Below, piece by piece: positions 1 through 64,000 of a stretch of DNA of 64,000 nt; position 1 is the first letter of the stretch, and the number at the start of each line of letters is the position of its first letter. Made by a program: the position numbers and the translations under genes. The notes under the pieces were generated by a model. The model was given only the letters and a program-made list of their open reading frames with translations. It ran no database searches and was not told the origin of the DNA. Origin of the DNA: an uncultured Bacteroidales bacterium (lineage in GTDB: Bacteria; Bacteroidota; Bacteroidia; Bacteroidales; Paludibacteraceae); contig CACZZL010000012.1 of the NCBI GenBank assembly GCA_902785605.1, forward strand, positions 27,971 through 91,970, in the 5' to 3' direction.

Positions 1-474
1 CTGAAGGATGCTTATGGCATCGTCTATACCGGCAAGAACGGTCGGGTAGGACACGAACTCATTCTGGACTGCCGTCAGTTCCATGCCATCGGTATCACAG
101 AAGCGGACATTGCCAAGCGTCTGATGGACTACGGCTATCATGCACCGACCTTGTCCTTCCCGGTTCATGGCACCCTGATGGTAGAGCCGACGGAGAGCGA
201 GTCGTTGGTAGAGATCGACCGTTTCTGCGACGTGCTGCTGCAGATTCGTCAGGAGATAGCGGACATCGAGAGCGGTAAAGCGGACAAAACGGACAATGTG
301 CTGGTGAACGCGCCGCACCCGGAGTACGAAGTGGTGGCAGACGAGTGGAGCCACCCCTATACCCGCAAGCAGGCTGCGTACCCGACGGAATGGGTAGAGC
401 AGACGAAGTTCTGGTGCCCCGTAGGAAGGGTGGATAACGGCTTCGGTGACCGTAACCTTGTTGCCAAATTCTAA
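1..474 (+). CDS. gcvP: Glycine dehydrogenase (decarboxylating), C-terminal part
   Basis: This is the last 157 residues of the P protein of the glycine cleavage system, which decarboxylates glycine with PLP and passes the aminomethyl group to the H protein in the cytoplasm. The frame is open from base 1, so the 5' end lies outside the window. Family signatures visible are [20 protein letters not shown] and the terminal [16 protein letters not shown]. The stop at 472-474 is 11 nt before the GTG of the next gene, so the two may be cotranscribed. Identification is firm; only the truncation limits it. Confidence 0.95.
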
Positions 475-485
475 ACAGGCATCCT

Positions 486-1420
486 GTGAGAGAGAATATA
501 AAACAAAAGTCCAACCTCCGCGAGCATCTGAAAGAGTACAGGCGTACCTTGCCGTGGATCATGCTCAAGGAGCTGTTCATGATCGTCCTCAGTACGATCC
601 CTTATGCCCTGACTGTGAACCAGCTGTTAGTGCCGCACGCTATCGTAGGAGGCGGCGTGACGGGTCTGTGCGAGATCATCTATTTTGCGACCGGGACGTA
701 TGTGCCGATTTGGTTCAGTAGCGCGCTCATTAATATCATTCTGCTCATCATTGCCGCCATCACGGTAGGCAGAGGCTACGCCCTGCGTACCATATGGGGC
801 GTACTGTGGCTCACGATCTGGCTCAAAGTGATCCCTATCGCTCCGGTGCCGCTGCTCACGGATTCGTTCATGGCGGTGGTGATAGGAGGTCTGTTCACGG
901 GCTGTTTCTTAGGGATATGCTTCCTCAACAACGGTTCTACCGGAGGTACGGATATCGTCGCCATGATCGTCAACAAGTACCACCATCTGCCGATGGGAAG
1001 GGTGCGGATATGACCATTATCTCATCGGCTTTCTTCCTGCCTACCATCCAGGCGGCAGGCACACAAGGCGCGATAGAGAAAATACTCTTCGGTCTAACCT
1101 ATACGTTCATGAGCTCGACGGCTGTGGACTGGGTGATGAACAGGATGCGGCAGTCTGTCCAGTTCATGATCTTCACCCAGAAACCCAATGAGATAGCCGA
1201 AGCAATCATCACGCAGGCACACCGAGGATGTACGTTTCTGGAGGCGGAAGGCGGCTTTAACAAGAGGCCGATGAAGGTCGTTACGACCATCGCTCGTTCG
1301 TATGAGTCCGCTACGATCTTCCGCCTCGTGCGATCCATAGACCCGAATGCGTTTGTCAGCCAGAGTCAGGTGCGCGGTGTGTTCGGGCAAGGATTCGACC
1401 CTATGGTGAATGGGAAGTAA
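486..1420 (+). pseudogene. YitT family membrane protein, broken by a frameshift
   Basis: The N-terminal part (486-1013, GTG start) and the C-terminal part (from about 1012 to 1420) are two pieces of one YitT/DUF161-DUF2179 protein in different frames. The first piece carries several hydrophobic segments and the motif LNNGSTGGTDIVAMIVN. The second carries the DUF2179 ligand-like domain and ends VRGVFGQGFDPMVNGK. Aligned with the intact paralogue at 1474-2454, the break lies at about 1001-1012. There, 15 nt in the paralogue correspond to 5 nt here, so 10 nt are missing and the frame moves. It could be a real pseudogene or an assembly error. Function of the family is unknown; they are integral inner-membrane proteins. 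Confidence 0.8.
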
Positions 1421-1473
1421 AGGCTAAAGGCGAAAGGTTAAAGGTTATAGGTTAGAGGCTAAAGGTTAGAGGT
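1421..1473 (+). repeat. Word repeat R1 (aaaggctaaaggttatagg type)
   Basis: The gap between the two YitT genes consists almost wholly of stuttered copies of words such as aggctaaagg, aaaggttaaagg and ttagagg. It runs right up to the ATG at 1474. The same words recur at 12947-12992, 15645-15702 and 26072-26126. Confidence 0.85.
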
Positions 1474-2454
1474 ATGTTACGATATAGTTCGTTTGTCAAC
1501 CCGCATAACATGGCACAGCACGAGTCGCGTGTGCGTACCGTATTTGAGTACTTTATGATCATCTTCGGCATATTCCCGATGGCATTGATGGTCAACTGGG
1601 TGTTACTGCCGCATGCGTTTGTGGGAGGCGGTTTGACAGGTATCTGTTCCGCGATCTATTATGTGACCGGAGGACTGTTTCCGTCTATCTTCCCGGAGTA
1701 CGGCGGCGCTATCCCGGTGTGGCTGACGACCTTTGTGTTTAACGCGATTCTGCTTCTTATAGCCGGACTGACGGTGGGCTGGCGTTTCTGTATCCGAACC
1801 ATGGTCGGCGTAGCTGCTATCACGTTCTGGTACCGAATCATACCGATCTTACCGCAACCCATCATCGCGGACCCGTGGTTGGGGGCTATCATCGGCGGAT
1901 TCGTGTTCGGGCTTAGTCTCGGATGCGTGTTGGCTGCGAACGGTTCGTCGGGAGGCACGGATATCGTAGCTATGATTGTTAATCATTACCGCAATATATC
2001 GCTGGGTAACATCATGTTGGCGTGCGATATCGTCATCATCCTCTCGGCTTTCTTCTTGCCCTTGCCCGAATCGATGCTCCAGGAAGGCGGCAATCCGACC
2101 TATCTGCAGATCAAACGTGTGCTCTACGGTGTGGCGATGACCATCTCCTATACGGTGGCAGTCGATTGGATCATGGCGCGGTTCAACCGCTCTGTCCATT
2201 TCCTCATCTATTCGGCGAAGTACGACGAGATAGCCACGGCGATCAATACGACTGTGAACCGAGGTGTGACTGTGCTGGATGGAACGGGTTGGTATTCCAA
2301 GCAACCGGTGAAGGTGATTTCGGTGCTGGTGCGTAAGCCGGAGAGCTCGCTCGTGTTCAGTCTCATTCATCAAATTGACCCGAATGCGCTTGTGTCAATT
2401 GCCGATGTAGGTGGCGTTTTTGGGTCCGGTTTTGACAAAATAAAGGCAAAATAG
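1474..2454 (+). CDS. YitT family integral membrane protein (DUF161/DUF2179)
   Basis: A 326-residue protein with about five hydrophobic segments in the first 220 residues and a soluble C-terminal DUF2179 domain. The motif LAANGSSGGTDIVAMIVN in the middle is typical of the family. It is a close paralogue of the broken gene just upstream (compare LVNWVLLPHAFVGGGLTGI with LTVNQLLVPHAIVGGGVTGL), so the pair is a tandem duplication. It sits in the cytoplasmic membrane; no transport substrate can be named from the sequence. The ATG follows repeat R1 directly. Confidence 0.9.
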   Translation: MLRYSSFVNPHNMAQHESRVRTVFEYFMIIFGIFPMALMVNWVLLPHAFVGGGLTGICSAIYYVTGGLFPSIFPEYGGAIPVWLTTFVFNAILLLIAGLTVGWRFCIRTMVGVAAITFWYRIIPILPQPIIADPWLGAIIGGFVFGLSLGCVLAANGSSGGTDIVAMIVNHYRNISLGNIMLACDIVIILSAFFLPLPESMLQEGGNPTYLQIKRVLYGVAMTISYTVAVDWIMARFNRSVHFLIYSAKYDEIATAINTTVNRGVTVLDGTGWYSKQPVKVISVLVRKPESSLVFSLIHQIDPNALVSIADVGGVFGSGFDKIKAK

Positions 2455-2474
2455 CATTTTTTTTGCCAAAATAT

Positions 2475-2505
2475 TTGGTCAGTTCAAAAAATTGTTGTAC
2501 CTTTG
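2475..2505 (+). promoter_or_regulatory. Bacteroidota sigma-ABfr promoter for tRNA-Ser
   Basis: TTG at 2475-2477 and TACCTTTG at 2498-2505, separated by exactly 20 nt, match the Bacteroidota -33/-7 consensus. Transcription would start near 2512 and run into the tRNA at 2638. Confidence 0.75.
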
Positions 2506-2637
2506 CACGCTTTTTCCCCAATAGAGTATTAATGGGGGTCCCTGGAAATTTTAATTTTTGGGGAGAGCGGAGGCACAAGTCATCCCATCGATTAAGCGGA
2601 GCGGTATCGATTTTATGATCTTGTTGCCGAACGCGAA

Positions 2638-2726
2638 GGAGAGTTGTCTGAGTGGTCGAAAGAGCCGCACTCGAAATGCGGTATACGCATTACGTCGTAT
2701 CGGGGGTTCGAATCCCTCACTCTCCG
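2638..2726 (+). tRNA. tRNA-Ser (anticodon CGA)
   Basis: An 89-nt class II tRNA with a long variable arm. The acceptor GGAGAGT pairs with ACTCTCC. The anticodon stem is CCGCA/TGCGG with loop CTCGAAA, giving anticodon CGA (reads UCG). The T arm is GGGGGTTCGAATCCCTC with its loop. The CCA end is not encoded (GCAA follows). It is complete and is the left border of the two tandem modules; a copy of its 3' end recurs at 5187-5212. Confidence 0.95.
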
Positions 2727-2739
2727 CAAGGTAAATGAA

Positions 2740-2765
2740 AAGGATGTCCATTGACGGGCATCCTT
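2740..2765 (+). terminator. Hairpin terminator after tRNA-Ser
   Basis: AAGGATGTCC pairs with GGGCATCCTT over 10 positions with a 6-nt loop, followed by a pyrimidine-rich tract. It is placed to end the tRNA transcript. The T run is weak. Confidence 0.6.
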
Positions 2766-2853
2766 CTTCATTTATTCGGATAGTGGGGGCCTTCTGCACC
2801 CCCGGTCGGGAGTTCTTAGCTCGGGATAAACCCTCGCACGATTATTACTCATC

Positions 2854-2908
2854 TGCGTTATGCTACATTCCATAATCGTTTTTGACGCTTATGGGTAGCA
2901 TATACGCA
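2854..2908. other. Imperfect 55-nt hairpin in repeat A, resembling an attC-like site (copy 1)
   Basis: TGCGTTATGCTAC (2854-2866) pairs with GTAGCATATACGCA (2895-2908), leaving one extrahelical T. CCATAA (2870-2875) pairs exactly with TTATGG (2889-2894) around a 13-nt loop. ATTAC (2844-2848) and GTAAT (2915-2919) can extend it after a spacer. The layout (two paired boxes, a spacer, a single unpaired base, directly behind the stop codon of a cargo gene) recalls integron attC sites. The classical GTTRRRY core is absent. It could instead be an RNA structure or a terminator. Confidence 0.6.
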
Positions 2909-2930
2909 TATTTCGTAATTTTCGAATCCC

Positions 2931-4007
2931 TCAATGATTATACCGGCGAGAATAGGAGTCTAAAATCTCTTCTCTGTGCTCGCGGGTCCATTTGAGCCAT
3001 CCTTCGTCTCCAAATTCATCGGCAATACTATCGTCCTCGAACTCATCTGCATATCCTGGTATGATGCGGCGGACTGCATTTCTGAAATATACGGAATCCA
3101 AGTGGAAGAAATACATAAAATGCCCTTCATAAAGTATCTCTGCCCCTGCTCCGTCTGACCATGGATACATCCGAATATATGCGTCGCGGAAAAGAGGATT
3201 GTATTTTGAACGAGCTATCGCCATGCTGTCGAATACCAAAGACCGAAAGTTACACGGGTAGTTCCATTCATAATCATACACCTCGTATTGTTCCTTGTTT
3301 TGGGGCATAGCTTGTAAAAGTTCCTTGTCTGTGATAGTCTCGTTCCTCATGATCTTTTCATACAAGTTCGCCAAGTAGTTATTATACATCCACTCCTTAA
3401 AATAAGATTTTACAGACCATTGATAATATCTTAACGTGGTGTCTTGGTGCTGCATTTTGACAAACTTACCGCTCTCAATGGAATAGGTTGTTTCTGATAA
3501 TTCAAAGAGCAACGTATCAATAAAATTCCTTCCGGTAATAGGTTCAGCTCTATAGTCCTTTAAGACATATATATCGGAATCGGAGATGGTCAGCAACTGA
3601 TCATTCAATTGATACCCACGTTTGAAATGGTTCCTAATCTTAACAGAATCGCTCAAGCCGATGCCGTATATTTTATCGCATTCAACATCATAAAAGTCTG
3701 ATAGGATGTCCGAGATAGTGGTATCCTGATAATCCACCAAAGCCAAAGTGTAATCGTCTGCATTAAAACTCACCAATACCATCTTATCCGGATAGCGAGA
3801 CCAGCGGACAGAAACGTTTGTTGGCTCAATGGGATCTTCCTCATATTGTTGGTTTAACTGATCCACATATAGCAGAGTAGCCCTTTTAATGCTTTCCAAC
3901 AAGATGCTATCCTCTGCGGTTGTCTTTTCCGTACTCTCTGTTGTCGTGTTTTTGTGACAAGCCGTCAGACAGAGACAGGAAAGGAGTATAATAAATAGCC
4001 GTTTCAT
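2931..4007 (-). CDS. Lipoprotein of unknown function, module 1 cargo
   Basis: A 358-residue protein with a lipoprotein signal (MKRLFIILLSCLCLTAC, lipidated Cys at residue 17) and a charged Ser/Thr-rich linker. The rest is a globular domain rich in aromatic and acidic residues that I do not recognise. It is probably anchored in the outer membrane. Its TGA stop is formed by the last three bases of the 13-bp core at the end of repeat A. It follows the Abi-like gene by 66 nt and would be read from the promoter in repeat B at 4908-4938. Base composition is richer in AT than the housekeeping genes nearby, which fits acquisition. Start: the ATG context (GCCGTTTCAT on the plus strand) is shared with the gene at 5412-6365. 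Confidence 0.75.
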   Translation of the reverse strand: MKRLFIILLSCLCLTACHKNTTTESTEKTTAEDSILLESIKRATLLYVDQLNQQYEEDPIEPTNVSVRWSRYPDKMVLVSFNADDYTLALVDYQDTTISDILSDFYDVECDKIYGIGLSDSVKIRNHFKRGYQLNDQLLTISDSDIYVLKDYRAEPITGRNFIDTLLFELSETTYSIESGKFVKMQHQDTTLRYYQWSVKSYFKEWMYNNYLANLYEKIMRNETITDKELLQAMPQNKEQYEVYDYEWNYPCNFRSLVFDSMAIARSKYNPLFRDAYIRMYPWSDGAGAEILYEGHFMYFFHLDSVYFRNAVRRIIPGYADEFEDDSIADEFGDEGWLKWTREHREEILDSYSRRYNH

Positions 4008-4073
4008 AAATCTGCAATTTTAGAATAATGGTTAATATCCGCCTTTGGTGATGCTTTTGATTATAGATGTTTA

Positions 4074-4766
4074 TTATTTTACTTGATTTATCTTGTTGCA
4101 AACTGCTTGTACATGATCAAGACCGTAGAGTAGCGCGTGGCTATCTATTCCCATCCATGCAAAAAGAGTTTGTATCTTTTGATACTCATTGATGATATAC
4201 GAGGTATCGACCGTTTGTGAAGAGTGTGTAAAACATATTGGCTCATGGTGCGCAATTCGATTGCGTAATGTGTTCACCTTATCCAACTCATTAAAGATAT
4301 ATGTATTGTTACAATTGAACTCTGCAGATGACCTTGGTTTGTTCGGAAATACCTTCAACAAACATTTGCCGCTAGCTCGATACTGCACATTGGCGAACAT
4401 ATACTTCCATGTACCCATATTGAGCGCCGATAGGAGTTTTGAGTGCTTGTATGTGCCATCGTGTAGCAATTTATTATATGCTTTCTGTATTTGTGTGCGC
4501 GACTCTGCCATCTTTGGATCATCAAATATACCGCCAGGCATAATCGCATCACGCAGCCAATCGTTGCCGAATAACGCAACCATTCGTTTGTCGATAGCAT
4601 TGCGGAGCGCAACTTCAAAGCAACTGACAACTGTGAAAACTTCTTGTGAAAGGTGTAAGTTGTTACGATACAGTGTCATGGCCTTGTTTGTATCGCCGTT
4701 GCACGCATCGAGGTATCTTCCCATCCTTTCTGCCGACATTATATCCTCAAAATCGGTATATTTCAT
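4074..4766 (-). CDS. Abi-like (Abi_2/AbiD-AbiF family) abortive-infection protein
   Basis: A 230-residue protein beginning MKYTDFEDIMS. It has the pattern of Abi_2 family phage-defence proteins: an N-terminal MSAERMGRYLDACNGD segment, VVSCFEVALRNAIDKRM, and near the C terminus LRNRIAHHEP. That last motif is an RNxxxH HEPN-type ribonuclease signature. Such proteins are thought to cleave RNA and halt growth after phage infection. I place the start at 4766; an in-frame ATG at 4802 exists but would overlap a plus-strand promoter. It is the first gene of module 1, with a leader of about 130 nt from the repeat-B promoter. It is richer in AT than the flanking chromosome. Family assignment is from motifs only. 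Confidence 0.75.
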   Translation of the reverse strand: MKYTDFEDIMSAERMGRYLDACNGDTNKAMTLYRNNLHLSQEVFTVVSCFEVALRNAIDKRMVALFGNDWLRDAIMPGGIFDDPKMAESRTQIQKAYNKLLHDGTYKHSKLLSALNMGTWKYMFANVQYRASGKCLLKVFPNKPRSSAEFNCNNTYIFNELDKVNTLRNRIAHHEPICFTHSSQTVDTSYIINEYQKIQTLFAWMGIDSHALLYGLDHVQAVCNKINQVK

Positions 4767-4794
4767 AAAAAATGTAATTTTTTTGTCAAAATAT

Positions 4795-4825
4795 TTGCAC
4801 AATTCAAAAAAATGTAGTACTTTTG
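4795..4825 (+). promoter_or_regulatory. Plus-strand promoter inside module 1, similar to the tRNA-Ser promoter
   Basis: TTG at 4795-4797, 20 nt, TACTTTTG at 4818-4825. The region from about 4775 resembles the stretch upstream of tRNA-Ser (about 2457-2510), sharing CAAAATATTTG and TTCAAAAAA blocks. No plus-strand gene follows, only a possible CCCGGTAGT/ACTATCGGG stem spanning about 4835-4869. Confidence 0.55.
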
Positions 4826-4860
4826 CATCGGAATTCCCGGTAGTCCCTGACGCAAGTCAA

Positions 4861-5038
4861 ACTATCGGGTGTCGTTTTAATAGTACCCTTGCGTTCAAAA
4901 TCGGTCGCAAAGGTACTACTTTTTTCTGACATACACAAGAATTTTATCATTTTTATCGGCCTTCATTTCATCATTAGAAAGTTTTTGGAAAATAGTTGGA
5001 AAAACTATATATCATTTTTATTAGAAAAAAGTTGATTC
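4861..5038. repeat. Repeat B, copy 1 (promoter end of module 1)
   Basis: A 178-bp block with the same length as 6804-6981. By eye it differs at only four positions, and the last 99 bp are identical. It carries a minus-strand promoter that overlaps the inverted repeat TAGTACCCTTGCG/CGCAAAGGTACTA. No coding potential. Confidence 0.92.
4908..4938 (-). promoter_or_regulatory. Minus-strand promoter in repeat B, copy 1
   Basis: On the minus strand, TTG (4936-4938), 20 nt, TACCTTTG (4908-4915). It points at the Abi-like gene. The -7 box sits in one arm of the inverted repeat 4881-4893/4906-4918, so a repressor or an RNA hairpin at the transcript start is possible. Confidence 0.75.
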
Positions 5039-5186
5039 AAGATTTTTTTGTACCTTTGCATAGTTTTTCCAAGTGAAGAAAAACGGGTAAAAATCGGGTA
5101 AAGCCGGTTTAAATATCCTCAAAATTTGATTTATTAATCCGCTGTATAAGGCAGGAAAAGACACTGTAACAAGCATTTGCGTGTTT
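5039..5186. other. Unique 148-bp segment between module 1 and repeat A copy 2
   Basis: Non-coding. It contains a TACCTTTG box on the plus strand at 5051-5058 with no well-spaced -33 element (the nearest TTG, 5032-5034, is 16 nt away). The rest is AT-rich sequence that leads into a tRNA-Ser 3' end. It looks like the remnant of a tRNA locus whose 5' part is gone. Confidence 0.5.
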
Positions 5187-5212
5187 CGGGGGTTCGAATC
5201 CCTCACTCTCCG
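5187..5212 (+). pseudogene. tRNA-Ser 3' fragment (T arm and acceptor strand)
   Basis: CGGGGGTTCGAATCCC and CTCACTCTCCG repeat the T arm and 3' acceptor strand of tRNA-Ser at 2701-2726 exactly. The 5' half and anticodon arm are missing. Such a fragment is what an element leaves when it integrates at a tRNA 3' end. Confidence 0.85.
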
Positions 5213-5225
5213 CAGGGTAAATGAA

Positions 5226-5251
5226 AAGGATGTCCATTGACGGGCATCCTT
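5226..5251 (+). terminator. Copy of the tRNA-Ser terminator hairpin
   Basis: AAGGATGTCC/GGGCATCCTT stem, same as at 2740-2765. On the minus strand it lies downstream of the module 2 genes and could end their transcript. Confidence 0.5.
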
Positions 5252-5334
5252 CTTCATTTATTTGGATAGTGGGGGCCTTCTATTCCCCCGATCGGGAGTT
5301 CTCCGCCGCTTCGCTCTGTCGATTATTACTCATC

Positions 5335-5389
5335 TGCGTTATGCTACATTCCATAATCGTTTTTGACGCTTATGGGTAGCATATACGCA
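5335..5389. other. Imperfect 55-nt hairpin in repeat A, attC-like (copy 2)
   Basis: Identical in layout to 2854-2908: TGCGTTATGCTAC against GTAGCATATACGCA with one unpaired T, and CCATAA against TTATGG. It ends 12 bp before the second core, where the cargo gene stops. Confidence 0.6.
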
Positions 5390-5411
5390 TATTTCATAAT
5401 TTTCGAATCCC

Positions 5412-6365
5412 TCACTCAATCCAACTACTGACCTCTATAAACTCATTGGAATGAGTTGGTATAAAAATGCTTTTCCCGGAGCACCAGGAATCGCGCAAAG
5501 AAATGTAAGTTCCATTATTATAAATGAATATCTTGTATATAATGGGCATCGTTTCCAAATGCCAGTAACCGCCCCAATGACCATAATTGATTTCCATATA
5601 TTGAGCTACTTTGCCTGCATTCTTGCGATTTATCTCATTGGAAGTCGGGACACCTCCCAGGTAGGTTGATAATGCTTCTTCCTGTTTCATGAAAAGATAC
5701 AAAACAGGATTTTTAACATTTAAATGCGGTATGTAAGTCGAATCTACAGAAATAATAAAAGAACTATCTTTTTTAATATCTAGCATTGAACGATAGTTTT
5801 TTTCGTCAAAATCCGCATTCAGGATGGTTACCGGTACATATTTGGGCAGAACAATATATGGATGAGTTGTTCTATTTGAATAATGCAAGAAAACTTGTTG
5901 GAATACACTATCAATGGTAGCATTACTATGCAGACTATGAAATCTTGCAAACTCCTCTGATTGTTTGTGCCATTGATAAAAGAAAGTATCAGAAAGTAAT
6001 GAAGGTGAGCAACCGGTTACAATCACATCATCCCAACAGTTATCATACCGTAACTTGAGTGTGATGTCATATTTTTGTAAAGGTTCGTCTGTGAGATATA
6101 TTGTATCCGGAAAACAGCAAATATATGAAACTACCAGATATTTTACATTTTGAGAACGCTGCGTCACTAAGTAGAATTTACCATCATAATCGGAAACAGT
6201 CCCCCAGGAAAGCTCATTACCAATACTTTCATGTGCTTTGATATAGGCACTGATGATAGGTTCTCCTTGTTCATCAGTGATAGTACCAACAATGCGGATA
6301 GTATCTGATGCTTGCGCTGTGAGATGACAACAACCAATAAGCAATATGTACAATAGCCGTTTCAT
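5412..6365 (-). CDS. Exported protein with carboxypeptidase-regulatory-like domain, module 2 cargo
   Basis: A 317-residue protein with a signal peptide (MKRLLYILLIGCCHLTAQA, cleavage near residue 19). Residues about 23-105 match the CarboxypepD_reg-like beta-sandwich common in Bacteroidota envelope proteins (IVGTITDEQGEPIISAYIK, then VSDYDGKF). The remaining 200 residues are not recognised. No TonB-dependent barrel follows, so this is not a SusC protein. It lies 22 nt downstream of the small lipoprotein gene and shares its repeat-B promoter. The stop codon coincides with the end of the repeat-A core, as in module 1. AT-rich. Confidence 0.75.
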   Translation of the reverse strand: MKRLLYILLIGCCHLTAQASDTIRIVGTITDEQGEPIISAYIKAHESIGNELSWGTVSDYDGKFYLVTQRSQNVKYLVVSYICCFPDTIYLTDEPLQKYDITLKLRYDNCWDDVIVTGCSPSLLSDTFFYQWHKQSEEFARFHSLHSNATIDSVFQQVFLHYSNRTTHPYIVLPKYVPVTILNADFDEKNYRSMLDIKKDSSFIISVDSTYIPHLNVKNPVLYLFMKQEEALSTYLGGVPTSNEINRKNAGKVAQYMEINYGHWGGYWHLETMPIIYKIFIYNNGTYISLRDSWCSGKSIFIPTHSNEFIEVSSWIE

Positions 6366-6387
6366 ATATCATGTATATTCAATGTGA

Positions 6388-6798
6388 TTATAAACCGGTT
6401 CTAAACAACATTAAACCCAACCAATTTGTCGTAGTTAACGGGAGGGTACTTCGATAGGGAGAATTATCATTATGTTTCTTATACAAGGTATCAGATTGCG
6501 AACTAAACCATAATGAATCTTGATACACAAAGGGTGCTTCATTATAATAGCGGATTTCCGGATGCATTTCAGAATCCAATTCAGTTATCGTAATAGATAC
6601 TTGAGGGAAATTACAGATATATGTTCCTCTAATGTGTTCACGCCAGAAGAATTCGTATATGTCCACCGAGCCGTCATTATGAAAAATAAACGCACAGCCG
6701 TCGTCGTCATCGTATACGTAATAGCGATCTACATAAGGTGGTTTTGAACATGATGCCACAAGGCAAATAACAGATAATAAGAAAATAAACCGTTTCAT
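6388..6798 (-). CDS. Small lipoprotein, module 2 cargo
   Basis: A 136-residue protein with a lipoprotein signal (MKRFIFLLSVICLVASC, Cys at residue 17) and a short acidic Tyr/Asp patch (YYVYDDDDG). The rest is a beta-rich domain of unknown function. It is the first gene after the repeat-B promoter at 6851-6881, with a leader of about 50 nt. The start MKRFIFLL resembles those of the genes at 6365 and 4007, so module genes share similar signal peptides. Confidence 0.7.
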   Translation of the reverse strand: MKRFIFLLSVICLVASCSKPPYVDRYYVYDDDDGCAFIFHNDGSVDIYEFFWREHIRGTYICNFPQVSITITELDSEMHPEIRYYNEAPFVYQDSLWFSSQSDTLYKKHNDNSPYRSTLPLTTTNWLGLMLFRTGL

Positions 6799-6803
6799 AT
6801 ATA

Positions 6804-6981
6804 ACTATCGGGTGTCGTTTTTATAGTACCCTTGCGTTCAAATTCGGTCGCAAAGGTACTACTTTTTTCTGACATATGCAAGAATTTTATCATTTTTATC
6901 GGCCTTCATTTCATCATTAGAAAGTTTTTGGAAAATAGTTGGAAAAACTATATATCATTTTTATTAGAAAAAAGTTGATTC
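6804..6981. repeat. Repeat B, copy 2 (promoter end of module 2)
   Basis: A 178-bp copy of 4861-5038 with about four substitutions. Its right edge (GTTGATTC) falls inside the coding frame of the nitroreductase that follows. This marks it as the boundary of the inserted DNA. Confidence 0.92.
6851..6881 (-). promoter_or_regulatory. Minus-strand promoter in repeat B, copy 2
   Basis: On the minus strand, TTG (6879-6881), 20 nt, TACCTTTG (6851-6858). It reads into the module 2 genes. The flanking inverted repeat (6824-6836/6849-6861) is kept. Confidence 0.75.
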
Positions 6982-7486
6982 TTTTGAACAATTATGCCAA
7001 AAAAGACGGTCGATACGCAAGTACACCAACCGCCCTGTTGAGCAGGAGAAAATAGACTATATGCTGCGTTGTGCGCTGATGGCGCCGAGCTCCAAACGGA
7101 CCAACCCTTGGGAGTTCATTGTCGTGCGCGACGAGGCGAAACTGCGTCAGATGGCGGGTTGCCGTACGTATGGCAGTCAGATGTTCGACACCGCGATGGC
7201 TGGTATCGTCGTAGCGCTCGACACCAGCCTGAGTGACGCGTGGATGGCGGACGGCGCCATTGCTGCGGAGCACTTGCTGCTGGCAGCTGAAGAGCAGGGC
7301 CTGGGTGCATGCTGGTGCCATGTCTATTGCCGCGAAGCGTCGGAGGAATTGATCAAGAGACTGTGTGATATCCCTGAAGACAAGACCGTGCTTTGCGTCA
7401 TCTCGCTCGGCTACAAGGACGAGGAACGCAAAGACTACGACCTTGCCAAGCTCAAATACGAGAAGATTCATAACGAAAAATATTAA
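6977..7486 (+). CDS. Nitroreductase family protein with lost start codon
   Basis: The frame reads DSFEQLCQKRRSIRKYTNR from 6977, a good match to the N terminus of FMN-dependent nitroreductases, where RRSIRKY binds the FMN phosphate. It continues through APSSKRTNPWEFIVV and ends at 7486. Between the TAG at 6965-6967 and the ATG at 7061 there is no in-frame ATG, GTG or TTG. The repeat-B junction (6981) lies at the expected start, so insertion of module 2 seems to have removed the start codon. Translation from 7061 would give 141 residues without the FMN-binding arginines. It is either inactive or uses a non-standard start. pdxA follows 19 nt downstream. Confidence 0.75.
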   Translation, partial: DSFEQLCQKRRSIRKYTNRPVEQEKIDYMLRCALMAPSSKRTNPWEFIVVRDEAKLRQMAGCRTYGSQMFDTAMAGIVVALDTSLSDAWMADGAIAAEHLLLAAEEQGLGACWCHVYCREASEELIKRLCDIPEDKTVLCVISLGYKDEERKDYDLAKLKYEKIHNEKY

Positions 7487-7505
7487 TTGATCATTATTCA
7501 TTGTA

Positions 7506-8600
7506 ATGAAACCTATAATTGCAATTACAACGGGTGACACGAACGGTGTCGGCTACGAAGTGCTGTTCAAAGCGCTGTTGGAGGCGCATATCTTTGAGGT
7601 GATACGTCCCGTCGTTTACGGTAATGCTGCGGTGGCGAAGCACCACTTGCAGACCTTGGATGAAGACCATCGTAATGTAACGTGGAATGTCATCGACACG
7701 CCCGAACAGGCGAAGGACGGTCGAATGAACCTTATCGTCAGTTATTCGGACAATGTGCAGGTTCAGTTAGGTACAATGACCGAGGACGGTAATAAAGCGG
7801 CCAAGGCATCGTTAGACCGTGCGTGCAAGGACCTTAAGGAAGGACGTGTGCAGGCATTGGTGACGGCTCCGCTGAACAAAGAGGCGCTGCACGGTGGTCA
7901 TACCGAGTACTTGGCTGCGCAGTTTGGCGGCAGTGAGCTGATGATGCTCTGTTCGGATAACCTGCGCGTAGCGCTCGTGTGCAATCACGTCGCGCTTGCG
8001 GACATCCCTGCGCAGATTACGGAAGAGCGTATCATGGCTAAGTTGAAACTGCTCAACCAATCGCTCAAACGCGACTTCGGATTGGAGAAACCGCGTATTG
8101 CGGTGCTGGCGCTTAACCCGCACGCAGGCGACCAAGGGCTACTCGGTAAAGAGGAGCAGGAGATCATCGTGCCCGCAATCACCAAGTCGAAGGAGCAGGG
8201 GATTTGGGCATTCGGTCCGTACGCAGCGGACGGGTTCTTCGGTTCCGGACACTTCGCCCATTTTGATGCCGTGCTGGCTATGTATCACGACCAGGGTCTG
8301 ATTCCGTTCAAGACCTTGGACATGAGCGGTGTGAACTTCACGGCCGGTCTTCCGGTGGTACGCACCTCTCCCGATCACGGTACGGGGTATGACATCGCCG
8401 GTAAGAACCAGGCAGACGAGTCGTCCATGCGTCATGCGATCTATATGGCGTTGGATGTGCTGCGTCAGCGCGCCGAGTACGACGAACTGACAGCTGACCC
8501 GCTGCCCTTTATCGAACGTGCGGATTCGGAAGGCAAGCCGCGCCGCGAATTTATTGATTTTAAGACTACTAAATATAACGATGACAAGCAAAGAGATTAG
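7506..8600 (+). CDS. pdxA: 4-hydroxythreonine-4-phosphate dehydrogenase
   Basis: A 364-residue cytoplasmic enzyme of vitamin B6 synthesis. It oxidises 4-phosphohydroxy-L-threonine with NAD, giving the precursor that PdxJ condenses to pyridoxine phosphate. Signatures: [13 protein letters not shown] at the N terminus, [12 protein letters not shown], the metal-binding [10 protein letters not shown] and [10 protein letters not shown], and [17 protein letters not shown] near the end. Length is normal for Bacteroidota. It overlaps the start of alaS by 20 nt, so the two are probably cotranscribed. Confidence 0.95.
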
Positions 8601-11211
8601 ACAATCCTTTTTGGATTTTATGGCATCGAAGGGACACCAGGTCGTTCCTTCTGCGCCGATGGTAATCAAAGATGATCCGACGTTGATGTTTACCAATGCC
8701 GGTATGAACCCGTGGAAGGGCATCATTCTGGGCAATGACCCGATCAAGTACCCGCGTGTAGCGGACAGTCAGAAGTGTCTGCGCGTGAGCGGTAAGCACA
8801 ACGACTTGGAGGAAGTAGGTCACGATACCTACCACCACACCATGTTCGAGATGCTGGGTAACTGGTCGTTCGGCGACTATTTCAAACAAGAGGCCATTGA
8901 TTTTGCATGGGAGTATATCGTGGATGTGCTCAAGATAGACCCGTCTAACCTGTACGCAACTGTGTTCGAGGGTTCGCCCGAAGAGGGCCTGAGTCGTGAT
9001 GACGAGGCGGCATCTATCTGGGCTAAACATCTGCCTGCTGACCATATTCTGAATGGCAATAAGCATGATAACTTCTGGGAGATGGGTGATACCGGTCCTT
9101 GCGGCCCGTGTTCGGAGATCCATGTGGACAGCCGACCAGAGGACGAAAGGCGAAAGGTTAGTGGACGAGAGCTCGTGAACAAAGATCATCCGCAGGTGAT
9201 CGAGATCTGGAACATTGTGTTCATGCAGTACAACCGCAAGGCAGACGGCAGTCTCGAACCGCTGGCTAAGAAAGTGATCGATACCGGAATGGGCTTCGAG
9301 CGTCTCGTGCGCACGATCCAAGGCAAGACGTCCAACTACGACACCGATGTGTTCCAACCGATGCTCGCCAAGATCGGCGCTATCTGCGGTTGCGAATACG
9401 GCAAGGACGAGAAGACCGATATCGCTATGCGTGTGATTGCGGACCATATCCGTACGATCGCGTTCGCTATCACGGACGGCCAGTTGCCGTCGAACGAGAA
9501 AGCGGGATATGTCATCCGTCGTATTTTGAGACGTGCGGTTCGTTACGGATATACTTTCCTTAACATGCGTTCGGCTTTCCTCTACCAACTTGTGCCGCAA
9601 CTGATTGCTGACATGGGTGAGGCATACCCCGAATTGGTGAAGCAGCAGAATCAGATCGTACCGGTCATCAAGTCCGAGGAAGAAGCGTTCCTCCGTACGC
9701 TGGACAAGGGTATCGGTCTGCTCGATAAACTGATGGACGAGGCACGCAAAGCCGGTAAGACAGAGATCTCGGGTGTGGATGTGTTCACACTCAAAGATAC
9801 CTATGGCTTCCCGCTTGACTTGACCGAACTTATTCTTCGTGAGAATGGTTTTACCACCAACGAGGACGAGTATAACAAAGCGCTGGAGCACCAGAAATCC
9901 ATGGGTCGTGAGGCCAATAAACAGGACCTGGGCGACTGGACCGTGCTGGCAGAAGGCGAGACGGAGTTTGTCGGCTACGATGAACTGAGCTGCGAGACGA
10001 AGATCCTGCGTTACCGTCAGGTGAGCCAGAAAGGCAAATCGTTCTACCAGGTCGTACTCTCCAAGACACCGTTCTATGCGGAGATGGGTGGTGAGGTAGG
10101 CGATACCGGAAAATTAAAAATTAAAAATGAAGAATTAAGAATTATTGATACCAAGCGTGAGAACGGTCTGCCGGTACATATCATGACGGAACTGCCGGAG
10201 GAATTAAAAATTAAAAATGAAGAATTAAAAATTATCGCTGAGGTGGATGCAGAGCGTCGTCAGGCGATCGCTTGTAACCACTCGGCAACCCACATTATCC
10301 ACTACGCTTTGCGTGAGGTGCTGGGTAAGCACGTAGAGCAGAAGGGTTCGTTAGTAACTCCGGAGAGCTTGCGTTTTGACTTTAGTCATTTCCAGAAAGT
10401 GACCCCGGAAGAGTTACGCCAAGTGGAGCGCGTAGCGAATGCGCTGATTCGTCAGGACCTGCATCTGGAAGAGAGTCGTCACACTCCGATTGCGGAAGCC
10501 AAAGCGATGGGAGCGATGGCGCTGTTCGGAGAGAAGTACGGCGACGACGTGCGTGTCATCAAGTACGGTCCGTCGGTGGAGCTCTGTGGCGGTTGCCACG
10601 TACAGAGTACCGGTCGTATCGGTTCGGTACGTATCATCATGGAGACTTCGGTTGCAGCCGGTGTACGTCGTATTGAGGCGGTGACGGCTGCCAAATCGGA
10701 TGAACTGTATTACATGGCGCAGGACACGCTCAACGACCTGAAAGCGCTCTTTAACAACGCCCCGGATCTGATGAATACGGTTCATAAGTTCCTGGACGAG
10801 AACGCATCCCTCAAGAAACAGATCGAGAAGCATATGGAACAGCAGATCGCGCAGTTCCGTGACCATATCATCGGCCGTGCGGAGAGTTTCGACGATATCA
10901 AACTGGTGCGTATTGAAGGTGAGGAAGACCCGGAGATGATTCGCGGTGTGATGCCGCTGCTGCGTGGTAAGTTCACCGATGTGAAGTTCGCTGTTGTAGC
11001 CGCTACGCATTGGAATGACAAACCGACGATTGCTGTGTTCCTGAGTCAGCCGCTGGTGGACGAAGGCAAGAACGCAGGCGCGATGATCAAAGCTGCGGCT
11101 AAGAATATCCAAGGCGGTGGCGGTGGCCAGCCCTGGTTCGCTACAGCCGGTGGACGCGATGTCAACGGCCTCAATGCCGCCATGGAAGAACTGCTCGCTG
11201 CGCTCAAATAA
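8581..11211 (+). CDS. alaS: Alanyl-tRNA synthetase with word repeats in its coding sequence
   Basis: A 876-residue class II synthetase that charges tRNA-Ala. I start at ATG 8581 ([14 protein letters not shown]), which matches the family. The catalytic core (residues 1-250) has [24 protein letters not shown] and DTGMGFERL. The editing domain has HSATH (about residue 566) and CGGCH with its metal ligands. The C terminus carries the glycine-rich [15 protein letters not shown]. Two segments at residues about 510-522 and 541-551 read LKIKNEEL and are encoded by attaaaaattaaaaatgaag words that are intergenic elsewhere (63058-63089). They occupy loop positions between the recognition and editing domains, so activity is probably kept. 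Confidence 0.96.
10109..10147 (+). repeat. Word repeat R4 inside alaS (first copy)
   Basis: aaaattaaaaattaaaaatg followed by aagaattaagaattattg: an AT-rich stretch in an otherwise GC-balanced gene. The frame is kept and it encodes [12 protein letters not shown]. Confidence 0.85.
10201..10235 (+). repeat. Word repeat R4 inside alaS (second copy)
   Basis: gaattaaaaattaaaaatga followed by agaattaaaaattat. It encodes [12 protein letters not shown] in frame, 92 bp after the first copy. Confidence 0.85.
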
Positions 11212-11243
11212 ATAAATCGTACATCGTAAATCGTACATTGTAA
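11212..11243 (+). repeat. Word repeat R2 (aaatcgtacatcgtaaat type)
   Basis: The whole 32-bp gap between alaS and the GtrA-like gene is made of cgtacatcgtaaat words. It ends at the ATG. Sense orientation relative to the downstream gene, as at secG, recA, topB and tRNA-Gln. Confidence 0.8.
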
Positions 11244-11669
11244 ATGAGATTGCCCTCTTCTTATCTGCCCGAGAAAATACGTAGTGCTGTCCGCTTTGCA
11301 GTGGTCGGCACTACGGGTATGTTCATTCAGACCGGAATGTTCATGCTGTTCTTGTGGACTTTCGGACAGCCGGAGAAAGGGCAGGGGGCATACTACGTGG
11401 CATTTGCTTTGGGTTATGCGTTTGAGGTCATACCGAACTACCTGTTCCTTAACTGGTACACGTTCGGGACTCGGCCTAACTTGAAGAACGCCGGCGGGTT
11501 TGTGTTGGCGCGCGTCGTTAATCTGGGCGTGCAGTTAGGATTGCTGCCGTTAGTGCTGTGCTGGCTGCCGACCTGGCGCGACGACCTGATCAGTTACGTC
11601 GTCATCTTCATTGGCGGATGTATTAACTACTTGATTTGTTTGTTGTTCTTTAAAAAGAAAAAAGAATGA
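11244..11669 (+). CDS. GtrA family membrane protein
   Basis: A 141-residue protein with four predicted membrane segments (about residues 15-38, 48-70, 84-106, 112-135) and a lysine-rich C-terminal tail. It fits the GtrA/DPMS1 family, small inner-membrane proteins thought to help move lipid-linked sugars such as bactoprenyl-glucose. The motif FAVVGTTGMFIQTG near the N terminus and FEVIPNYLFLNWYTFG in the middle are typical. The stop overlaps the guanine deaminase start (ATGA at 11666-11669), implying translational coupling, though no functional link is obvious. Confidence 0.85.
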   Translation: MRLPSSYLPEKIRSAVRFAVVGTTGMFIQTGMFMLFLWTFGQPEKGQGAYYVAFALGYAFEVIPNYLFLNWYTFGTRPNLKNAGGFVLARVVNLGVQLGLLPLVLCWLPTWRDDLISYVVIFIGGCINYLICLLFFKKKKE

Positions 11670-12946
11670 AAATATACAGAGCGAACATCATCTATACCCC
11701 TACACCGGGTAAGTTGGAGATTATCCCGCACGGCTATATCGTCGTGAAGTCGAACGGTCTGGTGGATGGCATCTACAAAGAGTTACCGGAGAACATGGAT
11801 TGGAGACGTCAGGTAATGGATTTTGGCGACAAGATTCTCATTCCTGCGTTCAACGACCTGCACGTCCATGCCCCGCAGTACCGTAACATGGGCTTGGCGC
11901 TGGATCTGGAGTTGCTGCCTTGGCTCAATACCTACACGTTCCCGGAGGAGACCAAGTACGCCGATCCGGATTATGCCCGTCGCCTGTACCGCCGTTTTGT
12001 ACACGAGCTGTGGATGCAAGGCACGATGCGCAGTGCTGTGTTCGCAACCATTCACCCGGAGGCTACCCGTATTCTGGCAGACCTGTTCATTCAGGCCGGC
12101 ATGGGTGCGTATGTAGGATTGGTGGGAATGAACCGCAACAGCCCCGATACGCTGCAGAACACGACGGCTGAAGTGATCGACGGCATGCGTATGCTCAAAG
12201 CGCACCTCGATGAGCACGGTGACGGATTGGTACAGCCGATCATCACACCGCGTTTTGTGCCCTCGTGTTCGGATAAGATGCTGACGGCTCTTGGTGCGTA
12301 TGCGAAAGAGACCGGTCTGCCTGTGCAGTCGCACTTGAGCGAGAACCGCTCGGAGATCAATTGGGTTAAGGAATTGGAACCCGACACGACCTGTTATGGT
12401 GGTGCGTATGATAAGTACGGTCTGTTCGGACAAACGCCGACGCTGATGGCACACTGCTGCTACACAGACGGCGAAGAACTGGAACTGATGCACAAGAACG
12501 GCGTGTATGTGGTACACTGTCCGATGTCGAACAGCAACCTCTCGTCGGGAATGGCTCCGATACGCAAATTCCTCAACGCAGGCATCAACGTGGCACTCGG
12601 AACAGATGTGTCGGCAGGTCACCATATGTCGATGCTTCGTGTGATGCAGTACGCGATTCAGGTCAGCAAACTGAATTACGCCCAGACCAAGGGTGAGATG
12701 TCGTTCCTCAGCCTGAGCGAAGTGTTCTATCTGGCGACTAAGGGGGGCGGCTCGTTCTTCGGCAAGGTGGGTTCGTTCGAACCGGGTTATGAGTTCGATG
12801 CGTTGCTGATCGACGATACGTATCTCAATTACGACCACTACACGCTTGAGCAACGGCTCGAACGCTATATCTATTTGGGCGACGACCGCGATATCAAACG
12901 TCGTTTCTGCTGCGGTGTCGAGTTGACAGAGCCGGTCATGGACTAA
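11666..12946 (+). CDS. guaD: Guanine deaminase-like amidohydrolase
   Basis: A 426-residue metal-dependent amidohydrolase. The metal-binding residues are visible: DLHVHAPQ (about residue 67), HLSEN (about 213), AHCCYTDG (about 256), and GTDVSAGHH (about 311). HVHAPQ together with HLSEN and GTDVSAG is characteristic of guanine deaminases, which turn guanine into xanthine in purine salvage. A related deaminase substrate cannot be excluded. It overlaps the GtrA-like gene by 4 nt. A word repeat separates it from the next gene. Confidence 0.85.
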   Translation: MKIYRANIIYTPTPGKLEIIPHGYIVVKSNGLVDGIYKELPENMDWRRQVMDFGDKILIPAFNDLHVHAPQYRNMGLALDLELLPWLNTYTFPEETKYADPDYARRLYRRFVHELWMQGTMRSAVFATIHPEATRILADLFIQAGMGAYVGLVGMNRNSPDTLQNTTAEVIDGMRMLKAHLDEHGDGLVQPIITPRFVPSCSDKMLTALGAYAKETGLPVQSHLSENRSEINWVKELEPDTTCYGGAYDKYGLFGQTPTLMAHCCYTDGEELELMHKNGVYVVHCPMSNSNLSSGMAPIRKFLNAGINVALGTDVSAGHHMSMLRVMQYAIQVSKLNYAQTKGEMSFLSLSEVFYLATKGGGSFFGKVGSFEPGYEFDALLIDDTYLNYDHYTLEQRLERYIYLGDDRDIKRRFCCGVELTEPVMD

Positions 12947-12992
12947 AATAGGCTAAAGGCTAAAGGTTATAGGCTAAAGGTAAAGGCTAAAG
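12947..12992 (+). repeat. Word repeat R1
   Basis: aggctaaaggctaaagg and ttataggctaaagg words fill the gap between the deaminase and the lipoate ligase gene. The proposed GTG start (12993) follows directly, so the repeat supplies the translation initiation region. Confidence 0.85.
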
Positions 12993-13619
12993 GTGAAAGT
13001 GTTTCGTCCCATAGAAGGCTTATCGTTGGCTGAGTATTTGCAGATCGAGCAGGACTTGGTCAAGGAGGTGCAAGAGCCGACACTGTTCACATGGATTGTG
13101 TCGCCGACCGTCATCTATGGACGGCATCAGAGTGCGGAAGTGGAGGTGAATGAGGCCTATTGTGCGGAGCACGGGATCGCCGTTGTGCAGCGAAAGAGCG
13201 GGGGAGGATGTGTCTATGCGGATAAGGGCAACCTGATGATATCGTATATAGAGCCATCAGCATTCAGCCGTCAGCATTCAGAGAGCGCTTTTACACGGTT
13301 CTTGCTCCTCATCGCCCGGGCGCTGCAAGAGAAGGGACTACCGGCCGTGACAACGGCGCATAATGATATATTAGTGGATGGCCGCAAAGTGTCGGGCTGG
13401 GCATGTTACACGGGTCCTACGGGAACGATCGTACATGGCACGATGCTGTATGACGTCAACCTTGAGGCCTTGCAGCAGGCCATCACACCGACGAAAGAGA
13501 AACTGGCCAAACATGGCGTGGCATCCGTTCGGCAGCGGGTGGCAAACATCAAAGAATTAACCGACGCGTTCGCGGACATTCACGCGCTACGCGCATATAT
13601 AGAAGCATATGGAAATTAG
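12993..13619 (+). CDS. lplA: Lipoate-protein ligase A-like protein
   Basis: A 208-residue protein of the biotin/lipoate ligase fold. It has SPTVIYGRHQSAEVEVN, the lipoyl-AMP-binding RKSGGGCVYADKGNLMIS and NDILVDGRKVSGWA, where the lysine is the expected catalytic residue. It attaches scavenged lipoate to the E2 and H proteins, and the H protein is the partner of the GcvP at the window start. It is shorter than the two-domain E. coli LplA and lacks the C-terminal accessory domain. The start is GTG in repeat-derived sequence. Residues about 87-97 are encoded by cagcattcag words (13255-13283). It overlaps the aminotransferase by 11 nt. Confidence 0.85.
   Translation: MKVFRPIEGLSLAEYLQIEQDLVKEVQEPTLFTWIVSPTVIYGRHQSAEVEVNEAYCAEHGIAVVQRKSGGGCVYADKGNLMISYIEPSAFSRQHSESAFTRFLLLIARALQEKGLPAVTTAHNDILVDGRKVSGWACYTGPTGTIVHGTMLYDVNLEALQQAITPTKEKLAKHGVASVRQRVANIKELTDAFADIHALRAYIEAYGN
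13255..13283 (+). repeat. Word repeat R5 inside lplA
   Basis: Two cagcattcag words separated by ccgt lie in frame and encode PSAFSRQHSES. The same words are intergenic at 48868-48898 and 49608-49635. Confidence 0.75.
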
Positions 13620-14796
13620 TTTACGTGCACAATCGATGCCTGAATCGCCGATTCGTAAATTGGCGAAGTACGCTGACGAGGCGAAGTTAGCCGGTGTACA
13701 TGTGTATCATCTCAACATCGGTCAACCGGACATCAAGACACCTCCGCAAGCCATGGAGGCGGTGAAGAACTACGACCAGGACATCTTGTCCTATTCGCCG
13801 TCACAGGGTCTCAAATCTTTGAGAACCAAGATGGTGAGTTACTATGCCGATTACGGCATTGACCTGTCTCCGGACGAGATCATCATCACGGCCGGCGGTT
13901 CGGAAGCCATCATGTTCGCGTACATGAGTTGTCTTAACCCGGGCGATGAGATCATCGTCACCGATCCGTCGTACGCCAACTACATGGCGTTCGCTATCTC
14001 GGCAGGTGCGGTGGTGAAGAGCGTCAAGACGGATATCAAGAACGGGTTCAAGTTGCCGCCGGTAGAGGAGTTCGAGAAACAGATCACGCCCAAGACGCGT
14101 GCGATTCTTATCTGTAATCCGAATAACCCGACGGGGTATCTGTACACCAAGCAGGAGATGCGTCAGATCCGCGACCTGGTGCAGAAATACAACCTGTACC
14201 TGATATCGGATGAGGTGTATCGTGAGTTCATTTATACCAAGTCACCGTATATATCCGCTTGTCACTTGGAAGGCATCGAGCAGAACGTTATTCTGGTGGA
14301 CAGTGTCTCGAAGCGTTATTCGGAGTGCGGAATCCGGATTGGTGCGCTCATCACGAAGAACAAAGCTGTGCGCGAGGCGGTTATGAAATTCTGCCAGGCA
14401 CGTCTTAGTCCGCCTCTATTCGGACAGGTGGTAGCGGAAGCGTCGCTCTCGACACCTGAAGACTATATGCAGGAGGTGTATGACGAGTACCTGAGCCGCC
14501 GTAATTTCCTTATCGACCAACTCAACCAGATCCCGGGTGTGTTTGCTCCCGCTCCGACAGGTGCGTTCTACGTCATGGTCGAACTGCCGGTGGACGATGT
14601 GGAGAAGTTCTGCAAGTGGTGCTTGACGGATTTCCAATACGAAGGTTCAACGGTCATGATGGCTCCCGGAACAGGTTTCTATACCAATCCGGAAGACGGT
14701 CGTCACCAGGTCCGCATGGCCTATGTCCTCAACAAAGAAGACCTTGCCAAAGCCATGCTCGTGCTACGGAAGGCCTTGGAGGCGTATAAGGGATAG
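13609..14796 (+). CDS. Class I/II PLP-dependent aminotransferase (AspC-like)
   Basis: A 395-residue fold type I aminotransferase. NIGQPDIKTPPQAM is near the N terminus, ITAGGSEAIMFAYM binds the PLP phosphate, CNPNNPTGYLY carries the substrate-binding Asn, ISDEVYREF has the Asp that contacts the pyridine nitrogen, and DSVSKRYSECGIRIG contains the Schiff-base lysine. It is most like aspartate aminotransferase-type enzymes of Bacteroidota; the exact amino acid pair is not decidable. It overlaps lplA by 11 nt. Confidence 0.88.
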   Translation: MEISLRAQSMPESPIRKLAKYADEAKLAGVHVYHLNIGQPDIKTPPQAMEAVKNYDQDILSYSPSQGLKSLRTKMVSYYADYGIDLSPDEIIITAGGSEAIMFAYMSCLNPGDEIIVTDPSYANYMAFAISAGAVVKSVKTDIKNGFKLPPVEEFEKQITPKTRAILICNPNNPTGYLYTKQEMRQIRDLVQKYNLYLISDEVYREFIYTKSPYISACHLEGIEQNVILVDSVSKRYSECGIRIGALITKNKAVREAVMKFCQARLSPPLFGQVVAEASLSTPEDYMQEVYDEYLSRRNFLIDQLNQIPGVFAPAPTGAFYVMVELPVDDVEKFCKWCLTDFQYEGSTVMMAPGTGFYTNPEDGRHQVRMAYVLNKEDLAKAMLVLRKALEAYKG

Positions 14797-14840
14797 CGGT
14801 AAATTGCATCACAAATCAAAAGTCACAAACCAACAATCAT

Positions 14841-15644
14841 ATGAACAATCTTTTTTCTTTGGAAGGCAAGAACGCATGGGTAACCGGCGCTTGCTACGGA
14901 ATCGGCTTTGCGATTGCGAAAGCGTTTGCACAAGCAGGTGCTAATCAGCTCATTTTTAATGCCCGCAGCCAAGAGGCGATCGACAAGGCGTTGGAGCTCT
15001 ATCGCGCGGAAGGTATAAGGAACGTGCACGGGTACGTGTGCGATGTGACGGACGAAGCGGCTGTTAAGGCCTTGGTGGAGCGTATCCACGAAGAGGTCGG
15101 ACCGATTCATATTCTGGTCAACAACGCCGGAATCATCAAGCGCATCCCGATGCATGAGATGAAACGGGAGGAGTTTCAACAAGTGATCGACATTGACCTG
15201 GTGGCACCGTATATCGTTAGCGCCGCTGTGTTGCCGGAGATGATGGAGCGCCGGGAAGGTAAGATCATTAATATCTGCTCGATGATGTCCGAACTGGGCC
15301 GCGAGACCGTAAGCGCGTATGCAGCTGCCAAAGGCGGTTTGAAGATGCTGACGCGTAACATCTGCTCGGAGTACGGCGAGTACAATATCCAATGTAACGG
15401 CCTTGGCCCGGGTTATATTGCTACCCCGCAGACCGCACCGCTGCGTGAACCGCAGGCAGACGGCAGTCGTCATCCGTTCGACGCGTTCATCTGCGCCAAG
15501 ACGCCAGCCGGCCGTTGGCTCGAACCCGATGAACTCGGTGCTCCGGCAGTGTTCTTAGCAAGCCACGCTTCCGATGCAGTCAACGGACAGATATTGTACG
15601 TCGACGGGGGTATTCTCGCGTATATAGGTCGTCTGCCGAAGTAA
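14841..15644 (+). CDS. SDR oxidoreductase, gluconate 5-dehydrogenase/KduD-like
   Basis: A 267-residue classical short-chain dehydrogenase. TGACYGIGFAIA (Rossmann TGxxxGIG), NNAGIIKR, the catalytic Ser region ICSMMSELGRETVSAYAAAKGG with YxxxK, and a C-terminal VDGGILAYIG. Sequence style matches Bacteroidota proteins annotated gluconate 5-dehydrogenase, and KduD of pectin catabolism is a close relative. The next gene encodes a DUF4861 protein and a pectin-degradation locus lies at 34.5-43 kb, so reduction of a keto-deoxyuronate or ketogluconate is likely. Confidence 0.82.
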   Translation: MNNLFSLEGKNAWVTGACYGIGFAIAKAFAQAGANQLIFNARSQEAIDKALELYRAEGIRNVHGYVCDVTDEAAVKALVERIHEEVGPIHILVNNAGIIKRIPMHEMKREEFQQVIDIDLVAPYIVSAAVLPEMMERREGKIINICSMMSELGRETVSAYAAAKGGLKMLTRNICSEYGEYNIQCNGLGPGYIATPQTAPLREPQADGSRHPFDAFICAKTPAGRWLEPDELGAPAVFLASHASDAVNGQILYVDGGILAYIGRLPK

Positions 15645-15702
15645 AGGCAAAGTAAAGGCGAAAGGTTATAGGCTAAAGGCTAAAGGTTATAGGCTAAAGT
15701 TA
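15645..15702 (+). repeat. Word repeat R1
   Basis: Stuttered aggcaaagtaaaggcgaaagg and ttataggctaaagg words lie between the SDR and DUF4861 genes, in sense orientation. Confidence 0.8.
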
Positions 15703-15717
15703 AATCAAAAATCAAGT

Positions 15718-16608
15718 ATGAAAAAGACTTTGTTTTTCATTCTCGCTCTAATGAGCTTTGTGTCCTGTCAGGCGCAGCAAGAGGCGGTGAAGGCGAAAGT
15801 GTATGGGCGCTATGTGCCGGAGCGTAAGGATGATTTTGCATGGGAGAACGAGTATGCGGCTTTCCGCATGTACGGACCGGCGCTCAAGTCGGAGAACCCG
15901 TCCAACGGTGTGGACTTATGGCTCAAGGCGAGTCCTGAGTTAGTAGTGGACAGTTTCTATTACCGCGAGCACGTGTTGGGGCTTCCGTATCATATCAATT
16001 ACGGCAAAGGCCTGGATTGCTACAAAGTGGGCCACACCTGCGGTGCAGGAGGATTAGTGGTGTTAACGGCTAATGGCGAAGGGGCGAACGGCGAAGGTTA
16101 TCAAACTTGGATAGGCGGTCCATATGATCGTTGGACGATTGTGGAGCAGACGCCGGATAAGTTCGTGTTCCGCCTGGAGTACGACAGTCTGTTGGTGGCA
16201 GGACATGTATTGCAGGAGACGATCACCATTACTGTCCAAGCCGGTAGTCCGATGAATGTAGCTGAAGTGGTGCTGACAGAGAAGGGGGAAGAGGTTACGG
16301 GTTACGGGTTACCGGATCTCCTCGTAGGTGGCGGTATTTATCTGCATGAGACGGTGGATGAGGTGGAGTATATCGGTCGGGATGCGATCCAATACACTGA
16401 GGATGCGTTGAGTGACAAGACTGCTGCGCAGATGAATTATGACTACAACGGCTCCACGAGCCAAGGCCGCATCACACTCTTTGTCCGCACACCGGGTGCA
16501 ACTAAAGTGGGGCTGATGGATGGTAATGCGATATCTGTTCGTCCATACATCTTAGGCGACACGCTGACCTACTATTTCGGTGCTACCTGGTCCGAGTGGA
16601 AAGAGTAA
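15718..16608 (+). CDS. DUF4861 family exported protein
   Basis: A 296-residue protein with a signal peptide whose hydrophobic core ends FVSCQAQ; it may be a lipoprotein at the Cys of VSC (residue 17). The mature part has the DUF4861 pattern: ENEYAAFRMYGPAL, then YGKGLDCYKVGHTCGAGG and a C-terminal YYFGATWSEW. Members usually sit in pectin and uronate utilisation loci and are thought to act on unsaturated uronides in the periplasm. The SDR just upstream supports that. Two short patches, at about 16072-16099 (NGEGANGEG) and 16281-16317, read like word repeats. A strong terminator follows. Confidence 0.75.
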   Translation: MKKTLFFILALMSFVSCQAQQEAVKAKVYGRYVPERKDDFAWENEYAAFRMYGPALKSENPSNGVDLWLKASPELVVDSFYYREHVLGLPYHINYGKGLDCYKVGHTCGAGGLVVLTANGEGANGEGYQTWIGGPYDRWTIVEQTPDKFVFRLEYDSLLVAGHVLQETITITVQAGSPMNVAEVVLTEKGEEVTGYGLPDLLVGGGIYLHETVDEVEYIGRDAIQYTEDALSDKTAAQMNYDYNGSTSQGRITLFVRTPGATKVGLMDGNAISVRPYILGDTLTYYFGATWSEWKE

Positions 16609-16630
16609 TAATGTGTAAAAATTGACAGAC

Positions 16631-16660
16631 AATAAAAGGCGGTTCGAACTGCCTTTTATT
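16631..16660 (+). terminator. Intrinsic terminator after the DUF4861 gene
   Basis: A 30-nt near-perfect palindrome: AATAAAAGGC(G)GTT pairs with AAC(T)GCCTTTTATT around the centre. The descending arm supplies a T-rich tract. It works in both directions. Confidence 0.8.
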
Positions 16661-16710
16661 TGTTTATAGGTCTAAAACAACCATAAATTATTTGAAAAAT
16701 CTCTTTTCTA

Positions 16711-16741
16711 TTGCGTAATTCAAAAAAAAGCAGTACCTTTG
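16711..16741 (+). promoter_or_regulatory. Promoter for the structured RNA
   Basis: TTG (16711-16713), 20 nt, TACCTTTG (16734-16741). Transcription would begin near 16748. Confidence 0.75.
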
Positions 16742-16747
16742 CACCTG

Positions 16748-16907
16748 AAAATGTTTTGGCTTTTCGGAATCTGGTAAATTCATGGCATCCAAAACATTAT
16801 TGCACTATATGACACATAGGGCGTGGATTGTTGTATTGTTGTTTGGACACCAGGGCATACCAGAGCCTCGAAAAGCGGAACAACAAGATTTCAGTCCCGC
16901 TTTTTTT
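16748..16907 (+). ncRNA. Candidate structured RNA or attenuator leader
   Basis: About 160 nt with its own promoter and a terminator. GCTTTTCG (16759-16766) pairs with CGAAAAGC (16869-16876), and CTGGTA (16771-16776) with TACCAG (16858-16863), giving a long closing helix. TCCAAA (16788-16793) and TTTGGA (16842-16847) form an inner helix with large internal loops. AAAGCGG (16872-16878) pairs with CCGCTTT (16897-16903), followed by T7, as a terminator. The closing helix and the terminator share bases 16872-16876, so they exclude each other. It is either a 6S-like rod RNA or a leader that controls the gene at 16950. The family is not recognised. Confidence 0.55.
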
Positions 16908-16949
16908 ATATATATGCGGGGTAGTGTAAAACCTTATAATTGCTGAATT

Positions 16950-17729
16950 ATGGACAGAAGTCAGGCATTAAGCGAAAAAGCTATCAAGAGAATGGGGCTT
17001 GATAAGAAAAAAGAAGAAAGTCCCTTGAGTAAAGAAGTTGTCAGAGAATGGGAAACAGAGCAAGAGTATTGGGTTGAATGGGAAAAAGAATTGAAAGAAG
17101 ATCATGCTAAATGGTCAACAAAGATCCAAAATTTCTTTGTGTATCGTATCAGTTGGCGTACGCGCGACCGGTGGAGGAATATGAAATGGTATTTTCATAA
17201 CCTTAAGACATTCCAGCCTATTCTGAAAACTTGGCGTTCATATGATTATCATTATCAGGTTGATCTATTCAAGTTTGGTATTGAGCAACTCATTAAAGCG
17301 AAAGAATACTATGGTAATGAATGTGCAGAAGATGCTGAAAAACGAATTGGCGCGATGAGAGCATTAATCGCTGAAATAGATAGAGATTATGAAGAAGAGG
17401 TTTATGAACGATTAAATTTTGAGCGAAGAAATAGTGGACGCGTAACAGAATATGCTGATGGATCTGTCTGTTTTCACCATGACCGAGTGGGTTATGAAGA
17501 TGAAAGGCATAATTTATTTGAAGAAATAGCAAAAGAGCGTAAGTTGCACTATCAAAAAATATTTGATTTAATCATCGGCCAGGACGAAGAAGATATCAAG
17601 ACAGAAATAGAGCGACGCATTGCCGCAATGTCCGAAGAGGAAAAGAACTCCATGTCCGAGGGAGAACTATACCGCAAATTGTACATGGAAGTATGGGATG
17701 GTTCAGGAATAGAGGGTTGGTATGATTAA
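16950..17729 (+). CDS. Protein of unknown function, phage- or island-like
   Basis: A 259-residue protein, strongly charged, with acidic and basic helices and many aromatic residues (FFVYRISWRTRDRWRNMKWY, WRSYDYHYQVDLFKFG). No signal peptide and no catalytic motif are recognised. It looks like hypothetical proteins found in Bacteroidota phage and mobile regions; that is an impression, not a match. It lies 42 nt after the terminator of the structured RNA, so read-through may control it. It is followed by an overlapping small gene. AT-rich composition fits the accessory region. Confidence 0.6.
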   Translation: MDRSQALSEKAIKRMGLDKKKEESPLSKEVVREWETEQEYWVEWEKELKEDHAKWSTKIQNFFVYRISWRTRDRWRNMKWYFHNLKTFQPILKTWRSYDYHYQVDLFKFGIEQLIKAKEYYGNECAEDAEKRIGAMRALIAEIDRDYEEEVYERLNFERRNSGRVTEYADGSVCFHHDRVGYEDERHNLFEEIAKERKLHYQKIFDLIIGQDEEDIKTEIERRIAAMSEEEKNSMSEGELYRKLYMEVWDGSGIEGWYD

Positions 17730-17889
17730 AGATGGCGATTCTATGATGGAAAAAGATATACTCCGACAATTATTAGAATGCGAAGATTTTGAGCAAGTAA
17801 TAGAAATCACTTACGGTAAACGCGGTACACCTTCACGTGAGGCTTATGAGGCGGAATGCGAGGAATGGTTGAAGGGGAAAAAGAGTTGA
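17722..17889 (+). CDS. Small protein of unknown function (55 residues)
   Basis: ATG at 17722 overlaps the stop of the previous gene by 8 nt, suggesting translational coupling; a second start (ATG ATG) lies at 17743. The product is acidic (QLLECEDFEQVIEI) and ends EEWLKGKKS. No family is recognised. Coupling and codon use make it a credible gene. Confidence 0.5.
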   Translation: MIKDGDSMMEKDILRQLLECEDFEQVIEITYGKRGTPSREAYEAECEEWLKGKKS

Positions 17890-17956
17890 ACTTCTCTCTA
17901 TTACGTGTAATAATTGACGTATTTTGTGTAAAAAACACGCATGTGGGTGCGTACAC

Positions 17957-17987
17957 TTGCGTATGTAAAAAAAAAGTCGTATCTTTG
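17957..17987 (+). promoter_or_regulatory. Promoter upstream of the GNAT module
   Basis: TTG (17957-17959), 20 nt, TATCTTTG (17980-17987). The first ATG downstream is at 18050. Confidence 0.75.
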
Positions 17988-18049
17988 CGGCGTGAATTGT
18001 AAAGTACAGTTAGCAAACAAACCGAATATAGTAAAAAGAAGGAACTATT

Positions 18050-18223
18050 ATGTTAGGGATGAGAGAATCAAATAGTCCGGTAACAGGGCAAACAGCACGC
18101 GATATTCGTATGCAGTTGTGGCGTGTGGCAAGCAATCACCAAAACGAGTTCGATCATCAAATGGCAAGTTTGCGCAGAGACGCAAAGAAGCACAAACGTT
18201 ACGAAATCGTATGGAAAGACTAA
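18050..18223 (+). CDS. Small basic protein upstream of the GNAT gene (57 residues)
   Basis: Begins MLGMRESNSPVTGQTARDI and ends LRRDAKKHKRYEIVWKD, with a basic C-terminal half. It overlaps the GNAT start by 13 nt, a layout common for antitoxin-toxin pairs. It is not a recognised ribbon-helix-helix antitoxin, so the role is inferred from position only. It is the first gene after the promoter at 17957-17987. Confidence 0.5.
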   Translation: MLGMRESNSPVTGQTARDIRMQLWRVASNHQNEFDHQMASLRRDAKKHKRYEIVWKD

Positions 18224-18768
18224 CGATTGCACATCTTAAGGGAGTAGAGGAGTTGAAAGACTTCTATTGCAGCGTGTCTAAAATGGACGAGTTTATTCAT
18301 GGAGGCTTAGAGGCAAGTCTTCAGAATGACTATTGTAAAGCATATTCGGTGAGAAATGAAAAAGGAGATTTGGTTGCATTTTTTGCGCTAAGTTTTGATT
18401 CTTTACAACTTGACTTGGATGATATAGATGATTTGCAGAATGGTTGGACGGATTCTTCTACTCCGCAACCAACGCAGGAGTATTTCCGTACGTTCTGGTC
18501 AAAAGTCCATTATCCAGCTTTGGAGATAGCTTATTTGGCAGTGTCGGAACAATATCAGAAACAACACATTGGTACGCAAGTGTTAGAGGCAATTGACGAA
18601 ATGGCGCGCCAACAACAATTTGCAGGATGTCAATTCTTAACGGTTGGCGCGTATGTGTCTGAAGAGTATAGTGCGGTAAAGTTCTATACCAAAAATCATT
18701 TTGCGAAATTAACTCCTGTGCCTATTCACGACACACTCCGCATGTATCATAATTTGTTGACTAACTGA
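18211..18768 (+). CDS. GNAT family N-acetyltransferase
   Basis: A 185-residue protein starting MERLTIAHLKGVEELKDFYC (ATG 18211). It has the GNAT fold: a central LEIAYLAVSEQYQKQHIGTQ segment in which QKQHIGTQ is the acetyl-CoA pyrophosphate-binding loop (Q/RxxGxG/A type), then AVKFYTKNHF near the end. Residues 80-100 are acidic (LDLDDIDDLQNG). GNAT proteins with a small overlapping upstream gene can be tRNA-acetylating toxins (TacT/AtaT type), but stand-alone acetyltransferases are equally frequent. A longer in-frame reading from 18118 is less likely because it overlaps most of the small gene. Confidence 0.75.
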   Translation: MERLTIAHLKGVEELKDFYCSVSKMDEFIHGGLEASLQNDYCKAYSVRNEKGDLVAFFALSFDSLQLDLDDIDDLQNGWTDSSTPQPTQEYFRTFWSKVHYPALEIAYLAVSEQYQKQHIGTQVLEAIDEMARQQQFAGCQFLTVGAYVSEEYSAVKFYTKNHFAKLTPVPIHDTLRMYHNLLTN

Positions 18769-18825
18769 TTTTGGAAACATTGTTGACCATTTTGGACTAA
18801 AAAGTCGAAATAATCAAAAATAAAT

Positions 18826-18866
18826 AAACCAATTTTTTTACAAACAATTAAATTTAAATGCTTATG
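18826..18866 (+). repeat. Duplicated leader, copy 1
   Basis: Forty-one bases ending in ATGCTTATG match 19440-19479 with one extra A. It forms the leader and start codons of the antitoxin gene. Confidence 0.85.
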
Positions 18867-19112
18867 AGTGCAGCGCAGGCAATAGCAAGTAGTCGTTTTC
18901 TGACAGCGATGGGGCCGATGATAGAGGATGAGCAGAAGATGAATACTGTGTTGAGCTATATTATTTCTCTTAGAGCAGATGGAACTCCTTGCCAATTTAC
19001 GGAACAGGAGATAGTTGCTTTTGCAGACAAGGCAGAGCAGGAATATGCTGCGGGTGTAGGGATGATGAGTCATTCGGACTTTATGCAGGAGGTTGCTACA
19101 TGGCAGAGATAA
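18858..19112 (+). CDS. Antitoxin-like protein of a ParE-type pair
   Basis: An 84-residue, mostly helical protein starting MLMSAAQAIASSRFLT. It is acidic and ends SHSDFMQEVATWQR. It overlaps the RelE/ParE-type toxin gene by 13 nt, the usual order for type II systems. No DNA-binding motif is clear, so the antitoxin role rests on context. Its leader is duplicated in front of the large surface protein gene. Confidence 0.65.
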   Translation: MLMSAAQAIASSRFLTAMGPMIEDEQKMNTVLSYIISLRADGTPCQFTEQEIVAFADKAEQEYAAGVGMMSHSDFMQEVATWQR

Positions 19113-19432
19113 AATGGCACGAAAGCGCCCGCGAACATTTGCGTCAAATCTTCGACTTTAATATTGATCATTTTTCGGAGACTTATGCATATTCGATTTT
19201 GGGAGAGGTGTTAGACGAAGTGCAAGATTTGGAGAAGTTTCCGAAAAAAGGTGCGCCTGAACTTTTGCTCAAAGGAAGGGAATATGAGTATCGTCATCTT
19301 GTGATTAGAAAGAATTATAAAGTGATTTACTTTCTTGTTGAGGATGAAGCGCATATCGCGGCTGTATGGGATGTCCGCCGAGATCCCCAAGCACTTGTTC
19401 AATTAGTAGTAGATAATCAAAAATCAAAATAA
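19100..19432 (+). CDS. RelE/ParE family toxin
   Basis: A 110-residue protein (ATG 19100, MAEIKWHESAREHLRQIFDF) with the ParE pattern. It has an N-terminal helical hairpin, then LEKFPKKGAPE, LLLKGREYEYRHLVIRKNYK, VIYFLVEDEAHIAAVWDVRR and a helical tail. ParE members poison gyrase; RelE members cut mRNA on the ribosome. The catalytic residues of RelE are not obvious, so ParE is the better guess. It overlaps its partner by 13 nt. Confidence 0.8.
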   Translation: MAEIKWHESAREHLRQIFDFNIDHFSETYAYSILGEVLDEVQDLEKFPKKGAPELLLKGREYEYRHLVIRKNYKVIYFLVEDEAHIAAVWDVRRDPQALVQLVVDNQKSK

Positions 19433-19439
19433 ATAATAA

Positions 19440-19479
19440 AAACCAATTTTTTTACAAACAATTAAATTTAATGCTTATG
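19440..19479 (+). repeat. Duplicated leader, copy 2
   Basis: Forty bases (AAACCAATTTTTTTACAAAC, then AATTAAATTTAATGCTTATG) match 18826-18866. It leads directly into the large surface protein. Confidence 0.85.
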
Positions 19480-22400
19480 AAAAACAATTTTCAAAGTAAC
19501 GGAAAAGGCAGAAATCAGCGAGTCTGGCAACTGCTAATTTCCATGCTAATCATCCTCACGATGGGAATCGGACAGATGTGGGGATACACATTTTCCTCTG
19601 CTAATATTGTGGCTGGAAATGTTGTGCAAGATAATGTGACTATCACTACAACAGCTACTAGCACAACTAGTGTGAGTCAATATTATAAAGTTGGTTCTAC
19701 AAAATATGCTGCTGATATAGTGCCTGTTAAAGGCAAATGTAATGGCGGTACACTAGGCGGAGTGACAGACTATATTGAAATTAAGGCAAGTGAAAATTGT
19801 TATTTAAATTCTCCTATAAAGATTCAAGGAATAAGTAACGGAACAACAACTATCAAGAAGTTGGCTGTACTGGGGTGGAATGGAGATGCCGCCAATGATA
19901 ACCTTGTAGTCGCGCAAAATCAAGAATTTTTAGGTTACGCTCAAACTTCATTTGAAGCTACAGAAGTTACCATTAGTTTTACAGGCACTGTCACAACAAT
20001 ACGTCTCTATGCTCAAAGTAGGGTAAAAAATGGAGCTTTAAGTAGTGCTAGTGGTTATACTCAATATGGTGATGGATCGCAAGTGAATATTCGCCAAATT
20101 GATGTAACTGCTGGTTATTTTGTAACAATTAATCCTAATGGCGGAGCATATGCTTCAACTCCTTCTGGTTGGAGCTATGACAATGTAAATAAAAAGTATA
20201 CTAAATATGTCGCTAGCGGAAGTTTCAGTGCACCAGATGGTCTTTCTAAAGGAACTGATGTTCTGAGTTGGAAGGACAATCATGACAACGATATTACTTT
20301 CCCGGTAACGATAAACAAGGATACAATATTTGTTGCACAATGGGCTACATCTTCTTGCAACGAGCCGACAACGGCATTTGCAAATGGAAGTTATACGGTT
20401 GATGGAACTCCGTTGATCTTGAGTTCGCTTATCTCTGATAGTCAAGGTGAAGGTACTATTTCCTATTCTGTAAAAGATGCTAACGGTACGGGCGCAAGCA
20501 TTGCGGCTGGTGTGTTTACGGCGACTACCGCAGGTACTGCAACCGTAACGGCTACTCAAGCAGCAGACGCTACGAACGGTTACTGCCAAAAAGTAATGGA
20601 AGCTACTATTACAGTTTTGGCTGCTGGTGCTGTTGAGTATAATATCAGTTATGCGGATACGAAAGGCGCTACCAATAGTAACCCTGCTAAATATACAAAG
20701 GGAACAGGAATTGCTGAATTTGCTGCTTTGGCTGATGTGACCGATTTCCACTTCACAGGTTGGAGTCCTGCATCGATCTCAGCTGAGGCAACAGGCGCAC
20801 AAGAGATTACGGCTCAATGGGTAGCTGCATATAATGTAACCTTTAGTTATGGCACAGGTGGCGGAACAGTTCCGACTTCATTCCAGAAATGGGAAGGTGC
20901 AAAGTTCAATCTCCCGGGACAAGGATCGATGACTGCTCCGAGTGGTAAGGTATTTGACGGTTGGAAAGCCGGTGGCACCAAGTATGCTGAAAATGCTGAA
21001 TATACGATGGGCAATGATGCCGTTGAATTTGTTGCTCAATGGAAAGCAGTTCCGACAACCCTCTATTCGTTGACGGTTACAAAAACAAGCCAAGTAAACT
21101 TAAATAATGGTGGTGCTCAAGATGATTTGTCTGATGATGCTACGATTGTAGGCGGTGGTGCTTATATGCAAAATGACCATGCTAATAACCCACAACAGAT
21201 TTTGGGTTCTACAAAGTTGCAATTCAAAGCTGGTACAGTGACATTGGTAATGACATTGACCAATGCACTGAAGGAAGGAGATACCATTAAAGCGACCGGT
21301 TTAAATTCGGAAGGACTTTGCTTTGGTGTTACATTTGATCGTGCAGGAAGTTTAGATAATCAGCTTGCTTCTGATGCATCTTACTTCATCGTTCCGGAAG
21401 AATTTGAAGGTAAAACTACATTATATGCATGGAGACATAGCGGTAGTGGTACAACTTGTGCTTCTATTATTATTCGTCGTCCTGCTGATAGACCTATTTT
21501 TTCGACGGCAATTACGTTGAGTGATTTGAAGGTAAACAACCGTTCGATCTCTTCGGATTCGTTGGCTACTCTTGTGTCTACTCATTCGTTGACATTAAAG
21601 GACGAGTTTGCTGCTGCTCCGGAGATTAAGTTCAACGAGCATAAAGTGATTACTTATGACGATGAGCTTCTTCCTGCTACAAAAGTAACAGATAAGGTTT
21701 ATACGGTTACTGCTACTACCTCAGGCGACAACTGGCAGGCACAACAAGAAATCAATAGTGTTACCTATACTGTAACGGCTCCGAAGGTAAGTGCAGCAAA
21801 GGTTTATTACTATAATGGTGCAACGAAGTTAGGCGAAGAAATCGTGGCTATCAATGGTAGTCCTGTTAATGCTGGTGACTATGAGGATGATGTCAATTTG
21901 GCTGATTTCGTAGATTGGTATAGCGATCCGGATTTGGCTGAGGAACATAAGATTGCTAACATCGCTGCATTGGTTGTAACGAAAGACACTACCGTTTATG
22001 GTAAGTGGACGAACCAATACGCTACCAGCATCAATATTGAGCAGTGGGTATTGGATAATGGTAAGGGAGCGAAGACCACTGATCTCCTTTCGCAGTTAGG
22101 TTCGCATTATTTTGCAACAGGTATTACATATGTTGCCGGTACAAATGAACTTGACTCGTTGAATGATGATCCGAGCAAAGATAACCGTAACTATGCTTAT
22201 CTCGGTTTAAAGGTAAAGACGAGCGGCGCAATGCTTGACTTCCGTCTGCAGAATGGCCAGACAGTAAAGGTTAAGTTTGGGAACGTAGGTACGACCCCGA
22301 AGGTACAATATAATAATACCGGCGATTATGCTAACATGACTATCACTGATGGCGTATATTCCTATACCGCAACAGGCAATGACTATATCAGCATCAAGAC

Positions 22401-25400
22401 GGCTGACGCAAAGGCAGTAGTCTTCAAGCAGATTATGATTGGAGCAGATCCGGCTATTGCAGCAGTAACGCTGCCTTGGAGAGTGACGTATGACGCTAAC
22501 GGTGGTACGTGCGGAACGGCAAGTGCTATATGGAGCGGTGCCGCTCTGATCTTGCCTGATGTAACTCCTGCAGATGCTGATCATACATTCGCAGGTTGGT
22601 ACGACGAGGTATCTGGTGGCTCGCTCATAGGTGCAGCAGGTGCAAGTTATACTCCGACGGACAATACAACCCTCCATGCACAATTTGCTCCGGTAGAGTA
22701 CGCTGTTAACTATGCAGCCGGTGATCACGGCTCGGGTGACATGGCAGCCGCTAACGTAGGCTGGGGTACCGAGTACACAGCTGTGGCTAATGGCTTCACT
22801 CCGGAGACAGGTTATATCTTCGCAGGTTGGGCTGTATCTGGCGTTGATGGCGTATCTTCTATCGCTGCCGGTGGCTCGTTCACGATGCCGAAGAATCCGG
22901 TAACGCTCACCGCTCTTTGGGAGGATAACAGCAAAGTAGCCGTTATTGTAGAGACGAATGTTAAGTACGAGAGCCTTGCAGATGCAATTACTGCCGCTGA
23001 GGCTGGACAAACCATTCAGTTGTTGCAGAATATTGAGCAGGCAAATGGTGTTGCTATCGCCAAGAACCTCACTCTTGATTTGAACGGCAAGACCTTTACT
23101 TGTACCAGCGGTTCGAATGTAAACAGCCGTGCGATTAAGATTACTGCCGGTAATGTAACCATTCAGAACGGTTCGATCATTGCTGTACCGACGGCTAACT
23201 TCGAGGGCGGTTGCTATGGTCCTATCCGTATTGAAGGCGCTTCGACTAATGTGACACTGGAAGACCTTACTCTCCAAAACGGTCGTCACTATGGCTTGGG
23301 TATCAAACTCGTTGAGGGAACCCTCAGAATGGAAGATTGTACCGTTATCTCTGAGAACGGTGGTGGTGGACTTGAGGTAGGCGAAGCCACGGCTGATGTA
23401 ATCAACTGTACGTTCACGCAGACCGGTCTGGACAACGCGCACGCTTGGATCAGTACCTGTTTGGCAACTTGCGACAATGGTGTACTGAATGTACAAGGCG
23501 GTACTTATACCTCTGAGCACTATTCGATGTATGTATATACCTCCGGTGGTGAGATGAATGTTGAGAGCGGAAACTTCACCGGTGATGTAGTGAACCAAGT
23601 AACCCTTTCTTCTTATCCCGATGCAGTAGGTGCAATCAACATCTCCGGCGGTTCGTTCGAAGGTGCAGGTGGTAACCCGATTCAATTCACAACAGATAAC
23701 TCAGGTGCTACTTCGATCGCTATCTCCGGTGGTACATTCGATGCTCCGGTTGAGAATAAATACTGCGCTCCGGGCTATATTCCTTCTGCTGAAGTAGCTC
23801 CTGGCGTATATACCGTAGTGCCGAAGGACGGCGTTGAGATTATCGGCGTTGTTACGACGGGTGGTACCAACAAGACTGTTACTGGTTTGTATAAGGGCGA
23901 TGCATCTGTGAACTTGGATAATAACAAGAAGATCGGTGAAGGCAACAAGTACATCTATGTAACGCTCAAAGAGGGTTATACCTTCGAAGAGAATGATGTG
24001 CTGATCGTTGATGTAGATGGTAAGTCAGACCTGACTTCTGAAAAGGCATTGGAGATTACGACCGGTGTAGGTAATATAGATGGTGCAGTATGGAAGACCT
24101 TGGTAGATGCCGAATATAGCACAGGTGAGAACATCATCTCGTTGGAAGGTATTGCTGCAGGTCAGACCTCTATCGGTTTGAAGCGTTCTACTAACCAGAA
24201 TGCTAAGATCAATGGTCTCCGCGTTCTTCGTCCGATGAATCCGGTACTGAAGAAAGTAACGGTTGCAGGTGTTGAGGGAACTCCGGATAACACGAACCAC
24301 GTGGCTATTGAGGTTCCGTTCACGACAGCTGATGATGCTTTGGACGCAATCGCATATGAATGGGTTTCCAATAGCAATAGCGATGCATGGACAGCAGCTC
24401 ACGCTCCGGCAGTTGCTAATACTTGGGAGTTTGGCGTAGAGAATACTGTTACCTTTACTGATAAGGATGGTGACAAAAGTGTTTACTATGTAACTATCAG
24501 CAAGGCAGTTCCGTCGAGTGATGCTACGCTTGCAACGTTGACCTATGGTACGCCTGCAACAGCTATCGCATTGGCAGACGGCGTATTTGAATACAACGTT
24601 GAGTTGCCTTATGGCACAAGTGCTGTTCCTGCTTTGGCAGCAACTGCTCACCATGCTGGTGCAAACGTAACGGATATTGACAATGCTGCTGCATTCGTTA
24701 ACCGTCACGCTACTTCGACTGTAACGGTAACGGCTGAGAATGGAACGACTACTCAAGACTATACTGTTAACTTCATCGTAAGCCGCTTCGAGAGCAAGGT
24801 TCTTTGGGATGGCTCTACAATGACCGCTTTGAGCGACATCACAGCAGCAGCTGCAGCAGCAGGTGTAACGGTAACAACAACTGGTGTTTCTGTATCCAGC
24901 TTCAGCGCTAAGACCTGTGAAGAGAATGGTAAATCTTATACCAAGGCTCTTGACTTCGGTGGTAAGACTCAATCGACTCGCAACTTCGGTATTGTGATTC
25001 CGACAGGAAAGGTGGCTAAGGTATCTGTAGTTTACCGCGCAAAGGGCACAAGCAGATCTATCATGGTAGCAACTGCTTTGTCTGATGCTGTTAATGAGAG
25101 TACAATTACATCTGTAGAAGCAGTCGATGGTTCGAACTTGTATATCATGACTGCTGATATGTTCGGAGGTGGTACATTGTACATCAACACTACGGAAGGC
25201 TTCCATGTACATGAGATTAGCTTGCAACTGGCTGACGGTTTTGCACGTTCGTCGATGTTGGGCAACGGTGTACTTGGTACGATTTGTGTTCCGAACAACG
25301 TAGCTGTTGAGGACATCCAGGGTGTAACAGTTTATGAGCTGATGGGTCGTGACTATTCCAACTATGGTAAACTGGCATTCGATGAAATCGTTAGCGGTGA

Positions 25401-25839
25401 ACTCGAAGCAGGTGCTCCGTATGTATTCCAAGCAAACGGCAACCATATGGCTATGCTCTACGGTGCGACACATGTTACTGATCCGGTTGATAAGGGCAAC
25501 GGTATGTACGGTACGTTTGAGCAGATCGTGCTGAACGACTTGACCGACGTTTACTACTTTGCACAACGTGCATTGTGGAGCTGTGATGGTGCACAGACGC
25601 TGACCGTTGCTGCTAACCGTGCTTATGTGAAGTTGAGCGAGGTTGGTGAAGTGCCGAGTTCAAGTCCTAATCCTGGTCGTCGTCGTATCCTGATGACTGT
25701 AAACGGAGAGAAGGTCGCTACAGACATTGATGATGTACAAGGCGACAATGTACAATGTATCAAGGTAATGATCGATGGTCAGCTCTACATTCTCCGCGGA
25801 GAGAAGATGTATGACGCTACAGGTCGCTTAGTAAAATAA
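19471..25839 (+). CDS. Very large secreted surface protein with InlB-type repeats and beta-helix
   Basis: A 2122-residue exported protein. Residues 1-40 carry a signal peptide (LISMLIILTMGIGQMWG). Four segments of the Listeria-Bacteroides (InlB B-type) repeat are visible, e.g. about 390-450 (FTGWSP), 452-525 (VFDGWKAGG), 1002-1078 (VTYDANGG, TFAGWYD) and 1079-1153 (FAGWAVSG). Residues about 1160-1450 look like a right-handed parallel beta-helix (LTLDLNGKTF, VTIQNGSI, LRMEDCTV). Later parts are beta-sandwich-like. The last residues, GQLYILRGEKMYDATGRLVK, resemble the ending of the secreted protein at 43081. A role in adhesion or glycan binding is inferred. The first third is richer in AT than the rest, suggesting a mosaic. 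Confidence 0.8.
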   Translation: MLMKNNFQSNGKGRNQRVWQLLISMLIILTMGIGQMWGYTFSSANIVAGNVVQDNVTITTTATSTTSVSQYYKVGSTKYAADIVPVKGKCNGGTLGGVTDYIEIKASENCYLNSPIKIQGISNGTTTIKKLAVLGWNGDAANDNLVVAQNQEFLGYAQTSFEATEVTISFTGTVTTIRLYAQSRVKNGALSSASGYTQYGDGSQVNIRQIDVTAGYFVTINPNGGAYASTPSGWSYDNVNKKYTKYVASGSFSAPDGLSKGTDVLSWKDNHDNDITFPVTINKDTIFVAQWATSSCNEPTTAFANGSYTVDGTPLILSSLISDSQGEGTISYSVKDANGTGASIAAGVFTATTAGTATVTATQAADATNGYCQKVMEATITVLAAGAVEYNISYADTKGATNSNPAKYTKGTGIAEFAALADVTDFHFTGWSPASISAEATGAQEITAQWVAAYNVTFSYGTGGGTVPTSFQKWEGAKFNLPGQGSMTAPSGKVFDGWKAGGTKYAENAEYTMGNDAVEFVAQWKAVPTTLYSLTVTKTSQVNLNNGGAQDDLSDDATIVGGGAYMQNDHANNPQQILGSTKLQFKAGTVTLVMTLTNALKEGDTIKATGLNSEGLCFGVTFDRAGSLDNQLASDASYFIVPEEFEGKTTLYAWRHSGSGTTCASIIIRRPADRPIFSTAITLSDLKVNNRSISSDSLATLVSTHSLTLKDEFAAAPEIKFNEHKVITYDDELLPATKVTDKVYTVTATTSGDNWQAQQEINSVTYTVTAPKVSAAKVYYYNGATKLGEEIVAINGSPVNAGDYEDDVNLADFVDWYSDPDLAEEHKIANIAALVVTKDTTVYGKWTNQYATSINIEQWVLDNGKGAKTTDLLSQLGSHYFATGITYVAGTNELDSLNDDPSKDNRNYAYLGLKVKTSGAMLDFRLQNGQTVKVKFGNVGTTPKVQYNNTGDYANMTITDGVYSYTATGNDYISIKTADAKAVVFKQIMIGADPAIAAVTLPWRVTYDANGGTCGTASAIWSGAALILPDVTPADADHTFAGWYDEVSGGSLIGAAGASYTPTDNTTLHAQFAPVEYAVNYAAGDHGSGDMAAANVGWGTEYTAVANGFTPETGYIFAGWAVSGVDGVSSIAAGGSFTMPKNPVTLTALWEDNSKVAVIVETNVKYESLADAITAAEAGQTIQLLQNIEQANGVAIAKNLTLDLNGKTFTCTSGSNVNSRAIKITAGNVTIQNGSIIAVPTANFEGGCYGPIRIEGASTNVTLEDLTLQNGRHYGLGIKLVEGTLRMEDCTVISENGGGGLEVGEATADVINCTFTQTGLDNAHAWISTCLATCDNGVLNVQGGTYTSEHYSMYVYTSGGEMNVESGNFTGDVVNQVTLSSYPDAVGAINISGGSFEGAGGNPIQFTTDNSGATSIAISGGTFDAPVENKYCAPGYIPSAEVAPGVYTVVPKDGVEIIGVVTTGGTNKTVTGLYKGDASVNLDNNKKIGEGNKYIYVTLKEGYTFEENDVLIVDVDGKSDLTSEKALEITTGVGNIDGAVWKTLVDAEYSTGENIISLEGIAAGQTSIGLKRSTNQNAKINGLRVLRPMNPVLKKVTVAGVEGTPDNTNHVAIEVPFTTADDALDAIAYEWVSNSNSDAWTAAHAPAVANTWEFGVENTVTFTDKDGDKSVYYVTISKAVPSSDATLATLTYGTPATAIALADGVFEYNVELPYGTSAVPALAATAHHAGANVTDIDNAAAFVNRHATSTVTVTAENGTTTQDYTVNFIVSRFESKVLWDGSTMTALSDITAAAAAAGVTVTTTGVSVSSFSAKTCEENGKSYTKALDFGGKTQSTRNFGIVIPTGKVAKVSVVYRAKGTSRSIMVATALSDAVNESTITSVEAVDGSNLYIMTADMFGGGTLYINTTEGFHVHEISLQLADGFARSSMLGNGVLGTICVPNNVAVEDIQGVTVYELMGRDYSNYGKLAFDEIVSGELEAGAPYVFQANGNHMAMLYGATHVTDPVDKGNGMYGTFEQIVLNDLTDVYYFAQRALWSCDGAQTLTVAANRAYVKLSEVGEVPSSSPNPGRRRILMTVNGEKVATDIDDVQGDNVQCIKVMIDGQLYILRGEKMYDATGRLVK

Positions 25840-25855
25840 GAAATAAATTAGAATT

Positions 25856-26002
25856 ATGAAAATGTATAAGAAACCAATTATTGAAGTTACGGCTGTTAAT
25901 ACGGAGTACATGATGCAAGACCTGAATGTGTCCATTAATGGTGGTAGCGGAGATCCGAATCCGCACGCAGGTATGCCGAAGCGCGGAGATCTTATCCCTT
26001 AA
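25856..26002 (+). CDS. Conserved-style small peptide (48 residues)
   Basis: Begins MKMYKKPIIEVTAVNTEYMM and ends PHAGMPKRGDLIP, 16 nt after the surface protein stop. The layout (MKxYxxPxIE, then a Met-rich spacer, a Gly-rich patch NGGSGDPNPHAG) is that of short Bacteroidales peptides of unknown role that resemble peptide precursors. No maturation enzyme is next to it. A strong hairpin follows at 26031. Confidence 0.65.
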   Translation: MKMYKKPIIEVTAVNTEYMMQDLNVSINGGSGDPNPHAGMPKRGDLIP

Positions 26003-26030
26003 TCCTTTTCGCGACGCGAAATCTATTCAT

Positions 26031-26059
26031 CCAAAGGCAGCTCACAAGGCTGCCTTTGG
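26031..26059 (+). terminator. Hairpin after the small peptide gene
   Basis: CCAAAGGCAGC pairs exactly with GCTGCCTTTGG (11 bp, 7-nt loop). There is no T run behind it, so termination is likely but not certain. Confidence 0.65.
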
Positions 26060-26071
26060 TGGTGATGGGAT

Positions 26072-26126
26072 GTAAAGGCGAATGGCTAATGGATATAGGC
26101 TAAAGGCTAAAGGTTATAGGCTAAAG
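26072..26126 (+). repeat. Word repeat R1
   Basis: taaaggcgaatggctaatgg and ataggctaaaggctaaagg words start the 440-bp gene-free stretch between the small peptide and secG. Confidence 0.85.
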
Positions 26127-26153
26127 AGTGAAGGGATTTTAATTCTGAACCCG

Positions 26154-26285
26154 ATAATGGACCGTAAATGGACCGAGATTGGACCGAGATAGGACCGAGT
26201 AAAGTCTAGGATTGGTCCGAGATTGGACCGTAAATGGTCCGAGAATGGACCGATCCAACACCGAGAATGGACCGATGAAGTCTCG
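26154..26285. repeat. Tandem array of 11-bp units (nnnnTGGACCG)
   Basis: Twelve consecutive 11-bp units can be laid out from 26154 to 26285. Nine end in GGACCG or a one-base variant (GGTCCG). Three are degenerate but keep the 11-bp register (AGTAAAGTCTA, ATCCAACACCG, ATGAAGTCTCG). The unit is not a multiple of three, so it is not coding repetition, and it has no spacers, so it is not CRISPR. Confidence 0.9.
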
Positions 26286-26295
26286 CCACAAAACA

Positions 26296-26352
26296 GGGCG
26301 AGAGGAGACAAACGGGGCGAGAGGAGACAAACAGGGCGAGAGAAGACAAACG
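26296..26352. repeat. Tandem array of 19-bp units (GGGCGAGAGGAGACAAAC+1)
   Basis: Three units at 26296, 26315 and 26334, nearly identical (one G to A change in the third). It directly follows the 11-bp array but is unrelated in sequence. Confidence 0.85.
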
Positions 26353-26363
26353 GGGAACAAAAA

Positions 26364-26389
26364 ACAGGCAGCGGGGCTGTCTGTTTTTG
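26364..26389 (+). terminator. Hairpin with T run
   Basis: ACAGGCAGC pairs with GCTGTCTGT (one G-U pair), loop GGG, followed by TTTTTG. It could end plus-strand transcription coming through the arrays. Confidence 0.6.
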
Positions 26390-26442
26390 TGATGGTTGAG
26401 CGATTCGTGAAACGATTCGTTGAGCGATTAATGGAGTGTTAA

Positions 26443-26748
26443 TTACTCACCTGCTTCTTCGGTCTCAACATCTGCGTCGGTAGCAACGGTAGTCGTAACC
26501 GTCGTGTCATCCTTGGGCTGCTGAGCCGCTTTGGTCATACCTGCTGCGATGATGCTCATTGCTACGATCACAGCGAGCAGGGTCCAAGTCGCTTTCTCCA
26601 AGAAGTCAGCCGTCTTCGGCGCACCCATTACCTGGTTACCGCTCGAGAAACCGGCTGCCAAGCCACCACCTTTGCTATTCTGCACCAATACGAGGAGCGT
26701 CATAAGGATAGCAGCTAAAAATACTAAAACAGTAATAAAAATGTACAT
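26443..26748 (-). CDS. secG: Preprotein translocase subunit SecG
   Basis: A 101-residue inner-membrane protein with two membrane helices (about 3-22 and 53-72) and the conserved LVLVQNSKGGGLAAGF loop. It is part of the SecYEG channel. The C-terminal tail is Thr- and Glu-rich. It is divergent from the sigma-54 activator; its promoter is at 26835-26865 and its leader is filled with repeat R2. Confidence 0.93.
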   Translation of the reverse strand: MYIFITVLVFLAAILMTLLVLVQNSKGGGLAAGFSSGNQVMGAPKTADFLEKATWTLLAVIVAMSIIAAGMTKAAQQPKDDTTVTTTVATDADVETEEAGE

Positions 26749-26752
26749 AATT

Positions 26753-26795
26753 ATTTAAATTTACGATTTACGATTTACGATGTACGATTTATTTT
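26753..26795 (-). repeat. Word repeat R2 in the secG leader
   Basis: Read on the minus strand, the leader consists of aaatcgtacatcgtaaatcg words, in the same sense orientation as before GtrA, recA and topB. Confidence 0.8.
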
Positions 26796-26834
26796 TTCAT
26801 TTAGTGATTTAGCGGTACTACGCAAAATCGGGTG

Positions 26835-26865
26835 CAAAGGTACAACAAAAAATGCATATATGCAA
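26835..26865 (-). promoter_or_regulatory. secG promoter
   Basis: Minus strand: TTG (26863-26865), 20 nt, TACCTTTG (26835-26842). Confidence 0.8.
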
Positions 26866-26892
26866 ATTTTTCGGCAAAAAAAGCATTTATAT

Positions 26893-26923
26893 TTGTATAT
26901 ATGAAAAAAAAGTCGTATCTTTG
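26893..26923 (+). promoter_or_regulatory. Promoter of the sigma-54 activator gene
   Basis: TTG (26893-26895), 20 nt, TATCTTTG (26916-26923). The start codon is 22 nt after the -7 box. Confidence 0.8.
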
Positions 26924-26945
26924 TAGGCTTTTTGCGAGGTAAACT

Positions 26946-28160
26946 ATGACGCAACAGGAATTATTAGGTATCAAGCAGCGGTTTGGGATTATCGGTATGA
27001 GCCCGCTGCTCAACAGAGATATAGAAGTCGCCGTACAGGTGGCCCGTACGGATTTGAGCGTACTCATTACCGGCGAGTCGGGTGTGGGTAAAGAGCATTT
27101 TCCGAAGATTATACATGCGTATTCGGCGCGCAAGCACGGGCCGTACTTTGCTGTGAACTGCGGTGCTATTCCGGAAGGGACCATCGACAGCGAGTTGTTC
27201 GGTCATGAGAAAGGTGCGTTCACGGACGCGAAGAACGAGCACAAGGGCTATTTTGAGATTGCTGACGGAGGTACGCTGTTCCTGGACGAGGTAGGCGAAC
27301 TGCCGCTGCAGACTCAGGTGCGTCTGCTGCGTGTGCTGGAGACGGGTGAGTACTTGCGCATGGGCTCGAGTCAGGTGCGTAAAACGAACGTGCGCGTGGT
27401 TGCTGCGACGAACCTTAACATGCGTCAGGCGATCGACGACGGCCGGTTCCGTGAGGACCTGTATTACCGTCTTAATACGGTTGAGATACGTGTGCCGGCG
27501 CTGCGTGAGCGCAAGGAAGATATACCTCTGTTGTTTAGAAAGTTCGCAGTCGATTTCTGCAACCGCTACCAGATGCCCGTGCTGTCGCTTAACGATGAGG
27601 CGACGCGGCTGCTGCAGAACTCCTACTGGAGAGGAAACATCCGTCAACTCAAGAACCTGGCCGAGCAGATAGCGGTCATTGAGTTGGATCATCAGATCAA
27701 CGCCGAGACGCTACATCGTTACTTGCCGGCCGAGGAGCACCAGCAGGGACTCGTGCTGCGCACGCCGACCCAAGAGGCAGGTAAGGACTACTCGCACGAG
27801 CTCGGTATCCTCTATAACATGGTGATGCAGAACCGCAAGGAACTGCAGGATATGCAGGAACGAATTAGTGAATTAACGAGTGAGCGAATGAGGGAGCTGG
27901 CGCACACCGAGAAACCGGGATACCGGGATTCAGAAGAAGTGCCGTCAACACCGACCATCACCATCTCGCGGCCCGAAGAGCCGACGCGCAAGCCGATCGA
28001 GGCAGAAGAGATAGAGGCCAGCCTGCGTGTCGAGGACGGCGAGAAAGAACTGATTCGCCGTGCCCTCGAGGTGACGGACGGTAACCGCAAAGAGGCGGCA
28101 GCGCGACTCGGCTTCTCCGAGCGGACGCTGTATAGGAAGATTAAGGAATACGGACTTTGA
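26946..28160 (+). CDS. Sigma-54-dependent transcriptional activator (Fis family)
   Basis: A 404-residue AAA+ activator with no receiver domain. The AAA+ domain fills residues 10-245: Walker A GESGVGKE, the sigma-54-contact loop GAFTDA (classically GAFTGA), Walker B GGTLFLDEVGELP, and the arginine finger FREDLYYRLN. A variable linker (about 250-360) contains ERISELTSERMRELAH, encoded by gagtgagcgaatgagg-like words. The C terminus is a Fis-type helix-turn-helix (RKEAAARLGFSERTLYRKIKE). With no sensor domain it is probably set by its amount or a partner. It is upstream of lptE, a common Bacteroidota order. Confidence 0.9.
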   Translation: MTQQELLGIKQRFGIIGMSPLLNRDIEVAVQVARTDLSVLITGESGVGKEHFPKIIHAYSARKHGPYFAVNCGAIPEGTIDSELFGHEKGAFTDAKNEHKGYFEIADGGTLFLDEVGELPLQTQVRLLRVLETGEYLRMGSSQVRKTNVRVVAATNLNMRQAIDDGRFREDLYYRLNTVEIRVPALRERKEDIPLLFRKFAVDFCNRYQMPVLSLNDEATRLLQNSYWRGNIRQLKNLAEQIAVIELDHQINAETLHRYLPAEEHQQGLVLRTPTQEAGKDYSHELGILYNMVMQNRKELQDMQERISELTSERMRELAHTEKPGYRDSEEVPSTPTITISRPEEPTRKPIEAEEIEASLRVEDGEKELIRRALEVTDGNRKEAAARLGFSERTLYRKIKEYGL

Positions 28161-28220
28161 TTGACGATTGAACAATTGACGATGTACGATTGATTGACAA
28201 TTGAATATAATTGACGATTT
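28161..28220 (+). repeat. Word repeat R3 (attgacgattggacgatt type) before lptE
   Basis: ttgacgattgaacaattgac and related words fill the gap and run up to the start of the lptE gene, in sense orientation. Confidence 0.85.
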
Positions 28221-28224
28221 CGTA

Positions 28225-28734
28225 ATGACGAAGGGATATAGGTACATATTATTAGTGCTGCTGGTGCTGACGAACGGATGTGCGATCAGTTACAAGTTCA
28301 ACGGGGCGAACATCAATTACCAGACGACGCACTCGATCTCGATCGCGGATTTTCCGAACAACGCGGCCATGGTCAACCCGTCGCTGAGTACGAACCTGAC
28401 GGAAGGTATTCGGGATCTGTACATGCGGCAGACGCGTCTGGAGGTGCTGCGCAAAGGCGGGGACTTGGAGCTGGAAGGAGAGATTGTCGGCTACGACATC
28501 TCGCAGGGCGCTATTTCGGCGAACAGTTACGCGGCCGAGAGCAAGTTGACGATCCGTGTGACGGTTCATTTTACCAATAATATCTACCCTGAAGAGTCGT
28601 TTGACAAGACCTATTCGGCGTTCCAGACCTTCGATGCTAGCCAATTGCTGTCCGATGTGCAGGACCAGTTGTGCGAAGCTATCATCACCGAGATCGCGGA
28701 GAGTATCTACAATGATACCGTGGCGAAATGGTAG
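28225..28734 (+). CDS. lptE: LptE-like LPS-assembly lipoprotein
   Basis: A 169-residue lipoprotein. I start at ATG 28225 (MTKGYRYILLVLLVLTNGC), giving a lipobox with Cys at residue 19. The mature part has the LptE pattern: INYQTTHSISIADFPNNAA and later LEGEIVGYDISQGAIS and QLCEAIITEIAESIYNDTVA. It would plug the LptD barrel in the outer membrane. Upstream in-frame codons (reading NIIDDFV) come from repeat R3 and are probably untranslated. Neighbours are the sigma-54 activator and exopolysaccharide export genes. Confidence 0.85.
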   Translation: MTKGYRYILLVLLVLTNGCAISYKFNGANINYQTTHSISIADFPNNAAMVNPSLSTNLTEGIRDLYMRQTRLEVLRKGGDLELEGEIVGYDISQGAISANSYAAESKLTIRVTVHFTNNIYPEESFDKTYSAFQTFDASQLLSDVQDQLCEAIITEIAESIYNDTVAKW

Positions 28735-28744
28735 GCCATTTGGC

Positions 28745-28807
28745 AAATTGACGATTGGACGATTGACGATTGGACGATTGATTTACGAATGAAAATTATT
28801 GACGATT
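28745..28807 (+). repeat. Word repeat R3 before the Wza-type gene
   Basis: Four attgacgattggacgatt-like words, ending gaaaattattgacgatttta right at the ATG at 28810. Confidence 0.85.
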
Positions 28808-28809
28808 TT

Positions 28810-29631
28810 ATGAATAAAACATTGAAATGGATTGCGTTGGGACTGGTGGCGGTGACGGCTGCCGGTTGTGTGACGCAGAAGGAGATGACCTATCTGCGGG
28901 ATGCAGACTCAGCGAAAGCGGATTCGATCAATGCGCATTTCACGCCGCAGTCGGAGATGATCATTCGCAACGGCGACATGCTGACGGTGTTTGTGTCCGC
29001 GTTGGACAAAGAGGCGGTTGCTCCGTATAACCTGCCGACGGTCGTGTTCAACAGCCCCGGTTCGACTTCGGTGCAGACCACTCCGATGCTGCCGTATTAC
29101 ACGGTAGATGAAGAGGGTGCAATCGACCTGCCGGTACTGGGTAAGGTGCAGGTGGCCGGTCTCAAACGGACCGAAGCGGAGGCGCTCATCAAGAGTCTGC
29201 TGGAGGCGCAAGTCGTTCAACCGACGGTGCAGGTTAATATGATTAATGCACGCGTGTCGGTGCTGGGTGAGGTGGCGACCCCGGGACAGATTCCGTTCAC
29301 CAAGAACCGCATGACCATCTTCGAGGCCCTGGCTGCGGCCGGTGACTTGACGGTGTACGGTCAGCGTCATAATGTGCTGGTGACCCGTGAGGTGAACGGT
29401 AAGGTGGAGATGGGCCGCGTTGATCTGCGCAGCACCGATATCTATACGTCGCCGTACTACTACCTGCAGCAGAACGATGTGGTGTATGTATCGCCGAACA
29501 AAGTGCGTGCTGTGAGCAGCGCCAATGCCGGTCTTTGGTTGAGTATGGTCTCGACTGTAGCCAGCGCTGCGACCGTCATTGTAACCGTAGTTAATGTAGC
29601 CCGTCCGGCTTCTACTTCTACCTCTAAATAA
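28810..29631 (+). CDS. Wza/BexD-type polysaccharide export lipoprotein
   Basis: A 273-residue outer-membrane export protein. The lipobox is VTAAGC (start ATG 28810, MNKTLKWIALGLVAV). The Poly_export domain reads IRNGDMLTVFVSAL and VDEEGAIDLPVLGKVQVAG; a SLBB domain follows (ISVLGEV-like: ARVSVLGEVATPGQIPF, then YYYLQQNDVVYVSPNK). A hydrophobic segment near the C terminus may cross the membrane. It stops at the first base of the following kinase gene (ATG at 29631 overlaps TAATG). Together they form the export machine for a capsule or exopolysaccharide. Confidence 0.9.
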   Translation: MNKTLKWIALGLVAVTAAGCVTQKEMTYLRDADSAKADSINAHFTPQSEMIIRNGDMLTVFVSALDKEAVAPYNLPTVVFNSPGSTSVQTTPMLPYYTVDEEGAIDLPVLGKVQVAGLKRTEAEALIKSLLEAQVVQPTVQVNMINARVSVLGEVATPGQIPFTKNRMTIFEALAAAGDLTVYGQRHNVLVTREVNGKVEMGRVDLRSTDIYTSPYYYLQQNDVVYVSPNKVRAVSSANAGLWLSMVSTVASAATVIVTVVNVARPASTSTSK

Positions 29632-31913
29632 TGAATCCTATGGAAAATAAGAAGAACGAGATAGATCTGCGCAAAGTGCTGCGCGTAGCGTTGGAGCACT
29701 GGTGGTGGTTTGTGCTGAGCGTAGTGCTGTTCATGGCGCTGGGTACGGCGTATTACTTGCGCAAGTCCCCGTCCTGGACGACGGACGCGGCGATTATGCT
29801 GCGTCAGAAAGATGCGGCAAGCGGCATGGAGGCTTTCTCCATGTTAGGCCTCACGGGTAACCAGGCAGCCGAAGACGAAGTGGTGGTACTTGCTTCGCGC
29901 GGATTGCTGTACCAGGCGATTGATGCGCTTGACCTGTGGGAAGCGAACAGCAAACGAGGCGGTCTGCGCTGGGAAGGCGAGTTCCGCAACCCCGCGATGA
30001 CGATCGAGTATATTGACTTGACCGAGGACGCCCAGAAACAGTCGTTCAATGTGACGGTCAAACCGCAGAAAGACGGGTATAAAGTGAAGACCAAAATGGG
30101 CTTCTTCCATCGTTCGTCGGTTAAGGTGGCGGACCTCGATAGTCCAATCGAGACCGGTGTGGGTACGATTGCGATTCATGCGAACCGTCCGCTGAGTGCC
30201 GACACGACCTATCGGGTGCGTCATGCGCGTCGTGAGTTGGTCGTAGCCGGTTACCGCAAGGCGATCAAGGTGTCGCAGCATAAGAAAGAGTCGAACATCA
30301 TTACGCTCTCGACCTCTTCTCCGATGCCGGAGCGTGACAAGGCGCTGCTGTATCAGATGATCGAGCAGTACAACCTCAATGCGGTGGTGGACAAGAACAT
30401 GATTGCGACTAACACGGCGCAGTTCATTGAGGAGCGTCTGTCCATCATCACCGAGGAGTTGAGTGAAGCGGAGAATGCGGTGGCGTACTACAAAGAGCAG
30501 AACAACATCGCCGACATCGCGACCCAGGCGAGCCTGTTCTTACAGGCCAGCAGCATGGAGCAACGGGCGTTGGCGGAAGTGGAGACTCAGTTGAGCCTGA
30601 TCGAGTATATCGATGAGTTCCTGCGCGACGAGAGCAAGAGCGAGAACCTGATTCCGTCTAACCTCGGTGTGACAGACGCTTCGCTGACGAGCGGATTGTC
30701 GGAGTACAACGCGCTGCAGTTGCAACGTATGCGTATTCAGCGTACGGCGACGGAGATGAACCCTGTCATTGAGCAGATGAACGATCAGTTGGCTTCCATG
30801 CGCCGTAACATCATTGCGACTATCGGTTCGGTACGCGAGAGCTTGCTGATCCGTAAACGCGGCCTGCAGGAACAGGACACGAAGTTCAACCAGCAGATTC
30901 AGGACGCGCCGGAGCAGCAACGGGAGTATATCCGCGTCATGCGTCAGCAACAGATCAAGGAGCGACTCTATATCTACCTGTACGAGAAACGGGAAGAGAA
31001 CGCGCTCATGCTGGCTGCTACGTCTATGCCGGCGAAGATTTTGGATATGCCGCAACGCGACGTGCGCAGCCAGAGCCCGCAGCTCAAGAAGTTGCTGATG
31101 CTCTGTTTCCTGCTCGGAATCCTTTTCCCGGCCGGAATGCTGTACCTGTTCGTGCTGCTCAACGATAAGATCGATGATGCGAAAGAGTTCGAGCGTCGTG
31201 TGAACGCGCCGCTGTTGGGACAACTGGTACAGAACAGCCGTAATGCGCATATCGCGATTCATGAAGGCGAGTCGACCGTGTCGGCCGAGCTGTTCCGTCT
31301 GATTCGTACCAACCTGCGGTTCGTGCTGCCCAAGGAAGCCAAGAATCCTGTTATTCTTGTGACCTCGTGCATCAACGGCGACGGTAAGTCGTACGTGTCG
31401 AGTAACACGGCTTTGTCCTTGGCGATGTTGGGTAAGAAAGTGGTGCTGGTCGGTCTGGATATCCGCAAGCCGATGCTCGCGACGTATTTCCACCTCAAGA
31501 CCAAAGGTCATCTGACGGACTATTTGGCCGAGCCCGATGTGACACTGGATGATATCATCGTACCGAGCGGTGAGCATGCTAACTTGGACCTTATCCCGTG
31601 CGGAACTATTCCGCCGAACCCGTCCGAGTTGCTGCAGACCGATCGGGTAGAGCAGTTATTTGCTGAGTTACGCAAGCGCTACGATTACATCCTCGTTGAT
31701 ACCGCGCCGGTTGCTCTGGTGAGCGACACGTATCTGCTGGACCGTGTAGCTGACATGACGATCTTCGTTTGCCGCTATAAGTACACTCCGTCGGAGATGA
31801 TCGAGTATATCAACCAGATGATCGAGCAGAAACGGATGCACAATGTGGCATGTGTGCTGAACGGTGTAAAAGGACTAAGAGCCGGTTACGGTTACGGAGC
31901 GAAGAAGAAATGA
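29631..31913 (+). CDS. Wzc-type chain-length determinant and BY-kinase
   Basis: A 760-residue inner-membrane protein. It has a Wzz N-terminal domain with a first membrane helix (about 25-43), a long periplasmic coiled-coil region (260-480), a second helix (about 490-510), and a cytoplasmic tyrosine kinase domain (560-760). Kinase motifs: Walker A in modified form INGDGKSYVSSN (PGEGKT is usual), Walker A' VVLVGLDIRKP, and Walker B YILVDTAPV. The C-terminal tyrosine cluster is reduced to GYGYGAKKK. It overlaps the Wza-type gene at the start codon. No glycosyltransferases or flippase are next to it, so the polymer genes must be elsewhere. Confidence 0.92.
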   Translation: MNPMENKKNEIDLRKVLRVALEHWWWFVLSVVLFMALGTAYYLRKSPSWTTDAAIMLRQKDAASGMEAFSMLGLTGNQAAEDEVVVLASRGLLYQAIDALDLWEANSKRGGLRWEGEFRNPAMTIEYIDLTEDAQKQSFNVTVKPQKDGYKVKTKMGFFHRSSVKVADLDSPIETGVGTIAIHANRPLSADTTYRVRHARRELVVAGYRKAIKVSQHKKESNIITLSTSSPMPERDKALLYQMIEQYNLNAVVDKNMIATNTAQFIEERLSIITEELSEAENAVAYYKEQNNIADIATQASLFLQASSMEQRALAEVETQLSLIEYIDEFLRDESKSENLIPSNLGVTDASLTSGLSEYNALQLQRMRIQRTATEMNPVIEQMNDQLASMRRNIIATIGSVRESLLIRKRGLQEQDTKFNQQIQDAPEQQREYIRVMRQQQIKERLYIYLYEKREENALMLAATSMPAKILDMPQRDVRSQSPQLKKLLMLCFLLGILFPAGMLYLFVLLNDKIDDAKEFERRVNAPLLGQLVQNSRNAHIAIHEGESTVSAELFRLIRTNLRFVLPKEAKNPVILVTSCINGDGKSYVSSNTALSLAMLGKKVVLVGLDIRKPMLATYFHLKTKGHLTDYLAEPDVTLDDIIVPSGEHANLDLIPCGTIPPNPSELLQTDRVEQLFAELRKRYDYILVDTAPVALVSDTYLLDRVADMTIFVCRYKYTPSEMIEYINQMIEQKRMHNVACVLNGVKGLRAGYGYGAKKK

Positions 31914-31918
31914 GATTC

Positions 31919-31982
31919 TTTTGATTGACGATTGGACGATTGACGAGGTACGATTGATTGACGATTGAAAAATATTGACGAT
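31919..31982 (+). repeat. Word repeat R3 before the four-helix-bundle gene
   Basis: attgacgattggacgattga and gattgattgacgattg words, sense orientation, ending at the ATG. Confidence 0.85.
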
Positions 31983-31984
31983 TT

Positions 31985-32359
31985 ATGACTACAGACGAAC
32001 TGAAAGAAAGATTTAGAAAGTTTTCTATCAAAATTATTGGGCTTGTAAATACAATGCCGAATAACATTGCGGGAAATGCAATTGCAAAGCAGATAGTTCG
32101 TTCTGGGACTTCTCCGGCTGCTAATTATAGAGCAGCCTGTTTGGCAAAATCGAATAAAGATTTTCTAAACAAACTGAAAATGGTAGAGGAAGAGATAGAT
32201 GAAACGTCACATTGGTTAAGCGTCATTATGGATGCAGAACTTCTGCCTCGGACACAGGTGGAAGACTTGTATGACGAAAGTGTTGAATTAAGACGAATTG
32301 TAACACGTTCCATTTTAACAATAAGGCAAACAATAGATGCAAAGGAACGTCAATCGTAA
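31985..32359 (+). CDS. Four-helix-bundle protein (S23/IVP, bAvd-like family)
   Basis: A 124-residue helical protein with the family pattern IKIIGLVNTMP, IAKQIVRSGTSPAANYRAAC, FLNKLKMVEEEIDETSHWL and a last helix ending RSILTIRQTIDAK. Family members are encoded in intervening sequences of 23S rRNA and as accessory proteins of diversity-generating retroelements; others, like this, stand alone. It is flanked on both sides by word repeats in opposite orientation. It is likely cotranscribed with the exporter genes but has no evident link to them. Confidence 0.85.
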   Translation: MTTDELKERFRKFSIKIIGLVNTMPNNIAGNAIAKQIVRSGTSPAANYRAACLAKSNKDFLNKLKMVEEEIDETSHWLSVIMDAELLPRTQVEDLYDESVELRRIVTRSILTIRQTIDAKERQS

Positions 32360-32414
32360 ATTAATCAAATCGTACATAAATCGTACATCGTAAATTTGTC
32401 AATCGTCAATAATT
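32360..32414 (+). repeat. Word repeats R2 and inverted R3 before topB
   Basis: caaatcgtacataaatcgta and tgtcaatcgtcaataatt words. The last part is the reverse complement of the R3 words upstream of the four-helix-bundle gene. Confidence 0.8.
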
Positions 32415-34355
32415 ATGGTTGTTTGTGTAGCAGAGAAACCGTCCGTTGGCGCGTATATAGCGAATGTGTTAGGCGCAAAGCAGAAACACGACGGCTATTT
32501 CGAGGGTAACGGATACCAGGTGACCTGGACGTTCGGTCACCTGTGTGCGCTGTTGGATCCGCAGGAGTACACAGACCAGTGGAAGAGCTGGAGTCTGAGT
32601 TCGCTGCCGATGATCCCGCCGCGTTTCTCGATCAAGGTGTCCGGTGATGCGGGCGTACACAAACAGTTCAACGTGATCAAGAGTCTGATTGCACAAGCCG
32701 ACGAGGTGATCAACTGCGGTGATGCCGGGCAAGAGGGAGAGCTGATCCAACGCTGGGTCTATCAGCAGGCAGGGTGTAAGTGTCCGGTGAAGCGTCTGTG
32801 GGTGAACTCATTGACCGAAGAGGCGATTCGGGACGGTTTTGCACAACTCAAGGACCAATCGGAGTACCAGCATTTGTACGAAGCTGGTATGATGCGCGCG
32901 ATTGGCGATTGGTTGTTAGGTATGAACGCTACGCGTGCGTATACAATAAGGTACGCGCAAGGGGTAGGGCGGAATAGGCAAGTGCTGTCGGTGGGCCGTG
33001 TGCAGACTCCGACGCTCGCGCTGGTCGTTAAACGGCAGGCGGAGATCGAGCATTTTGTGCCTCGTACCTATTGGGAGTTGAAAACGGAATACCGCGACAC
33101 GCTGTTCAGCGCGCAGATTCCGGTAGAGGAAGGCGAGTATGCCATCACGTCCGAAGAGCAGGGACAGGCATTGGTGGACAGCATCAAGGACCTGCCGCTG
33201 ACCATTACTAATGTGGAGAAGAAGAAAGGGCTGGAGTACGCGCCGAAGTTGTATGACTTGACTTCTCTACAGGTGGATTGCAACAAGAAGTATAACTTCT
33301 CTGCTGAGCAGACGCTGCAACTCATCCAATCGCTCTATGAGAAACGTGTGACGACCTATCCGCGTGTGGATACGACCTATCTGAGCGATGATATCTACCC
33401 CAAAGTGCCGGGTACGTTAGCCGGTATCAAGGATTATTATCCGTCCGTCGCTCCGCTTATCGGTGCCAAGTTGCCCAAGTCGAAGAAGGTGTTCGATAAC
33501 AAGAAAGTGACCGACCACCATGCGATCATTCCGACCGGGCAGCGTCCGGAAGGGCTGAGCGCGGACGAGAAGAAAGTGTATGATTTGGTGGCCCTGCATT
33601 TCATTGCGGTGTTCTATCCCGAGTGCGAAGTGAGCAAAACGACCGTGCTCGCCAAAGCGGGTGAGATCGATTTCAAAGTGACGGGTCGTGAGGTACTCAA
33701 GCCGGGATGGAGAACGGTGTTTGATAATGTACAAAGTGACAATGTACAAAGTACAAAGGATAACTCCGCTGAAGCGGAGAACGACGAGTCGTCCGAGGAG
33801 TCGAAGTCGCTGCCGGCATTTGTGAAAGGGGAGAGCGGACCGCATATCCCGCAACTGAAACAGAAAACGACCACTCCGCCGGCGTATTATACGGAGGCGA
33901 CGCTGCTGCGAGCCATGGAGACGGCCGGTAAGACGGTCGAGAACGACGAGTTGCGCGAGGCGATGAAAGAGAATGGTATCGGTCGTCCTTCTACCCGTGC
34001 TGCGATCATCGAGAAACTGTATCAGCGGAAGTATATTGTCAAGCAAGGTAAGAGCCTTAGGGCTACGGAGACGGGTATCAACCTGATTCATACCATCATC
34101 TCTCCACTGCTCAAATCGGCAGAACTGACCGGTCTGTGGGAGAAGAAACTAAGGGAGATCGAACGCGGTGAGTATGCTGCACAGGATTTTCTGAATGAAC
34201 TCAAAGAGATGACATCCGGCGTAGTGATGGATGTCAAAACGAACAAAGCCGGTATGCTCTGTCCCGTCTGCCGGCAAGGTCTCATCATTCGCGGCAACAC
34301 GCAGTACGGCTGTTCCCGCTGGCGCGAAGGATGTACCTATCGGGAGCCGTTTTAG
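32415..34355 (+). CDS. topB: DNA topoisomerase III
   Basis: A 646-residue type IA topoisomerase that passes single strands and decatenates DNA. Toprim domain at the N terminus (CVAEKPSVGAYIANVLG, CGDAGQEGELIQRWV), then the DNA gate with SVGRVQTPTLALVV and the active-site tyrosine in RVTTYPRVDTTYLSDD (about residue 315). ENGIGRPSTRAAIIEKL follows, and a zinc-ribbon-like tail CPVCRQGLIIRGN ends the protein. Residues about 437-446 (DNVQSDNVQSTKD) are encoded by caatgtacaaag words in frame. They lie in a loop where family length varies. Confidence 0.93.
   Translation: MVVCVAEKPSVGAYIANVLGAKQKHDGYFEGNGYQVTWTFGHLCALLDPQEYTDQWKSWSLSSLPMIPPRFSIKVSGDAGVHKQFNVIKSLIAQADEVINCGDAGQEGELIQRWVYQQAGCKCPVKRLWVNSLTEEAIRDGFAQLKDQSEYQHLYEAGMMRAIGDWLLGMNATRAYTIRYAQGVGRNRQVLSVGRVQTPTLALVVKRQAEIEHFVPRTYWELKTEYRDTLFSAQIPVEEGEYAITSEEQGQALVDSIKDLPLTITNVEKKKGLEYAPKLYDLTSLQVDCNKKYNFSAEQTLQLIQSLYEKRVTTYPRVDTTYLSDDIYPKVPGTLAGIKDYYPSVAPLIGAKLPKSKKVFDNKKVTDHHAIIPTGQRPEGLSADEKKVYDLVALHFIAVFYPECEVSKTTVLAKAGEIDFKVTGREVLKPGWRTVFDNVQSDNVQSTKDNSAEAENDESSEESKSLPAFVKGESGPHIPQLKQKTTTPPAYYTEATLLRAMETAGKTVENDELREAMKENGIGRPSTRAAIIEKLYQRKYIVKQGKSLRATETGINLIHTIISPLLKSAELTGLWEKKLREIERGEYAAQDFLNELKEMTSGVVMDVKTNKAGMLCPVCRQGLIIRGNTQYGCSRWREGCTYREPF
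33724..33760 (+). repeat. Word repeat R6 inside topB
   Basis: ataatgtacaaagtgacaat and gtacaaagtacaaagg words encode DNVQSDNVQSTK. The same words are intergenic at 41395-41423. Confidence 0.8.
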
Positions 34356-34472
34356 ATTTAAGATTTTAGAATTCAGATTTAAGATTTGTAAAGTATATTT
34401 AGCAAAAAATGCACATGTGCACAATTTGTGTCAATTTTTCCACATAGAATAGACGTTTTTTGTGTACTTTTG
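34356..34472 (+). promoter_or_regulatory. Promoter region of the pectin locus
   Basis: The stretch begins with atttaagattttagaattca-type words (34356-34390) and contains a -7 box TACTTTTG at 34465-34472. No good TTG lies 20 nt upstream, so this promoter may need an activator. No regulator gene is adjacent. Confidence 0.5.
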
Positions 34473-34532
34473 TGCCGTGTTTAGAAAAACAAAATTCATT
34501 TAACTTAATATCAACACAAACAAACATTCTTT

Positions 34533-37500
34533 ATGAAACTGAATTCCAGTTTATTCCGTACCATGATGCTGGCTGCTTTGCTCCTGACGGGCTTGGCAGT
34601 AGAGGCTCGTGTGATTAGCGGAACAGTGACGGACCAGACAGGTGAGACGGTGATCTCCGCTTCTGTCATGGTCAAAGGTACCACCATTGGTACAGTGACG
34701 GATTTTGACGGTAACTACACATTGGATGTACCGGCTGATGCTACGGTTCTTGTCTTCTCTTATGTGGGCATGAAGTCGCAGGAGTTGACGATCACGGGAG
34801 ACGTGATGAACGTCGTGCTCAAAGAGGATGCCGAAGTGCTCGAAGAAGTGGTAGTGACCGGTTACGGTACGACCAAGAAACGTGACTTGGTGACTTCGGT
34901 TGCTTCGGTTAATGCCGACCAGTTGAAGGACATTCCGGTCGCTTCTGCCAGTGAGGCGTTGCAGGGTAAGTTGGCCGGTGTGGCAGTTACGACCACAGAG
35001 GGTAGCCCCGATGCCGATGTGAAGATCCTTGTTCGTGGAGGTACCTCCCTTACGCAGTCCAGCGACCCGTTGTACATCGTGGACGGATTCCAGGTTAGTT
35101 CGATCGCCGATATCTCGCCGAGCGATATCCAATCGATGGACGTATTGAAAGACGCTGCGGCTACCGCTATCTACGGTGCCCAGGGTGCTAACGGTGTTAT
35201 CATCATCACGACCAAGGATGCCGATAACAGCGCAGACGACAAGATGCAACTCCATTTTGACTATACCGGTTATATGGGTTGGAAGCAGATGGCTAAGAAG
35301 TACGACATGCTTGATATCGATGATTTCGTACTGATGCAGTACGAGTATGCACACTACCGTGCGAAAGGTAACACGGCTAATATCCCGTCGAACTTCAACC
35401 AATATTTCGATCCGCAGTATGCGTCTACCTTGGATAAGAGCCAGATCATGACAATTCCGGATATCCAGGCTTATTGGCACGGACAGAAGGTAACGGATTG
35501 GCAGGAAGAGACGTTCGGTCATCACGGTCTGAACAGCAACCACAGTTTCACCGTCAGCGGCGGTAACAAGGCAGCTAACTTCTCGCTGTCGTACAACCGT
35601 ATTGACGACGAGGGTATCATGTACGGTTCGGATTATAACCGTAACAACCTGAGCTTCAAGTCGAAGTTCAAACCCATCAAGGACCTGACCATCAGTTTCA
35701 CAGCTCGTTTCTCGAACACCGAGGTGCTGGGTTCGGGTACCAATACGGCACAGGATGCAGGTTCGAAGACCGAGAGCCGTGTACGTAATGCGATTGCTTA
35801 CTCGCCGATCGAGTTGTTCGCAAAGGATAATGTAGCCGGTCTGGATGACTATGATTCGTTCGGTTCGCTGTATGATCCTATCACGACTATCAACCATAAC
35901 TACCGCAAGAAAATTGATAACAAATACACCTTGCAGGGTTATGTAAGCTATAAGTTCGCTAAATGGTTCACGTTCAAGACCGAGTTGGGTTACGAGGGAC
36001 GCTATCAGAACCAAGACCGTTACTATGGTCCGACGACTTATTACTCCCGTGCAGGTGACGGTTTCACCTATGCAGGCGGAGCAGGCTACGGACATGTTGT
36101 AGCAACGAATGAGAAATCCAGCCGTTTGAAGAACACCAACACCCTTGAGTTCAAGAAGAAATGGGGTGAGAACCATGACCTCGGTATCTTGATCGGTCAG
36201 GAGTTGCAGATTCTCAAAGGCGAGCTGCGTACCAATAACGGATTCGGTTATGATCCCAGCCTGACGGGTGACAAAGTGTTCAATTATATCGGTTCAGCGA
36301 AGGCATACACCGAGAAATCGTATGTGAATCCGACGGATAACATGCTCTCATTCTTCGCACGTGCCAACTACGTGCTCTACAACCGCTACTACATCACGGC
36401 TACATTCCGTGCGGACGCTTCGACGCGTTTTGCCAAGGGTAACCAGTGGGGTTACTTCCCCTCTGTAGCAGTTGCTTGGCGTATCATTGACGAGCCGTGG
36501 ATGGAGCCGGCACAGGATGTGATGTCTAACTTCAAGCTGCGTCTGTCTTATGGTTCGGTAGGTAACAACAACGTGGACCTGGGTTATCTCCGTTCGGAGT
36601 ATCTGGCAAGTTCGGCTGCTTACAGCGGTCTGTTTGATACCAAACTGACGGACGGTGGTGCCGATGTGATCGCAGCCAACTCCAACCTCAAGTGGGAGAC
36701 CACTATCACCCGTGACCTCGGTATCGACTTCGGTTTCTTCAACGAGCGTTTGACCGGTACGGTGGATTTGTATTGGAACAACACCAAGGACTTGATCCTG
36801 AAATATGCACTTGGCGGTCTGGGTGGTTATAACTACCAGTACCGTAACATCGGTTCGACGGATAACAAGGGTGTCGAGTTTGCCCTCAATGCCGTTGTTC
36901 TGGATCATAAAGCAAAGAGCTTGAGTTACGGTTTGACCATCAATGCCAATATCTCGCATAACTACAATAAGGTGGTTGACCTTGGTGGTATGAATGAGTA
37001 CCTCGTATCGTCGGCTTGCTTCTCGTCCAACTACGCGAATACGGACTATGAGTTCAAACTCACTCCGGGTTCGAAGGTAGGTGACATCTGGGGTTACCAG
37101 ACAGAAGGTTGGTACACACCGAATGATTTCGTATCGTACAATCCGGCTAACAACCGTTGGTATGCAAATGTGGATGAGGACGGTGACGGCAACCCGGATA
37201 AGCAGGCTGCTATCACGACGATCCTCGGTGAGGCTCGTCCGGGTATGGTTCGTATCGTGGACCAGAACGGTGACGGTGTGATCGATGACAAAGACCGCGT
37301 AGTGCTGGGTAACACCCAGGCGGATATCCAAGGCGGTTTCGGTCTGAGCTTCTTCATCGGCGGTGAGAAATGGGGTAAGTTCGATGTCAATGCCCAGTTC
37401 ACCTACAGCGTAGGTAACGAGGTGCTCAACCTCTCGGCACTGGACTATGGAACGATCTTCGACAAATCCAAACTGCGTAACAACACCGCTAATGTGGCTT

Positions 37501-37940
37501 ACGGATCTCGCTACTCGCTGTTCCAGGCTAATGGTAATTTCATTCCGACCGATTATGTCGGTGCAAGCGGTAAGGTGGAAGGTGACGACTATGCAGCTAT
37601 GACCGCAGCGCTGGCTTCTGCTAACGCGAACGCTATCACGGCTAACCCGATCAGCGATAACATCGCGTTGACGGACAAGTACGTAGAGAACGCTTCTTAC
37701 CTTCGTCTGTCTTCGCTGACGGTTGGTTACACGCTGCCGGAGACTTGGCTTAAGACCGCGCACATCAAGACTGCTCGTATCTTCTTCACGGGTTCGAACC
37801 TGTTCTGCGCAACCCCGTACTCGGGTGCAGATCCTGAGGTGGACACCCGTTCGAAGATCAACCCGCTGGCTACGGGTGTCGATTTCTCGGCATTCCCCAA
37901 GAGCCGTGCGTTCAACTTCGGTGTTAACCTTTCCTTCTAA
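34533..37940 (+). CDS. SusC/RagA family TonB-dependent outer-membrane transporter
   Basis: A 1135-residue outer-membrane receptor. After a signal peptide (about 1-25) comes the carboxypeptidase-regulatory-like domain (VISGTVTDQTGETVISASVM). The plug follows (EEVVVTGYGTTKKRDLVTSV, and LYIVDGFQV), then the 22-strand barrel ending in SRAFNFGVNLSF. It imports oligosaccharides with the SusD partner encoded 28 nt downstream. The neighbouring pectate lyase and polygalacturonase indicate pectic oligogalacturonides as substrate. Length is typical. Confidence 0.95.
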   Translation: MKLNSSLFRTMMLAALLLTGLAVEARVISGTVTDQTGETVISASVMVKGTTIGTVTDFDGNYTLDVPADATVLVFSYVGMKSQELTITGDVMNVVLKEDAEVLEEVVVTGYGTTKKRDLVTSVASVNADQLKDIPVASASEALQGKLAGVAVTTTEGSPDADVKILVRGGTSLTQSSDPLYIVDGFQVSSIADISPSDIQSMDVLKDAAATAIYGAQGANGVIIITTKDADNSADDKMQLHFDYTGYMGWKQMAKKYDMLDIDDFVLMQYEYAHYRAKGNTANIPSNFNQYFDPQYASTLDKSQIMTIPDIQAYWHGQKVTDWQEETFGHHGLNSNHSFTVSGGNKAANFSLSYNRIDDEGIMYGSDYNRNNLSFKSKFKPIKDLTISFTARFSNTEVLGSGTNTAQDAGSKTESRVRNAIAYSPIELFAKDNVAGLDDYDSFGSLYDPITTINHNYRKKIDNKYTLQGYVSYKFAKWFTFKTELGYEGRYQNQDRYYGPTTYYSRAGDGFTYAGGAGYGHVVATNEKSSRLKNTNTLEFKKKWGENHDLGILIGQELQILKGELRTNNGFGYDPSLTGDKVFNYIGSAKAYTEKSYVNPTDNMLSFFARANYVLYNRYYITATFRADASTRFAKGNQWGYFPSVAVAWRIIDEPWMEPAQDVMSNFKLRLSYGSVGNNNVDLGYLRSEYLASSAAYSGLFDTKLTDGGADVIAANSNLKWETTITRDLGIDFGFFNERLTGTVDLYWNNTKDLILKYALGGLGGYNYQYRNIGSTDNKGVEFALNAVVLDHKAKSLSYGLTINANISHNYNKVVDLGGMNEYLVSSACFSSNYANTDYEFKLTPGSKVGDIWGYQTEGWYTPNDFVSYNPANNRWYANVDEDGDGNPDKQAAITTILGEARPGMVRIVDQNGDGVIDDKDRVVLGNTQADIQGGFGLSFFIGGEKWGKFDVNAQFTYSVGNEVLNLSALDYGTIFDKSKLRNNTANVAYGSRYSLFQANGNFIPTDYVGASGKVEGDDYAAMTAALASANANAITANPISDNIALTDKYVENASYLRLSSLTVGYTLPETWLKTAHIKTARIFFTGSNLFCATPYSGADPEVDTRSKINPLATGVDFSAFPKSRAFNFGVNLSF

Positions 37941-37968
37941 TCGAATCGGAATAACGTAATAACGAAAC

Positions 37969-39933
37969 ATGAAAATTATCACGAATATGAAAAAGCATCA
38001 ATATATTGTATTAGCATTGGCCGCTGTAACATTAGCGGGGTGCAATTTCTTTGACTCTGAGTCGCCTTCCGCTATGGATGCTGCTACCGTATATGCGAAT
38101 GAGAACAGTACGGAGCAAGTCATTGCCGGCGTGTATGAGCAGTTCGGACAGGACAAGTCCTACCGTAACCGTTTGGCATGCGGCTATCAGGGCATGAATA
38201 CCGATGTGGAGCACGGTACGAAGAACTCGGGCCAGGCAGAGTGGAACATCTACGCGATGACTCCGACGAGCGGTGACCTGTCTACTGCGAACGGTAAGGA
38301 CCCGTGGGGTTATCTCAATTCGGCTATCGAGCGCTGCAACAACATCATCGAGGGAATCGAGCAGTACGGTGACACATCGTCTGTTAAGATGCGCTATCTG
38401 TTGGGTGAGGCTTATTTCCTCCGCTCGTTCTGCTATCTGGAGATGGTGAAGTTGTGGGGTGATGTACCGCCGCGTTTTGTATCCATTTCCAAGGATCCGG
38501 AAGGTATGAACATGAAAAAGTCCGACCGTGTGGACGTGCTCAAGCAGATCCGTATCGACTTCAAGAAAGCGGCTGAGTTGATGCCGTGGTCGAATGACTG
38601 CCCGGGTACAGCGGCTAAGACGACCTGCCGTCCGAGCAAGGCTGCTGCGTTGGCGTTGCTGGCACGTGTTGATCTGATGTATGCCGGTAAGGGTGTACGT
38701 CCGGACTCCTGGCAGAGCGGACCGGTGTTCCTTGTGGAAGATGCTGCGCTGCGCGCAGAACTGAATACGGAAGTAATGTGGGCATGCGCGCAGATCATGA
38801 ACGCAGCCGGTGAAGCTGCCAAACTTCAGGCTAACTACGAAGATATCTTCAAGAAGATCTGTGCTGACGAGACCAATTACTACAACTCCGAGGTGATCTG
38901 GGAGATCCCGTTCGCAGACGGTAGCCGTGGACAGGTGCTGCAGTACAACTGCACGAAGATGGATAAGGCTGTCGGCGGTCTGAAAAACAATGAAGGCGGT
39001 TCGAGCAACTCGTCCATCGGCATTGTGCCGACCCTCTATTATGACTTCGAGGCCAACGACGTTCGTCGCGATGTGACGATGGCCCGTTATATCTGGGTAT
39101 ACGATGATGGTTCGGAGTTCAATAGCAGCGACCGCGAGAAAGTAAGAAACGCTTTCCCGGGTGTGGATGTGGACAACCACGAGAAGTTCCTGTATCAGAA
39201 ACGCAGTATGATTGATAGCTGGTACGGTAACAAGTACCGCGTAGAGTGGATGAGCCGTAACCGTACCGGTAACGACGACGGTATCAACTTCCCGATCATC
39301 CGTTATGCGGATGTGCTGCTTATGGCTGCTGAGGCTTCGATCGGTGGTATCGGCGGTGATATGCCGACCAATACCTATGGTATCGACGGTGCTGCATGCC
39401 TCAACCAGGTACGTTCCCGTGCTCATGCAAGCAACATAGCACTGACGATGGCTAACATCCAGGAGGAGCGCAAACTGGAGTTCACGGGTGAGTACATCCG
39501 TAAGTACGACTTGATGCGTTGGGGTATTCTGAAAGAGACCCTGCTGAACGCACACGAGCGTCTGAACCAGATGAACCTGCACCAAGGTGAGTTCGCAGAA
39601 CTCCAGGACACCATCTATTACCACTATAAGTACGTAGGTGATGAACTCAGTTTCTCGACCGGTATCAAGGGCTTCGTGATCGACTCTGTTTACGGTCTGA
39701 ACAAGGGTGAGTTAGGCCAGCCGCCTTATACGCTTACCGGCGGACTCAAAGGCTCGCTCTACTCCAGCGAATCCAGCGGACGTGCACTCGCTTCGGATAA
39801 CTATATGCTGTTTGACCGTGAGTTCCCGGATCGTCTGAACGGACGTCAGTACTGGCCGATCTTCTCGGTGAACGTAGGACAGTCCAACGGCGCGTTGTGG
39901 AATGACTACGATTATGTCTCTGCAGGAGAATAA
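37969..39933 (+). CDS. SusD/RagB family glycan-binding lipoprotein
   Basis: A 654-residue surface lipoprotein (or 648 if started at the second ATG, 37987, MKKHQYIVLALAAVTLAGC). The lipobox is LAGC. SusD features: TPR-like helices, AIERCNNIIEGIEQYG, LLGEAYFLRSFCYLEMVKLWGDVP, and the C-terminal ERKLEFTGEYIRKYDLMRWG. It covers the SusC barrel like a lid and binds pectic oligosaccharides before import. The lyase gene starts 6 nt downstream, so SusC-SusD-PL1 form one operon. Confidence 0.94.
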   Translation: MKIITNMKKHQYIVLALAAVTLAGCNFFDSESPSAMDAATVYANENSTEQVIAGVYEQFGQDKSYRNRLACGYQGMNTDVEHGTKNSGQAEWNIYAMTPTSGDLSTANGKDPWGYLNSAIERCNNIIEGIEQYGDTSSVKMRYLLGEAYFLRSFCYLEMVKLWGDVPPRFVSISKDPEGMNMKKSDRVDVLKQIRIDFKKAAELMPWSNDCPGTAAKTTCRPSKAAALALLARVDLMYAGKGVRPDSWQSGPVFLVEDAALRAELNTEVMWACAQIMNAAGEAAKLQANYEDIFKKICADETNYYNSEVIWEIPFADGSRGQVLQYNCTKMDKAVGGLKNNEGGSSNSSIGIVPTLYYDFEANDVRRDVTMARYIWVYDDGSEFNSSDREKVRNAFPGVDVDNHEKFLYQKRSMIDSWYGNKYRVEWMSRNRTGNDDGINFPIIRYADVLLMAAEASIGGIGGDMPTNTYGIDGAACLNQVRSRAHASNIALTMANIQEERKLEFTGEYIRKYDLMRWGILKETLLNAHERLNQMNLHQGEFAELQDTIYYHYKYVGDELSFSTGIKGFVIDSVYGLNKGELGQPPYTLTGGLKGSLYSSESSGRALASDNYMLFDREFPDRLNGRQYWPIFSVNVGQSNGALWNDYDYVSAGE

Positions 39934-39939
39934 GAGTTT

Positions 39940-41388
39940 ATGAAACTTCGCACATCTCTATGGATGCTCTGTGTGCTGCCGTTGATGGTAGCATGCAAAC
40001 CCGGTGATACGCCACAAGAGCCGACTATCGATTCGGATGCCGAATTGGTAGCGGCTTGCCGGCATATAGAAGGCGGTGGTGCTGCTGTGACCGGCGGTGA
40101 CGGTGGTAAGATCTACCGCGTCAGCCGATTGGATGACGCAGAAGATCCCAATACGGGACTGCCCGTAGCAGGAACGCTACGTTATGCCGTGAACCAAACA
40201 GGTGCAAGACGTGTGATTTTTACCGTCTCGGGTACGATTCATCTGGATCGGGAACTGCGCATCAAAGCAGGCAATATCACTATTGACGGACAATCCGCTC
40301 CGGGTGACGGTATCTGTATTGCGGACTATCCGCTTGTAATCAATGCGAGCAACGTCATTGTGCGTTTTGTTCGTGTGCGTCTGGGTGATGTGAGCAACAC
40401 GGAGAGTGATGCTGTGTCGGTGAACGACGGTACGGGTATTGTGCTGGATCACCTCAGCTGCTCCTGGTCCGTGGATGAGTGCGTGAGCTGTTACGGCAAC
40501 ACGGATTTCACGATGCAGTACTGTATTGTGTCCGAGTCGCTCAAGAACTCCGTACACGGCAAGGGTTCGCACGGTTACGGCGGTATATGGGGAGGAACGA
40601 ACGCTTCGTTCCATCATAACCTGCTGGCGCACCATGACAGCCGTAACCCGCGTTTTGATCACTCGTACGTGAACAACACCTGCTTCGGTCCGATCGACTA
40701 CGTGAACAACGTGGTTTATAACTGGGGCGGTAACTCAACGTACGGCGGTGAGGGTTTCACGCAGGCGCGCAAAATTAATATGGTGAACAACTACTACAAG
40801 CACGGTCCTGCTACTCCTTTGTCCCGGCAAAGCCGTCTGGTGGACCCAACGGTCAGTTGCAGCTATTGTTCGGACGGTCACACTCTGATTCCGGGTAAGT
40901 TCTGGCTTGCGGGCAATTATATGTTCGGTTCGAGTGAGGTGACCAATGATAACTGGAAAGGTTCGACCGTGAACACGTCTGCTGTCAAGGCGACCGCGCG
41001 TTGGACGGAAGGCTTGACCGCGCTCGTGAACGAGCAGAGTGCCGAAGAGGCCTATGAGACCGTGCTGGACAAGGCAGGCTGTTCGCTGCATCGAGATGCA
41101 GTGGATGAGCGAATCGTGAATGAGGTACGTAATGGTACGTTCACCTATACCGGTTCGAACGGCTCAACCAAGGGTCTGATCGATACGCAGTCTGATGTGG
41201 GAGGATGGCCTGAACTGCAGTCGGCAGACAAACCGCAGGATACCGATTACGACGGTATTCCGGACGAGTGGGAGGAACAATACGGACTCAATGCCAACGA
41301 TAATGCGGACGGAAATGCGATCACTTTAGTGACCGGATTTACGAATTTGGAAGTCTATATGCGTTATTTGGTACGAGATTTGTATTAG
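39940..41388 (+). CDS. PL1 family pectate lyase lipoprotein
   Basis: A 482-residue lipoprotein (LPLMVAC, Cys at residue 19) with a parallel beta-helix lyase domain. Visible are GTLRYAVNQTGARRVIFTVSG, ITIDGQSAPGDGICIADYPL, VIVRFVRVRLGD, and the catalytic-side HHNLLAHHDSRNPRF. It cleaves polygalacturonate by calcium-dependent beta-elimination. The C terminus has DTDYDGIPDEWEEQYGLN, a calcium-binding thrombospondin-3-like motif. It lies between SusD and GH28 genes of the same locus. Confidence 0.92.
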   Translation: MKLRTSLWMLCVLPLMVACKPGDTPQEPTIDSDAELVAACRHIEGGGAAVTGGDGGKIYRVSRLDDAEDPNTGLPVAGTLRYAVNQTGARRVIFTVSGTIHLDRELRIKAGNITIDGQSAPGDGICIADYPLVINASNVIVRFVRVRLGDVSNTESDAVSVNDGTGIVLDHLSCSWSVDECVSCYGNTDFTMQYCIVSESLKNSVHGKGSHGYGGIWGGTNASFHHNLLAHHDSRNPRFDHSYVNNTCFGPIDYVNNVVYNWGGNSTYGGEGFTQARKINMVNNYYKHGPATPLSRQSRLVDPTVSCSYCSDGHTLIPGKFWLAGNYMFGSSEVTNDNWKGSTVNTSAVKATARWTEGLTALVNEQSAEEAYETVLDKAGCSLHRDAVDERIVNEVRNGTFTYTGSNGSTKGLIDTQSDVGGWPELQSADKPQDTDYDGIPDEWEEQYGLNANDNADGNAITLVTGFTNLEVYMRYLVRDLY

Positions 41389-41394
41389 GATGTA

Positions 41395-41423
41395 CGAAGG
41401 GACAATGTACAATGTACAAAGTA
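41395..41423 (+). repeat. Word repeat R6
   Basis: acgaagggacaatgtacaat and gtacaaag words between the PL1 and GH28 genes. Confidence 0.75.
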
Positions 41424-41448
41424 GTTAGAAATTTTGAAATTTAGAGAT

Positions 41449-42951
41449 ATGAAACGGTCATTATTTATTTCTGCGCTGGCGCTGATCAGCGTGCTGGCAG
41501 TTGCTCAAAACCCGTACGATAAGTATTACACGGCGGATCTGCCTTGTGCCGTAGAGCACGTGCAGCCTGTCGTTATTCCGGACTACACGGTAACGCTCAC
41601 GGATTTCGGTGCTGTGGGAGACGGTGTGACGGATTGTTCCGAGGCGTTCAAGGCCGCGCTTAAACACCTGAAGAAACAAGGCGGCGGACACCTTATTGTG
41701 CCTAACGGAACCTGGTTAACAGGCCCGATCAAGCTCATCAGTAACTTCGATCTGCACCTCGAGGACAATGCAACCATCCTGTTCTCGACCAACAAGGAGC
41801 TCTACGTACAGGCATCGGACACGCTACGCGACGGTAGCAAGAAGTGTCACGCCTGCGTCTACGGCTCCAAGCTGGAGAACGTAGCCATCACCGGCTACGG
41901 CACCTTGGACGGACAGGGCATCTACTGGCGTCCGGTTAAGCAGAAGAAAGTGAGTGAAGAGCAGTGGAATGAGTTGCTGGCGATGGGTGGCAAAGTGATG
42001 GCGGACGGCAACAGTAAGAACTGGAAGATATGGTATCCGTTCAACCTGAAGGCCGAGTATAACGTGCCTAATATTGCTGTTGATGCGATCACGCAGGAGA
42101 AGATGCGTCCGCATTTGGTGAACATCACCGACTCCAAGAACGTGCTCGTTGAGCATGTGCATCTGCTCAATTCGCCGAAGTTCCACTTGGTGCCGACCCG
42201 TATTCAGAACCTCATTATCGACGGTGTTAACATCCGTTGTCCGCACTGGGCGCAGAACGGTGATGCCATGGACCCGGGAAATATACAGGTAGCTCTGATC
42301 GTGAACTGCAACCTGTCTTGCGGTGATGACGGAATCTGTATGAAAGGCGGTGTAGGACAGAAAGGTGTGGATGCCGGCCCGCAGCGCGATATCCTTATTT
42401 GCAATGACACGGTCTATCGTGCACACGGTGGGTTTGTGATCGGTTCCGAGTTCAGCGGTGGTATGCAGCGAATCGTAGTGAAGGACTGCCGTTTCGAGGG
42501 TACGGATATCGGTTGCCGTTTCAAATCGGCTCCGGGTCGTGGTGGCTGGTGTGAAGACATCTACTGCTACAACATCATTATGAAGGATATTCTGGAATCT
42601 GCGTTCCTCATCTCTTCCGGTTATGCGGACAAGGGTGCGGGCGTGAGTGCAACGGACAGCGATAACAAGAATGCGTTCTTCCCCGATTGGTCGAACATCA
42701 CATTCCGTAACATCACCTGTATCGGTTCCAAGCAGGCGGTGGAGATTCAGGGTCTGAAAGGTAAGCCGGTTCACAACATCCTCTTTGACCAGGTGACGAT
42801 CATCGGTAACCGAGGCGGAATCAAAATGGAGTGGGCGGAAGATATCAATTTCATCAACTGTAACATCAACCCCAAACCGATGCCGATCACGGACTATAAG
42901 AAGATCAAAAACGTCCGTTATAACGGTAAAGATCCGGACGCAGCGGAATAA
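41449..42951 (+). CDS. GH28 family polygalacturonase
   Basis: A 500-residue secreted glycoside hydrolase. I start at ATG 41449 (MKRSLFISALALISVLAVAQ, a signal peptide). Beta-helix with FGAVGDGVTDCSEAFKAAL at the N-terminal end. The GH28 catalytic region contains NGDAMDPGN, CGDDGICMKGG and HGGFVIGSE, followed by CRFKSAPGRGGW. It hydrolyses homogalacturonan, complementing the pectate lyase upstream. The C terminus (TDYKKIKNVRYNGKDP) is normal for Bacteroidota members. Confidence 0.92.
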   Translation: MKRSLFISALALISVLAVAQNPYDKYYTADLPCAVEHVQPVVIPDYTVTLTDFGAVGDGVTDCSEAFKAALKHLKKQGGGHLIVPNGTWLTGPIKLISNFDLHLEDNATILFSTNKELYVQASDTLRDGSKKCHACVYGSKLENVAITGYGTLDGQGIYWRPVKQKKVSEEQWNELLAMGGKVMADGNSKNWKIWYPFNLKAEYNVPNIAVDAITQEKMRPHLVNITDSKNVLVEHVHLLNSPKFHLVPTRIQNLIIDGVNIRCPHWAQNGDAMDPGNIQVALIVNCNLSCGDDGICMKGGVGQKGVDAGPQRDILICNDTVYRAHGGFVIGSEFSGGMQRIVVKDCRFEGTDIGCRFKSAPGRGGWCEDIYCYNIIMKDILESAFLISSGYADKGAGVSATDSDNKNAFFPDWSNITFRNITCIGSKQAVEIQGLKGKPVHNILFDQVTIIGNRGGIKMEWAEDINFINCNINPKPMPITDYKKIKNVRYNGKDPDAAE

Positions 42952-42986
42952 AAATCAAAAAATCTACATTTTTCGGCAATATGTAC

Positions 42987-43017
42987 TTGCATATATCCGA
43001 AAAAAGTAGTAATTTTG
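42987..43017 (+). promoter_or_regulatory. Promoter of the secreted protein gene
   Basis: TTG (42987-42989), 20 nt, TAATTTTG (43010-43017). A leader of about 57 nt precedes the ATG. Confidence 0.78.
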
Positions 43018-43080
43018 CAGCAGATTTGTAAAACGTAGTTTACAACAAACCAATATTAACAATTTTAAAACTCAACAAGT

Positions 43081-43818
43081 ATGAAGAAAATTTTCCTCTT
43101 CGCTGCTGCTGTTGTTGCAGCTATGACAATCAATGCTCAGGAGCCCAACGTAGTTGTTCTCTCTGAGGTAGCTAACTACATCGATTTCCAGGCTCTGAGC
43201 GTATCGGATCCGGCTATGACTTCTTCCGTAGTTACCAGTACGGCTCCGTACGAGCTGGCTAACGGTTCGAAACTCGTAGGTTTCCTGAAATCGGACGGTA
43301 CAGAGGCTGAGAACAAATGGAATGTTAAAGAATCTTACAACACTACGATGCCGACTCCGACTTGGCAGAATGTGGACTCCCTGAAGGCTGGTACTATGTT
43401 CCGTGCTGCTTCGGGTACGACCATTGAGTTAGGCGCTTTCACTACTTCTGCTGAAGGTGGACTCGCAGTATTCTATCAGCCGAACGGTGATAGCGAGCGC
43501 GGTGTAGAGGTTTATGTTTACGGCGAATTGGTAGAGGGTACCGACTTGACCGGTAGCGGTGCAAAGATCGACGGTATCCGTCCGGCTTATGCAGGATACA
43601 TCACTCTTCCTGCCGGCTCATACGACGCAGGTGACGTGGTTATCAAACTCGTTGTAAACACCAGCAATATCTTCGGTGTTTCCATCGAGAAATTGCAGGG
43701 TCAAGGTGTTGAGAACGCAGAGGCTACCATCAAGGCTATCAAGCGCTATGAGAACGGCCAACTCGTTATCATCAAGAATGGTGTGAAGTACAACGCTCTC
43801 GGTACCGTTATCGAGTAA
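43081..43818 (+). CDS. Secreted protein with a C-terminal tail shared with the 2122-residue protein
   Basis: A 245-residue protein with a signal peptide (MKKIFLFAAAVVAAMTINAQ) and a beta-rich domain that may bind carbohydrate (residues 60-200, AVFYQPNGDSERGVEVYVYG). It ends NGQLVIIKNGVKYNALGTVIE. This tail matches the pattern of the surface protein at 19471-25839 (DGQLYILRGEKMYDATGRLVK): GQL, hydrophobic pair, Gly, Tyr, Gly. That suggests a shared export or anchoring signal. It has its own promoter and terminator, right behind the pectin locus. Function is unknown. Confidence 0.75.
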   Translation: MKKIFLFAAAVVAAMTINAQEPNVVVLSEVANYIDFQALSVSDPAMTSSVVTSTAPYELANGSKLVGFLKSDGTEAENKWNVKESYNTTMPTPTWQNVDSLKAGTMFRAASGTTIELGAFTTSAEGGLAVFYQPNGDSERGVEVYVYGELVEGTDLTGSGAKIDGIRPAYAGYITLPAGSYDAGDVVIKLVVNTSNIFGVSIEKLQGQGVENAEATIKAIKRYENGQLVIIKNGVKYNALGTVIE

Positions 43819-43841
43819 TTCGTATCTTCAACGAATTCAAT

Positions 43842-43869
43842 AAATGGCTCGCCAACGCGAGCCATTTTT
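43842..43869 (+). terminator. Intrinsic terminator
   Basis: AAATGGCTCGC pairs exactly with GCGAGCCATTT (loop CAAC), followed by TT. Its A and T arms make it usable in both directions, so it could also end the minus-strand FAD gene. Confidence 0.85.
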
Positions 43870-43884
43870 GTTAGTATTCAGTAT

Positions 43885-45432
43885 TCAGTTTTCCGCTATC
43901 TTGAGTGCGGCGTTGATGCCGTCGAGAGCTGAGGAAGTAATACCGCCGGCATAACCGGCTCCTTCTCCGCAGGGATAGAGTCCCGGGGTAGAGACGGATT
44001 GGAGGGTGTCGGGGTCACGCGGAATACGGATGGCACTGCTGCTGCGGCTCTCGACACCGACAATGACGGCATCGTTAGTGAGGAAGCCCGGGTACTTACG
44101 GTCAAAGTCACGGAAACCTTGTAGTAAGCGTTTACCGATATGTGCGGGTAGCCATTGGTCCAGACGAGAGGGGATGATGCCCGGCAGGTAACTGCATGCC
44201 GGCAGACTCTTGCTCTCTTTGCCTTCCACGAAGTCTTTCATTCTCTGCGCGGGCGCAACAGAGTCATTTTTAATTTTTAATTTTTCATTTTTAATTTGGG
44301 AAGCTTGCTCATATGCAAGCCGCTCAAGCGCTTCTTGATAAAGAAGTCCTTTGAGCGGGTCGCTTCCCTCTATGTCTTCGGGGTTGATCTGAACGACCAT
44401 ACCGGAATTGGCGTAAGGCGAGTTGCGGTGGGAAGCGGACATGCCGTTGACTACACACGAGTCCGGTGTGCTGCCGGCAGGAACTATATGTCCGCCCGGG
44501 CACATGCAGAACGAATAGACACCCCGTCCGTTGACTTGGGTAACGAGCGAGTAGGACGCGTTACCGACATAGTTGATGACTTCGAGATCGCGAGACTTCG
44601 AGATGTCGAGATGGTACATTAACTTATTGATGAGCGGTTGCGGATGCTCCGCACGCACGCCCATGGCGAAGCCTTTGGTCTCGAGCGCTACGCCTTCAGC
44701 GGCTAACATGCGGTAGGTGTCATGGGCGGAGTGACCAATCGCCAGTATTACTGGCGTAGTTGAAAGTTCTTCCGATCTGCTGACGCCGTATGGAAAGTTG
44801 AAAGTTGAAAGGCTTTCTATTTTGGTCTCGAAATGGATCTCTCCGCCGTGAGCGAGGATACATTCGCGCATTCGTTTGATGATAGTCGGCAGTTTATCGG
44901 AGCCGATATGGGCGTGTGCTTCGTAGAGGACGGTGTCGGGCGCGCCGAAGTAATGGAAGAGTTCCATGACGCGCTGCATGTTACCGCGTTTCTTGGAGCG
45001 GGAGAACAGTTTGCCGTCCGAGAAGGTGCCGGCACCTCCTTCGCCAAAGCAGTAGTTGGACTCGGGGTTGAGTCCTTCGTTGCGGTTGAGCAGGGCGATG
45101 TCTTTCTTGCGCTCGCTGACCTCTTTCCCGCGTTCGTAGATGATGGGTTTGATGCCATGTTCCATGAGCGTGAGGGCGGCAAACAGACCAGCCGGGCCGG
45201 CTCCGATGATGACGGCTTGGCGCGGAGCGTTGTGCACGTCTTGGAACACAGGCGGCTCGTAGAGGGGGATAGGGGCCTCTTTAGCAACGGGTTTGCCGTT
45301 GTCGTCGGTCAGAATAGTGAGATGCACGCGCAACTCGCGTTGCCGTGCATCTATACTCCGCTTGACGATGCGCCATTGTTGTTCGGCGATATACGCTTCG
45401 CGGGGGCTAAGTGTCTGTTGAATGCTATCCAC
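43885..45432 (-). CDS. FAD-dependent dehydrogenase of the COG2509 type
   Basis: A 515-residue cytoplasmic flavoprotein (GTG start). An N-terminal small domain is followed by the Rossmann FAD site AVIIGAGPAGLFAALTLMEHG (about 73-93), FGEGGAGTFSDGKLFSRS, VILAIGHSAHDTY, and a C-terminal LYPCGEGAGYAGGITSSALDG. The family is uncharacterised; a role as a protein or quinone oxidoreductase is only a guess. Three places carry word repeats in frame: about residues 207-214 (FNFPYG region), 273-285 (ISKSRDLEV) and 378-389 (KNEKLKIKND). The stop TGA lies within an actgaatactgaatac repeat. Confidence 0.82.
   Translation of the reverse strand: MDSIQQTLSPREAYIAEQQWRIVKRSIDARQRELRVHLTILTDDNGKPVAKEAPIPLYEPPVFQDVHNAPRQAVIIGAGPAGLFAALTLMEHGIKPIIYERGKEVSERKKDIALLNRNEGLNPESNYCFGEGGAGTFSDGKLFSRSKKRGNMQRVMELFHYFGAPDTVLYEAHAHIGSDKLPTIIKRMRECILAHGGEIHFETKIESLSTFNFPYGVSRSEELSTTPVILAIGHSAHDTYRMLAAEGVALETKGFAMGVRAEHPQPLINKLMYHLDISKSRDLEVINYVGNASYSLVTQVNGRGVYSFCMCPGGHIVPAGSTPDSCVVNGMSASHRNSPYANSGMVVQINPEDIEGSDPLKGLLYQEALERLAYEQASQIKNEKLKIKNDSVAPAQRMKDFVEGKESKSLPACSYLPGIIPSRLDQWLPAHIGKRLLQGFRDFDRKYPGFLTNDAVIVGVESRSSSAIRIPRDPDTLQSVSTPGLYPCGEGAGYAGGITSSALDGINAALKIAEN
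44265..44297 (-). repeat. Word repeat R4 inside the FAD dehydrogenase gene
   Basis: On the coding strand, attaaaaatgaaaaattaaa and aattaaaaatga words encode IKNEKLKIKND in frame. Confidence 0.8.
44577..44613 (-). repeat. Word repeat R8 inside the FAD dehydrogenase gene
   Basis: atctcgacatctcgaagtct and cgcgatctcgaagtc words encode DISKSRDLEVI in frame. The same cgagatatcgagacttcgag words are intergenic at 60285-60322. Confidence 0.75.
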
Positions 45433-45458
45433 GAATAAACGGGTTTCGATCCTATCGA

Positions 45459-46499
45459 CTACTTGCCAATCTTATTGAGAACGGCTTCCAGGCCGAGTTC
45501 TTTCACTTTCTCGGTGATCTTAGCTTCGAGTTCTTCGCACAAGTCGGGGTTGTCAGCCAGCACATCTTTGACTTTGTCGCGTCCCTGACCGAGTTTGGTG
45601 TCGCCGTAGGAGAAGAACGAGCCGGATTTCTTGATGACCTCGGTAGCTACTGCGAAATCGAGGATCTCACCAATGCGGGAGATACCTTCGTTGAACATGA
45701 GGTCGAACTCGGCTTTCTTGAACGGAGGAGCGACTTTGTTCTTGATTACTTTGACGCGCACCTGGTTACCTTTGATCTGGTCGCCGTCTTTGATTTGTCC
45801 GGTACGGCGGATGTCAAGACGAACGGACGCGTAGAACTTAAGGGCGTTACCACCGGTGGTTGTTTCGGGGCTACCGAACATGATACCGATCTTCTCACGC
45901 AACTGGTTGATGAAGATGACGGTTGTGCCGGTTTTGTTCACCGACGCGGTCATCTTACGCAGGGCCTGCGACATGAGACGTGCCTGGAGGCCGACTTTGT
46001 TGTCACCCATCTCACCGGTGATCTCTGCTTTCGGTGTGAGGGCTGCTACGGAGTCAATGACGATGAGGTCCACAGCGGCAGAACGAATCAGTTCGTCCGC
46101 GATCTCCAGGGCTTGTTCACCGGAGTCGGGTTGTGAAATGAGCAGCTCGGCGATGTTAACACCGAGTTTCTCTGCATAGAAACGGTCGAAGGCGTGCTCG
46201 GCATCGATGATAGCAGCGATTCCGCCTGTCTTCTGCACCTCAGCCATGGCGTGGATAGCGAGGGTGGTCTTACCGGACGACTCCGGGCCGTAGATCTCGA
46301 TGATACGTCCGCGGGGGTAACCGCCTACGCCAAGTGCGTAGTTCAGACCCAGACTACCTGTCGGGATCACGGGAACGTTTTCAATATTCTCGTCGCCTAA
46401 TTTCATGATGGCGCCCTTGCCAAAACTCTTGTCAATTTTCGCCATGGCGGCCTGCAGTGCTTTGAGCTTGTCTGCATTCGGTGCTTGTTTCTCTGCCAT
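45459..46499 (-). CDS. recA: Recombinase RecA
   Basis: A 346-residue recombinase that forms filaments on single-stranded DNA and drives homologous recombination and SOS cleavage. Walker A GPESSGKT, the catalytic EHAFD, the Walker [11 protein letters not shown], and loop 2 [20 protein letters not shown] are all present. It is 26 nt upstream of the FAD dehydrogenase. Its promoter is at 46585-46615 and its leader holds repeat R2. I see no LexA-type operator. Confidence 0.97.
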
Positions 46500-46552
46500 A
46501 ATATATCTGATTTACGATTTACAAATTTACGATGTACGATTTATGTACGATT
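46500..46552 (-). repeat. Word repeat R2 in the recA leader
   Basis: On the minus strand, caaatcgtacataaatcgta and catcgtaaatttgtaaatcg words precede the recA start, in sense orientation. The order of words is very similar to the topB leader. Confidence 0.85.
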
Positions 46553-46584
46553 TGGTCATTTTTCCATTTGACCATTTCTCGGTG

Positions 46585-46615
46585 CAAAATTACAAAAAAA
46601 AAAGCACATACACAA
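46585..46615 (-). promoter_or_regulatory. recA promoter
   Basis: Minus strand: TTG (46613-46615), 20 nt, TAATTTTG (46585-46592). Confidence 0.8.
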
Positions 46616-46676
46616 GAATTTAATAAATTTTTTATTAAATTAATCGTATGAACTTAGTGAATTAAGAAGTATGTGC

Positions 46677-47312
46677 TCACTTTTTTTCAAAATATCTGCA
46701 ATATTGTGTCAAACCGCAGGTTTCGCATTGTGGCTTGCGGGCTTGGCAGACGTAGCGTCCGTGGAGCAGAAGCCAGTGATGGGCTTTGGGGATGATATCT
46801 GCGGGGATGTATTGGACCAGTTGTTTCTCGGTCTGCAGCGGGTTCTTGCTGTTGGTTGTGAGCCCAAGTCGTTCGCTGACGCGGAAGATATGGGTGTCGA
46901 CCGCCATGGTGGGTTGATTCCAAATGACCGCGCAGACGACGTTGGCGGTTTTACGTCCGACCCCTTGGAGCGTCTGTAGGTCGTCTATGTTATCGGGCAC
47001 TTGGCTGTCGTAGACTTCGACTAAACGCTGTGCCATCTGTACCAGATGTTCGGCTTTGGAACGCGGGTAACTGACCGATTTGACGTATTCGAAGACCTCG
47101 TCGGGTGTGGCAGAGGCCAAAGTTTTGGGTGTGGGGTAGGCAGCAAAGAGGGCAGGGGTGACGAGGTTGACGCGCTTGTCGGTACATTGGGCCGAGAGCA
47201 TGACCGCAACGAGGCATTGGAAGGGGTTTTCAAAATGCAGTTCGCTCTCAGCTACCGGCATGTTGGCTTCAAACCACGCCAAAATATTTTCAAACCTCGC
47301 TTTGGTCGTCAT
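46677..47312 (-). CDS. nth: Endonuclease III
   Basis: A 211-residue DNA glycosylase/AP lyase that removes oxidised pyrimidines. HhH-GPD motif LQGVGRKTANVV contains the catalytic lysine, VDTHIFRV the aspartate. The four cysteines of the 4Fe-4S cluster are at the C terminus (CQARKPQCETCGLTQYC). Its start overlaps the end of the DUF4924 gene by 23 nt. Confidence 0.95.
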   Translation of the reverse strand: MTTKARFENILAWFEANMPVAESELHFENPFQCLVAVMLSAQCTDKRVNLVTPALFAAYPTPKTLASATPDEVFEYVKSVSYPRSKAEHLVQMAQRLVEVYDSQVPDNIDDLQTLQGVGRKTANVVCAVIWNQPTMAVDTHIFRVSERLGLTTNSKNPLQTEKQLVQYIPADIIPKAHHWLLLHGRYVCQARKPQCETCGLTQYCRYFEKK

Positions 47313-47748
47313 GATAGGTGCGGCTTAAGAATGTGAGTACTTGTGTCGCCTGTTGTTGCACAGAAGCGGTCTCCCGGGTAATCTCTTTTTTCTGTAACTT
47401 CAGCATCATAATCTGATAGAGTAACACGAGGCATGCTTCGATATCTGACATCGTAGGCCGGTCGGTTTTGGCCTTCAGTAGATTCAGACTCGGTTGCAAA
47501 CGAATGATGGCAGCGCGGTACATGGCATCTTCGTTGAGAAGCGTAGTATGCAGGTCTTCCAGTTCGGAAAGCGCATTATTGGCTAAGGCCAAATGACCAC
47601 CCTCTACGATACCTTCGCGATGCATCATCTCGTTTAGTTCATGTAACTCAGGTGTTGCCTCTGCATTTTGCGGAAACGCCCGCAAATAGTCCTCCATCTG
47701 CCATAGATAGAGAATATATTCCGCTATATTGTCTTTCTTAGATTTCAT
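47290..47748 (-). CDS. DUF4924 family protein
   Basis: A 152-residue, mostly helical cytoplasmic protein of unknown function restricted to Bacteroidota, with the opening MKSKKDNIAEYILYLWQMEDYLRA matching the DUF4924 style. I take ATG 47748; an upstream in-frame TTG at 47772 would add residues encoded by repeat R3. It overlaps nth and lies downstream of the S4 protein gene, so these form one operon. Confidence 0.75.
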   Translation of the reverse strand: MKSKKDNIAEYILYLWQMEDYLRAFPQNAEATPELHELNEMMHREGIVEGGHLALANNALSELEDLHTTLLNEDAMYRAAIIRLQPSLNLLKAKTDRPTMSDIEACLVLLYQIMMLKLQKKEITRETASVQQQATQVLTFLSRTYHDDQSEV

Positions 47749-47749
47749 T

Positions 47750-47812
47750 CGAACAATGAATTCAATCGTCAATCAATCGTTAAATCGTCATTCGTCCAAT
47801 CGTCAATCTCGC
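47750..47812 (-). repeat. Word repeat R3 across the S4 gene end and the DUF4924 leader
   Basis: On the minus strand, gattgacgattggacgaatg and acgatttaacgattgattga words. The repeat forms the last 12 codons of the S4 protein gene, its stop, and the leader of the next gene. Confidence 0.85.
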
Positions 47813-48176
47813 TCATGAAGATCTCAATGTCACGGCGATCCTTTTTGGTCGGGCGACCTGTGCCGCGGTCGCGACCACCGTTACCCGCCATACGTGCGAG
47901 TTCGAGTATCTCGAGTTGGGCAGGAGAGGTGCAATCCTGCAGGTACTCGGGTACCAGTTTGGCGCCGAGACGGTTCTCTGTCAGTTGGAGTACCTTATAC
48001 GTATACGTGATCGGACCTTTGCGTACGTTGAACGTATCGCCGATCTTGAAAGTGCGGCTGGGTTTTAGCTGTACGCCATTCATCGTGATACGCCCGTTCT
48101 TGCAGGCGTCAGCGGCGATAGAGCGGGTCTTATAGATCCGCATTGCCCACAAAAACTTATCTACTCGTACTTCCAT
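47769..48176 (-). CDS. S4-domain RNA-binding protein (Hsp15/YrfH-like)
   Basis: A 135-residue protein whose N-terminal 60 residues form an S4 RNA-binding domain (VRVDKFLWAMRIYKTRSIAAD, then NGRITMNGVQLKPS). A basic segment follows (GRDRGTGRPTKKDRRDIE). Hsp15 proteins rescue stalled large ribosomal subunits that still carry peptidyl-tRNA; the pth gene, 117 nt upstream, acts in the same rescue. The last residues (IDDWTNDDLTID) are encoded by word repeat R3, so the natural C terminus has been replaced or extended. Confidence 0.85.
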   Translation of the reverse strand: MEVRVDKFLWAMRIYKTRSIAADACKNGRITMNGVQLKPSRTFKIGDTFNVRKGPITYTYKVLQLTENRLGAKLVPEYLQDCTSPAQLEILELARMAGNGGRDRGTGRPTKKDRRDIEIFMSEIDDWTNDDLTID

Positions 48177-48180
48177 AATG

Positions 48181-48215
48181 AAAGTTTATAGTTTAAAGTT
48201 TATAGTTTAAAGAAG
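48181..48215. repeat. Word repeat R7 (aaagtttatagttt)
   Basis: aaagtttatagtttaaagtt and tatagtttaaag words between pth and the S4 gene. Related tttcaactttcaactc words follow at 48260-48293. Confidence 0.75.
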
Positions 48216-48293
48216 TTTTTAAGTTTTTAGTATAACGTTTCTTATAACTTTCTACTAAACGGCTTCTTTCAACTTTCAACTCTCATCTTTCAA

Positions 48294-48857
48294 CTATTTG
48301 TTATTGTACTGGTTCATGGTTCGGTCGATGCCTTGGAGGCAGAAGGACGGAATGAGTTCGGTGGTTACTTTGAGCCGCTCGTCGATCTTCGCTTTCTCCT
48401 CGTCGGTCCATTCGCCGAGCACGAAATTGATTTGTGTTCCGCGTGTGTACTCGTTCCCTATACCAAAGCGTACGCGCGCGTAGTTCTCGGTACCTAAAAC
48501 GGATTGGATATTGCCCAAACCGTTATGACCACCGTTAGAACCCTGTTTGCGAATACGAATCGTACCAAACGGCAGATTCAGATCATCCACCAATACCAGC
48601 ATGTTCTCGACCGGTATCTTTTCCTGTTGCAACCAATAACGCACCGCATTGCCGCTGAGGTTCATGTAGGTGGATGGTTTGAGGAGCACGAGTTCGGCGT
48701 TCTTGACGCGGCAGCGTCCGATGAAACCGTATCGCTTGTCTTCCCACTTGACCTCTTTAGATGCAGCGAAGGCATCGATCATCATGAAACCGATGTTATG
48801 GCGTGTACCTGCGTACTCGTCACCGATGTTACCAAGACCGACGATTAAGTATTTCAT
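48294..48857 (-). CDS. pth: Peptidyl-tRNA hydrolase
   Basis: A 187-residue enzyme that frees tRNA from dropped-off peptidyl-tRNA. [21 protein letters not shown] includes the catalytic histidine, [12 protein letters not shown] the substrate asparagine, and [15 protein letters not shown] and [12 protein letters not shown] complete the active site. Upstream is rplY, a common rplY-pth pairing in Bacteroidota. Confidence 0.96.
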
Positions 48858-48867
48858 ATTATTGGGG

Positions 48868-48898
48868 CTGTCAGCATTCAGCTTTCAGCATTCAGTTT
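48868..48898 (-). repeat. Word repeat R5 in the pth leader
   Basis: ctgtcagcattcagctttca and gcattcag words on the plus strand, immediately upstream of the pth start. Confidence 0.8.
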
Positions 48899-48912
48899 TT
48901 TCTTAATAAATA

Positions 48913-48936
48913 GAGGCGAGACTTGCGCCTCGCCTC
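48913..48936 (-). terminator. Terminator after rplY
   Basis: GAGGCGAG pairs exactly with CTCGCCTC (8-nt loop). On the minus strand a T/A-rich tract follows. Confidence 0.75.
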
Positions 48937-48956
48937 GTTGTTCTCAGCGCTCAACT

Positions 48957-48992
48957 TCTGACGGCTGATGGCTGATGGCTGACGGCTGATAG
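48957..48992. repeat. Word repeat of ctgacggctgatgg type
   Basis: tctgacggctgatggctgat followed by ggctgacggctgatagcc, directly behind rplY. Confidence 0.75.
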
Positions 48993-48996
48993 CCGA

Positions 48997-49554
48997 TTAA
49001 GCTTGTTTGCTCTGGCGTGTAGCCTTCACCTCAGCGACGCAAGCGTCAGCGGGGTTAACGAACTTCAAGCCTTCGATCTTCACGTCAGCAACGGCGATCT
49101 TCTTAGCGAGGCCAAGGTTGGTAACGTCGATGTTGATACGATCAGGGAATGCGGTGTAGATACCACAAGCTTTGAGTTTGCGCATGTTCTGAACCAGTTT
49201 ACCACCGGCTTTAACACCCTCAGCAAGACCGTTCAGTTGAACAGGGATCTCTACAACAACCGGCTTCTTCTCGTCTACTGCGAGGAAGTCAATGTGCAGG
49301 GTCTTACCATCGATCGGGTGGAACTGAAGCTCCTTAACGATTGCTTTGGTCTTGGTGTCACCAACAGTCAGGTCAACGATCTGGGTGTCCGGGCTGTAAA
49401 TGAGTTTGCGAACGTCAGCAGCAGCTACCGTGAAAGTAGCGTTGATGCCACAACCGTAAATGTTGCAAGGAATGAGTTCCTCTGCGCGGAAAGCCTTAGC
49501 AGCTTTCTTACCGTACTCGCTACGCGGAGTACCTACTAATGCGAATTCTTTCAT
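48997..49554 (-). CDS. rplY: 50S ribosomal protein L25 (CTC form)
   Basis: A 185-residue two-domain protein. The N-terminal half binds 5S rRNA; the C-terminal TL5-like half reads VVVEIPVQLNGLAEGVKAGGK and NIDVTNLGLAKKIAVADVKI. Length is right for the general-stress CTC form. It leads the pth/S4/DUF4924/nth gene run. Confidence 0.95.
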   Translation of the reverse strand: MKEFALVGTPRSEYGKKAAKAFRAEELIPCNIYGCGINATFTVAAADVRKLIYSPDTQIVDLTVGDTKTKAIVKELQFHPIDGKTLHIDFLAVDEKKPVVVEIPVQLNGLAEGVKAGGKLVQNMRKLKACGIYTAFPDRINIDVTNLGLAKKIAVADVKIEGLKFVNPADACVAEVKATRQSKQA

Positions 49555-49607
49555 TTGAATAATAATTGTTTGTGTTACTTAATACCGTGTATTCCATACA
49601 CATAAGC

Positions 49608-49635
49608 CTTCAGCATTCAGTTTTCAGCTTTCAGA
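49608..49635. repeat. Word repeat R5
   Basis: cttcagcattcagttttcag and ctttcag words between rplY and the tRNA-Gln terminator. Confidence 0.75.
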
Positions 49636-49639
49636 CTAT

Positions 49640-49661
49640 AAAGGCTGCCTGCGCAGCCTTT
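49640..49661 (-). terminator. Terminator of tRNA-Gln
   Basis: AAAGGCTGC pairs exactly with GCAGCCTTT around CTGC or its complement. It starts 3 nt after the tRNA 3' end on the minus strand. Confidence 0.8.
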
Positions 49662-49663
49662 TG

Positions 49664-49734
49664 TTGTCCACCGAGGAGTCGAACCTCGCTTCTCGGAACC
49701 AAAATCCGGTGTAATACCGATATACGAGTGGACA
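49664..49734 (-). tRNA. tRNA-Gln (anticodon TTG)
   Basis: A 71-nt tRNA read on the minus strand. Acceptor TGTCCAC pairs with GTGGACA. The anticodon loop TTTTGGT gives anticodon TTG (reads CAA). The T arm is CGAGG-TTCGACT-CCTCG. CCA is not encoded. The outermost anticodon-stem pair is C-A, the only visible irregularity. Confidence 0.93.
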
Positions 49735-49736
49735 AA

Positions 49737-49776
49737 ACCATTTACGATTGGACGATTTACGATGTACGATTTATCG
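49737..49776 (-). repeat. Word repeats R2/R3 in the tRNA-Gln leader
   Basis: On the minus strand, aaatcgtacatcgtaaatcg and tccaatcgtaaatgg words fill the interval between promoter and tRNA. A repeat in a tRNA leader shows that it is not tied to translation. Confidence 0.8.
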
Positions 49777-49797
49777 CCTTCTCGCCAAAAGCGGGTG

Positions 49798-49828
49798 CAA
49801 AAGTACTGCTTTTTTTTGACATACGCAA
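49798..49828 (-). promoter_or_regulatory. tRNA-Gln promoter
   Basis: Minus strand: TTG (49826-49828), 20 nt, TACTTTTG (49798-49805). Confidence 0.8.
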
Positions 49829-49868
49829 ATATTTTTGCACTTTTTTTCACTTTTTATGCTTTTTTTGT

Positions 49869-50010
49869 TATTTTGCGATGACCAAATAGTAATTTTTCTT
49901 AGCCACAAGGGCACGATTAACTATTATTTGGCGATGACCAAATAATAATTTTTCTCACCCTGACGGGCACGATTAGCTATTATTTGGCGATGACCAAATA
50001 ATAATTTTTC
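49869..50010 (-). repeat. Three 56-bp-spaced copies of the tyrS 3' end
   Basis: GATGACCAAATA occurs at 49877, 49933 and 49989, exactly 56 bp apart. The rightmost copy is the real tyrS end. Each copy, on the minus strand, reads KNYYLVIAK then stop. The two extra copies sit downstream of the tyrS stop, preceded by NRARQGE and NRALVAK codons. Copies also form ATTATTTGG/CCAAATAAT hairpins. Confidence 0.9.
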
Positions 50011-51278
50011 TTACCTTTTTGGAAAAGGAGGTACTTTCCGTTCAGCAAATTAGCGTCGGTGAGTGGGGTGGCAGGGTCGGTGAGTTTCTCTTTGTTGAGC
50101 GAGAAGCCGTTGGCCTGGATCATCTTACGCGCTTCACCTTTGGAGGGGAAGATGTGGGTCTTCTCTGCGAGCAGGTCCAAGGGACCGATGCCGGCTTTGA
50201 GTTCGTCCATCGGGATCTCATAGGTCTCCACGCCGTTGAAGACATCGAGGAAGGTAGCCTCGTCCAGTGCGCGCAGGGTGTCTGCGGTCGCGTTGCCGAA
50301 GAGGATGTTGGACGCTTCCACTGCAGCGTTGTAGTCCGCCTCGGAGTGAACCATGCAGGTTACCTCTTTGGCAAGACGTTTCTGGAGTACGCGCAGGTGC
50401 GGAGCCTGTTCGTGCTCGGCGATGAGGGCTTCGATCTCCTCGCGGGTGAGGGAGGTGAAGATCTTGATGTACCGTTTGGCATCATCGTCGGAGACGTTCA
50501 TCCAGAACTGGAAGAACTTATAGGGGCTGGTGTATTTCTTGCTCAACCATACATTGCCGGACTCGGTTTTGCCGAACTTGCCTCCGTCGGCTTTGGTGAT
50601 GAGCGGGCAGGTGAGGGCGAAAGCCGTCTTGCCGTTCATCTTGCGCATGAGCTCGATACCCGTGGTGATATTGCCCCATTGGTCCGAACCGCCCATCTGC
50701 ATGAGGCAGTTCTTGTGCTCGTTGAGGTAGACGAAGTCGTAGCCCTGGAGGAGCTGGTAGGTGAACTCGGTGAAGGACATACCTTGCGAGAACTCGCCGT
50801 TGAAGCGCTTCTTGACGGAATCTTTGGCCATCATGTAGTTGACGGTGATGAGTTTGCCGATATCGCGCGTGAAATTAATAAAGGTGTAATCCTTCATCCA
50901 ATCGTAGTTGTTGACCAGTTCGGCTGCGTTGGGCGCGTCGCTGTTGAAATCGAGGAAATGCTCCAACTGCTCGCGGATACATGCCACGTTGTGACGGAGA
51001 ATCTCTTCGGTGAGCAGGTTACGCTCGGCGGATTTGCCGGATGGGTCACCGATCATACCCGTTGCGCCTCCGATGAGGGCGATGGGTTTGTGTCCGCACG
51101 CTTGCAGGTGACGCAGCATCATGATGCCGCAGAGGTGACCGATGTGCAGGCTGTCCGCCGTCGGGTCGATACCTACGTAGGCGGTAGTCATTTCTTTCAT
51201 CAATTGTTCCTCCGTACCGGGCATAATATCCTGTAACATGCCTCTCCAACGGAGCTCTTCTACAAAATTTTTCTTCAT
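49980..51278 (-). CDS. tyrS: Tyrosyl-tRNA synthetase
   Basis: A 432-residue class I synthetase. HIGH motif LHIGHL (about residue 45), [17 protein letters not shown], the tyrosine-binding [12 protein letters not shown] and GGSDQWGNI. The KMSKS loop is in the form KFGKTESG, and a C-terminal S4-like domain ends [14 protein letters not shown]. Two further in-phase copies of its last nine codons lie downstream. The Fic gene is upstream. Confidence 0.97.
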
Positions 51279-51300
51279 ATATTTGTTGTGTTTTATTATT

Positions 51301-52419
51301 CTATACTAATTGCCAAACGCCTTTGATTTTCGAGTGCTCTTTGTTGATGTAGCCATTCTTGCGGAGCCAAACGGTAGCGCGTTCAATGGTACTATCGTCC
51401 ATATCCAGAATGGTCGCCATTTGCGCTTGTTTAATACGAGGGTTGCTATGAATCAATTCATATACACGCTTGATTGTTTCCGTCTTAAATGCGGGTTTTT
51501 GCGATTTTCCCGCATTGTTTTCCTGTGTCTGTGCGGGTTTTTGCAATTTTCCCGCATCTTCTCTTGGCTGTTCTGCAAATTCTGCAGGTGGGTTGATGAC
51601 CAAATAGCGGCTCTTCAGTACCCATTGTTCACCAAATAGCAGATTTCTGAAGAAACGCTCCAGATAAACAGGGCTGTAGTCGATCCCTTGTATAGCGTTC
51701 TTATAATTCGCGCGAACAAGGGCATCGCGAAAATACTTGGAATGTGCGGCAAAGAGATCGTTATTCACATCAAATCCAATCGAGCGGAGATATTGGATGG
51801 CGAAGACTGCTGTTGTGCGCGTGTTGCCTTCTCCGAAAGCGTGAATCTGCCATAAATCTCCGACGAAATGGGCGATATGTGCTACAGTCCCGTCGGGAGA
51901 CAGCCCTTTGTAACTAAACGGTTTCTCTTGTGCGATGTCATAGTCCAATGCTGCACGCAGATCTTCGTGGTTCAGATAATTGACCGTTCCGCCACGAAGC
52001 ACAAACTCTTTCTTCGTAATATCATACGTGCGTATTTGTCCTGCATGTTTGAATACTCCGGCAAAAATACGGCGGTGGAGAGAGATGTAACCGTTTGTAC
52101 TGAAATCCAAGGCTTGTGATGAAAGAATCTTACTGATGTTTCCGGCTACCTTATCCGCTTCTTCTCGCTCCTCATCTCCAGGCTCGCGGTCAGTTTTGCT
52201 GATGTAATAGGCATTGACAAGTTGCTGTACTTCGTCAATAGAGATCTCGCCTTCGATATTACGTTTGACGGTCTCTTTCATGTATTCTGAGGTTTCGAGA
52301 CCATCGACTTGTTGCAAGCCGATAGCGGTGCGCCAGATCTGCGCACGCTCTTTTTTGTCGGGTTCTCCTTGGCGGATATACTCCTCAAAGTCCGGTTGAT
52401 ATGTCGGGATTTCTCTCAT
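51301..52419 (-). CDS. Fic family protein with N-terminal regulatory domain and C-terminal winged helix
   Basis: A 372-residue protein (ATG 52419, [16 protein letters not shown]). An N-terminal helical segment ([31 protein letters not shown]) resembles built-in antitoxin-like parts. The Fic core has [15 protein letters not shown], a variant of HPFxxGNGR with Thr in place of the second Gly. Fic proteins usually transfer AMP to target proteins. Residues about 310-372 look like a winged helix ([27 protein letters not shown]). A linker repeats GKLQKPA and GKSQKPA. The target is unknown. It has its own promoter. Confidence 0.88.
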
Positions 52420-52435
52420 AAAACCTTTGCGGGTG

Positions 52436-52466
52436 CAAAGGTACGAAAAAAAAATGACATGTGCAA
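52436..52466 (-). promoter_or_regulatory. Promoter of the Fic gene (and probably tyrS)
   Basis: Minus strand: TTG (52464-52466), 20 nt, TACCTTTG (52436-52443). Confidence 0.8.
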
Positions 52467-52483
52467 ATAAAAATATTGATATG

Positions 52484-52517
52484 TATAAAAAAAGCTGCAC
52501 CTCGTGAGAGATGCAGC
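52484..52517 (-). terminator. Terminator of the lipoprotein operon
   Basis: On the minus strand, GCTGCATCTC pairs with GAGGTGCAGC (one mismatch), followed by a run of seven T. Confidence 0.85.
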
Positions 52518-52567
52518 CCATAAGTGAGTAAAGTTTGTGTTTTTCATGGAGTCCTTTTTCAAAGACT

Positions 52568-53002
52568 TTATTTCTTCCAATAGGTACCTATCGGATAACC
52601 GTTTTCGGAAGTGAGTTTGATGGTGTCACCTTTCAACTCATAGAAGACACGTTCGCTCTTGTGTGACGAGCCGGTGTCCTGTTTGCCATCCTTGGTCTCA
52701 TAGAAACCGCCTGTGTAAGCTAGGTCGATGTAGTGATCCGCTTCGTTGAGGGTGTAGGTACCATAGTCCACCTGACGCTCGGTACGTTGCGTGCGCGCCT
52801 GGTCAGCATAGATTTCCCAACCCCACTCGAAGTCGTCACCGTTTCCGAAGTAGAAATACTCGCGCACAGGGGTTTCTCCGCGGTCGTAATCGCAAACGAA
52901 CTTCACACCTTTGATCGGGTGTTGCGGATCGTTGCTGTTACAAGCTGTGAATGTCAATACACTGGCTACCAGTGCGATGGCGAAGATAAAGAATTTTTGC
53001 AT
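52568..53002 (-). CDS. Lipoprotein, operon gene 7 (last)
   Basis: A 144-residue lipoprotein with signal FAIALVASVLTFTAC, nearly identical to the signals of the neighbouring genes. The mature part (FVCDYDRGETPVREYFYFG, then ERVFYELKGDTIKLTSE) is beta-rich and more divergent than the others. Function is unknown. It lies 6 nt downstream of the preceding gene and is closed by the terminator at 52484-52517. Confidence 0.75.
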   Translation of the reverse strand: MQKFFIFAIALVASVLTFTACNSNDPQHPIKGVKFVCDYDRGETPVREYFYFGNGDDFEWGWEIYADQARTQRTERQVDYGTYTLNEADHYIDLAYTGGFYETKDGKQDTGSSHKSERVFYELKGDTIKLTSENGYPIGTYWKK

Positions 53003-53008
53003 ACTGAT

Positions 53009-53434
53009 TTATTGTTTGGTCCAATCTTCCTCCCAACTATATTCGCTACCATAGCCGCGAACGAGGTGGAGAGTGTTGCCGCTGATGCTAAATTTCATCT
53101 GCTCGTCGTAGGGTTCCCATTCGATCTCTCGAGCGGGACCACCGTCCATCGAGATGGTCTCGGTATCGTTGTGCACGGTGATGATGTCGCCATCGATCTT
53201 GAACGAACCTTTGATGACTACGTGCTCGTGAGGTACTACTTCGCGACCGTACATGTAATAGTCGTTGATGTAGGTGTAGTTACCCTTGCCGTCGAAGGTG
53301 ATGAAAAAGTCCATGTCGTCAGAGGTTTGTGCCCATGTACCAACGATGGGGCTGTCAATTTTGTTACCCTCGCAAGAGGTGAATGCCAATACACTTGCTA
53401 CAAGTGCGATGGCGAAAATAAAGAATTTACGCAT
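53009..53434 (-). CDS. Lipocalin-like lipoprotein, operon gene 6
   Basis: A 141-residue lipoprotein (FAIALVASVLAFTSC). The mature domain starts IVGTWAQ and carries DGKGNYTYIND, KIDGDIITVH and SISGNTLHLVRG, the beta-barrel pattern of lipocalin-like Bacteroidota lipoproteins. It is a paralogue of the genes on both sides. Ligand unknown; probably periplasm- or surface-exposed on the outer membrane. Confidence 0.78.
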   Translation of the reverse strand: MRKFFIFAIALVASVLAFTSCEGNKIDSPIVGTWAQTSDDMDFFITFDGKGNYTYINDYYMYGREVVPHEHVVIKGSFKIDGDIITVHNDTETISMDGGPAREIEWEPYDEQMKFSISGNTLHLVRGYGSEYSWEEDWTKQ

Positions 53435-53446
53435 AATGATTAAAAT

Positions 53447-53857
53447 TTATTGCTTGGTGTATGTTTCGGTGTTGTCACCGCGGATAATGGTCAGCGTATT
53501 ACCAGAGATGGCGTACTTGAAGTGGTCATCGTAGGGCTCAAAATCTGTTTGCTCCTCCATATGTTCACCGTCATTGGTCCACGAGAAACCGGTATAGTGT
53601 ACATACACCATGTCTCCGTCGATCTTGTATGTGCCTTTGGTGATCTGACCATAGTGTACCTGGTCACCAAAGTACTTGAAGTCACTATAGGTGAAATTGT
53701 CACGTCCGTCGAAAGTAACTTTCTGTTCCGAGCGCGCATCTCCGTAGTCTTCGATATGTTGCCAAGTTCCTACGAGCGGATCGTTGGGGTAGTTACCGTT
53801 ACAAGCCGTGAAGACAAGTGCGAGTGCTGCGAGGGCGAAAAATAATACTTTTCTCAT
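53447..53857 (-). CDS. Lipocalin-like lipoprotein, operon gene 5
   Basis: A 136-residue lipoprotein (MRKVLFFALAALALVFTAC). LVGTWQHIEDYGD opens the domain; KIDGDMVYVHYTGFSW, FEPYDDHFKYAISGNTLTII and a final ETYTKQ follow. The ending TKQ is shared with both neighbours. Paralogue of genes 4 and 6; spacing 12 nt on each side. Confidence 0.78.
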   Translation of the reverse strand: MRKVLFFALAALALVFTACNGNYPNDPLVGTWQHIEDYGDARSEQKVTFDGRDNFTYSDFKYFGDQVHYGQITKGTYKIDGDMVYVHYTGFSWTNDGEHMEEQTDFEPYDDHFKYAISGNTLTIIRGDNTETYTKQ

Positions 53858-53869
53858 ATTAGACGTAGT

Positions 53870-54310
53870 TTATTGTTTGGTGAATACTTCGGGATCGTTT
53901 TGGTAGTCCTCGCCGTAGTTACGGATGATGGTGAGTTTGTTGCCGTCGATGGAGTATTTGATCTTCTCATCGTATCCTTCCCAACCGGGGATGTATTCTA
54001 CTTCTCCGTTGTAGTTCCAGCCGTGCCTCTCATAGTGAACGGTGATGATATCACCCTTCACCTCATATTTGCCATCCATTAGCATAATGGCAATGAAATC
54101 CAGGTGCTCGGGGTCATGTTGCTGAGCTTGGAACTGAAAACCGTTGTGACCGTCAATGATGAGGGTCTGGGTTTCATAGAAACCAGTGGGAGTTTTCTCA
54201 GTGTCTCTGGACCAGGTTCCTACGAGACCGTTTGCATTGTTGTTTTCACAAGATGTGAATGCCAGTACACTTGCTACGAGTGCGATGGCGAAAAATAATA
54301 CTTTTCTCAT
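53870..54310 (-). CDS. Lipocalin-like lipoprotein, operon gene 4
   Basis: A 146-residue lipoprotein starting at ATG 54310 (MRKVLFFAIALVASVLAFTSC would run on from this). The domain has LVGTWSRDTEKT, KVKGDIITVH-like EVKGDIITVHYERHG and IKYSIDGNKLTIIRN, ending FTKQ. Its signal sequence looks like a hybrid: MRKVLFF as in gene 5, then AIALVASVLAFTSC as in gene 6. Confidence 0.78.
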   Translation of the reverse strand: MRKVLFFAIALVASVLAFTSCENNNANGLVGTWSRDTEKTPTGFYETQTLIIDGHNGFQFQAQQHDPEHLDFIAIMLMDGKYEVKGDIITVHYERHGWNYNGEVEYIPGWEGYDEKIKYSIDGNKLTIIRNYGEDYQNDPEVFTKQ

Positions 54311-54346
54311 ATTCTTTAATTCGTTATACATTCATTCCGTCATTCG

Positions 54347-55144
54347 TTATTCTACGCGGGAGTAATATCTGTAGGACTCTTGGACGGAGCCGTCCCACTC
54401 CGATGTAGTCGTCTGGCCTACGTAGAACACCTGGGGTGTCAGAGAGGAGATTTCTTCCCAACTGTAATCAGGAATCTCAGCCGGTTTCTCATCGTATCCA
54501 TATGCGAACTTACCGTCTTTTATTGCCCACCAGCCGGTCTGGCTTGCGTACTCTTTCTGCTCATCCATGCGGGCAAAGACGATGTTGGTGGCAACAAACG
54601 TACCATCATCATGGAAGGTCCAATACATGACACCCGGGTCAGAGTGCTTCATTACATCCACTTGGCTGGTTTGGGTTTCGGTATTGTAGTAGATGTGTTG
54701 ATAGAAGTAGTACTGACATTTCCAAGTACCGAGAAGGCTTTCAGCCGTTTTGGGCAATTCCTGACCTGCCATTTTGGGAACAATCGCGAAATAAATGTCG
54801 GCTTGCATCTCTTTGAAGTTGATGACAGCAAAATCTTTATTGTATTTTTTGATGGTCACAGCGATTCTTTCTTCATCTTCTCGTCCAAAAGAAAGTTGGT
54901 CACCTTCAATCCAATAATTAACCGTGTCGCTACCGTTGAAAATAGCTTGTTCGGTGTTCAGAACATCTATCACCAGGTGAGGCATAAAATCTAATTTTCC
55001 TTCTACATAGGAACTATCCACACGCCAGGTTGTTCCGGCTAACATAGCGGGAGTAACATCGGTTGAACCGCTGGGGTTGTTGCCGTCACATGCTGTGAAG
55101 GCGAGTGCGAGTGCCGCGAAGGCAAAAATAAGTTGTTTTTTCAT
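54347..55144 (-). CDS. Lipoprotein with two lipocalin-like halves, operon gene 3
   Basis: A 265-residue lipoprotein (ATG 55144, MKKQLIFAFAALALAFTAC). The first half begins LAGTTWRVDSSY and the second SLLGTWKCQYYF, each followed by beta-rich sequence, so it looks like a duplicated domain. Ends SYRYYSRVE. Similar in layout to the next gene upstream (55178-55954). Function unknown. Confidence 0.75.
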   Translation of the reverse strand: MKKQLIFAFAALALAFTACDGNNPSGSTDVTPAMLAGTTWRVDSSYVEGKLDFMPHLVIDVLNTEQAIFNGSDTVNYWIEGDQLSFGREDEERIAVTIKKYNKDFAVINFKEMQADIYFAIVPKMAGQELPKTAESLLGTWKCQYYFYQHIYYNTETQTSQVDVMKHSDPGVMYWTFHDDGTFVATNIVFARMDEQKEYASQTGWWAIKDGKFAYGYDEKPAEIPDYSWEEISSLTPQVFYVGQTTTSEWDGSVQESYRYYSRVE

Positions 55145-55177
55145 AATTTTATTTCCTTTCAATTATTAGTTTTCTGT

Positions 55178-55954
55178 TTATTTTATGCGGACATAGACGG
55201 ACTCGTAATGACGATGAGAGCCATCCTGGTAGTCATAGTCGGAGCCGGTGACGAGGTAGTCATCGTTGAAAACAAGGATGTCCTCGGGATGACCGTACTC
55301 GTGCATGTCAGCGAGAGAGGAGTAGGTGCCGAAGCAAATCTTTTTCTCTGCGACGTTCACTTCCCAGATACCTTCCATGTTGGGATTCGGGCTGGAGTCT
55401 TCAAATAGCATCTTGTTGTTCTCCTTGAACGTGATCCATGTGATCATACCGCCGGTGGTATAATAGGTCTCCTCAGAGCCGTCCACTTTGGTTTCCGTCG
55501 TGGATCCGATGACCATTTTGTACTTACCGAGCAGTGCCGCTTCGGAGATAGGGTTCTGTTTGTTGCGGTCAAGAGTGGGGAGTGCGGAGATGTAATAGGT
55601 CCGCACGTTTTCTGCATCACCAGTTTTGACTACCGTACCTTTTTCGTCCAACGAAACGATTTCGTACTTGGTCTCCATTTCGCCATCGTTGGTGATGTAG
55701 AGGAAGCCTTTTTCATATCGGAAGGCGCACACATTGTTGCCGATCTGGATCGAGGTCTCGCTGGGGAGGAAGATCGGCTGGCACATGTGAGTCGTGGTGA
55801 AATCACCGACATTCACCGAGTCGAGAAACCAAGTAGTACCGACGTAGTCCTTGATGTTCAACTCGTCCGGATTGGTCGGAGTGTTGGGGTTACAAGCCGT
55901 GAAGGCAAGTGACAAAGCCACAAAGGACAATGCACAAAGGATGAATTTTTTCAT
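55178..55954 (-). CDS. Lipoprotein with two lipocalin-like halves, operon gene 2
   Basis: A 258-residue lipoprotein (FVALSLAFTAC). YVGTTWFLDSVNVGD opens the first half and ALLGKYKMVIGST the second, mirroring gene 3. Ends RHYESVYVRIK. It starts 15 nt after the first gene of the operon. Confidence 0.75.
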   Translation of the reverse strand: MKKFILCALSFVALSLAFTACNPNTPTNPDELNIKDYVGTTWFLDSVNVGDFTTTHMCQPIFLPSETSIQIGNNVCAFRYEKGFLYITNDGEMETKYEIVSLDEKGTVVKTGDAENVRTYYISALPTLDRNKQNPISEAALLGKYKMVIGSTTETKVDGSEETYYTTGGMITWITFKENNKMLFEDSSPNPNMEGIWEVNVAEKKICFGTYSSLADMHEYGHPEDILVFNDDYLVTGSDYDYQDGSHRHYESVYVRIK

Positions 55955-55969
55955 AATGTTTTATAATTT

Positions 55970-56653
55970 TTATTTGATTAGTTCTGCTACGTTACCGAGG
56001 ATTTCGCCGACTACCACGTCCATAAGACGGGTGCGCTGGGAGTAGTTACCGATGCCTTTGCAGTGGTCCACGGTGAGGACGGCCAGTTGTTTGCCGGTCT
56101 TGATGTCGATGAGTTTGAGTTTGCCGCAGATGATGGCTCCACCGGTGTTCTTGCCCATACCGAAAGCCGAGGCAGTGCCGCTTCCCATATCGACCTGTGT
56201 GACGGTGAGCATGAATTTATATTTCGCCTTGGCGGGATCGACCCAGATACAGTGCGATTTGAGGTCGTCGTCTTTCGTCTTGGCGTACTCTTTCCATACG
56301 ACAGGGGGTACGGTGATGAGGACACCGTCTCTATTTTTCTTGTTAAAGCACTTGCGTCCCGGGTATTTCTCCCAAGCGGTACAGTTGACGATGAAGCGCT
56401 TGAGTTCGGGCCAATCTTTGATCCAATCGGCGCCTTGCGCTTTGTTGTATTGGTCCACCGTGCCGTGTGTCTTGTCCACTTTGTTACTACGGTCGAACTC
56501 GACCACTTGGGCTTTGGACCAATCGATTTCTACATAGGCATACTCTCCGGCTTGGTTGAGTACGCTGAGGCTACCGGACTCCAGTTTGACTTCCGCAAAG
56601 AGGAAGGAACTGATGGTCATGAGAACGGAAATAAAGAAAATCTTGCGCATAGT
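55970..56653 (-). CDS. Exported protein of unknown function, operon gene 1
   Basis: A 227-residue protein with a cleaved signal (ISVLMTISSFLFA, start ATG 56653; MRKIFFISVL at 56647 is an alternative). The mature part reads EYAYVEIDWSKAQVVEFD, KRFIVNCTAWEKYPG, and later YKFMLTVTQVDMGSGTASAFG and MDVVVGEILGNVAELIK. It is not a lipoprotein and not a lipocalin, so it differs from the rest of the operon. The pattern resembles periplasmic proteins that act on an outer-membrane complex; I cannot name the family. Confidence 0.7.
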   Translation of the reverse strand, partial: TMRKIFFISVLMTISSFLFAEVKLESGSLSVLNQAGEYAYVEIDWSKAQVVEFDRSNKVDKTHGTVDQYNKAQGADWIKDWPELKRFIVNCTAWEKYPGRKCFNKKNRDGVLITVPPVVWKEYAKTKDDDLKSHCIWVDPAKAKYKFMLTVTQVDMGSGTASAFGMGKNTGGAIICGKLKLIDIKTGKQLAVLTVDHCKGIGNYSQRTRLMDVVVGEILGNVAELIK

Positions 56654-56694
56654 CATTATTTTTGAAAAATAGTAATATTGTTCAAAACCACGCA

Positions 56695-56702
56695 CAAAAG
56701 TA
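56695..56702 (-). promoter_or_regulatory. -7 box of the lipoprotein operon promoter
   Basis: Minus strand TACTTTTG. The nearest TTTGC lies 25 nt upstream instead of 20, so the promoter is weaker than the others or regulated. Confidence 0.5.
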
Positions 56703-56775
56703 CTGCTTTTTTTTCAAAAAGCACTTGCAAATCGTACAAATTTATTCTCAAATCGTACAAAAATGCAGATTCAGC

Positions 56776-57870
56776 TTATTTTTGCCTGTTCTGCTGGCGG
56801 AATTGGAGGGGCGTGAGACCGGTCAGGTCTTTGAATACCCGATAGAAGGTTGGGTCTGACGCGAAGCCGCTGAGTGCCATGGCTTGGGTAACAGCCTCGT
56901 GATCGGAGGTGTATTGCGGATCTAAAAGAATCGTTTTGGCATACTCGACGCGGTACTGTGCGACGAGTTGGGAGAAGGTGAAGTTGGAGCGTCGGTTGAT
57001 GCACGCGGAGACATAGGTGCGGTTAGAACCGACAGCGTTCGCGAGGTCTTGAATCGTGAGATGCGGATTGGTGAAGAGCTGTTGTTCGCGTAAGGCGGTC
57101 GTGATCGCGTGAAACAGTTCATCGGTCTCGGCGGTTGTTGCCAGGTTAGCTTTCGCTTCGTCTCCTTCTTCCTGCGGCGCGACTGTCTCAACCGGCATCG
57201 TGGTGTGCGCGGCTACGTAGCCGAGGCTGAAGAGGAGAATGGACATCATCACAGCCGGGATGCAGACAAGCAGACTGCCGTCGAAGCGTTCGCGACCGAG
57301 GATGTTGAGCAGCATGGAGACGACCGCAGTGATGCCGATGAGGACAAGTAACAGCTGCGTCGGTTTCAATAAATGGCTACGGTAGTCGGTGTAGATGTTA
57401 TCCAAGCGCTGTTGGGTGGAGTGCAGCAAGAGAAATCCGCGGGTCCAGACCCAGATGACTTGGAAAGCAAAGCACACGCGTGTGCAGAGAATCAGGCTGT
57501 CGCTGGTGAACCATCCGTAGCGTGTGTTGAGCGGAAAAAAGAGGGCAATGAGTGCAGCGGGAAGGAGCAGAAGCGACACTTCATACGTGATCTTCGTGCG
57601 CGTGAGTGCGCGCAGGTACGCATAATATAAAGGATATACGCACAGGTTAACGATCAGGTAACTCCAGTCGCCGATGAAACTCGGGCAGTCGGAGAAATAG
57701 AGCCAGTGGTCGGTGTACAAAACCGTGGAGGCCAAGTAAAAAAGAAGGATCGTCCACCGGATACGGGGTTCTTCTTTGTGCCGGAAGAATCGCACGATGA
57801 AAAAGATGAACCAGAAGAGGCACACCATCATCGGAAGCGAAATTATCCAGGAGTATAACAAGTTTGGCAC
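56776..57870 (-). CDS. AraC-family regulator with a membrane N-terminal domain
   Basis: A 364-residue protein (GTG start). Residues 1-225 hold about six or seven membrane helices; the C-terminal 100 residues are an AraC-type double helix-turn-helix (LTIQDLANAVGSNRTYVSAC and MALSGFASDPTFYRVFKDLTG, ending PLQFRQQNRQK). Such proteins sense a signal in the membrane and bind DNA directly. It lies between two envelope operons and may control one of them; the weak promoter at 56695 would fit. That is inference. Confidence 0.85.
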   Translation of the reverse strand: MPNLLYSWIISLPMMVCLFWFIFFIVRFFRHKEEPRIRWTILLFYLASTVLYTDHWLYFSDCPSFIGDWSYLIVNLCVYPLYYAYLRALTRTKITYEVSLLLLPAALIALFFPLNTRYGWFTSDSLILCTRVCFAFQVIWVWTRGFLLLHSTQQRLDNIYTDYRSHLLKPTQLLLVLIGITAVVSMLLNILGRERFDGSLLVCIPAVMMSILLFSLGYVAAHTTMPVETVAPQEEGDEAKANLATTAETDELFHAITTALREQQLFTNPHLTIQDLANAVGSNRTYVSACINRRSNFTFSQLVAQYRVEYAKTILLDPQYTSDHEAVTQAMALSGFASDPTFYRVFKDLTGLTPLQFRQQNRQK

Positions 57871-57960
57871 GGTTATTGTAATACTATTTATAGAATGTTG
57901 AATATTTCTCCGGAATCTACCGGAATTAAATAGAGATTGTTTGTTATATTAAGGGAAAGA

Positions 57961-57984
57961 GGCTGTCGGGAGACAGCCCTTTTT
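57961..57984. terminator. Hairpin between the envelope operon and the AraC gene
   Basis: GGCTGTC pairs exactly with GACAGCC (loop GGGA). The T run (CTTTTTT) is on the plus strand; on the minus strand only TCTTTCCC follows, so minus-strand termination may be leaky. Confidence 0.6.
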
Positions 57985-57989
57985 TAGTT

Positions 57990-59291
57990 TTACTCGGTCA
58001 CTTTACGATATTTACCTTCGATGAGGAGCATACCGGGTAGGATTTCGCCTCCGGAGATCTTGACGAAGGTGGTGTAGGGTAGTGTGGCCCCGTCGGCTTT
58101 TTCGAGCACGGCATTGTAGCGGTTATCCCATATGCAGCCTTTCTTGGCTTTGACGGTGGCTACGTACTTATAGGTCGTCTTGCCGGTCTCGGGGTCTTGG
58201 ATACATTGCACGACTTGGAACTTGGAGCCCTCGGTGATACCTTCCTTCATACCGATCTTGGCCGCGTAGCCTTCTATCTTACCGCGTTCGTTGCTCAACA
58301 CTTGGAAGACAGGGGTCTTGACTTTGAAGTCCTCGTACTGTTTGGCGAGTGCGACGATGTTCTTATCCATGGAACGTGCGCAGATGGTACGTACCAGTTC
58401 GGTGCGTTCGTATTGTCCTTTGAGCACGGATTTCTTGTCGAACTCGTACTCGTGCGCTACGTACTTGAGGCGGTAGGTGGTGTTGTCGTCCAGAAACGCC
58501 TGCACTTTAGCCGGGTCGGGTGTGCCGGTATAGTGGAATTGGTAGAAGACAGCGGCAACGGAGTCGTTCCACTCGAGCTGGTAGAGATAGGAGTGGGTTT
58601 TGACCTTGAAGCCGGTGAAACTGTCTGCTATCTTTCCTGCCGCGTTGGCCAGTTCGCGTCCTGAGCTGCCACCGGTGAGCCCGTCCAAGATACCTCCGAG
58701 GACACCCATCGCCAGTTTGGCAGCCTCGGCTTCCTGTTCAGCGGTGATGTAGGTGATGTCGTTAACGAGCACGAAGGTGTTGTTGAGCAACTCTTCGCCG
58801 GCATCACTCAGGGTAGCCAAACCGCGTGTGGTCTGCAGTGCGACGGCTACATCGATATCGTTGGCGTTGTACTGTCCGCGGGTCTGGATGAGTTCGGTGT
58901 TGAAGGTGGCGTCTTCGACGCTGGTGCCTTCCAAACCAAACCACTTGGCGATGATCTTTTTCGCCATCTGGTTCTCGTTGAGCAGTTTCTCGGTGAATTT
59001 GGCGTTTGCTTGCAGTTCGGAAGCGGTGAGTTGGTGACCGTAGGTGGCTTTGTAGTAACCGGAGTCACGGCGTTGCACGCCCCAGATGGTGCTGTTGTCT
59101 ATGATACGCCAGCCGTTGATGTTGTGGTCATCGTACTTGTCGGGAATAGGCAGGGAGTCGAAGGCCTTGAAGATCTCGTAGCCGAACTCGTCCTCGGGGT
59201 GATAGACGAGGACCATGGCCAAGGAGTTACGACGATAGGACAATGCTTCTTCTGCTTGTGCCGACAATGTGACACAAGCGAGAAGAAGCAT
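57990..59291 (-). CDS. Exported protein of unknown function, envelope operon gene 5
   Basis: A 433-residue protein with signal MLLLACVTLSAQA (start ATG 59291). An upstream in-frame ATG at 59330 would add KLPITIYKLPI, which is encoded by aaattaccaattaccattta words and is probably not original. Mature sequence includes LVYHPEDEFGYEIFKAFDSL, INGWRIIDNSTIWGV and a Gly-rich LGGILDGLTGGSSG. The C-terminal part (KIEGYAAKIGMKEGITEGSK) may be an OB- or SH3-like fold. Conserved-style Bacteroidota envelope protein, no named family. Confidence 0.7.
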   Translation of the reverse strand: MLLLACVTLSAQAEEALSYRRNSLAMVLVYHPEDEFGYEIFKAFDSLPIPDKYDDHNINGWRIIDNSTIWGVQRRDSGYYKATYGHQLTASELQANAKFTEKLLNENQMAKKIIAKWFGLEGTSVEDATFNTELIQTRGQYNANDIDVAVALQTTRGLATLSDAGEELLNNTFVLVNDITYITAEQEAEAAKLAMGVLGGILDGLTGGSSGRELANAAGKIADSFTGFKVKTHSYLYQLEWNDSVAAVFYQFHYTGTPDPAKVQAFLDDNTTYRLKYVAHEYEFDKKSVLKGQYERTELVRTICARSMDKNIVALAKQYEDFKVKTPVFQVLSNERGKIEGYAAKIGMKEGITEGSKFQVVQCIQDPETGKTTYKYVATVKAKKGCIWDNRYNAVLEKADGATLPYTTFVKISGGEILPGMLLIEGKYRKVTE

Positions 59292-59295
59292 TATT

Positions 59296-59325
59296 GGTAA
59301 TTTGTAAATGGTAATTGGTAATTTA
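59296..59325 (-). repeat. Word repeat R9 (aattaccaattaccattt)
   Basis: On the minus strand aattaccaattaccatttac and aaattacc words lie at the start of the gene at 57990-59291. Confidence 0.7.
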
Positions 59326-59333
59326 CTCATCTC

Positions 59334-60272
59334 TTACAGCAACGTTCTGAGGAACTCGATGTTCGTTGTTTGGGTCGGTTGGTGGTTACCATAGGAAACA
59401 CCGATCTGACGCGCTGCATCGATTTGCAGTTTCTGGATATCCACACCGTCCTGGTATTTTTTCATCTCGAACTTCCAATCGTCCAGCACTTTGCCCTTGA
59501 TCTCTTGATAGAGTTCCATGGCTTCGTCGTAGCAACCTGCGTCCGGCGTGATGAGTGCCAGGTACTGACCTGCCAGTGCGGCACCGGTAGCGTCCTGCGA
59601 AGCCGCCCAAGCCTGACGAGCAGCAGCGAGGTTGAGGTTACACTCGTTGTTGAGGTACTGCTGGTAGATCTCCAGGGTAGCCGCGATGGCTGCGTCGTAT
59701 TGGTCACACTGTGCCGGAATGAGCGACACCAGTTCCAGTGCTTCCTCGTATTTCTTCTGTTTGGCGAGTGCCTGTGCCTGTTGGATGAGACGTGCTGCCT
59801 CGTGGTTGTAATAGGCGATGATTTTCTCCTTACCCTCTTTGACGAACTGTGCCAGTTGCGGACTCTGGAGCGGAATACGGCTCAGTGCGTCCATGTAGCA
59901 CTTGTTCTCCGTCTCGCCCAGACCGCGTACGGTAAGGCTGGTGGAGGAGAAGATGGTCTTGGCATATGCATCTACAATGTAGAAGTTGAGTTCCATCTTC
60001 TCTGCGATCTTAGCAGGAGGACCGGCGATGACATCCTTGTCCAACGGGGTGGTGGTGACGGTCAGCACGAACTGGCCCATGTAGTTCATACCTGCGACAC
60101 CGTTGCGGGTGAGCAATTGCGTCAGTTTGTTCTCAACGAGCGCTTTGGCTCCTTGCGGGAACGGCTCTACGTCTTCTACTGCATATACAGAGATAGGCAG
60201 GTACTCCGTTTCAGCTGCGAACATAGTTGCGCTTATCAGCGCGGCTACGAATATAGAAAAGATTTTTTTCAT
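59334..60272 (-). CDS. Exported protein, CsgG-like N-terminal region, envelope operon gene 4
   Basis: A 312-residue protein with signal MKKIFSIFVAALISATMFAA. Residues 20-150 (LVENKLTQLLTRNGV, FVLTVTTTPLDKDVIAGPPAKI, LNFYIVDAYAKTIFSSTSL) have the alternating pattern of periplasmic domains related to CsgG or LPP20 proteins. Residues 155-260 are helical and repeat-like (LIQQAQALAKQKKYEEALEL), like a TPR. It may be part of an outer-membrane assembly with its operon partners. Family assignment is tentative. Confidence 0.65.
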   Translation of the reverse strand: MKKIFSIFVAALISATMFAAETEYLPISVYAVEDVEPFPQGAKALVENKLTQLLTRNGVAGMNYMGQFVLTVTTTPLDKDVIAGPPAKIAEKMELNFYIVDAYAKTIFSSTSLTVRGLGETENKCYMDALSRIPLQSPQLAQFVKEGKEKIIAYYNHEAARLIQQAQALAKQKKYEEALELVSLIPAQCDQYDAAIAATLEIYQQYLNNECNLNLAAARQAWAASQDATGAALAGQYLALITPDAGCYDEAMELYQEIKGKVLDDWKFEMKKYQDGVDIQKLQIDAARQIGVSYGNHQPTQTTNIEFLRTLL

Positions 60273-60284
60273 TGTCATACTTTT

Positions 60285-60322
60285 TTTTCGAGATCTCGAG
60301 ATATCGAGACTTCGAGATTTCG
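60285..60322 (-). repeat. Word repeat R8 (cgagatatcgagacttcgag)
   Basis: tcgagatctcgagatatcga and gacttcgagatttcga words between genes 4 and 3 of the envelope operon. They recur in frame in the FAD dehydrogenase gene. Confidence 0.8.
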
Positions 60323-60329
60323 ATTGTTT

Positions 60330-61280
60330 TTATTTTTCACCGATGATGATGACCGCACGGCCGAGGCCTTTGACGAGCACTTTGCACGGGAGGTTGAACG
60401 GCTCTTGTTTGAAGTGTTTCGCCATTTTTCTTGCAAAACCGTTGGCATCGATAGCACGTCCGCGTTCGTCGTAAACAGGGATACGTACTTGGGTGAAGTT
60501 AGCTACGTTCTCCGAAGCGTACGGCATGGTGTAACGGCCTTGTACGGTGTTGAGTTGCAGCCATGCGTCAATGAGGTCGATGAGTTCGACACCGTTGTAC
60601 TCGGTCTCCAGATCCACACCGGCAGCGTTGTTGGCAAACACTTTGATGTCCAAGGTGATCTCGCGACCGATGGTCTGCATCTCGGTGAAGTGATCCATGA
60701 GGCGGTTGTTGAAATTGTCCATGTTGGCTACGATAGCTTCTTCGAGGAGCACATCGACATCAGCGGTCAGAGACGGAGCTCCGGTGCCCGACGCTGCACC
60801 AATGGATTTGGCGGTGTAAGCGTCACGCGCCTCGAGGATGTAACTGATCGAGTGTTTCGGGCCGAAGTCTTTTACCTCCCAGCTGAGTTCGAGGATGATG
60901 TCACACTTAGCAACACGTGCTACCTCGTCCAGCGGGGACTCTGCCAACTCATTGCCGAGTTTGCTGACCGTCATGTTGTCTTCCATTTTCTGGAGTTCGA
61001 GGTTCTTGATGACCTGCTCCAGACTCTGCAGCGGGAACTGACGCTCTGCCATGAGGTCATTCAGTTTGGCGATGGCCAGTTTGAGACCCATGTCCTCTTG
61101 CAGTGCCTGTTTGTAGTTCGGCACTTTGGTGGTGATACCCATGTTCTCCACTTCAGTGTAATAGCCGTTGGAGATGCACCATACATCTGACGGAACAACC
61201 ATCAGTTCGGGTTTCTTAATCTGCGCGCTCGCTACCAGCGCTACCAGCGCCAATGCGAGAGTAAAGATATATCGTTTCAT
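60330..61280 (-). CDS. DUF6175-like exported protein, envelope operon gene 3
   Basis: A 316-residue protein with a signal peptide (MKRYIFTLALALVALVASAQ). It opens KKPELMVVPSDVWCISNGYY and contains KCDIILELSWEVKDFGPKHS, SYILEARDAYTAKSIG and VRIPVYDERGRAIDANGFA, the style of DUF6175 proteins. The ALVALVASA stretch is repetitive at the DNA level. The product is probably periplasmic and may share a complex with genes 4 and 5. Confidence 0.7.
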   Translation of the reverse strand: MKRYIFTLALALVALVASAQIKKPELMVVPSDVWCISNGYYTEVENMGITTKVPNYKQALQEDMGLKLAIAKLNDLMAERQFPLQSLEQVIKNLELQKMEDNMTVSKLGNELAESPLDEVARVAKCDIILELSWEVKDFGPKHSISYILEARDAYTAKSIGAASGTGAPSLTADVDVLLEEAIVANMDNFNNRLMDHFTEMQTIGREITLDIKVFANNAAGVDLETEYNGVELIDLIDAWLQLNTVQGRYTMPYASENVANFTQVRIPVYDERGRAIDANGFARKMAKHFKQEPFNLPCKVLVKGLGRAVIIIGEK

Positions 61281-61311
61281 TTTAGATTTGACATTTTAGA
61301 TTTGACATTTT

Positions 61312-61803
61312 TTAATAGCGTCCTTCGGCGGGAATGATTTTGTCACGGACGAGTCGGTCGCGGAGCGCGTCACGGTTCACGCTGACGGTGATGGTGGTAA
61401 CGGACTGTCTGCCGTCACGTTGGTAACTGGTGGTGCCGACACGTTTGTCCATGAGGCCTGCGTACTCTTTCCACGGACCGTTGTCCTGGAAGAATGCGCG
61501 GAAGTATTGCTCGTTCTTCTCGCGTGCGTTCATGTCGAAGCACAGCGGTTTGAGGTCGGGCACTCCGTTGGTAGCGGATTTGACACCGGAGAAGATCACT
61601 TCCTCCACTGCTTTGCGTTGTGCGTCGGTGAAGGCGATGGCGGCAGTGCGTGCGCGTACTTGAACGCGGATGACGAATGAGCCGTCATAATTGGAACTGA
61701 GTAGCTGGCTGGGGGCAGTATAGAAAGCCTGTGAACGCTTCGGACCGCAGCCGGTGAAGATGATAGCCGTCAGAACGGCCAGTATAATTGAAAACTTACG
61801 CAT
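61312..61803 (-). CDS. Lipoprotein, envelope operon gene 2
   Basis: A 163-residue lipoprotein (ATG 61803, MRKFSIILAVLTAIIFTGC, Cys at 19). The mature part (FVIRVQVRARTAAIAFTDAQRKAVEEVIFSG, split here: FVIRVQVRARTAAIA then DAQRKAVEEVIFSG) aligns with gene 1: YFRAFFQDNGPWKEY against YFNRFFADGGEFQKY, and a shared DALRDRL/DDLRRAL helix before the end. The two are tandem paralogues, one lipidated and one soluble. Function unknown. Confidence 0.72.
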   Translation of the reverse strand: MRKFSIILAVLTAIIFTGCGPKRSQAFYTAPSQLLSSNYDGSFVIRVQVRARTAAIAFTDAQRKAVEEVIFSGVKSATNGVPDLKPLCFDMNAREKNEQYFRAFFQDNGPWKEYAGLMDKRVGTTSYQRDGRQSVTTITVSVNRDALRDRLVRDKIIPAEGRY

Positions 61804-61816
61804 AATTTCAGATTTT

Positions 61817-62311
61817 TTAGAAACCATTATTTAAACCTTTGATGATACCGGCAGCCTCGAGTGCGCGACGCAGATCGTCTTTGCGAATGCTGACTACGAC
61901 TCCGACCTTGTACTCTTTGCCGACCTTGACGGTCTCGGTGGTACCCGGCATGATAGAAGCGTATTTCTGGAACTCACCGCCATCTGCGAAGAAGCGGTTG
62001 AAATACTCACTGTACTGTGTCTCTACACCCGGCGTGTTGGCCATCGGGCGCTGCGAAACACAACCTTGTCCGCCTCCGTAGCCTTTGAAGATTACACCAT
62101 GAACGGCGTTCTTACGGCATTGATTCTCTGCTACGGCTGCTTTGCGGCTGTAGGTCCAGACCTTGACCAGATAGGTACCTTGGATGGCATTTCCTGCACA
62201 CTCAATTTCATAACGGAACTGGTTGGTGTCCTTGTCCGCTTTTTTCTTTGCACCTGCCCAAACCGGCATGCACAATGCTACAACGAGTAGCGAAAGAAGA
62301 AATTTTCTCAT
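61817..62311 (-). CDS. Exported protein, envelope operon gene 1
   Basis: A 164-residue protein with a cleaved signal (MRKFLLSLLVVALCMPVWAG). TYLVKVWTYSRKAAVAENQC and NAVHGVIFKGYGGGQG resemble the paralogue downstream, to which it is 13 nt apart. Ends RALEAAGIIKGLNNGF. It is read from the promoter at 62345-62375. Confidence 0.72.
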   Translation of the reverse strand: MRKFLLSLLVVALCMPVWAGAKKKADKDTNQFRYEIECAGNAIQGTYLVKVWTYSRKAAVAENQCRKNAVHGVIFKGYGGGQGCVSQRPMANTPGVETQYSEYFNRFFADGGEFQKYASIMPGTTETVKVGKEYKVGVVVSIRKDDLRRALEAAGIIKGLNNGF

Positions 62312-62344
62312 AAGCTTATATGTTTAAAAGATTATATTCCGCGG

Positions 62345-62375
62345 CAAAGGTACAAATAATTTTTTATATGTGCAA
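62345..62375 (-). promoter_or_regulatory. Promoter of the envelope operon
   Basis: Minus strand: TTG (62373-62375), 20 nt, TACCTTTG (62345-62352). Confidence 0.8.
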
Positions 62376-62403
62376 ACTTTTTGTGTATTTTGTAACAAAA
62401 TAA

Positions 62404-62437
62404 CAAAAAAAAACGCACATACCTTGCGATATGTGCG
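62404..62437 (-). terminator. Terminator of the beta-barrel gene
   Basis: CGCACATA pairs exactly with TATGTGCG (8-nt loop), followed on the minus strand by a long T run. Confidence 0.85.
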
Positions 62438-62459
62438 ATTTTGAATACAAAATGTTCAA

Positions 62460-63044
62460 TTAAAATTTGTAACGAACACCGAGTGCGAGGCAGGTCATTT
62501 CCCAGTAGAGACCGGATTGGACACCACCCGCGTTGTTATCCCACATAGCAGCACCCAGAGTCGGACGCCAATCGATGGAGAGTTGGAGCGGGAACCAGAA
62601 ATCGTACTCTACGCCTACGCGGCCTGCAGCACCGAGGAAACCCCAGTTGCCATTACCGCTGGCAACACCGTATCCGGGAACGAAGGTATAACCTCTCCAG
62701 CCGAAACCGCCGGCAAGACCTGCACCCATGTACCAGTGCCATTCACCTTTGTGCTCCCAAGGGAACGTAGCTCCGAACGGATCGATCCAATCGTAGGTAG
62801 CAGCAGCTTGTACGGTCGAGCCCCACATGTTGTTATGAAGGGTAGAACCTCCTGCTTTGGTCCAGAAATCCGAACGACCGTCGATAGAGTAACCGAGTTC
62901 GATCTCGATCATGTTGTTCTCACCAATACCGTGCTCATAGCTCACACCGTTGAACGCACCGAGGCGACCACCGATTGCACGCGGCTGTGCGTAAGCAACG
63001 AGGCTGGCTACAGCCAAAACAGCAATTAAAAGAATTTTTTTCAT
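62460..63044 (-). CDS. Outer-membrane beta-barrel protein
   Basis: A 194-residue protein with signal MKKILLIAVLAVASLVAYAQ (ATG 63044). Alternating hydrophobic strands with many Gly, Trp and Tyr (IGGRLGAFNGVSYEHGIG, WHWYMGAGLAGGFGW) end in LALGVRYKF, with the terminal Phe usual for barrel insertion. It is of the eight-strand OmpA/OmpX-like size. Function is unknown. It has its own terminator. Confidence 0.82.
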   Translation of the reverse strand: MKKILLIAVLAVASLVAYAQPRAIGGRLGAFNGVSYEHGIGENNMIEIELGYSIDGRSDFWTKAGGSTLHNNMWGSTVQAAATYDWIDPFGATFPWEHKGEWHWYMGAGLAGGFGWRGYTFVPGYGVASGNGNWGFLGAAGRVGVEYDFWFPLQLSIDWRPTLGAAMWDNNAGGVQSGLYWEMTCLALGVRYKF

Positions 63045-63057
63045 CTCAATTTTCAAC

Positions 63058-63089
63058 CTAATTATTAATTCTTAATTTTTAATTTTTAA
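63058..63089. repeat. Word repeat R4, intergenic copy
   Basis: taattattaattcttaattt and ttaatttttaat words separate the beta-barrel and GGGtGRT genes. They are the reverse complement of the words found in alaS. Confidence 0.8.
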
Positions 63090-64000
63090 TTACTTATTCA
63101 GCGCGAGCGCTACATTCACCGCGCAAGCAACGGTACATCCTACCATCGGGTTGTTACCGATACCCAGGAAGCCCATCATCTCAACGTGTGCCGGAACGGA
63201 GCTCGAACCTGCGAACTGAGCGTCGCTGTGCATACGACCGAGGGTATCCGTCAAGCTACGCTGAAGTACGGCTTGCCGGCGAGGATACGCTCTTTCTTGT
63301 ACGTACCTGCTACCGGGTGTTGGAAGCGGGTCGGGTTCGTCGAGTTACCGGTGATCGAAACATCCACGTTCTCGTGCCAGAGGATTGCTACGCCCTCGCG
63401 AACATCGTCTGCACCGTAGCAGTTCACTTTCGCACGCGGACCGTTCGAGTACGCTTTACGACGAACCTCTTTCAGCTCACCGGTAAAGTAGTCGAACTCG
63501 GTCTGTACATAGGTGAAACCGTTGATACGGCTGATGATCATAGCAGCGTCTTTGCCCAGACCGTTGAGGATGCAACGAAGCGGGTTCTTACGAACCTTGT
63601 TCGCCATCTCAGCAATCTTGATAGCGCCCTCAGCAGCAGCGAACGACTCGTGACCTGCCAGGAAAGCAAAGCACTGTGTCTCCTCGCGCAGCAGACGAGC
63701 TGCCAAGTTACCGTGACCGATACCTACCTTACGATCGTCAGCTACGGAACCCGGGATACAGAAGGCCTGCAGACCGATACCGATAGCCTCGGCAGCGTCA
63801 GCGGCGTTCTTGCAACCCTTCTTCAGAGCGATAGCCGTACCTACTACATACGCCCATTTGGCGTTCTCAAAACAAATACGTTGGGTCTCCTCGCATGTCA
63901 TATAAGGATCGAGGCCGTATTGCTCGCAAATCTGGTTAGCCTCCTCGATGGAAGCGATACCGTTAGCGTTCAGAGCGGCGAGAATCTGTTTCTCGCGGCG
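63090..64000 (-). pseudogene. GGGtGRT family protein, 5' end outside window, motif region deleted
   Basis: From 64000 down to about 63257 the frame reads IASIEEANQICEQYGLDPYM, MTCEETQRICFENAKWAYVV, CIPGSVADDRKVGIGHGNLA and NSTNPTRFQHPVAGTYKKER, matching the GGGtGRT family of unknown function. After KPYFSVA it meets a stop. In another frame the family C terminus continues (TDTLGRMHSDAQFAGSSS to VACAVNVALALNK, stop at 63090-63092). The segment that should carry SGGGTGRT is absent: about 67 nt are missing near 63252-63256 and the frame is shifted. Real loss or an assembly gap cannot be told apart here. Confidence 0.8.

Follow-up and report, generated by a model that had tools for sequence, protein, structure and literature searches.

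Organisation of the tRNA-Ser(CGA) locus

The window, that is, the whole 64,000-nucleotide stretch of DNA that was analysed, comes from a gut bacterium (genome G000), relatives of which occur in ruminants. Two small foreign modules were found in tandem inside the 3' end of a tRNA-Ser(CGA) gene, and the coordinates of the repeats and the core agree with the two-module layout proposed in a first-pass annotation of the sequence. The tRNA gene, proposed there as an intact left border, was indeed called complete at 2638-2727 on the plus strand. The attB-type attachment core lies at its 3' end: a 29-bp sequence (TCGGGGGTTCGAATCCCTCACTCTCCGCA; 2700-2728, plus strand) that marks the left border of module 1. 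The same core flanks inserts in relatives. The truncated tRNA 3' end noted between the modules is a second copy, with the same 29 bases, at 5186-5214 (plus strand). From the tRNA gene outward, module 1 consists of the core, a tail (repeat A), AT-rich cargo, repeat B, a spacer and the second core, and module 2 of tail A, different cargo and promoter B. Module 1 is flanked by both cores; the right core of module 2 is absent. The G+C content was 38.5% from 2728 to 6981 compared with 52.6% (1-2637) and 49.8% (6982-64000) in the flanks, in line with the earlier description of the cargo as AT-rich.

The right chromosomal border is a nitroreductase gene lacking its start codon (6977-7486, plus strand), which is intact beside tRNA-Ser in the related genome G034. 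The open reading frame starts only at 7061, and the frame resembles relatives upstream of that point, from about 6977-6982, so the start of the gene is missing and the border does cut it, as had been suggested. The right end of module 2 was probably lost by a short-homology deletion that removed the nitroreductase start with it.

Structure and distribution of the repeats

The two copies of repeat B (4860-5038 and 6803-6981) are identical at 175 of 179 positions. The earlier reading of B as a promoter repeat with about four differences was accurate as far as it went, but the second half of B is a phage-type end, and the spacer at 5039-5182 had been overlooked. B is bipartite. Its first half, on the minus strand, is the cargo promoter and leader (about 4752-4945; promoter recognised by eye), common to different cargo; the second half (4945-5038) runs on into the spacer, and together they form a phage-type right end (4945-5182, plus strand) with CGGGTAA at 5084 and 5095. 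The second copy (6803-6981, minus strand) has the promoter half and the first part of this right end, without spacer and core.

Both copies of repeat A were also found (2697-2933 and 5183-5414), with 215 of 237 aligned columns identical and a divergent middle; identity between copies was 91% for A versus 98% for B. A had been described as a hairpin, core and tRNA 3' end, and its tail proved to be the tRNA terminator followed by hairpins specific to the genus. In the first copy, the terminator hairpin and an inverted T-arm remnant (2731-2816, plus strand, by eye) precede the A core hairpin (2839-2933, plus strand). This hairpin ends in a repeated 13-base T-arm piece, TTCGAATCCCTCA, which includes the stop of the final cargo gene and at which the cargo starts abruptly. 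Repeat comparison placed the terminator, hairpins and A core (5320-5414) of the second copy at 5217-5414 (plus strand). The A core forms a strong, if imperfect, palindrome (DNA fold z of -6.45), and changes on both sides were observed in 5 of its 28 predicted pairs, with a small overall covariation term (-0.35). In Rfam searches of the window and six loci, tRNAs were the sole matches above the gathering score, and the sub-threshold hits in the window were not credible.

Among the loci fetched, 26 full copies of the A core were present in 23 genomes. An 18-mer of the A core matched 42 stretches of genome contigs, 22 of which held the whole A core (24 copies) and 20 did not; all 22 are labelled as Bacteroidales or Paludibacteraceae. 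At family level, the A query matched 10 of 150 genomes, all of the host's genus. The middle of A copy 1 accompanies the cargo-1 lipoprotein in G103 and, in a form that differs by one base, in G131 too; the G131 form adjoins other cargo in G019, which argues against a strict link between A and cargo. Short sequences related to the hairpin are scattered: they follow TTC, or lie in second copies of the T-arm behind tRNAs for Pro, Thr, Val and Ser. Units join at TTC/GAATCC.

Cargo genes

All four cargo genes lie on the minus strand. Module 1 harbours a lipoprotein (358 aa, 2931-4007), with relatives in seven other loci (one partial), and an Abi_2/HEPN-type protein (242 aa, 4074-4802), with relatives in five (one partial). 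Module 2 harbours a protein of 317 aa (5412-6365), with a 98% identical relative in G139, and a lipoprotein of 136 aa (6388-6798), with an 85% identical relative in G016. Of the domains first proposed, Abi_2 was confirmed by Pfam (E=2.9e-9), and the CarboxypepD_reg matches in the 317-aa protein fall below the Pfam cut-off. The two modules carry unrelated cargo, as previously noted: BLASTP at E<=1 gave only two N-terminal matches of 17-20 residues and one match at E=0.46. Neither Pfam nor PADLOC recognised an integrase, transposase, transfer or phage gene among the four proteins, which agrees with the reported lack of a local recombinase. Cargo families reappear in new combinations across relatives, and cargo-promoter units recur in several genomes.

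Empty, occupied and tandem sites in relatives

The genomes compared were mostly fragmented and apparently metagenome-assembled. The search for sites with no, one or more modules, which the first-pass annotation had proposed, recovered zero-, one- and two-module states. G034 has the site without an insert, in the order YitT (79% nucleotide identity), tRNA-Ser (96%), 89 bp and nitroreductase/pdxA (81%), which identifies window 2729 to about 6979 as an insertion. In a comparison spanning different species, a 2312-bp insert in G137 lies between copies of ATCCCTCACTCTCCGC, and its joined flanks match G176 (85% over 353 columns). The same kind of tandem, an end followed by a core or A and the next cargo, was found in the assemblies of G149, G112, G114 and G104. 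Local duplication was rejected, because both A and B are found beside other cargo elsewhere in the genus; the pattern named in the first-pass annotation as pointing to it, repeats confined to this locus or tied to one cargo, was not seen.

At tRNA-His, integrase-less elements with both phage-type ends were found in G038 (3.1 kb, cargo RloB and an AAA ATPase) and G138 (2.0 kb); Pfam recognised no phage gene in the three of their ORFs searched.

Phage-type ends and integrases

A tyrosine recombinase, sought near other copies as had been proposed, was found in G049 as the integrase of a 46-kb prophage in the same tRNA-Ser(CGA). The attR of this prophage matches the right end of module 1, which comprises the second half of B, the spacer with its two CGGGTAA repeats and the tRNA core; identity to the window was 92% over 60 bp for the B half and 82% over 108 bp for the spacer. 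The island runs from tRNA-Ser(CGA) to the spacer-core end and encodes an integrase, tape measure, amidase, terminase, portal, head maturation protease and primase, with PHROG matches for 7 of the 10 proteins tested. In its attL, three copies of CGGGTAA lie next to the integrase. Repeats of this type are expected to be needed in attP by integrases of the G049 type. A search of the left side of module 1 for CGGGTAA found none. The right end of G049 and a similar one in G042 are without promoter-B cargo.

A 19-mer of the right end was present in 16 of 178 genomes (20 copies; control 0) and was followed by a tRNA-Ser core in nine cases (three altered), a tRNA-His core in three, an A unit in three and a cut-off in five. 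Left repeats occurred in 10 of the 178 genomes (control 0), and in six of these an integrase match lay no more than about 0.8 kb away. In seven genomes (G041, G042, G049, G052, G056, G107 and G133), an integrase matched at a distance of up to about 0.8 kb from tRNA-Ser(CGA), and at locus L082 an integrase was spotted by reading the ORFs and confirmed by Pfam. Homologues of the G107 integrase (1e-12) were modestly associated both with a full A core (15/23 versus 60/155 genomes, Fisher p=0.023) and with right ends (11/16 versus 64/162, p=0.033), both p values being uncorrected and drawn from non-independent species and incomplete genomes. The eight A-core genomes without this homologue include G000. 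In viral contigs, neither the A core nor the left repeats matched and no relatives of the integrase were found; the right-end 19-mer matched once.

A dedicated resident recombinase was rejected: the host MAG (83.5% complete) has only two PF00589 recombinases, both on contigs other than that of the array (C11 and C16), and the one on contig C11 reads by eye as XerD.

Interpretation and alternatives

The explanation we favour, and hold to be probable, is that window 2729-6979 holds two integrative mini-elements without an integrase, arrayed in tandem in the tRNA-Ser(CGA) 3' end. They are similar to cis-mobilizable elements (CIMEs) or minimal phage satellites, and their right-hand recombination site matches the one of a temperate phage that integrates at this attB. 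With no integrase, yet a phage-like end on one module, they look like tiny passengers and may depend on a phage enzyme. On this sequence evidence, the modules may use a phage integrase in trans, supplied by a prophage of other strains or by an infecting phage, which would act on the core and on the CGGGTAA repeats in both excision and insertion. The cargo, partly defence-like (Abi_2/HEPN here, RloB and AAA in G038), would be transcribed from promoter B toward the tRNA gene, and the hairpins of A would separate converging transcripts. The array in G000 itself looks grounded, as module 1 lacks CGGGTAA on its left and module 2 has lost its right end. Of the trans-mobilised cassette system first proposed, the homologous ends, swappable cargo, module states and missing integrase stand as observations, and movement in trans is what we infer. 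Against the favoured reading stand the absence of CGGGTAA on the left of module 1, the eight A-core genomes without the integrase homologue, the G049 and G042 right ends with no promoter-B cargo, and junctions at short homologies within cargo, as in G139.

The same ends and cargo might instead be left by tandem tRNA-Ser prophages, with accessory genes near the right end, that decayed successively and never included a small mobile unit. This is possible but rather unlikely: the attR-type right end, the five cut-off right ends and the un-phage-like left end of module 1 would suit it, but the window modules yielded no recognised phage gene, the 3.1-kb G038 and 2.0-kb G138 elements keep both ends with no phage gene seen by Pfam in three of their ORFs, promoter-B cargo is missing from the G049 and G042 right ends, and several genomes carry the same cargo-promoter units. 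Less likely still is a homologous-recombination hotspot, in which transformed or transduced DNA swaps cargo through the conserved tRNA, A and B, the att-like ends being old and inactive. G103, whose YitT is the closest found in the loci fetched (99.4% aa), carries A, a single cargo-1 gene and a partial B, with no spacer, and the higher identity of B than of A points the same way. In G139, cargo 1 and cargo 2 genes are adjacent, joined at short homology, and such junctions within cargo fit ordinary recombination. Against this, numerous alignment blocks have their edge exactly at the core (10 end and 2 begin at 2933; a further 15 begin where B copy 2 does, at 6803), and the insertion seen in the G137/G176 pair is precise, with a 16-bp repeat.

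The palindromic A core with its two-sided changes, the dispersed hairpin relatives and the TTC/GAATCC joints might also suggest that the A hairpins are recombination sites in their own right, whether of an attC-like kind or mobilised through a Y1 transposase. This seems very improbable, as no integron integrase was recognised (in a search without an IntI model) and G000 has no Y1_Tnp match. An origin from a Y1 transposase found no support; in contrast to REP elements with RAYT, where hairpins flank a Y1 transposase gene, no hairpin pair lay at any of the 30 Y1_Tnp loci examined, bar one isolated, loose half-pattern match in L163. An assembly artefact from the 179-bp repeat would be in keeping with a fragmented assembly, 98% identical repeats shorter than 200 bp and a nitroreductase cut exactly at the repeat; it is hardly credible given the similar tandems in four other assemblies and the gene order of G034, which agrees with both outer borders.

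A broader extension of the mini-element reading is more speculative, and we regard it as doubtful: that, genus-wide, passenger cassettes of 2-3 kb (a promoter, one to three genes and phage ends, no integrase) ride temperate-phage integrases at tRNA-Ser and tRNA-His, building interchangeable, partly anti-phage, integron-like arrays in the phages' own site. If the modules do move, phage integrases would spread and stack small cassettes, some defence-like, in a site the phage itself requires, and Bacteroidales would possess a system of cassettes that runs with no cassette integrase. A phage end plus a tRNA core, with no integrase, would then be a route to tiny elements missed by integrase-based searches.

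Comparison with known elements

Titles and abstract openings, covering few subscription papers, yielded no description of such modules. The first-pass impression that the layout was undescribed found no support in that form, as CIMEs and the ssrA genomic islands of Dehalococcoides share the tandem, integrase-less logic. The kind is already known (CIMEs, accretion at tRNA sites); the unusual features are the size, the phage ends and the swapping of cargo. As with CIMEs, module 1 is flanked by site repeats and no integrase or transfer genes were seen in the cargo; of its att sites, the right end matches the G049 prophage and the left lacks CGGGTAA. In PMC3146451, 15 of 31 ssrA islands have no integration module and are proposed as possible CIMEs. 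The ssrA islands, too, sit in tandem at a single RNA gene, with repeats of that gene's 3' end at their borders. Set against that account, the complete module here is only about 2.5 kb with two genes, the cargo is headed by a shared promoter B, and the integrase to which it is related is a tyrosine enzyme from a phage rather than a serine recombinase (PMC3146451).

Some phage satellites carry defence-type cargo. Like the satellites named in PMC11389934 (P4-like, PICI, PICMI and tycheposons), the modules are small integrated elements with a phage relationship. The satellites in the abstract of PMC13376191 measure 7-20 kb and have their own integrase; the modules have none, and no packaging functions were seen. 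We infer that the modules depend on a phage. With CALIN (attC clusters without an integron integrase), as outlined in PMC11389934, they share hairpins and an integrase-less cassette array that would rely on a recombinase elsewhere; the sites differ, being tRNA T-arm cores and CGGGTAA repeats here (attC R and L boxes compared by eye). Whereas rAID clusters are defined by a tyrosine recombinase (PMC12247911), no such enzyme adjoins the array, and the cargo does not belong to the immunity-gene type, the one exception being a weak, below-cut-off Imm11 match at locus L080. The Bacteroidales host, the co-oriented AT-rich genes and the conserved intergenic sequences are features shared with rAID clusters as described there (PMC12247911).

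Array layout and its insertion at tRNA-Ser(CGA)

The array is carried on contig 12 of the host genome G000 (2.08 Mb, 28 contigs, 83.5% complete), with tRNA-Ser(CGA) (2638-2727) to the left of both modules. Module 1 is composed of the core (the tRNA 3' end), the tail repeat A, cargo 1 (a 358-aa lipoprotein and a 242-aa Abi_2 protein), the repeat B, a 144-bp spacer and a second core, after which module 2 follows as A, cargo 2 (317-aa and 136-aa proteins) and B. The cores have 29 bases in common, the two copies of A are identical in 215 of 237 aligned columns and those of B differ at 4 of 179 positions, while the two cargoes are unrelated. The insert is AT-rich. By eye, two promoters that face each other and a CCCGGTAGT/ACTATCGGG hairpin appear to lie in the first half of B (4803-4945), which is possibly a regulatory leader.

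In the relative G034, YitT and tRNA-Ser(CGA) are present, and the nitroreductase and pdxA region begins 89 bp behind the tRNA. As this is the same gene order without any module, the array in the window is an insertion. Among the 13 relatives read, several have a nitroreductase gene that starts with ATG-GA(T/C)-TC (ATG-GGC-TCT in G034), and in the window the reading frame of this gene joins the end of B at GATTC. The B of module 1 runs on as GTTGATTC-AAG, and the nitroreductase gene of G109 starts ATGGATTC-TTTT. From these junctions we infer that module 2 formerly continued into a spacer and core, both of which would have been lost, along with the promoter and start codon of the nitroreductase gene, in a deletion at the 5-base homology.

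Occupancy of the site in relatives

The state of the site varied among relatives. No module was present at tRNA-Ser(CGA) in G034. G176 has the terminator and another gene behind the tRNA, with a truncated right end 1.7 kb further on, and G103 (YitT 99.4% at the amino acid level) has A, the cargo-1 lipoprotein and only the first half of B. Right ends occur in tandem in G149 and G104. A 2312-bp insert in G137, with ATCCCTCACTCTCCGC at its borders, lies exactly at a site that is empty in G176 (85% match of the joined flanks). The insert of G154 at this place measures 201 bp (joined flanks 80%).

A search with A (E<=0.001) gave matches in 176 of the 178 genomes of the genus, many spanning the tRNA end only. 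The full A core, its hairpin part (2839-2933 and 5320-5414), was found among the fetched loci in 26 copies from 23 genomes. The A-core records are titled Bacteroidales or Paludibacteraceae, and where a title names a source, it is yak, goat, roe deer or reindeer. RUG numbers, which we take to denote rumen genomes, appear on several of them. In four loci (L090, L099, L088, L087) the YitT gene pair, oppositely oriented, flanks the tRNA-Ser array on one or both sides, an arrangement that suggests inversions between copies.

Phage-type ends

In G049, tRNA-Ser(CGA) and a spacer-core end mark the limits of a 46-kb island, which encodes an integrase, tape measure protein, amidase, terminase, portal protein, head maturation protease and primase; three of the 10 proteins tested had no PHROG match. 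At its left end the tRNA core is followed by three AATCGGGTAAA repeats, with the integrase behind them. The opposite end has, in the same order as the window, TTGGAAAAACTATATATCA, a GTACCTTTGCA promoter (by eye), CGGGTAA-type repeats and GGGGGTTCGAATCCCTCAC. The right end in the window is of a phage kind.

A 19-mer of the right end was present in 20 copies in 16 of the 178 genomes (control, 0). By reading, nine of the copies run to a tRNA-Ser core, which G104, G111 and G114 have in altered form, three to a tRNA-His core (G038, G100, G138) and three directly into an A unit (G112, G114, G149), and five are cut off (the second copy of G000, G081, G104, G149, G176). The left repeats, of the CGGGTAA type, were found in 10 of the 178 genomes (control, 0), six of which have an integrase match within ~0.8 kb of them. 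Seven genomes have an integrase match at most ~0.8 kb from tRNA-Ser(CGA), that of G133 being partial. The integrase islands of G049, G042 and G052 have a tandem pair of tRNA-Ser(CGA) genes at the left end (L241, L244, L248). In L247 (G056), what looks by eye like a tRNA-His fragment lies between tRNA-Ser (1635-1724) and an integrase match ending at 1208.

Small elements with both phage-type ends and without an integrase were found at tRNA-His. The G038 element (3070 bp core to core) consists of tRNA-His, left repeats, an RloB protein, an AAA ATPase, the right end and the tRNA-His core, and no homologue of the G107 integrase was detected in G038 at 1e-12. In G138, two tRNA-His cores ~2.0 kb apart enclose one FGE-sulfatase-type protein.

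Cargo exchange

Cargo families reappear in new combinations among the loci. The cargo-1 lipoprotein was found at seven loci besides the window, one of them partial (an eighth match, in G149, covers 36 residues only), Abi_2 at five, one partial, and a Rce1-like protein formed a cluster of seven. A DUF4160 protein with a weakly DUF2442-like partner occurs at several loci, and a beta-lactamase-family serine hydrolase, a membership that says nothing on drug resistance, at two; other cargo includes an OmpA-domain protein and proteins with no family assigned. In G139, the 317-aa cargo-2 protein (CarbReg), lipoprotein 1 and Abi_2 stand in a single run, with breakpoints at window position 2933 and close to the CarbReg start. 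Ten alignment blocks end and two begin at 2933, a few others end some bases either side, and 15 begin at 6803. The T-arm piece at 2933 contains the TGA stop codon of the last cargo gene.

Recombinase and proposed mode of movement

Two PF00589 matches were found in G000, both on contigs other than that of the window; one of these proteins (318 aa) reads as XerD. Homologues of the G107 integrase were present in 15 of 23 genomes with the full A core vs 60 of 155 others (p=0.023), and in 11 of 16 genomes with the right end vs 64 of 162 (p=0.033), both p values being uncorrected and ignoring shared ancestry and missing sequence. The best explanation for the array is a set of elements that lack an integrase, have a phage-type end and occupy a tRNA-Ser attachment site; phage integrases, where present, would probably move them in trans. 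Two results count against a mobile reading: eight of the 23 full-A-core genomes, including G000, G103 and G019, lack an integrase homologue, and the left side of module 1 has no CGGGTAA repeat, of which the spacer has two. The array in the window is best explained as partly grounded.

Elements of this kind, cis-mobilizable and accreting at tRNA or tmRNA genes, are already known. Among the cases compared, the nearest published one is that of the Dehalococcoides ssrA islands (PMC3146451). The unusual features of the array in the window are its size, ends that come from a phage, a promoter common to the modules, and cargo that is swapped and partly defence-like.

Hairpins of A and dispersed relatives

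As single-stranded DNA, the A core is predicted to fold strongly, at -18.6 kcal/mol (z -6.45), and none of 200 shuffles was as good. Changes on both sides were seen in five of 28 predicted pairs, one or two sequences break other pairs, and the covariation term as a whole was small. Across the genus, shorter hairpins of like make-up are scattered; they follow TTC and also occur in second copies of the T-arm behind tRNA-Pro, -Thr, -Val and -Ser. The A-type hairpins are taken to be terminators or small repeats.

In G000, 40-50 bp hairpin repeats of the form TTC/TTATCTCGC..GCTCGAACGATTATTGC..GCAATTTTC are inserted after TTC at C1:113553, C1:135418, C5:10992 and C17:16200 (L119-L122), one of them inside the second T-arm copy behind tRNA-Pro(GGG). 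Several such hairpins lie in tandem with a ~40-bp period behind tRNA-Ser(GCT) in L123 (G115:C31, ~720-980). Several tRNA genes are followed by a terminator, an inverted T-arm copy and then a direct copy (L135, from G044:C36; L120; L068). At tRNA-Thr(CGT), the T-arm copies form by eye a perfect 10-bp palindrome, which is split by a hairpin element.
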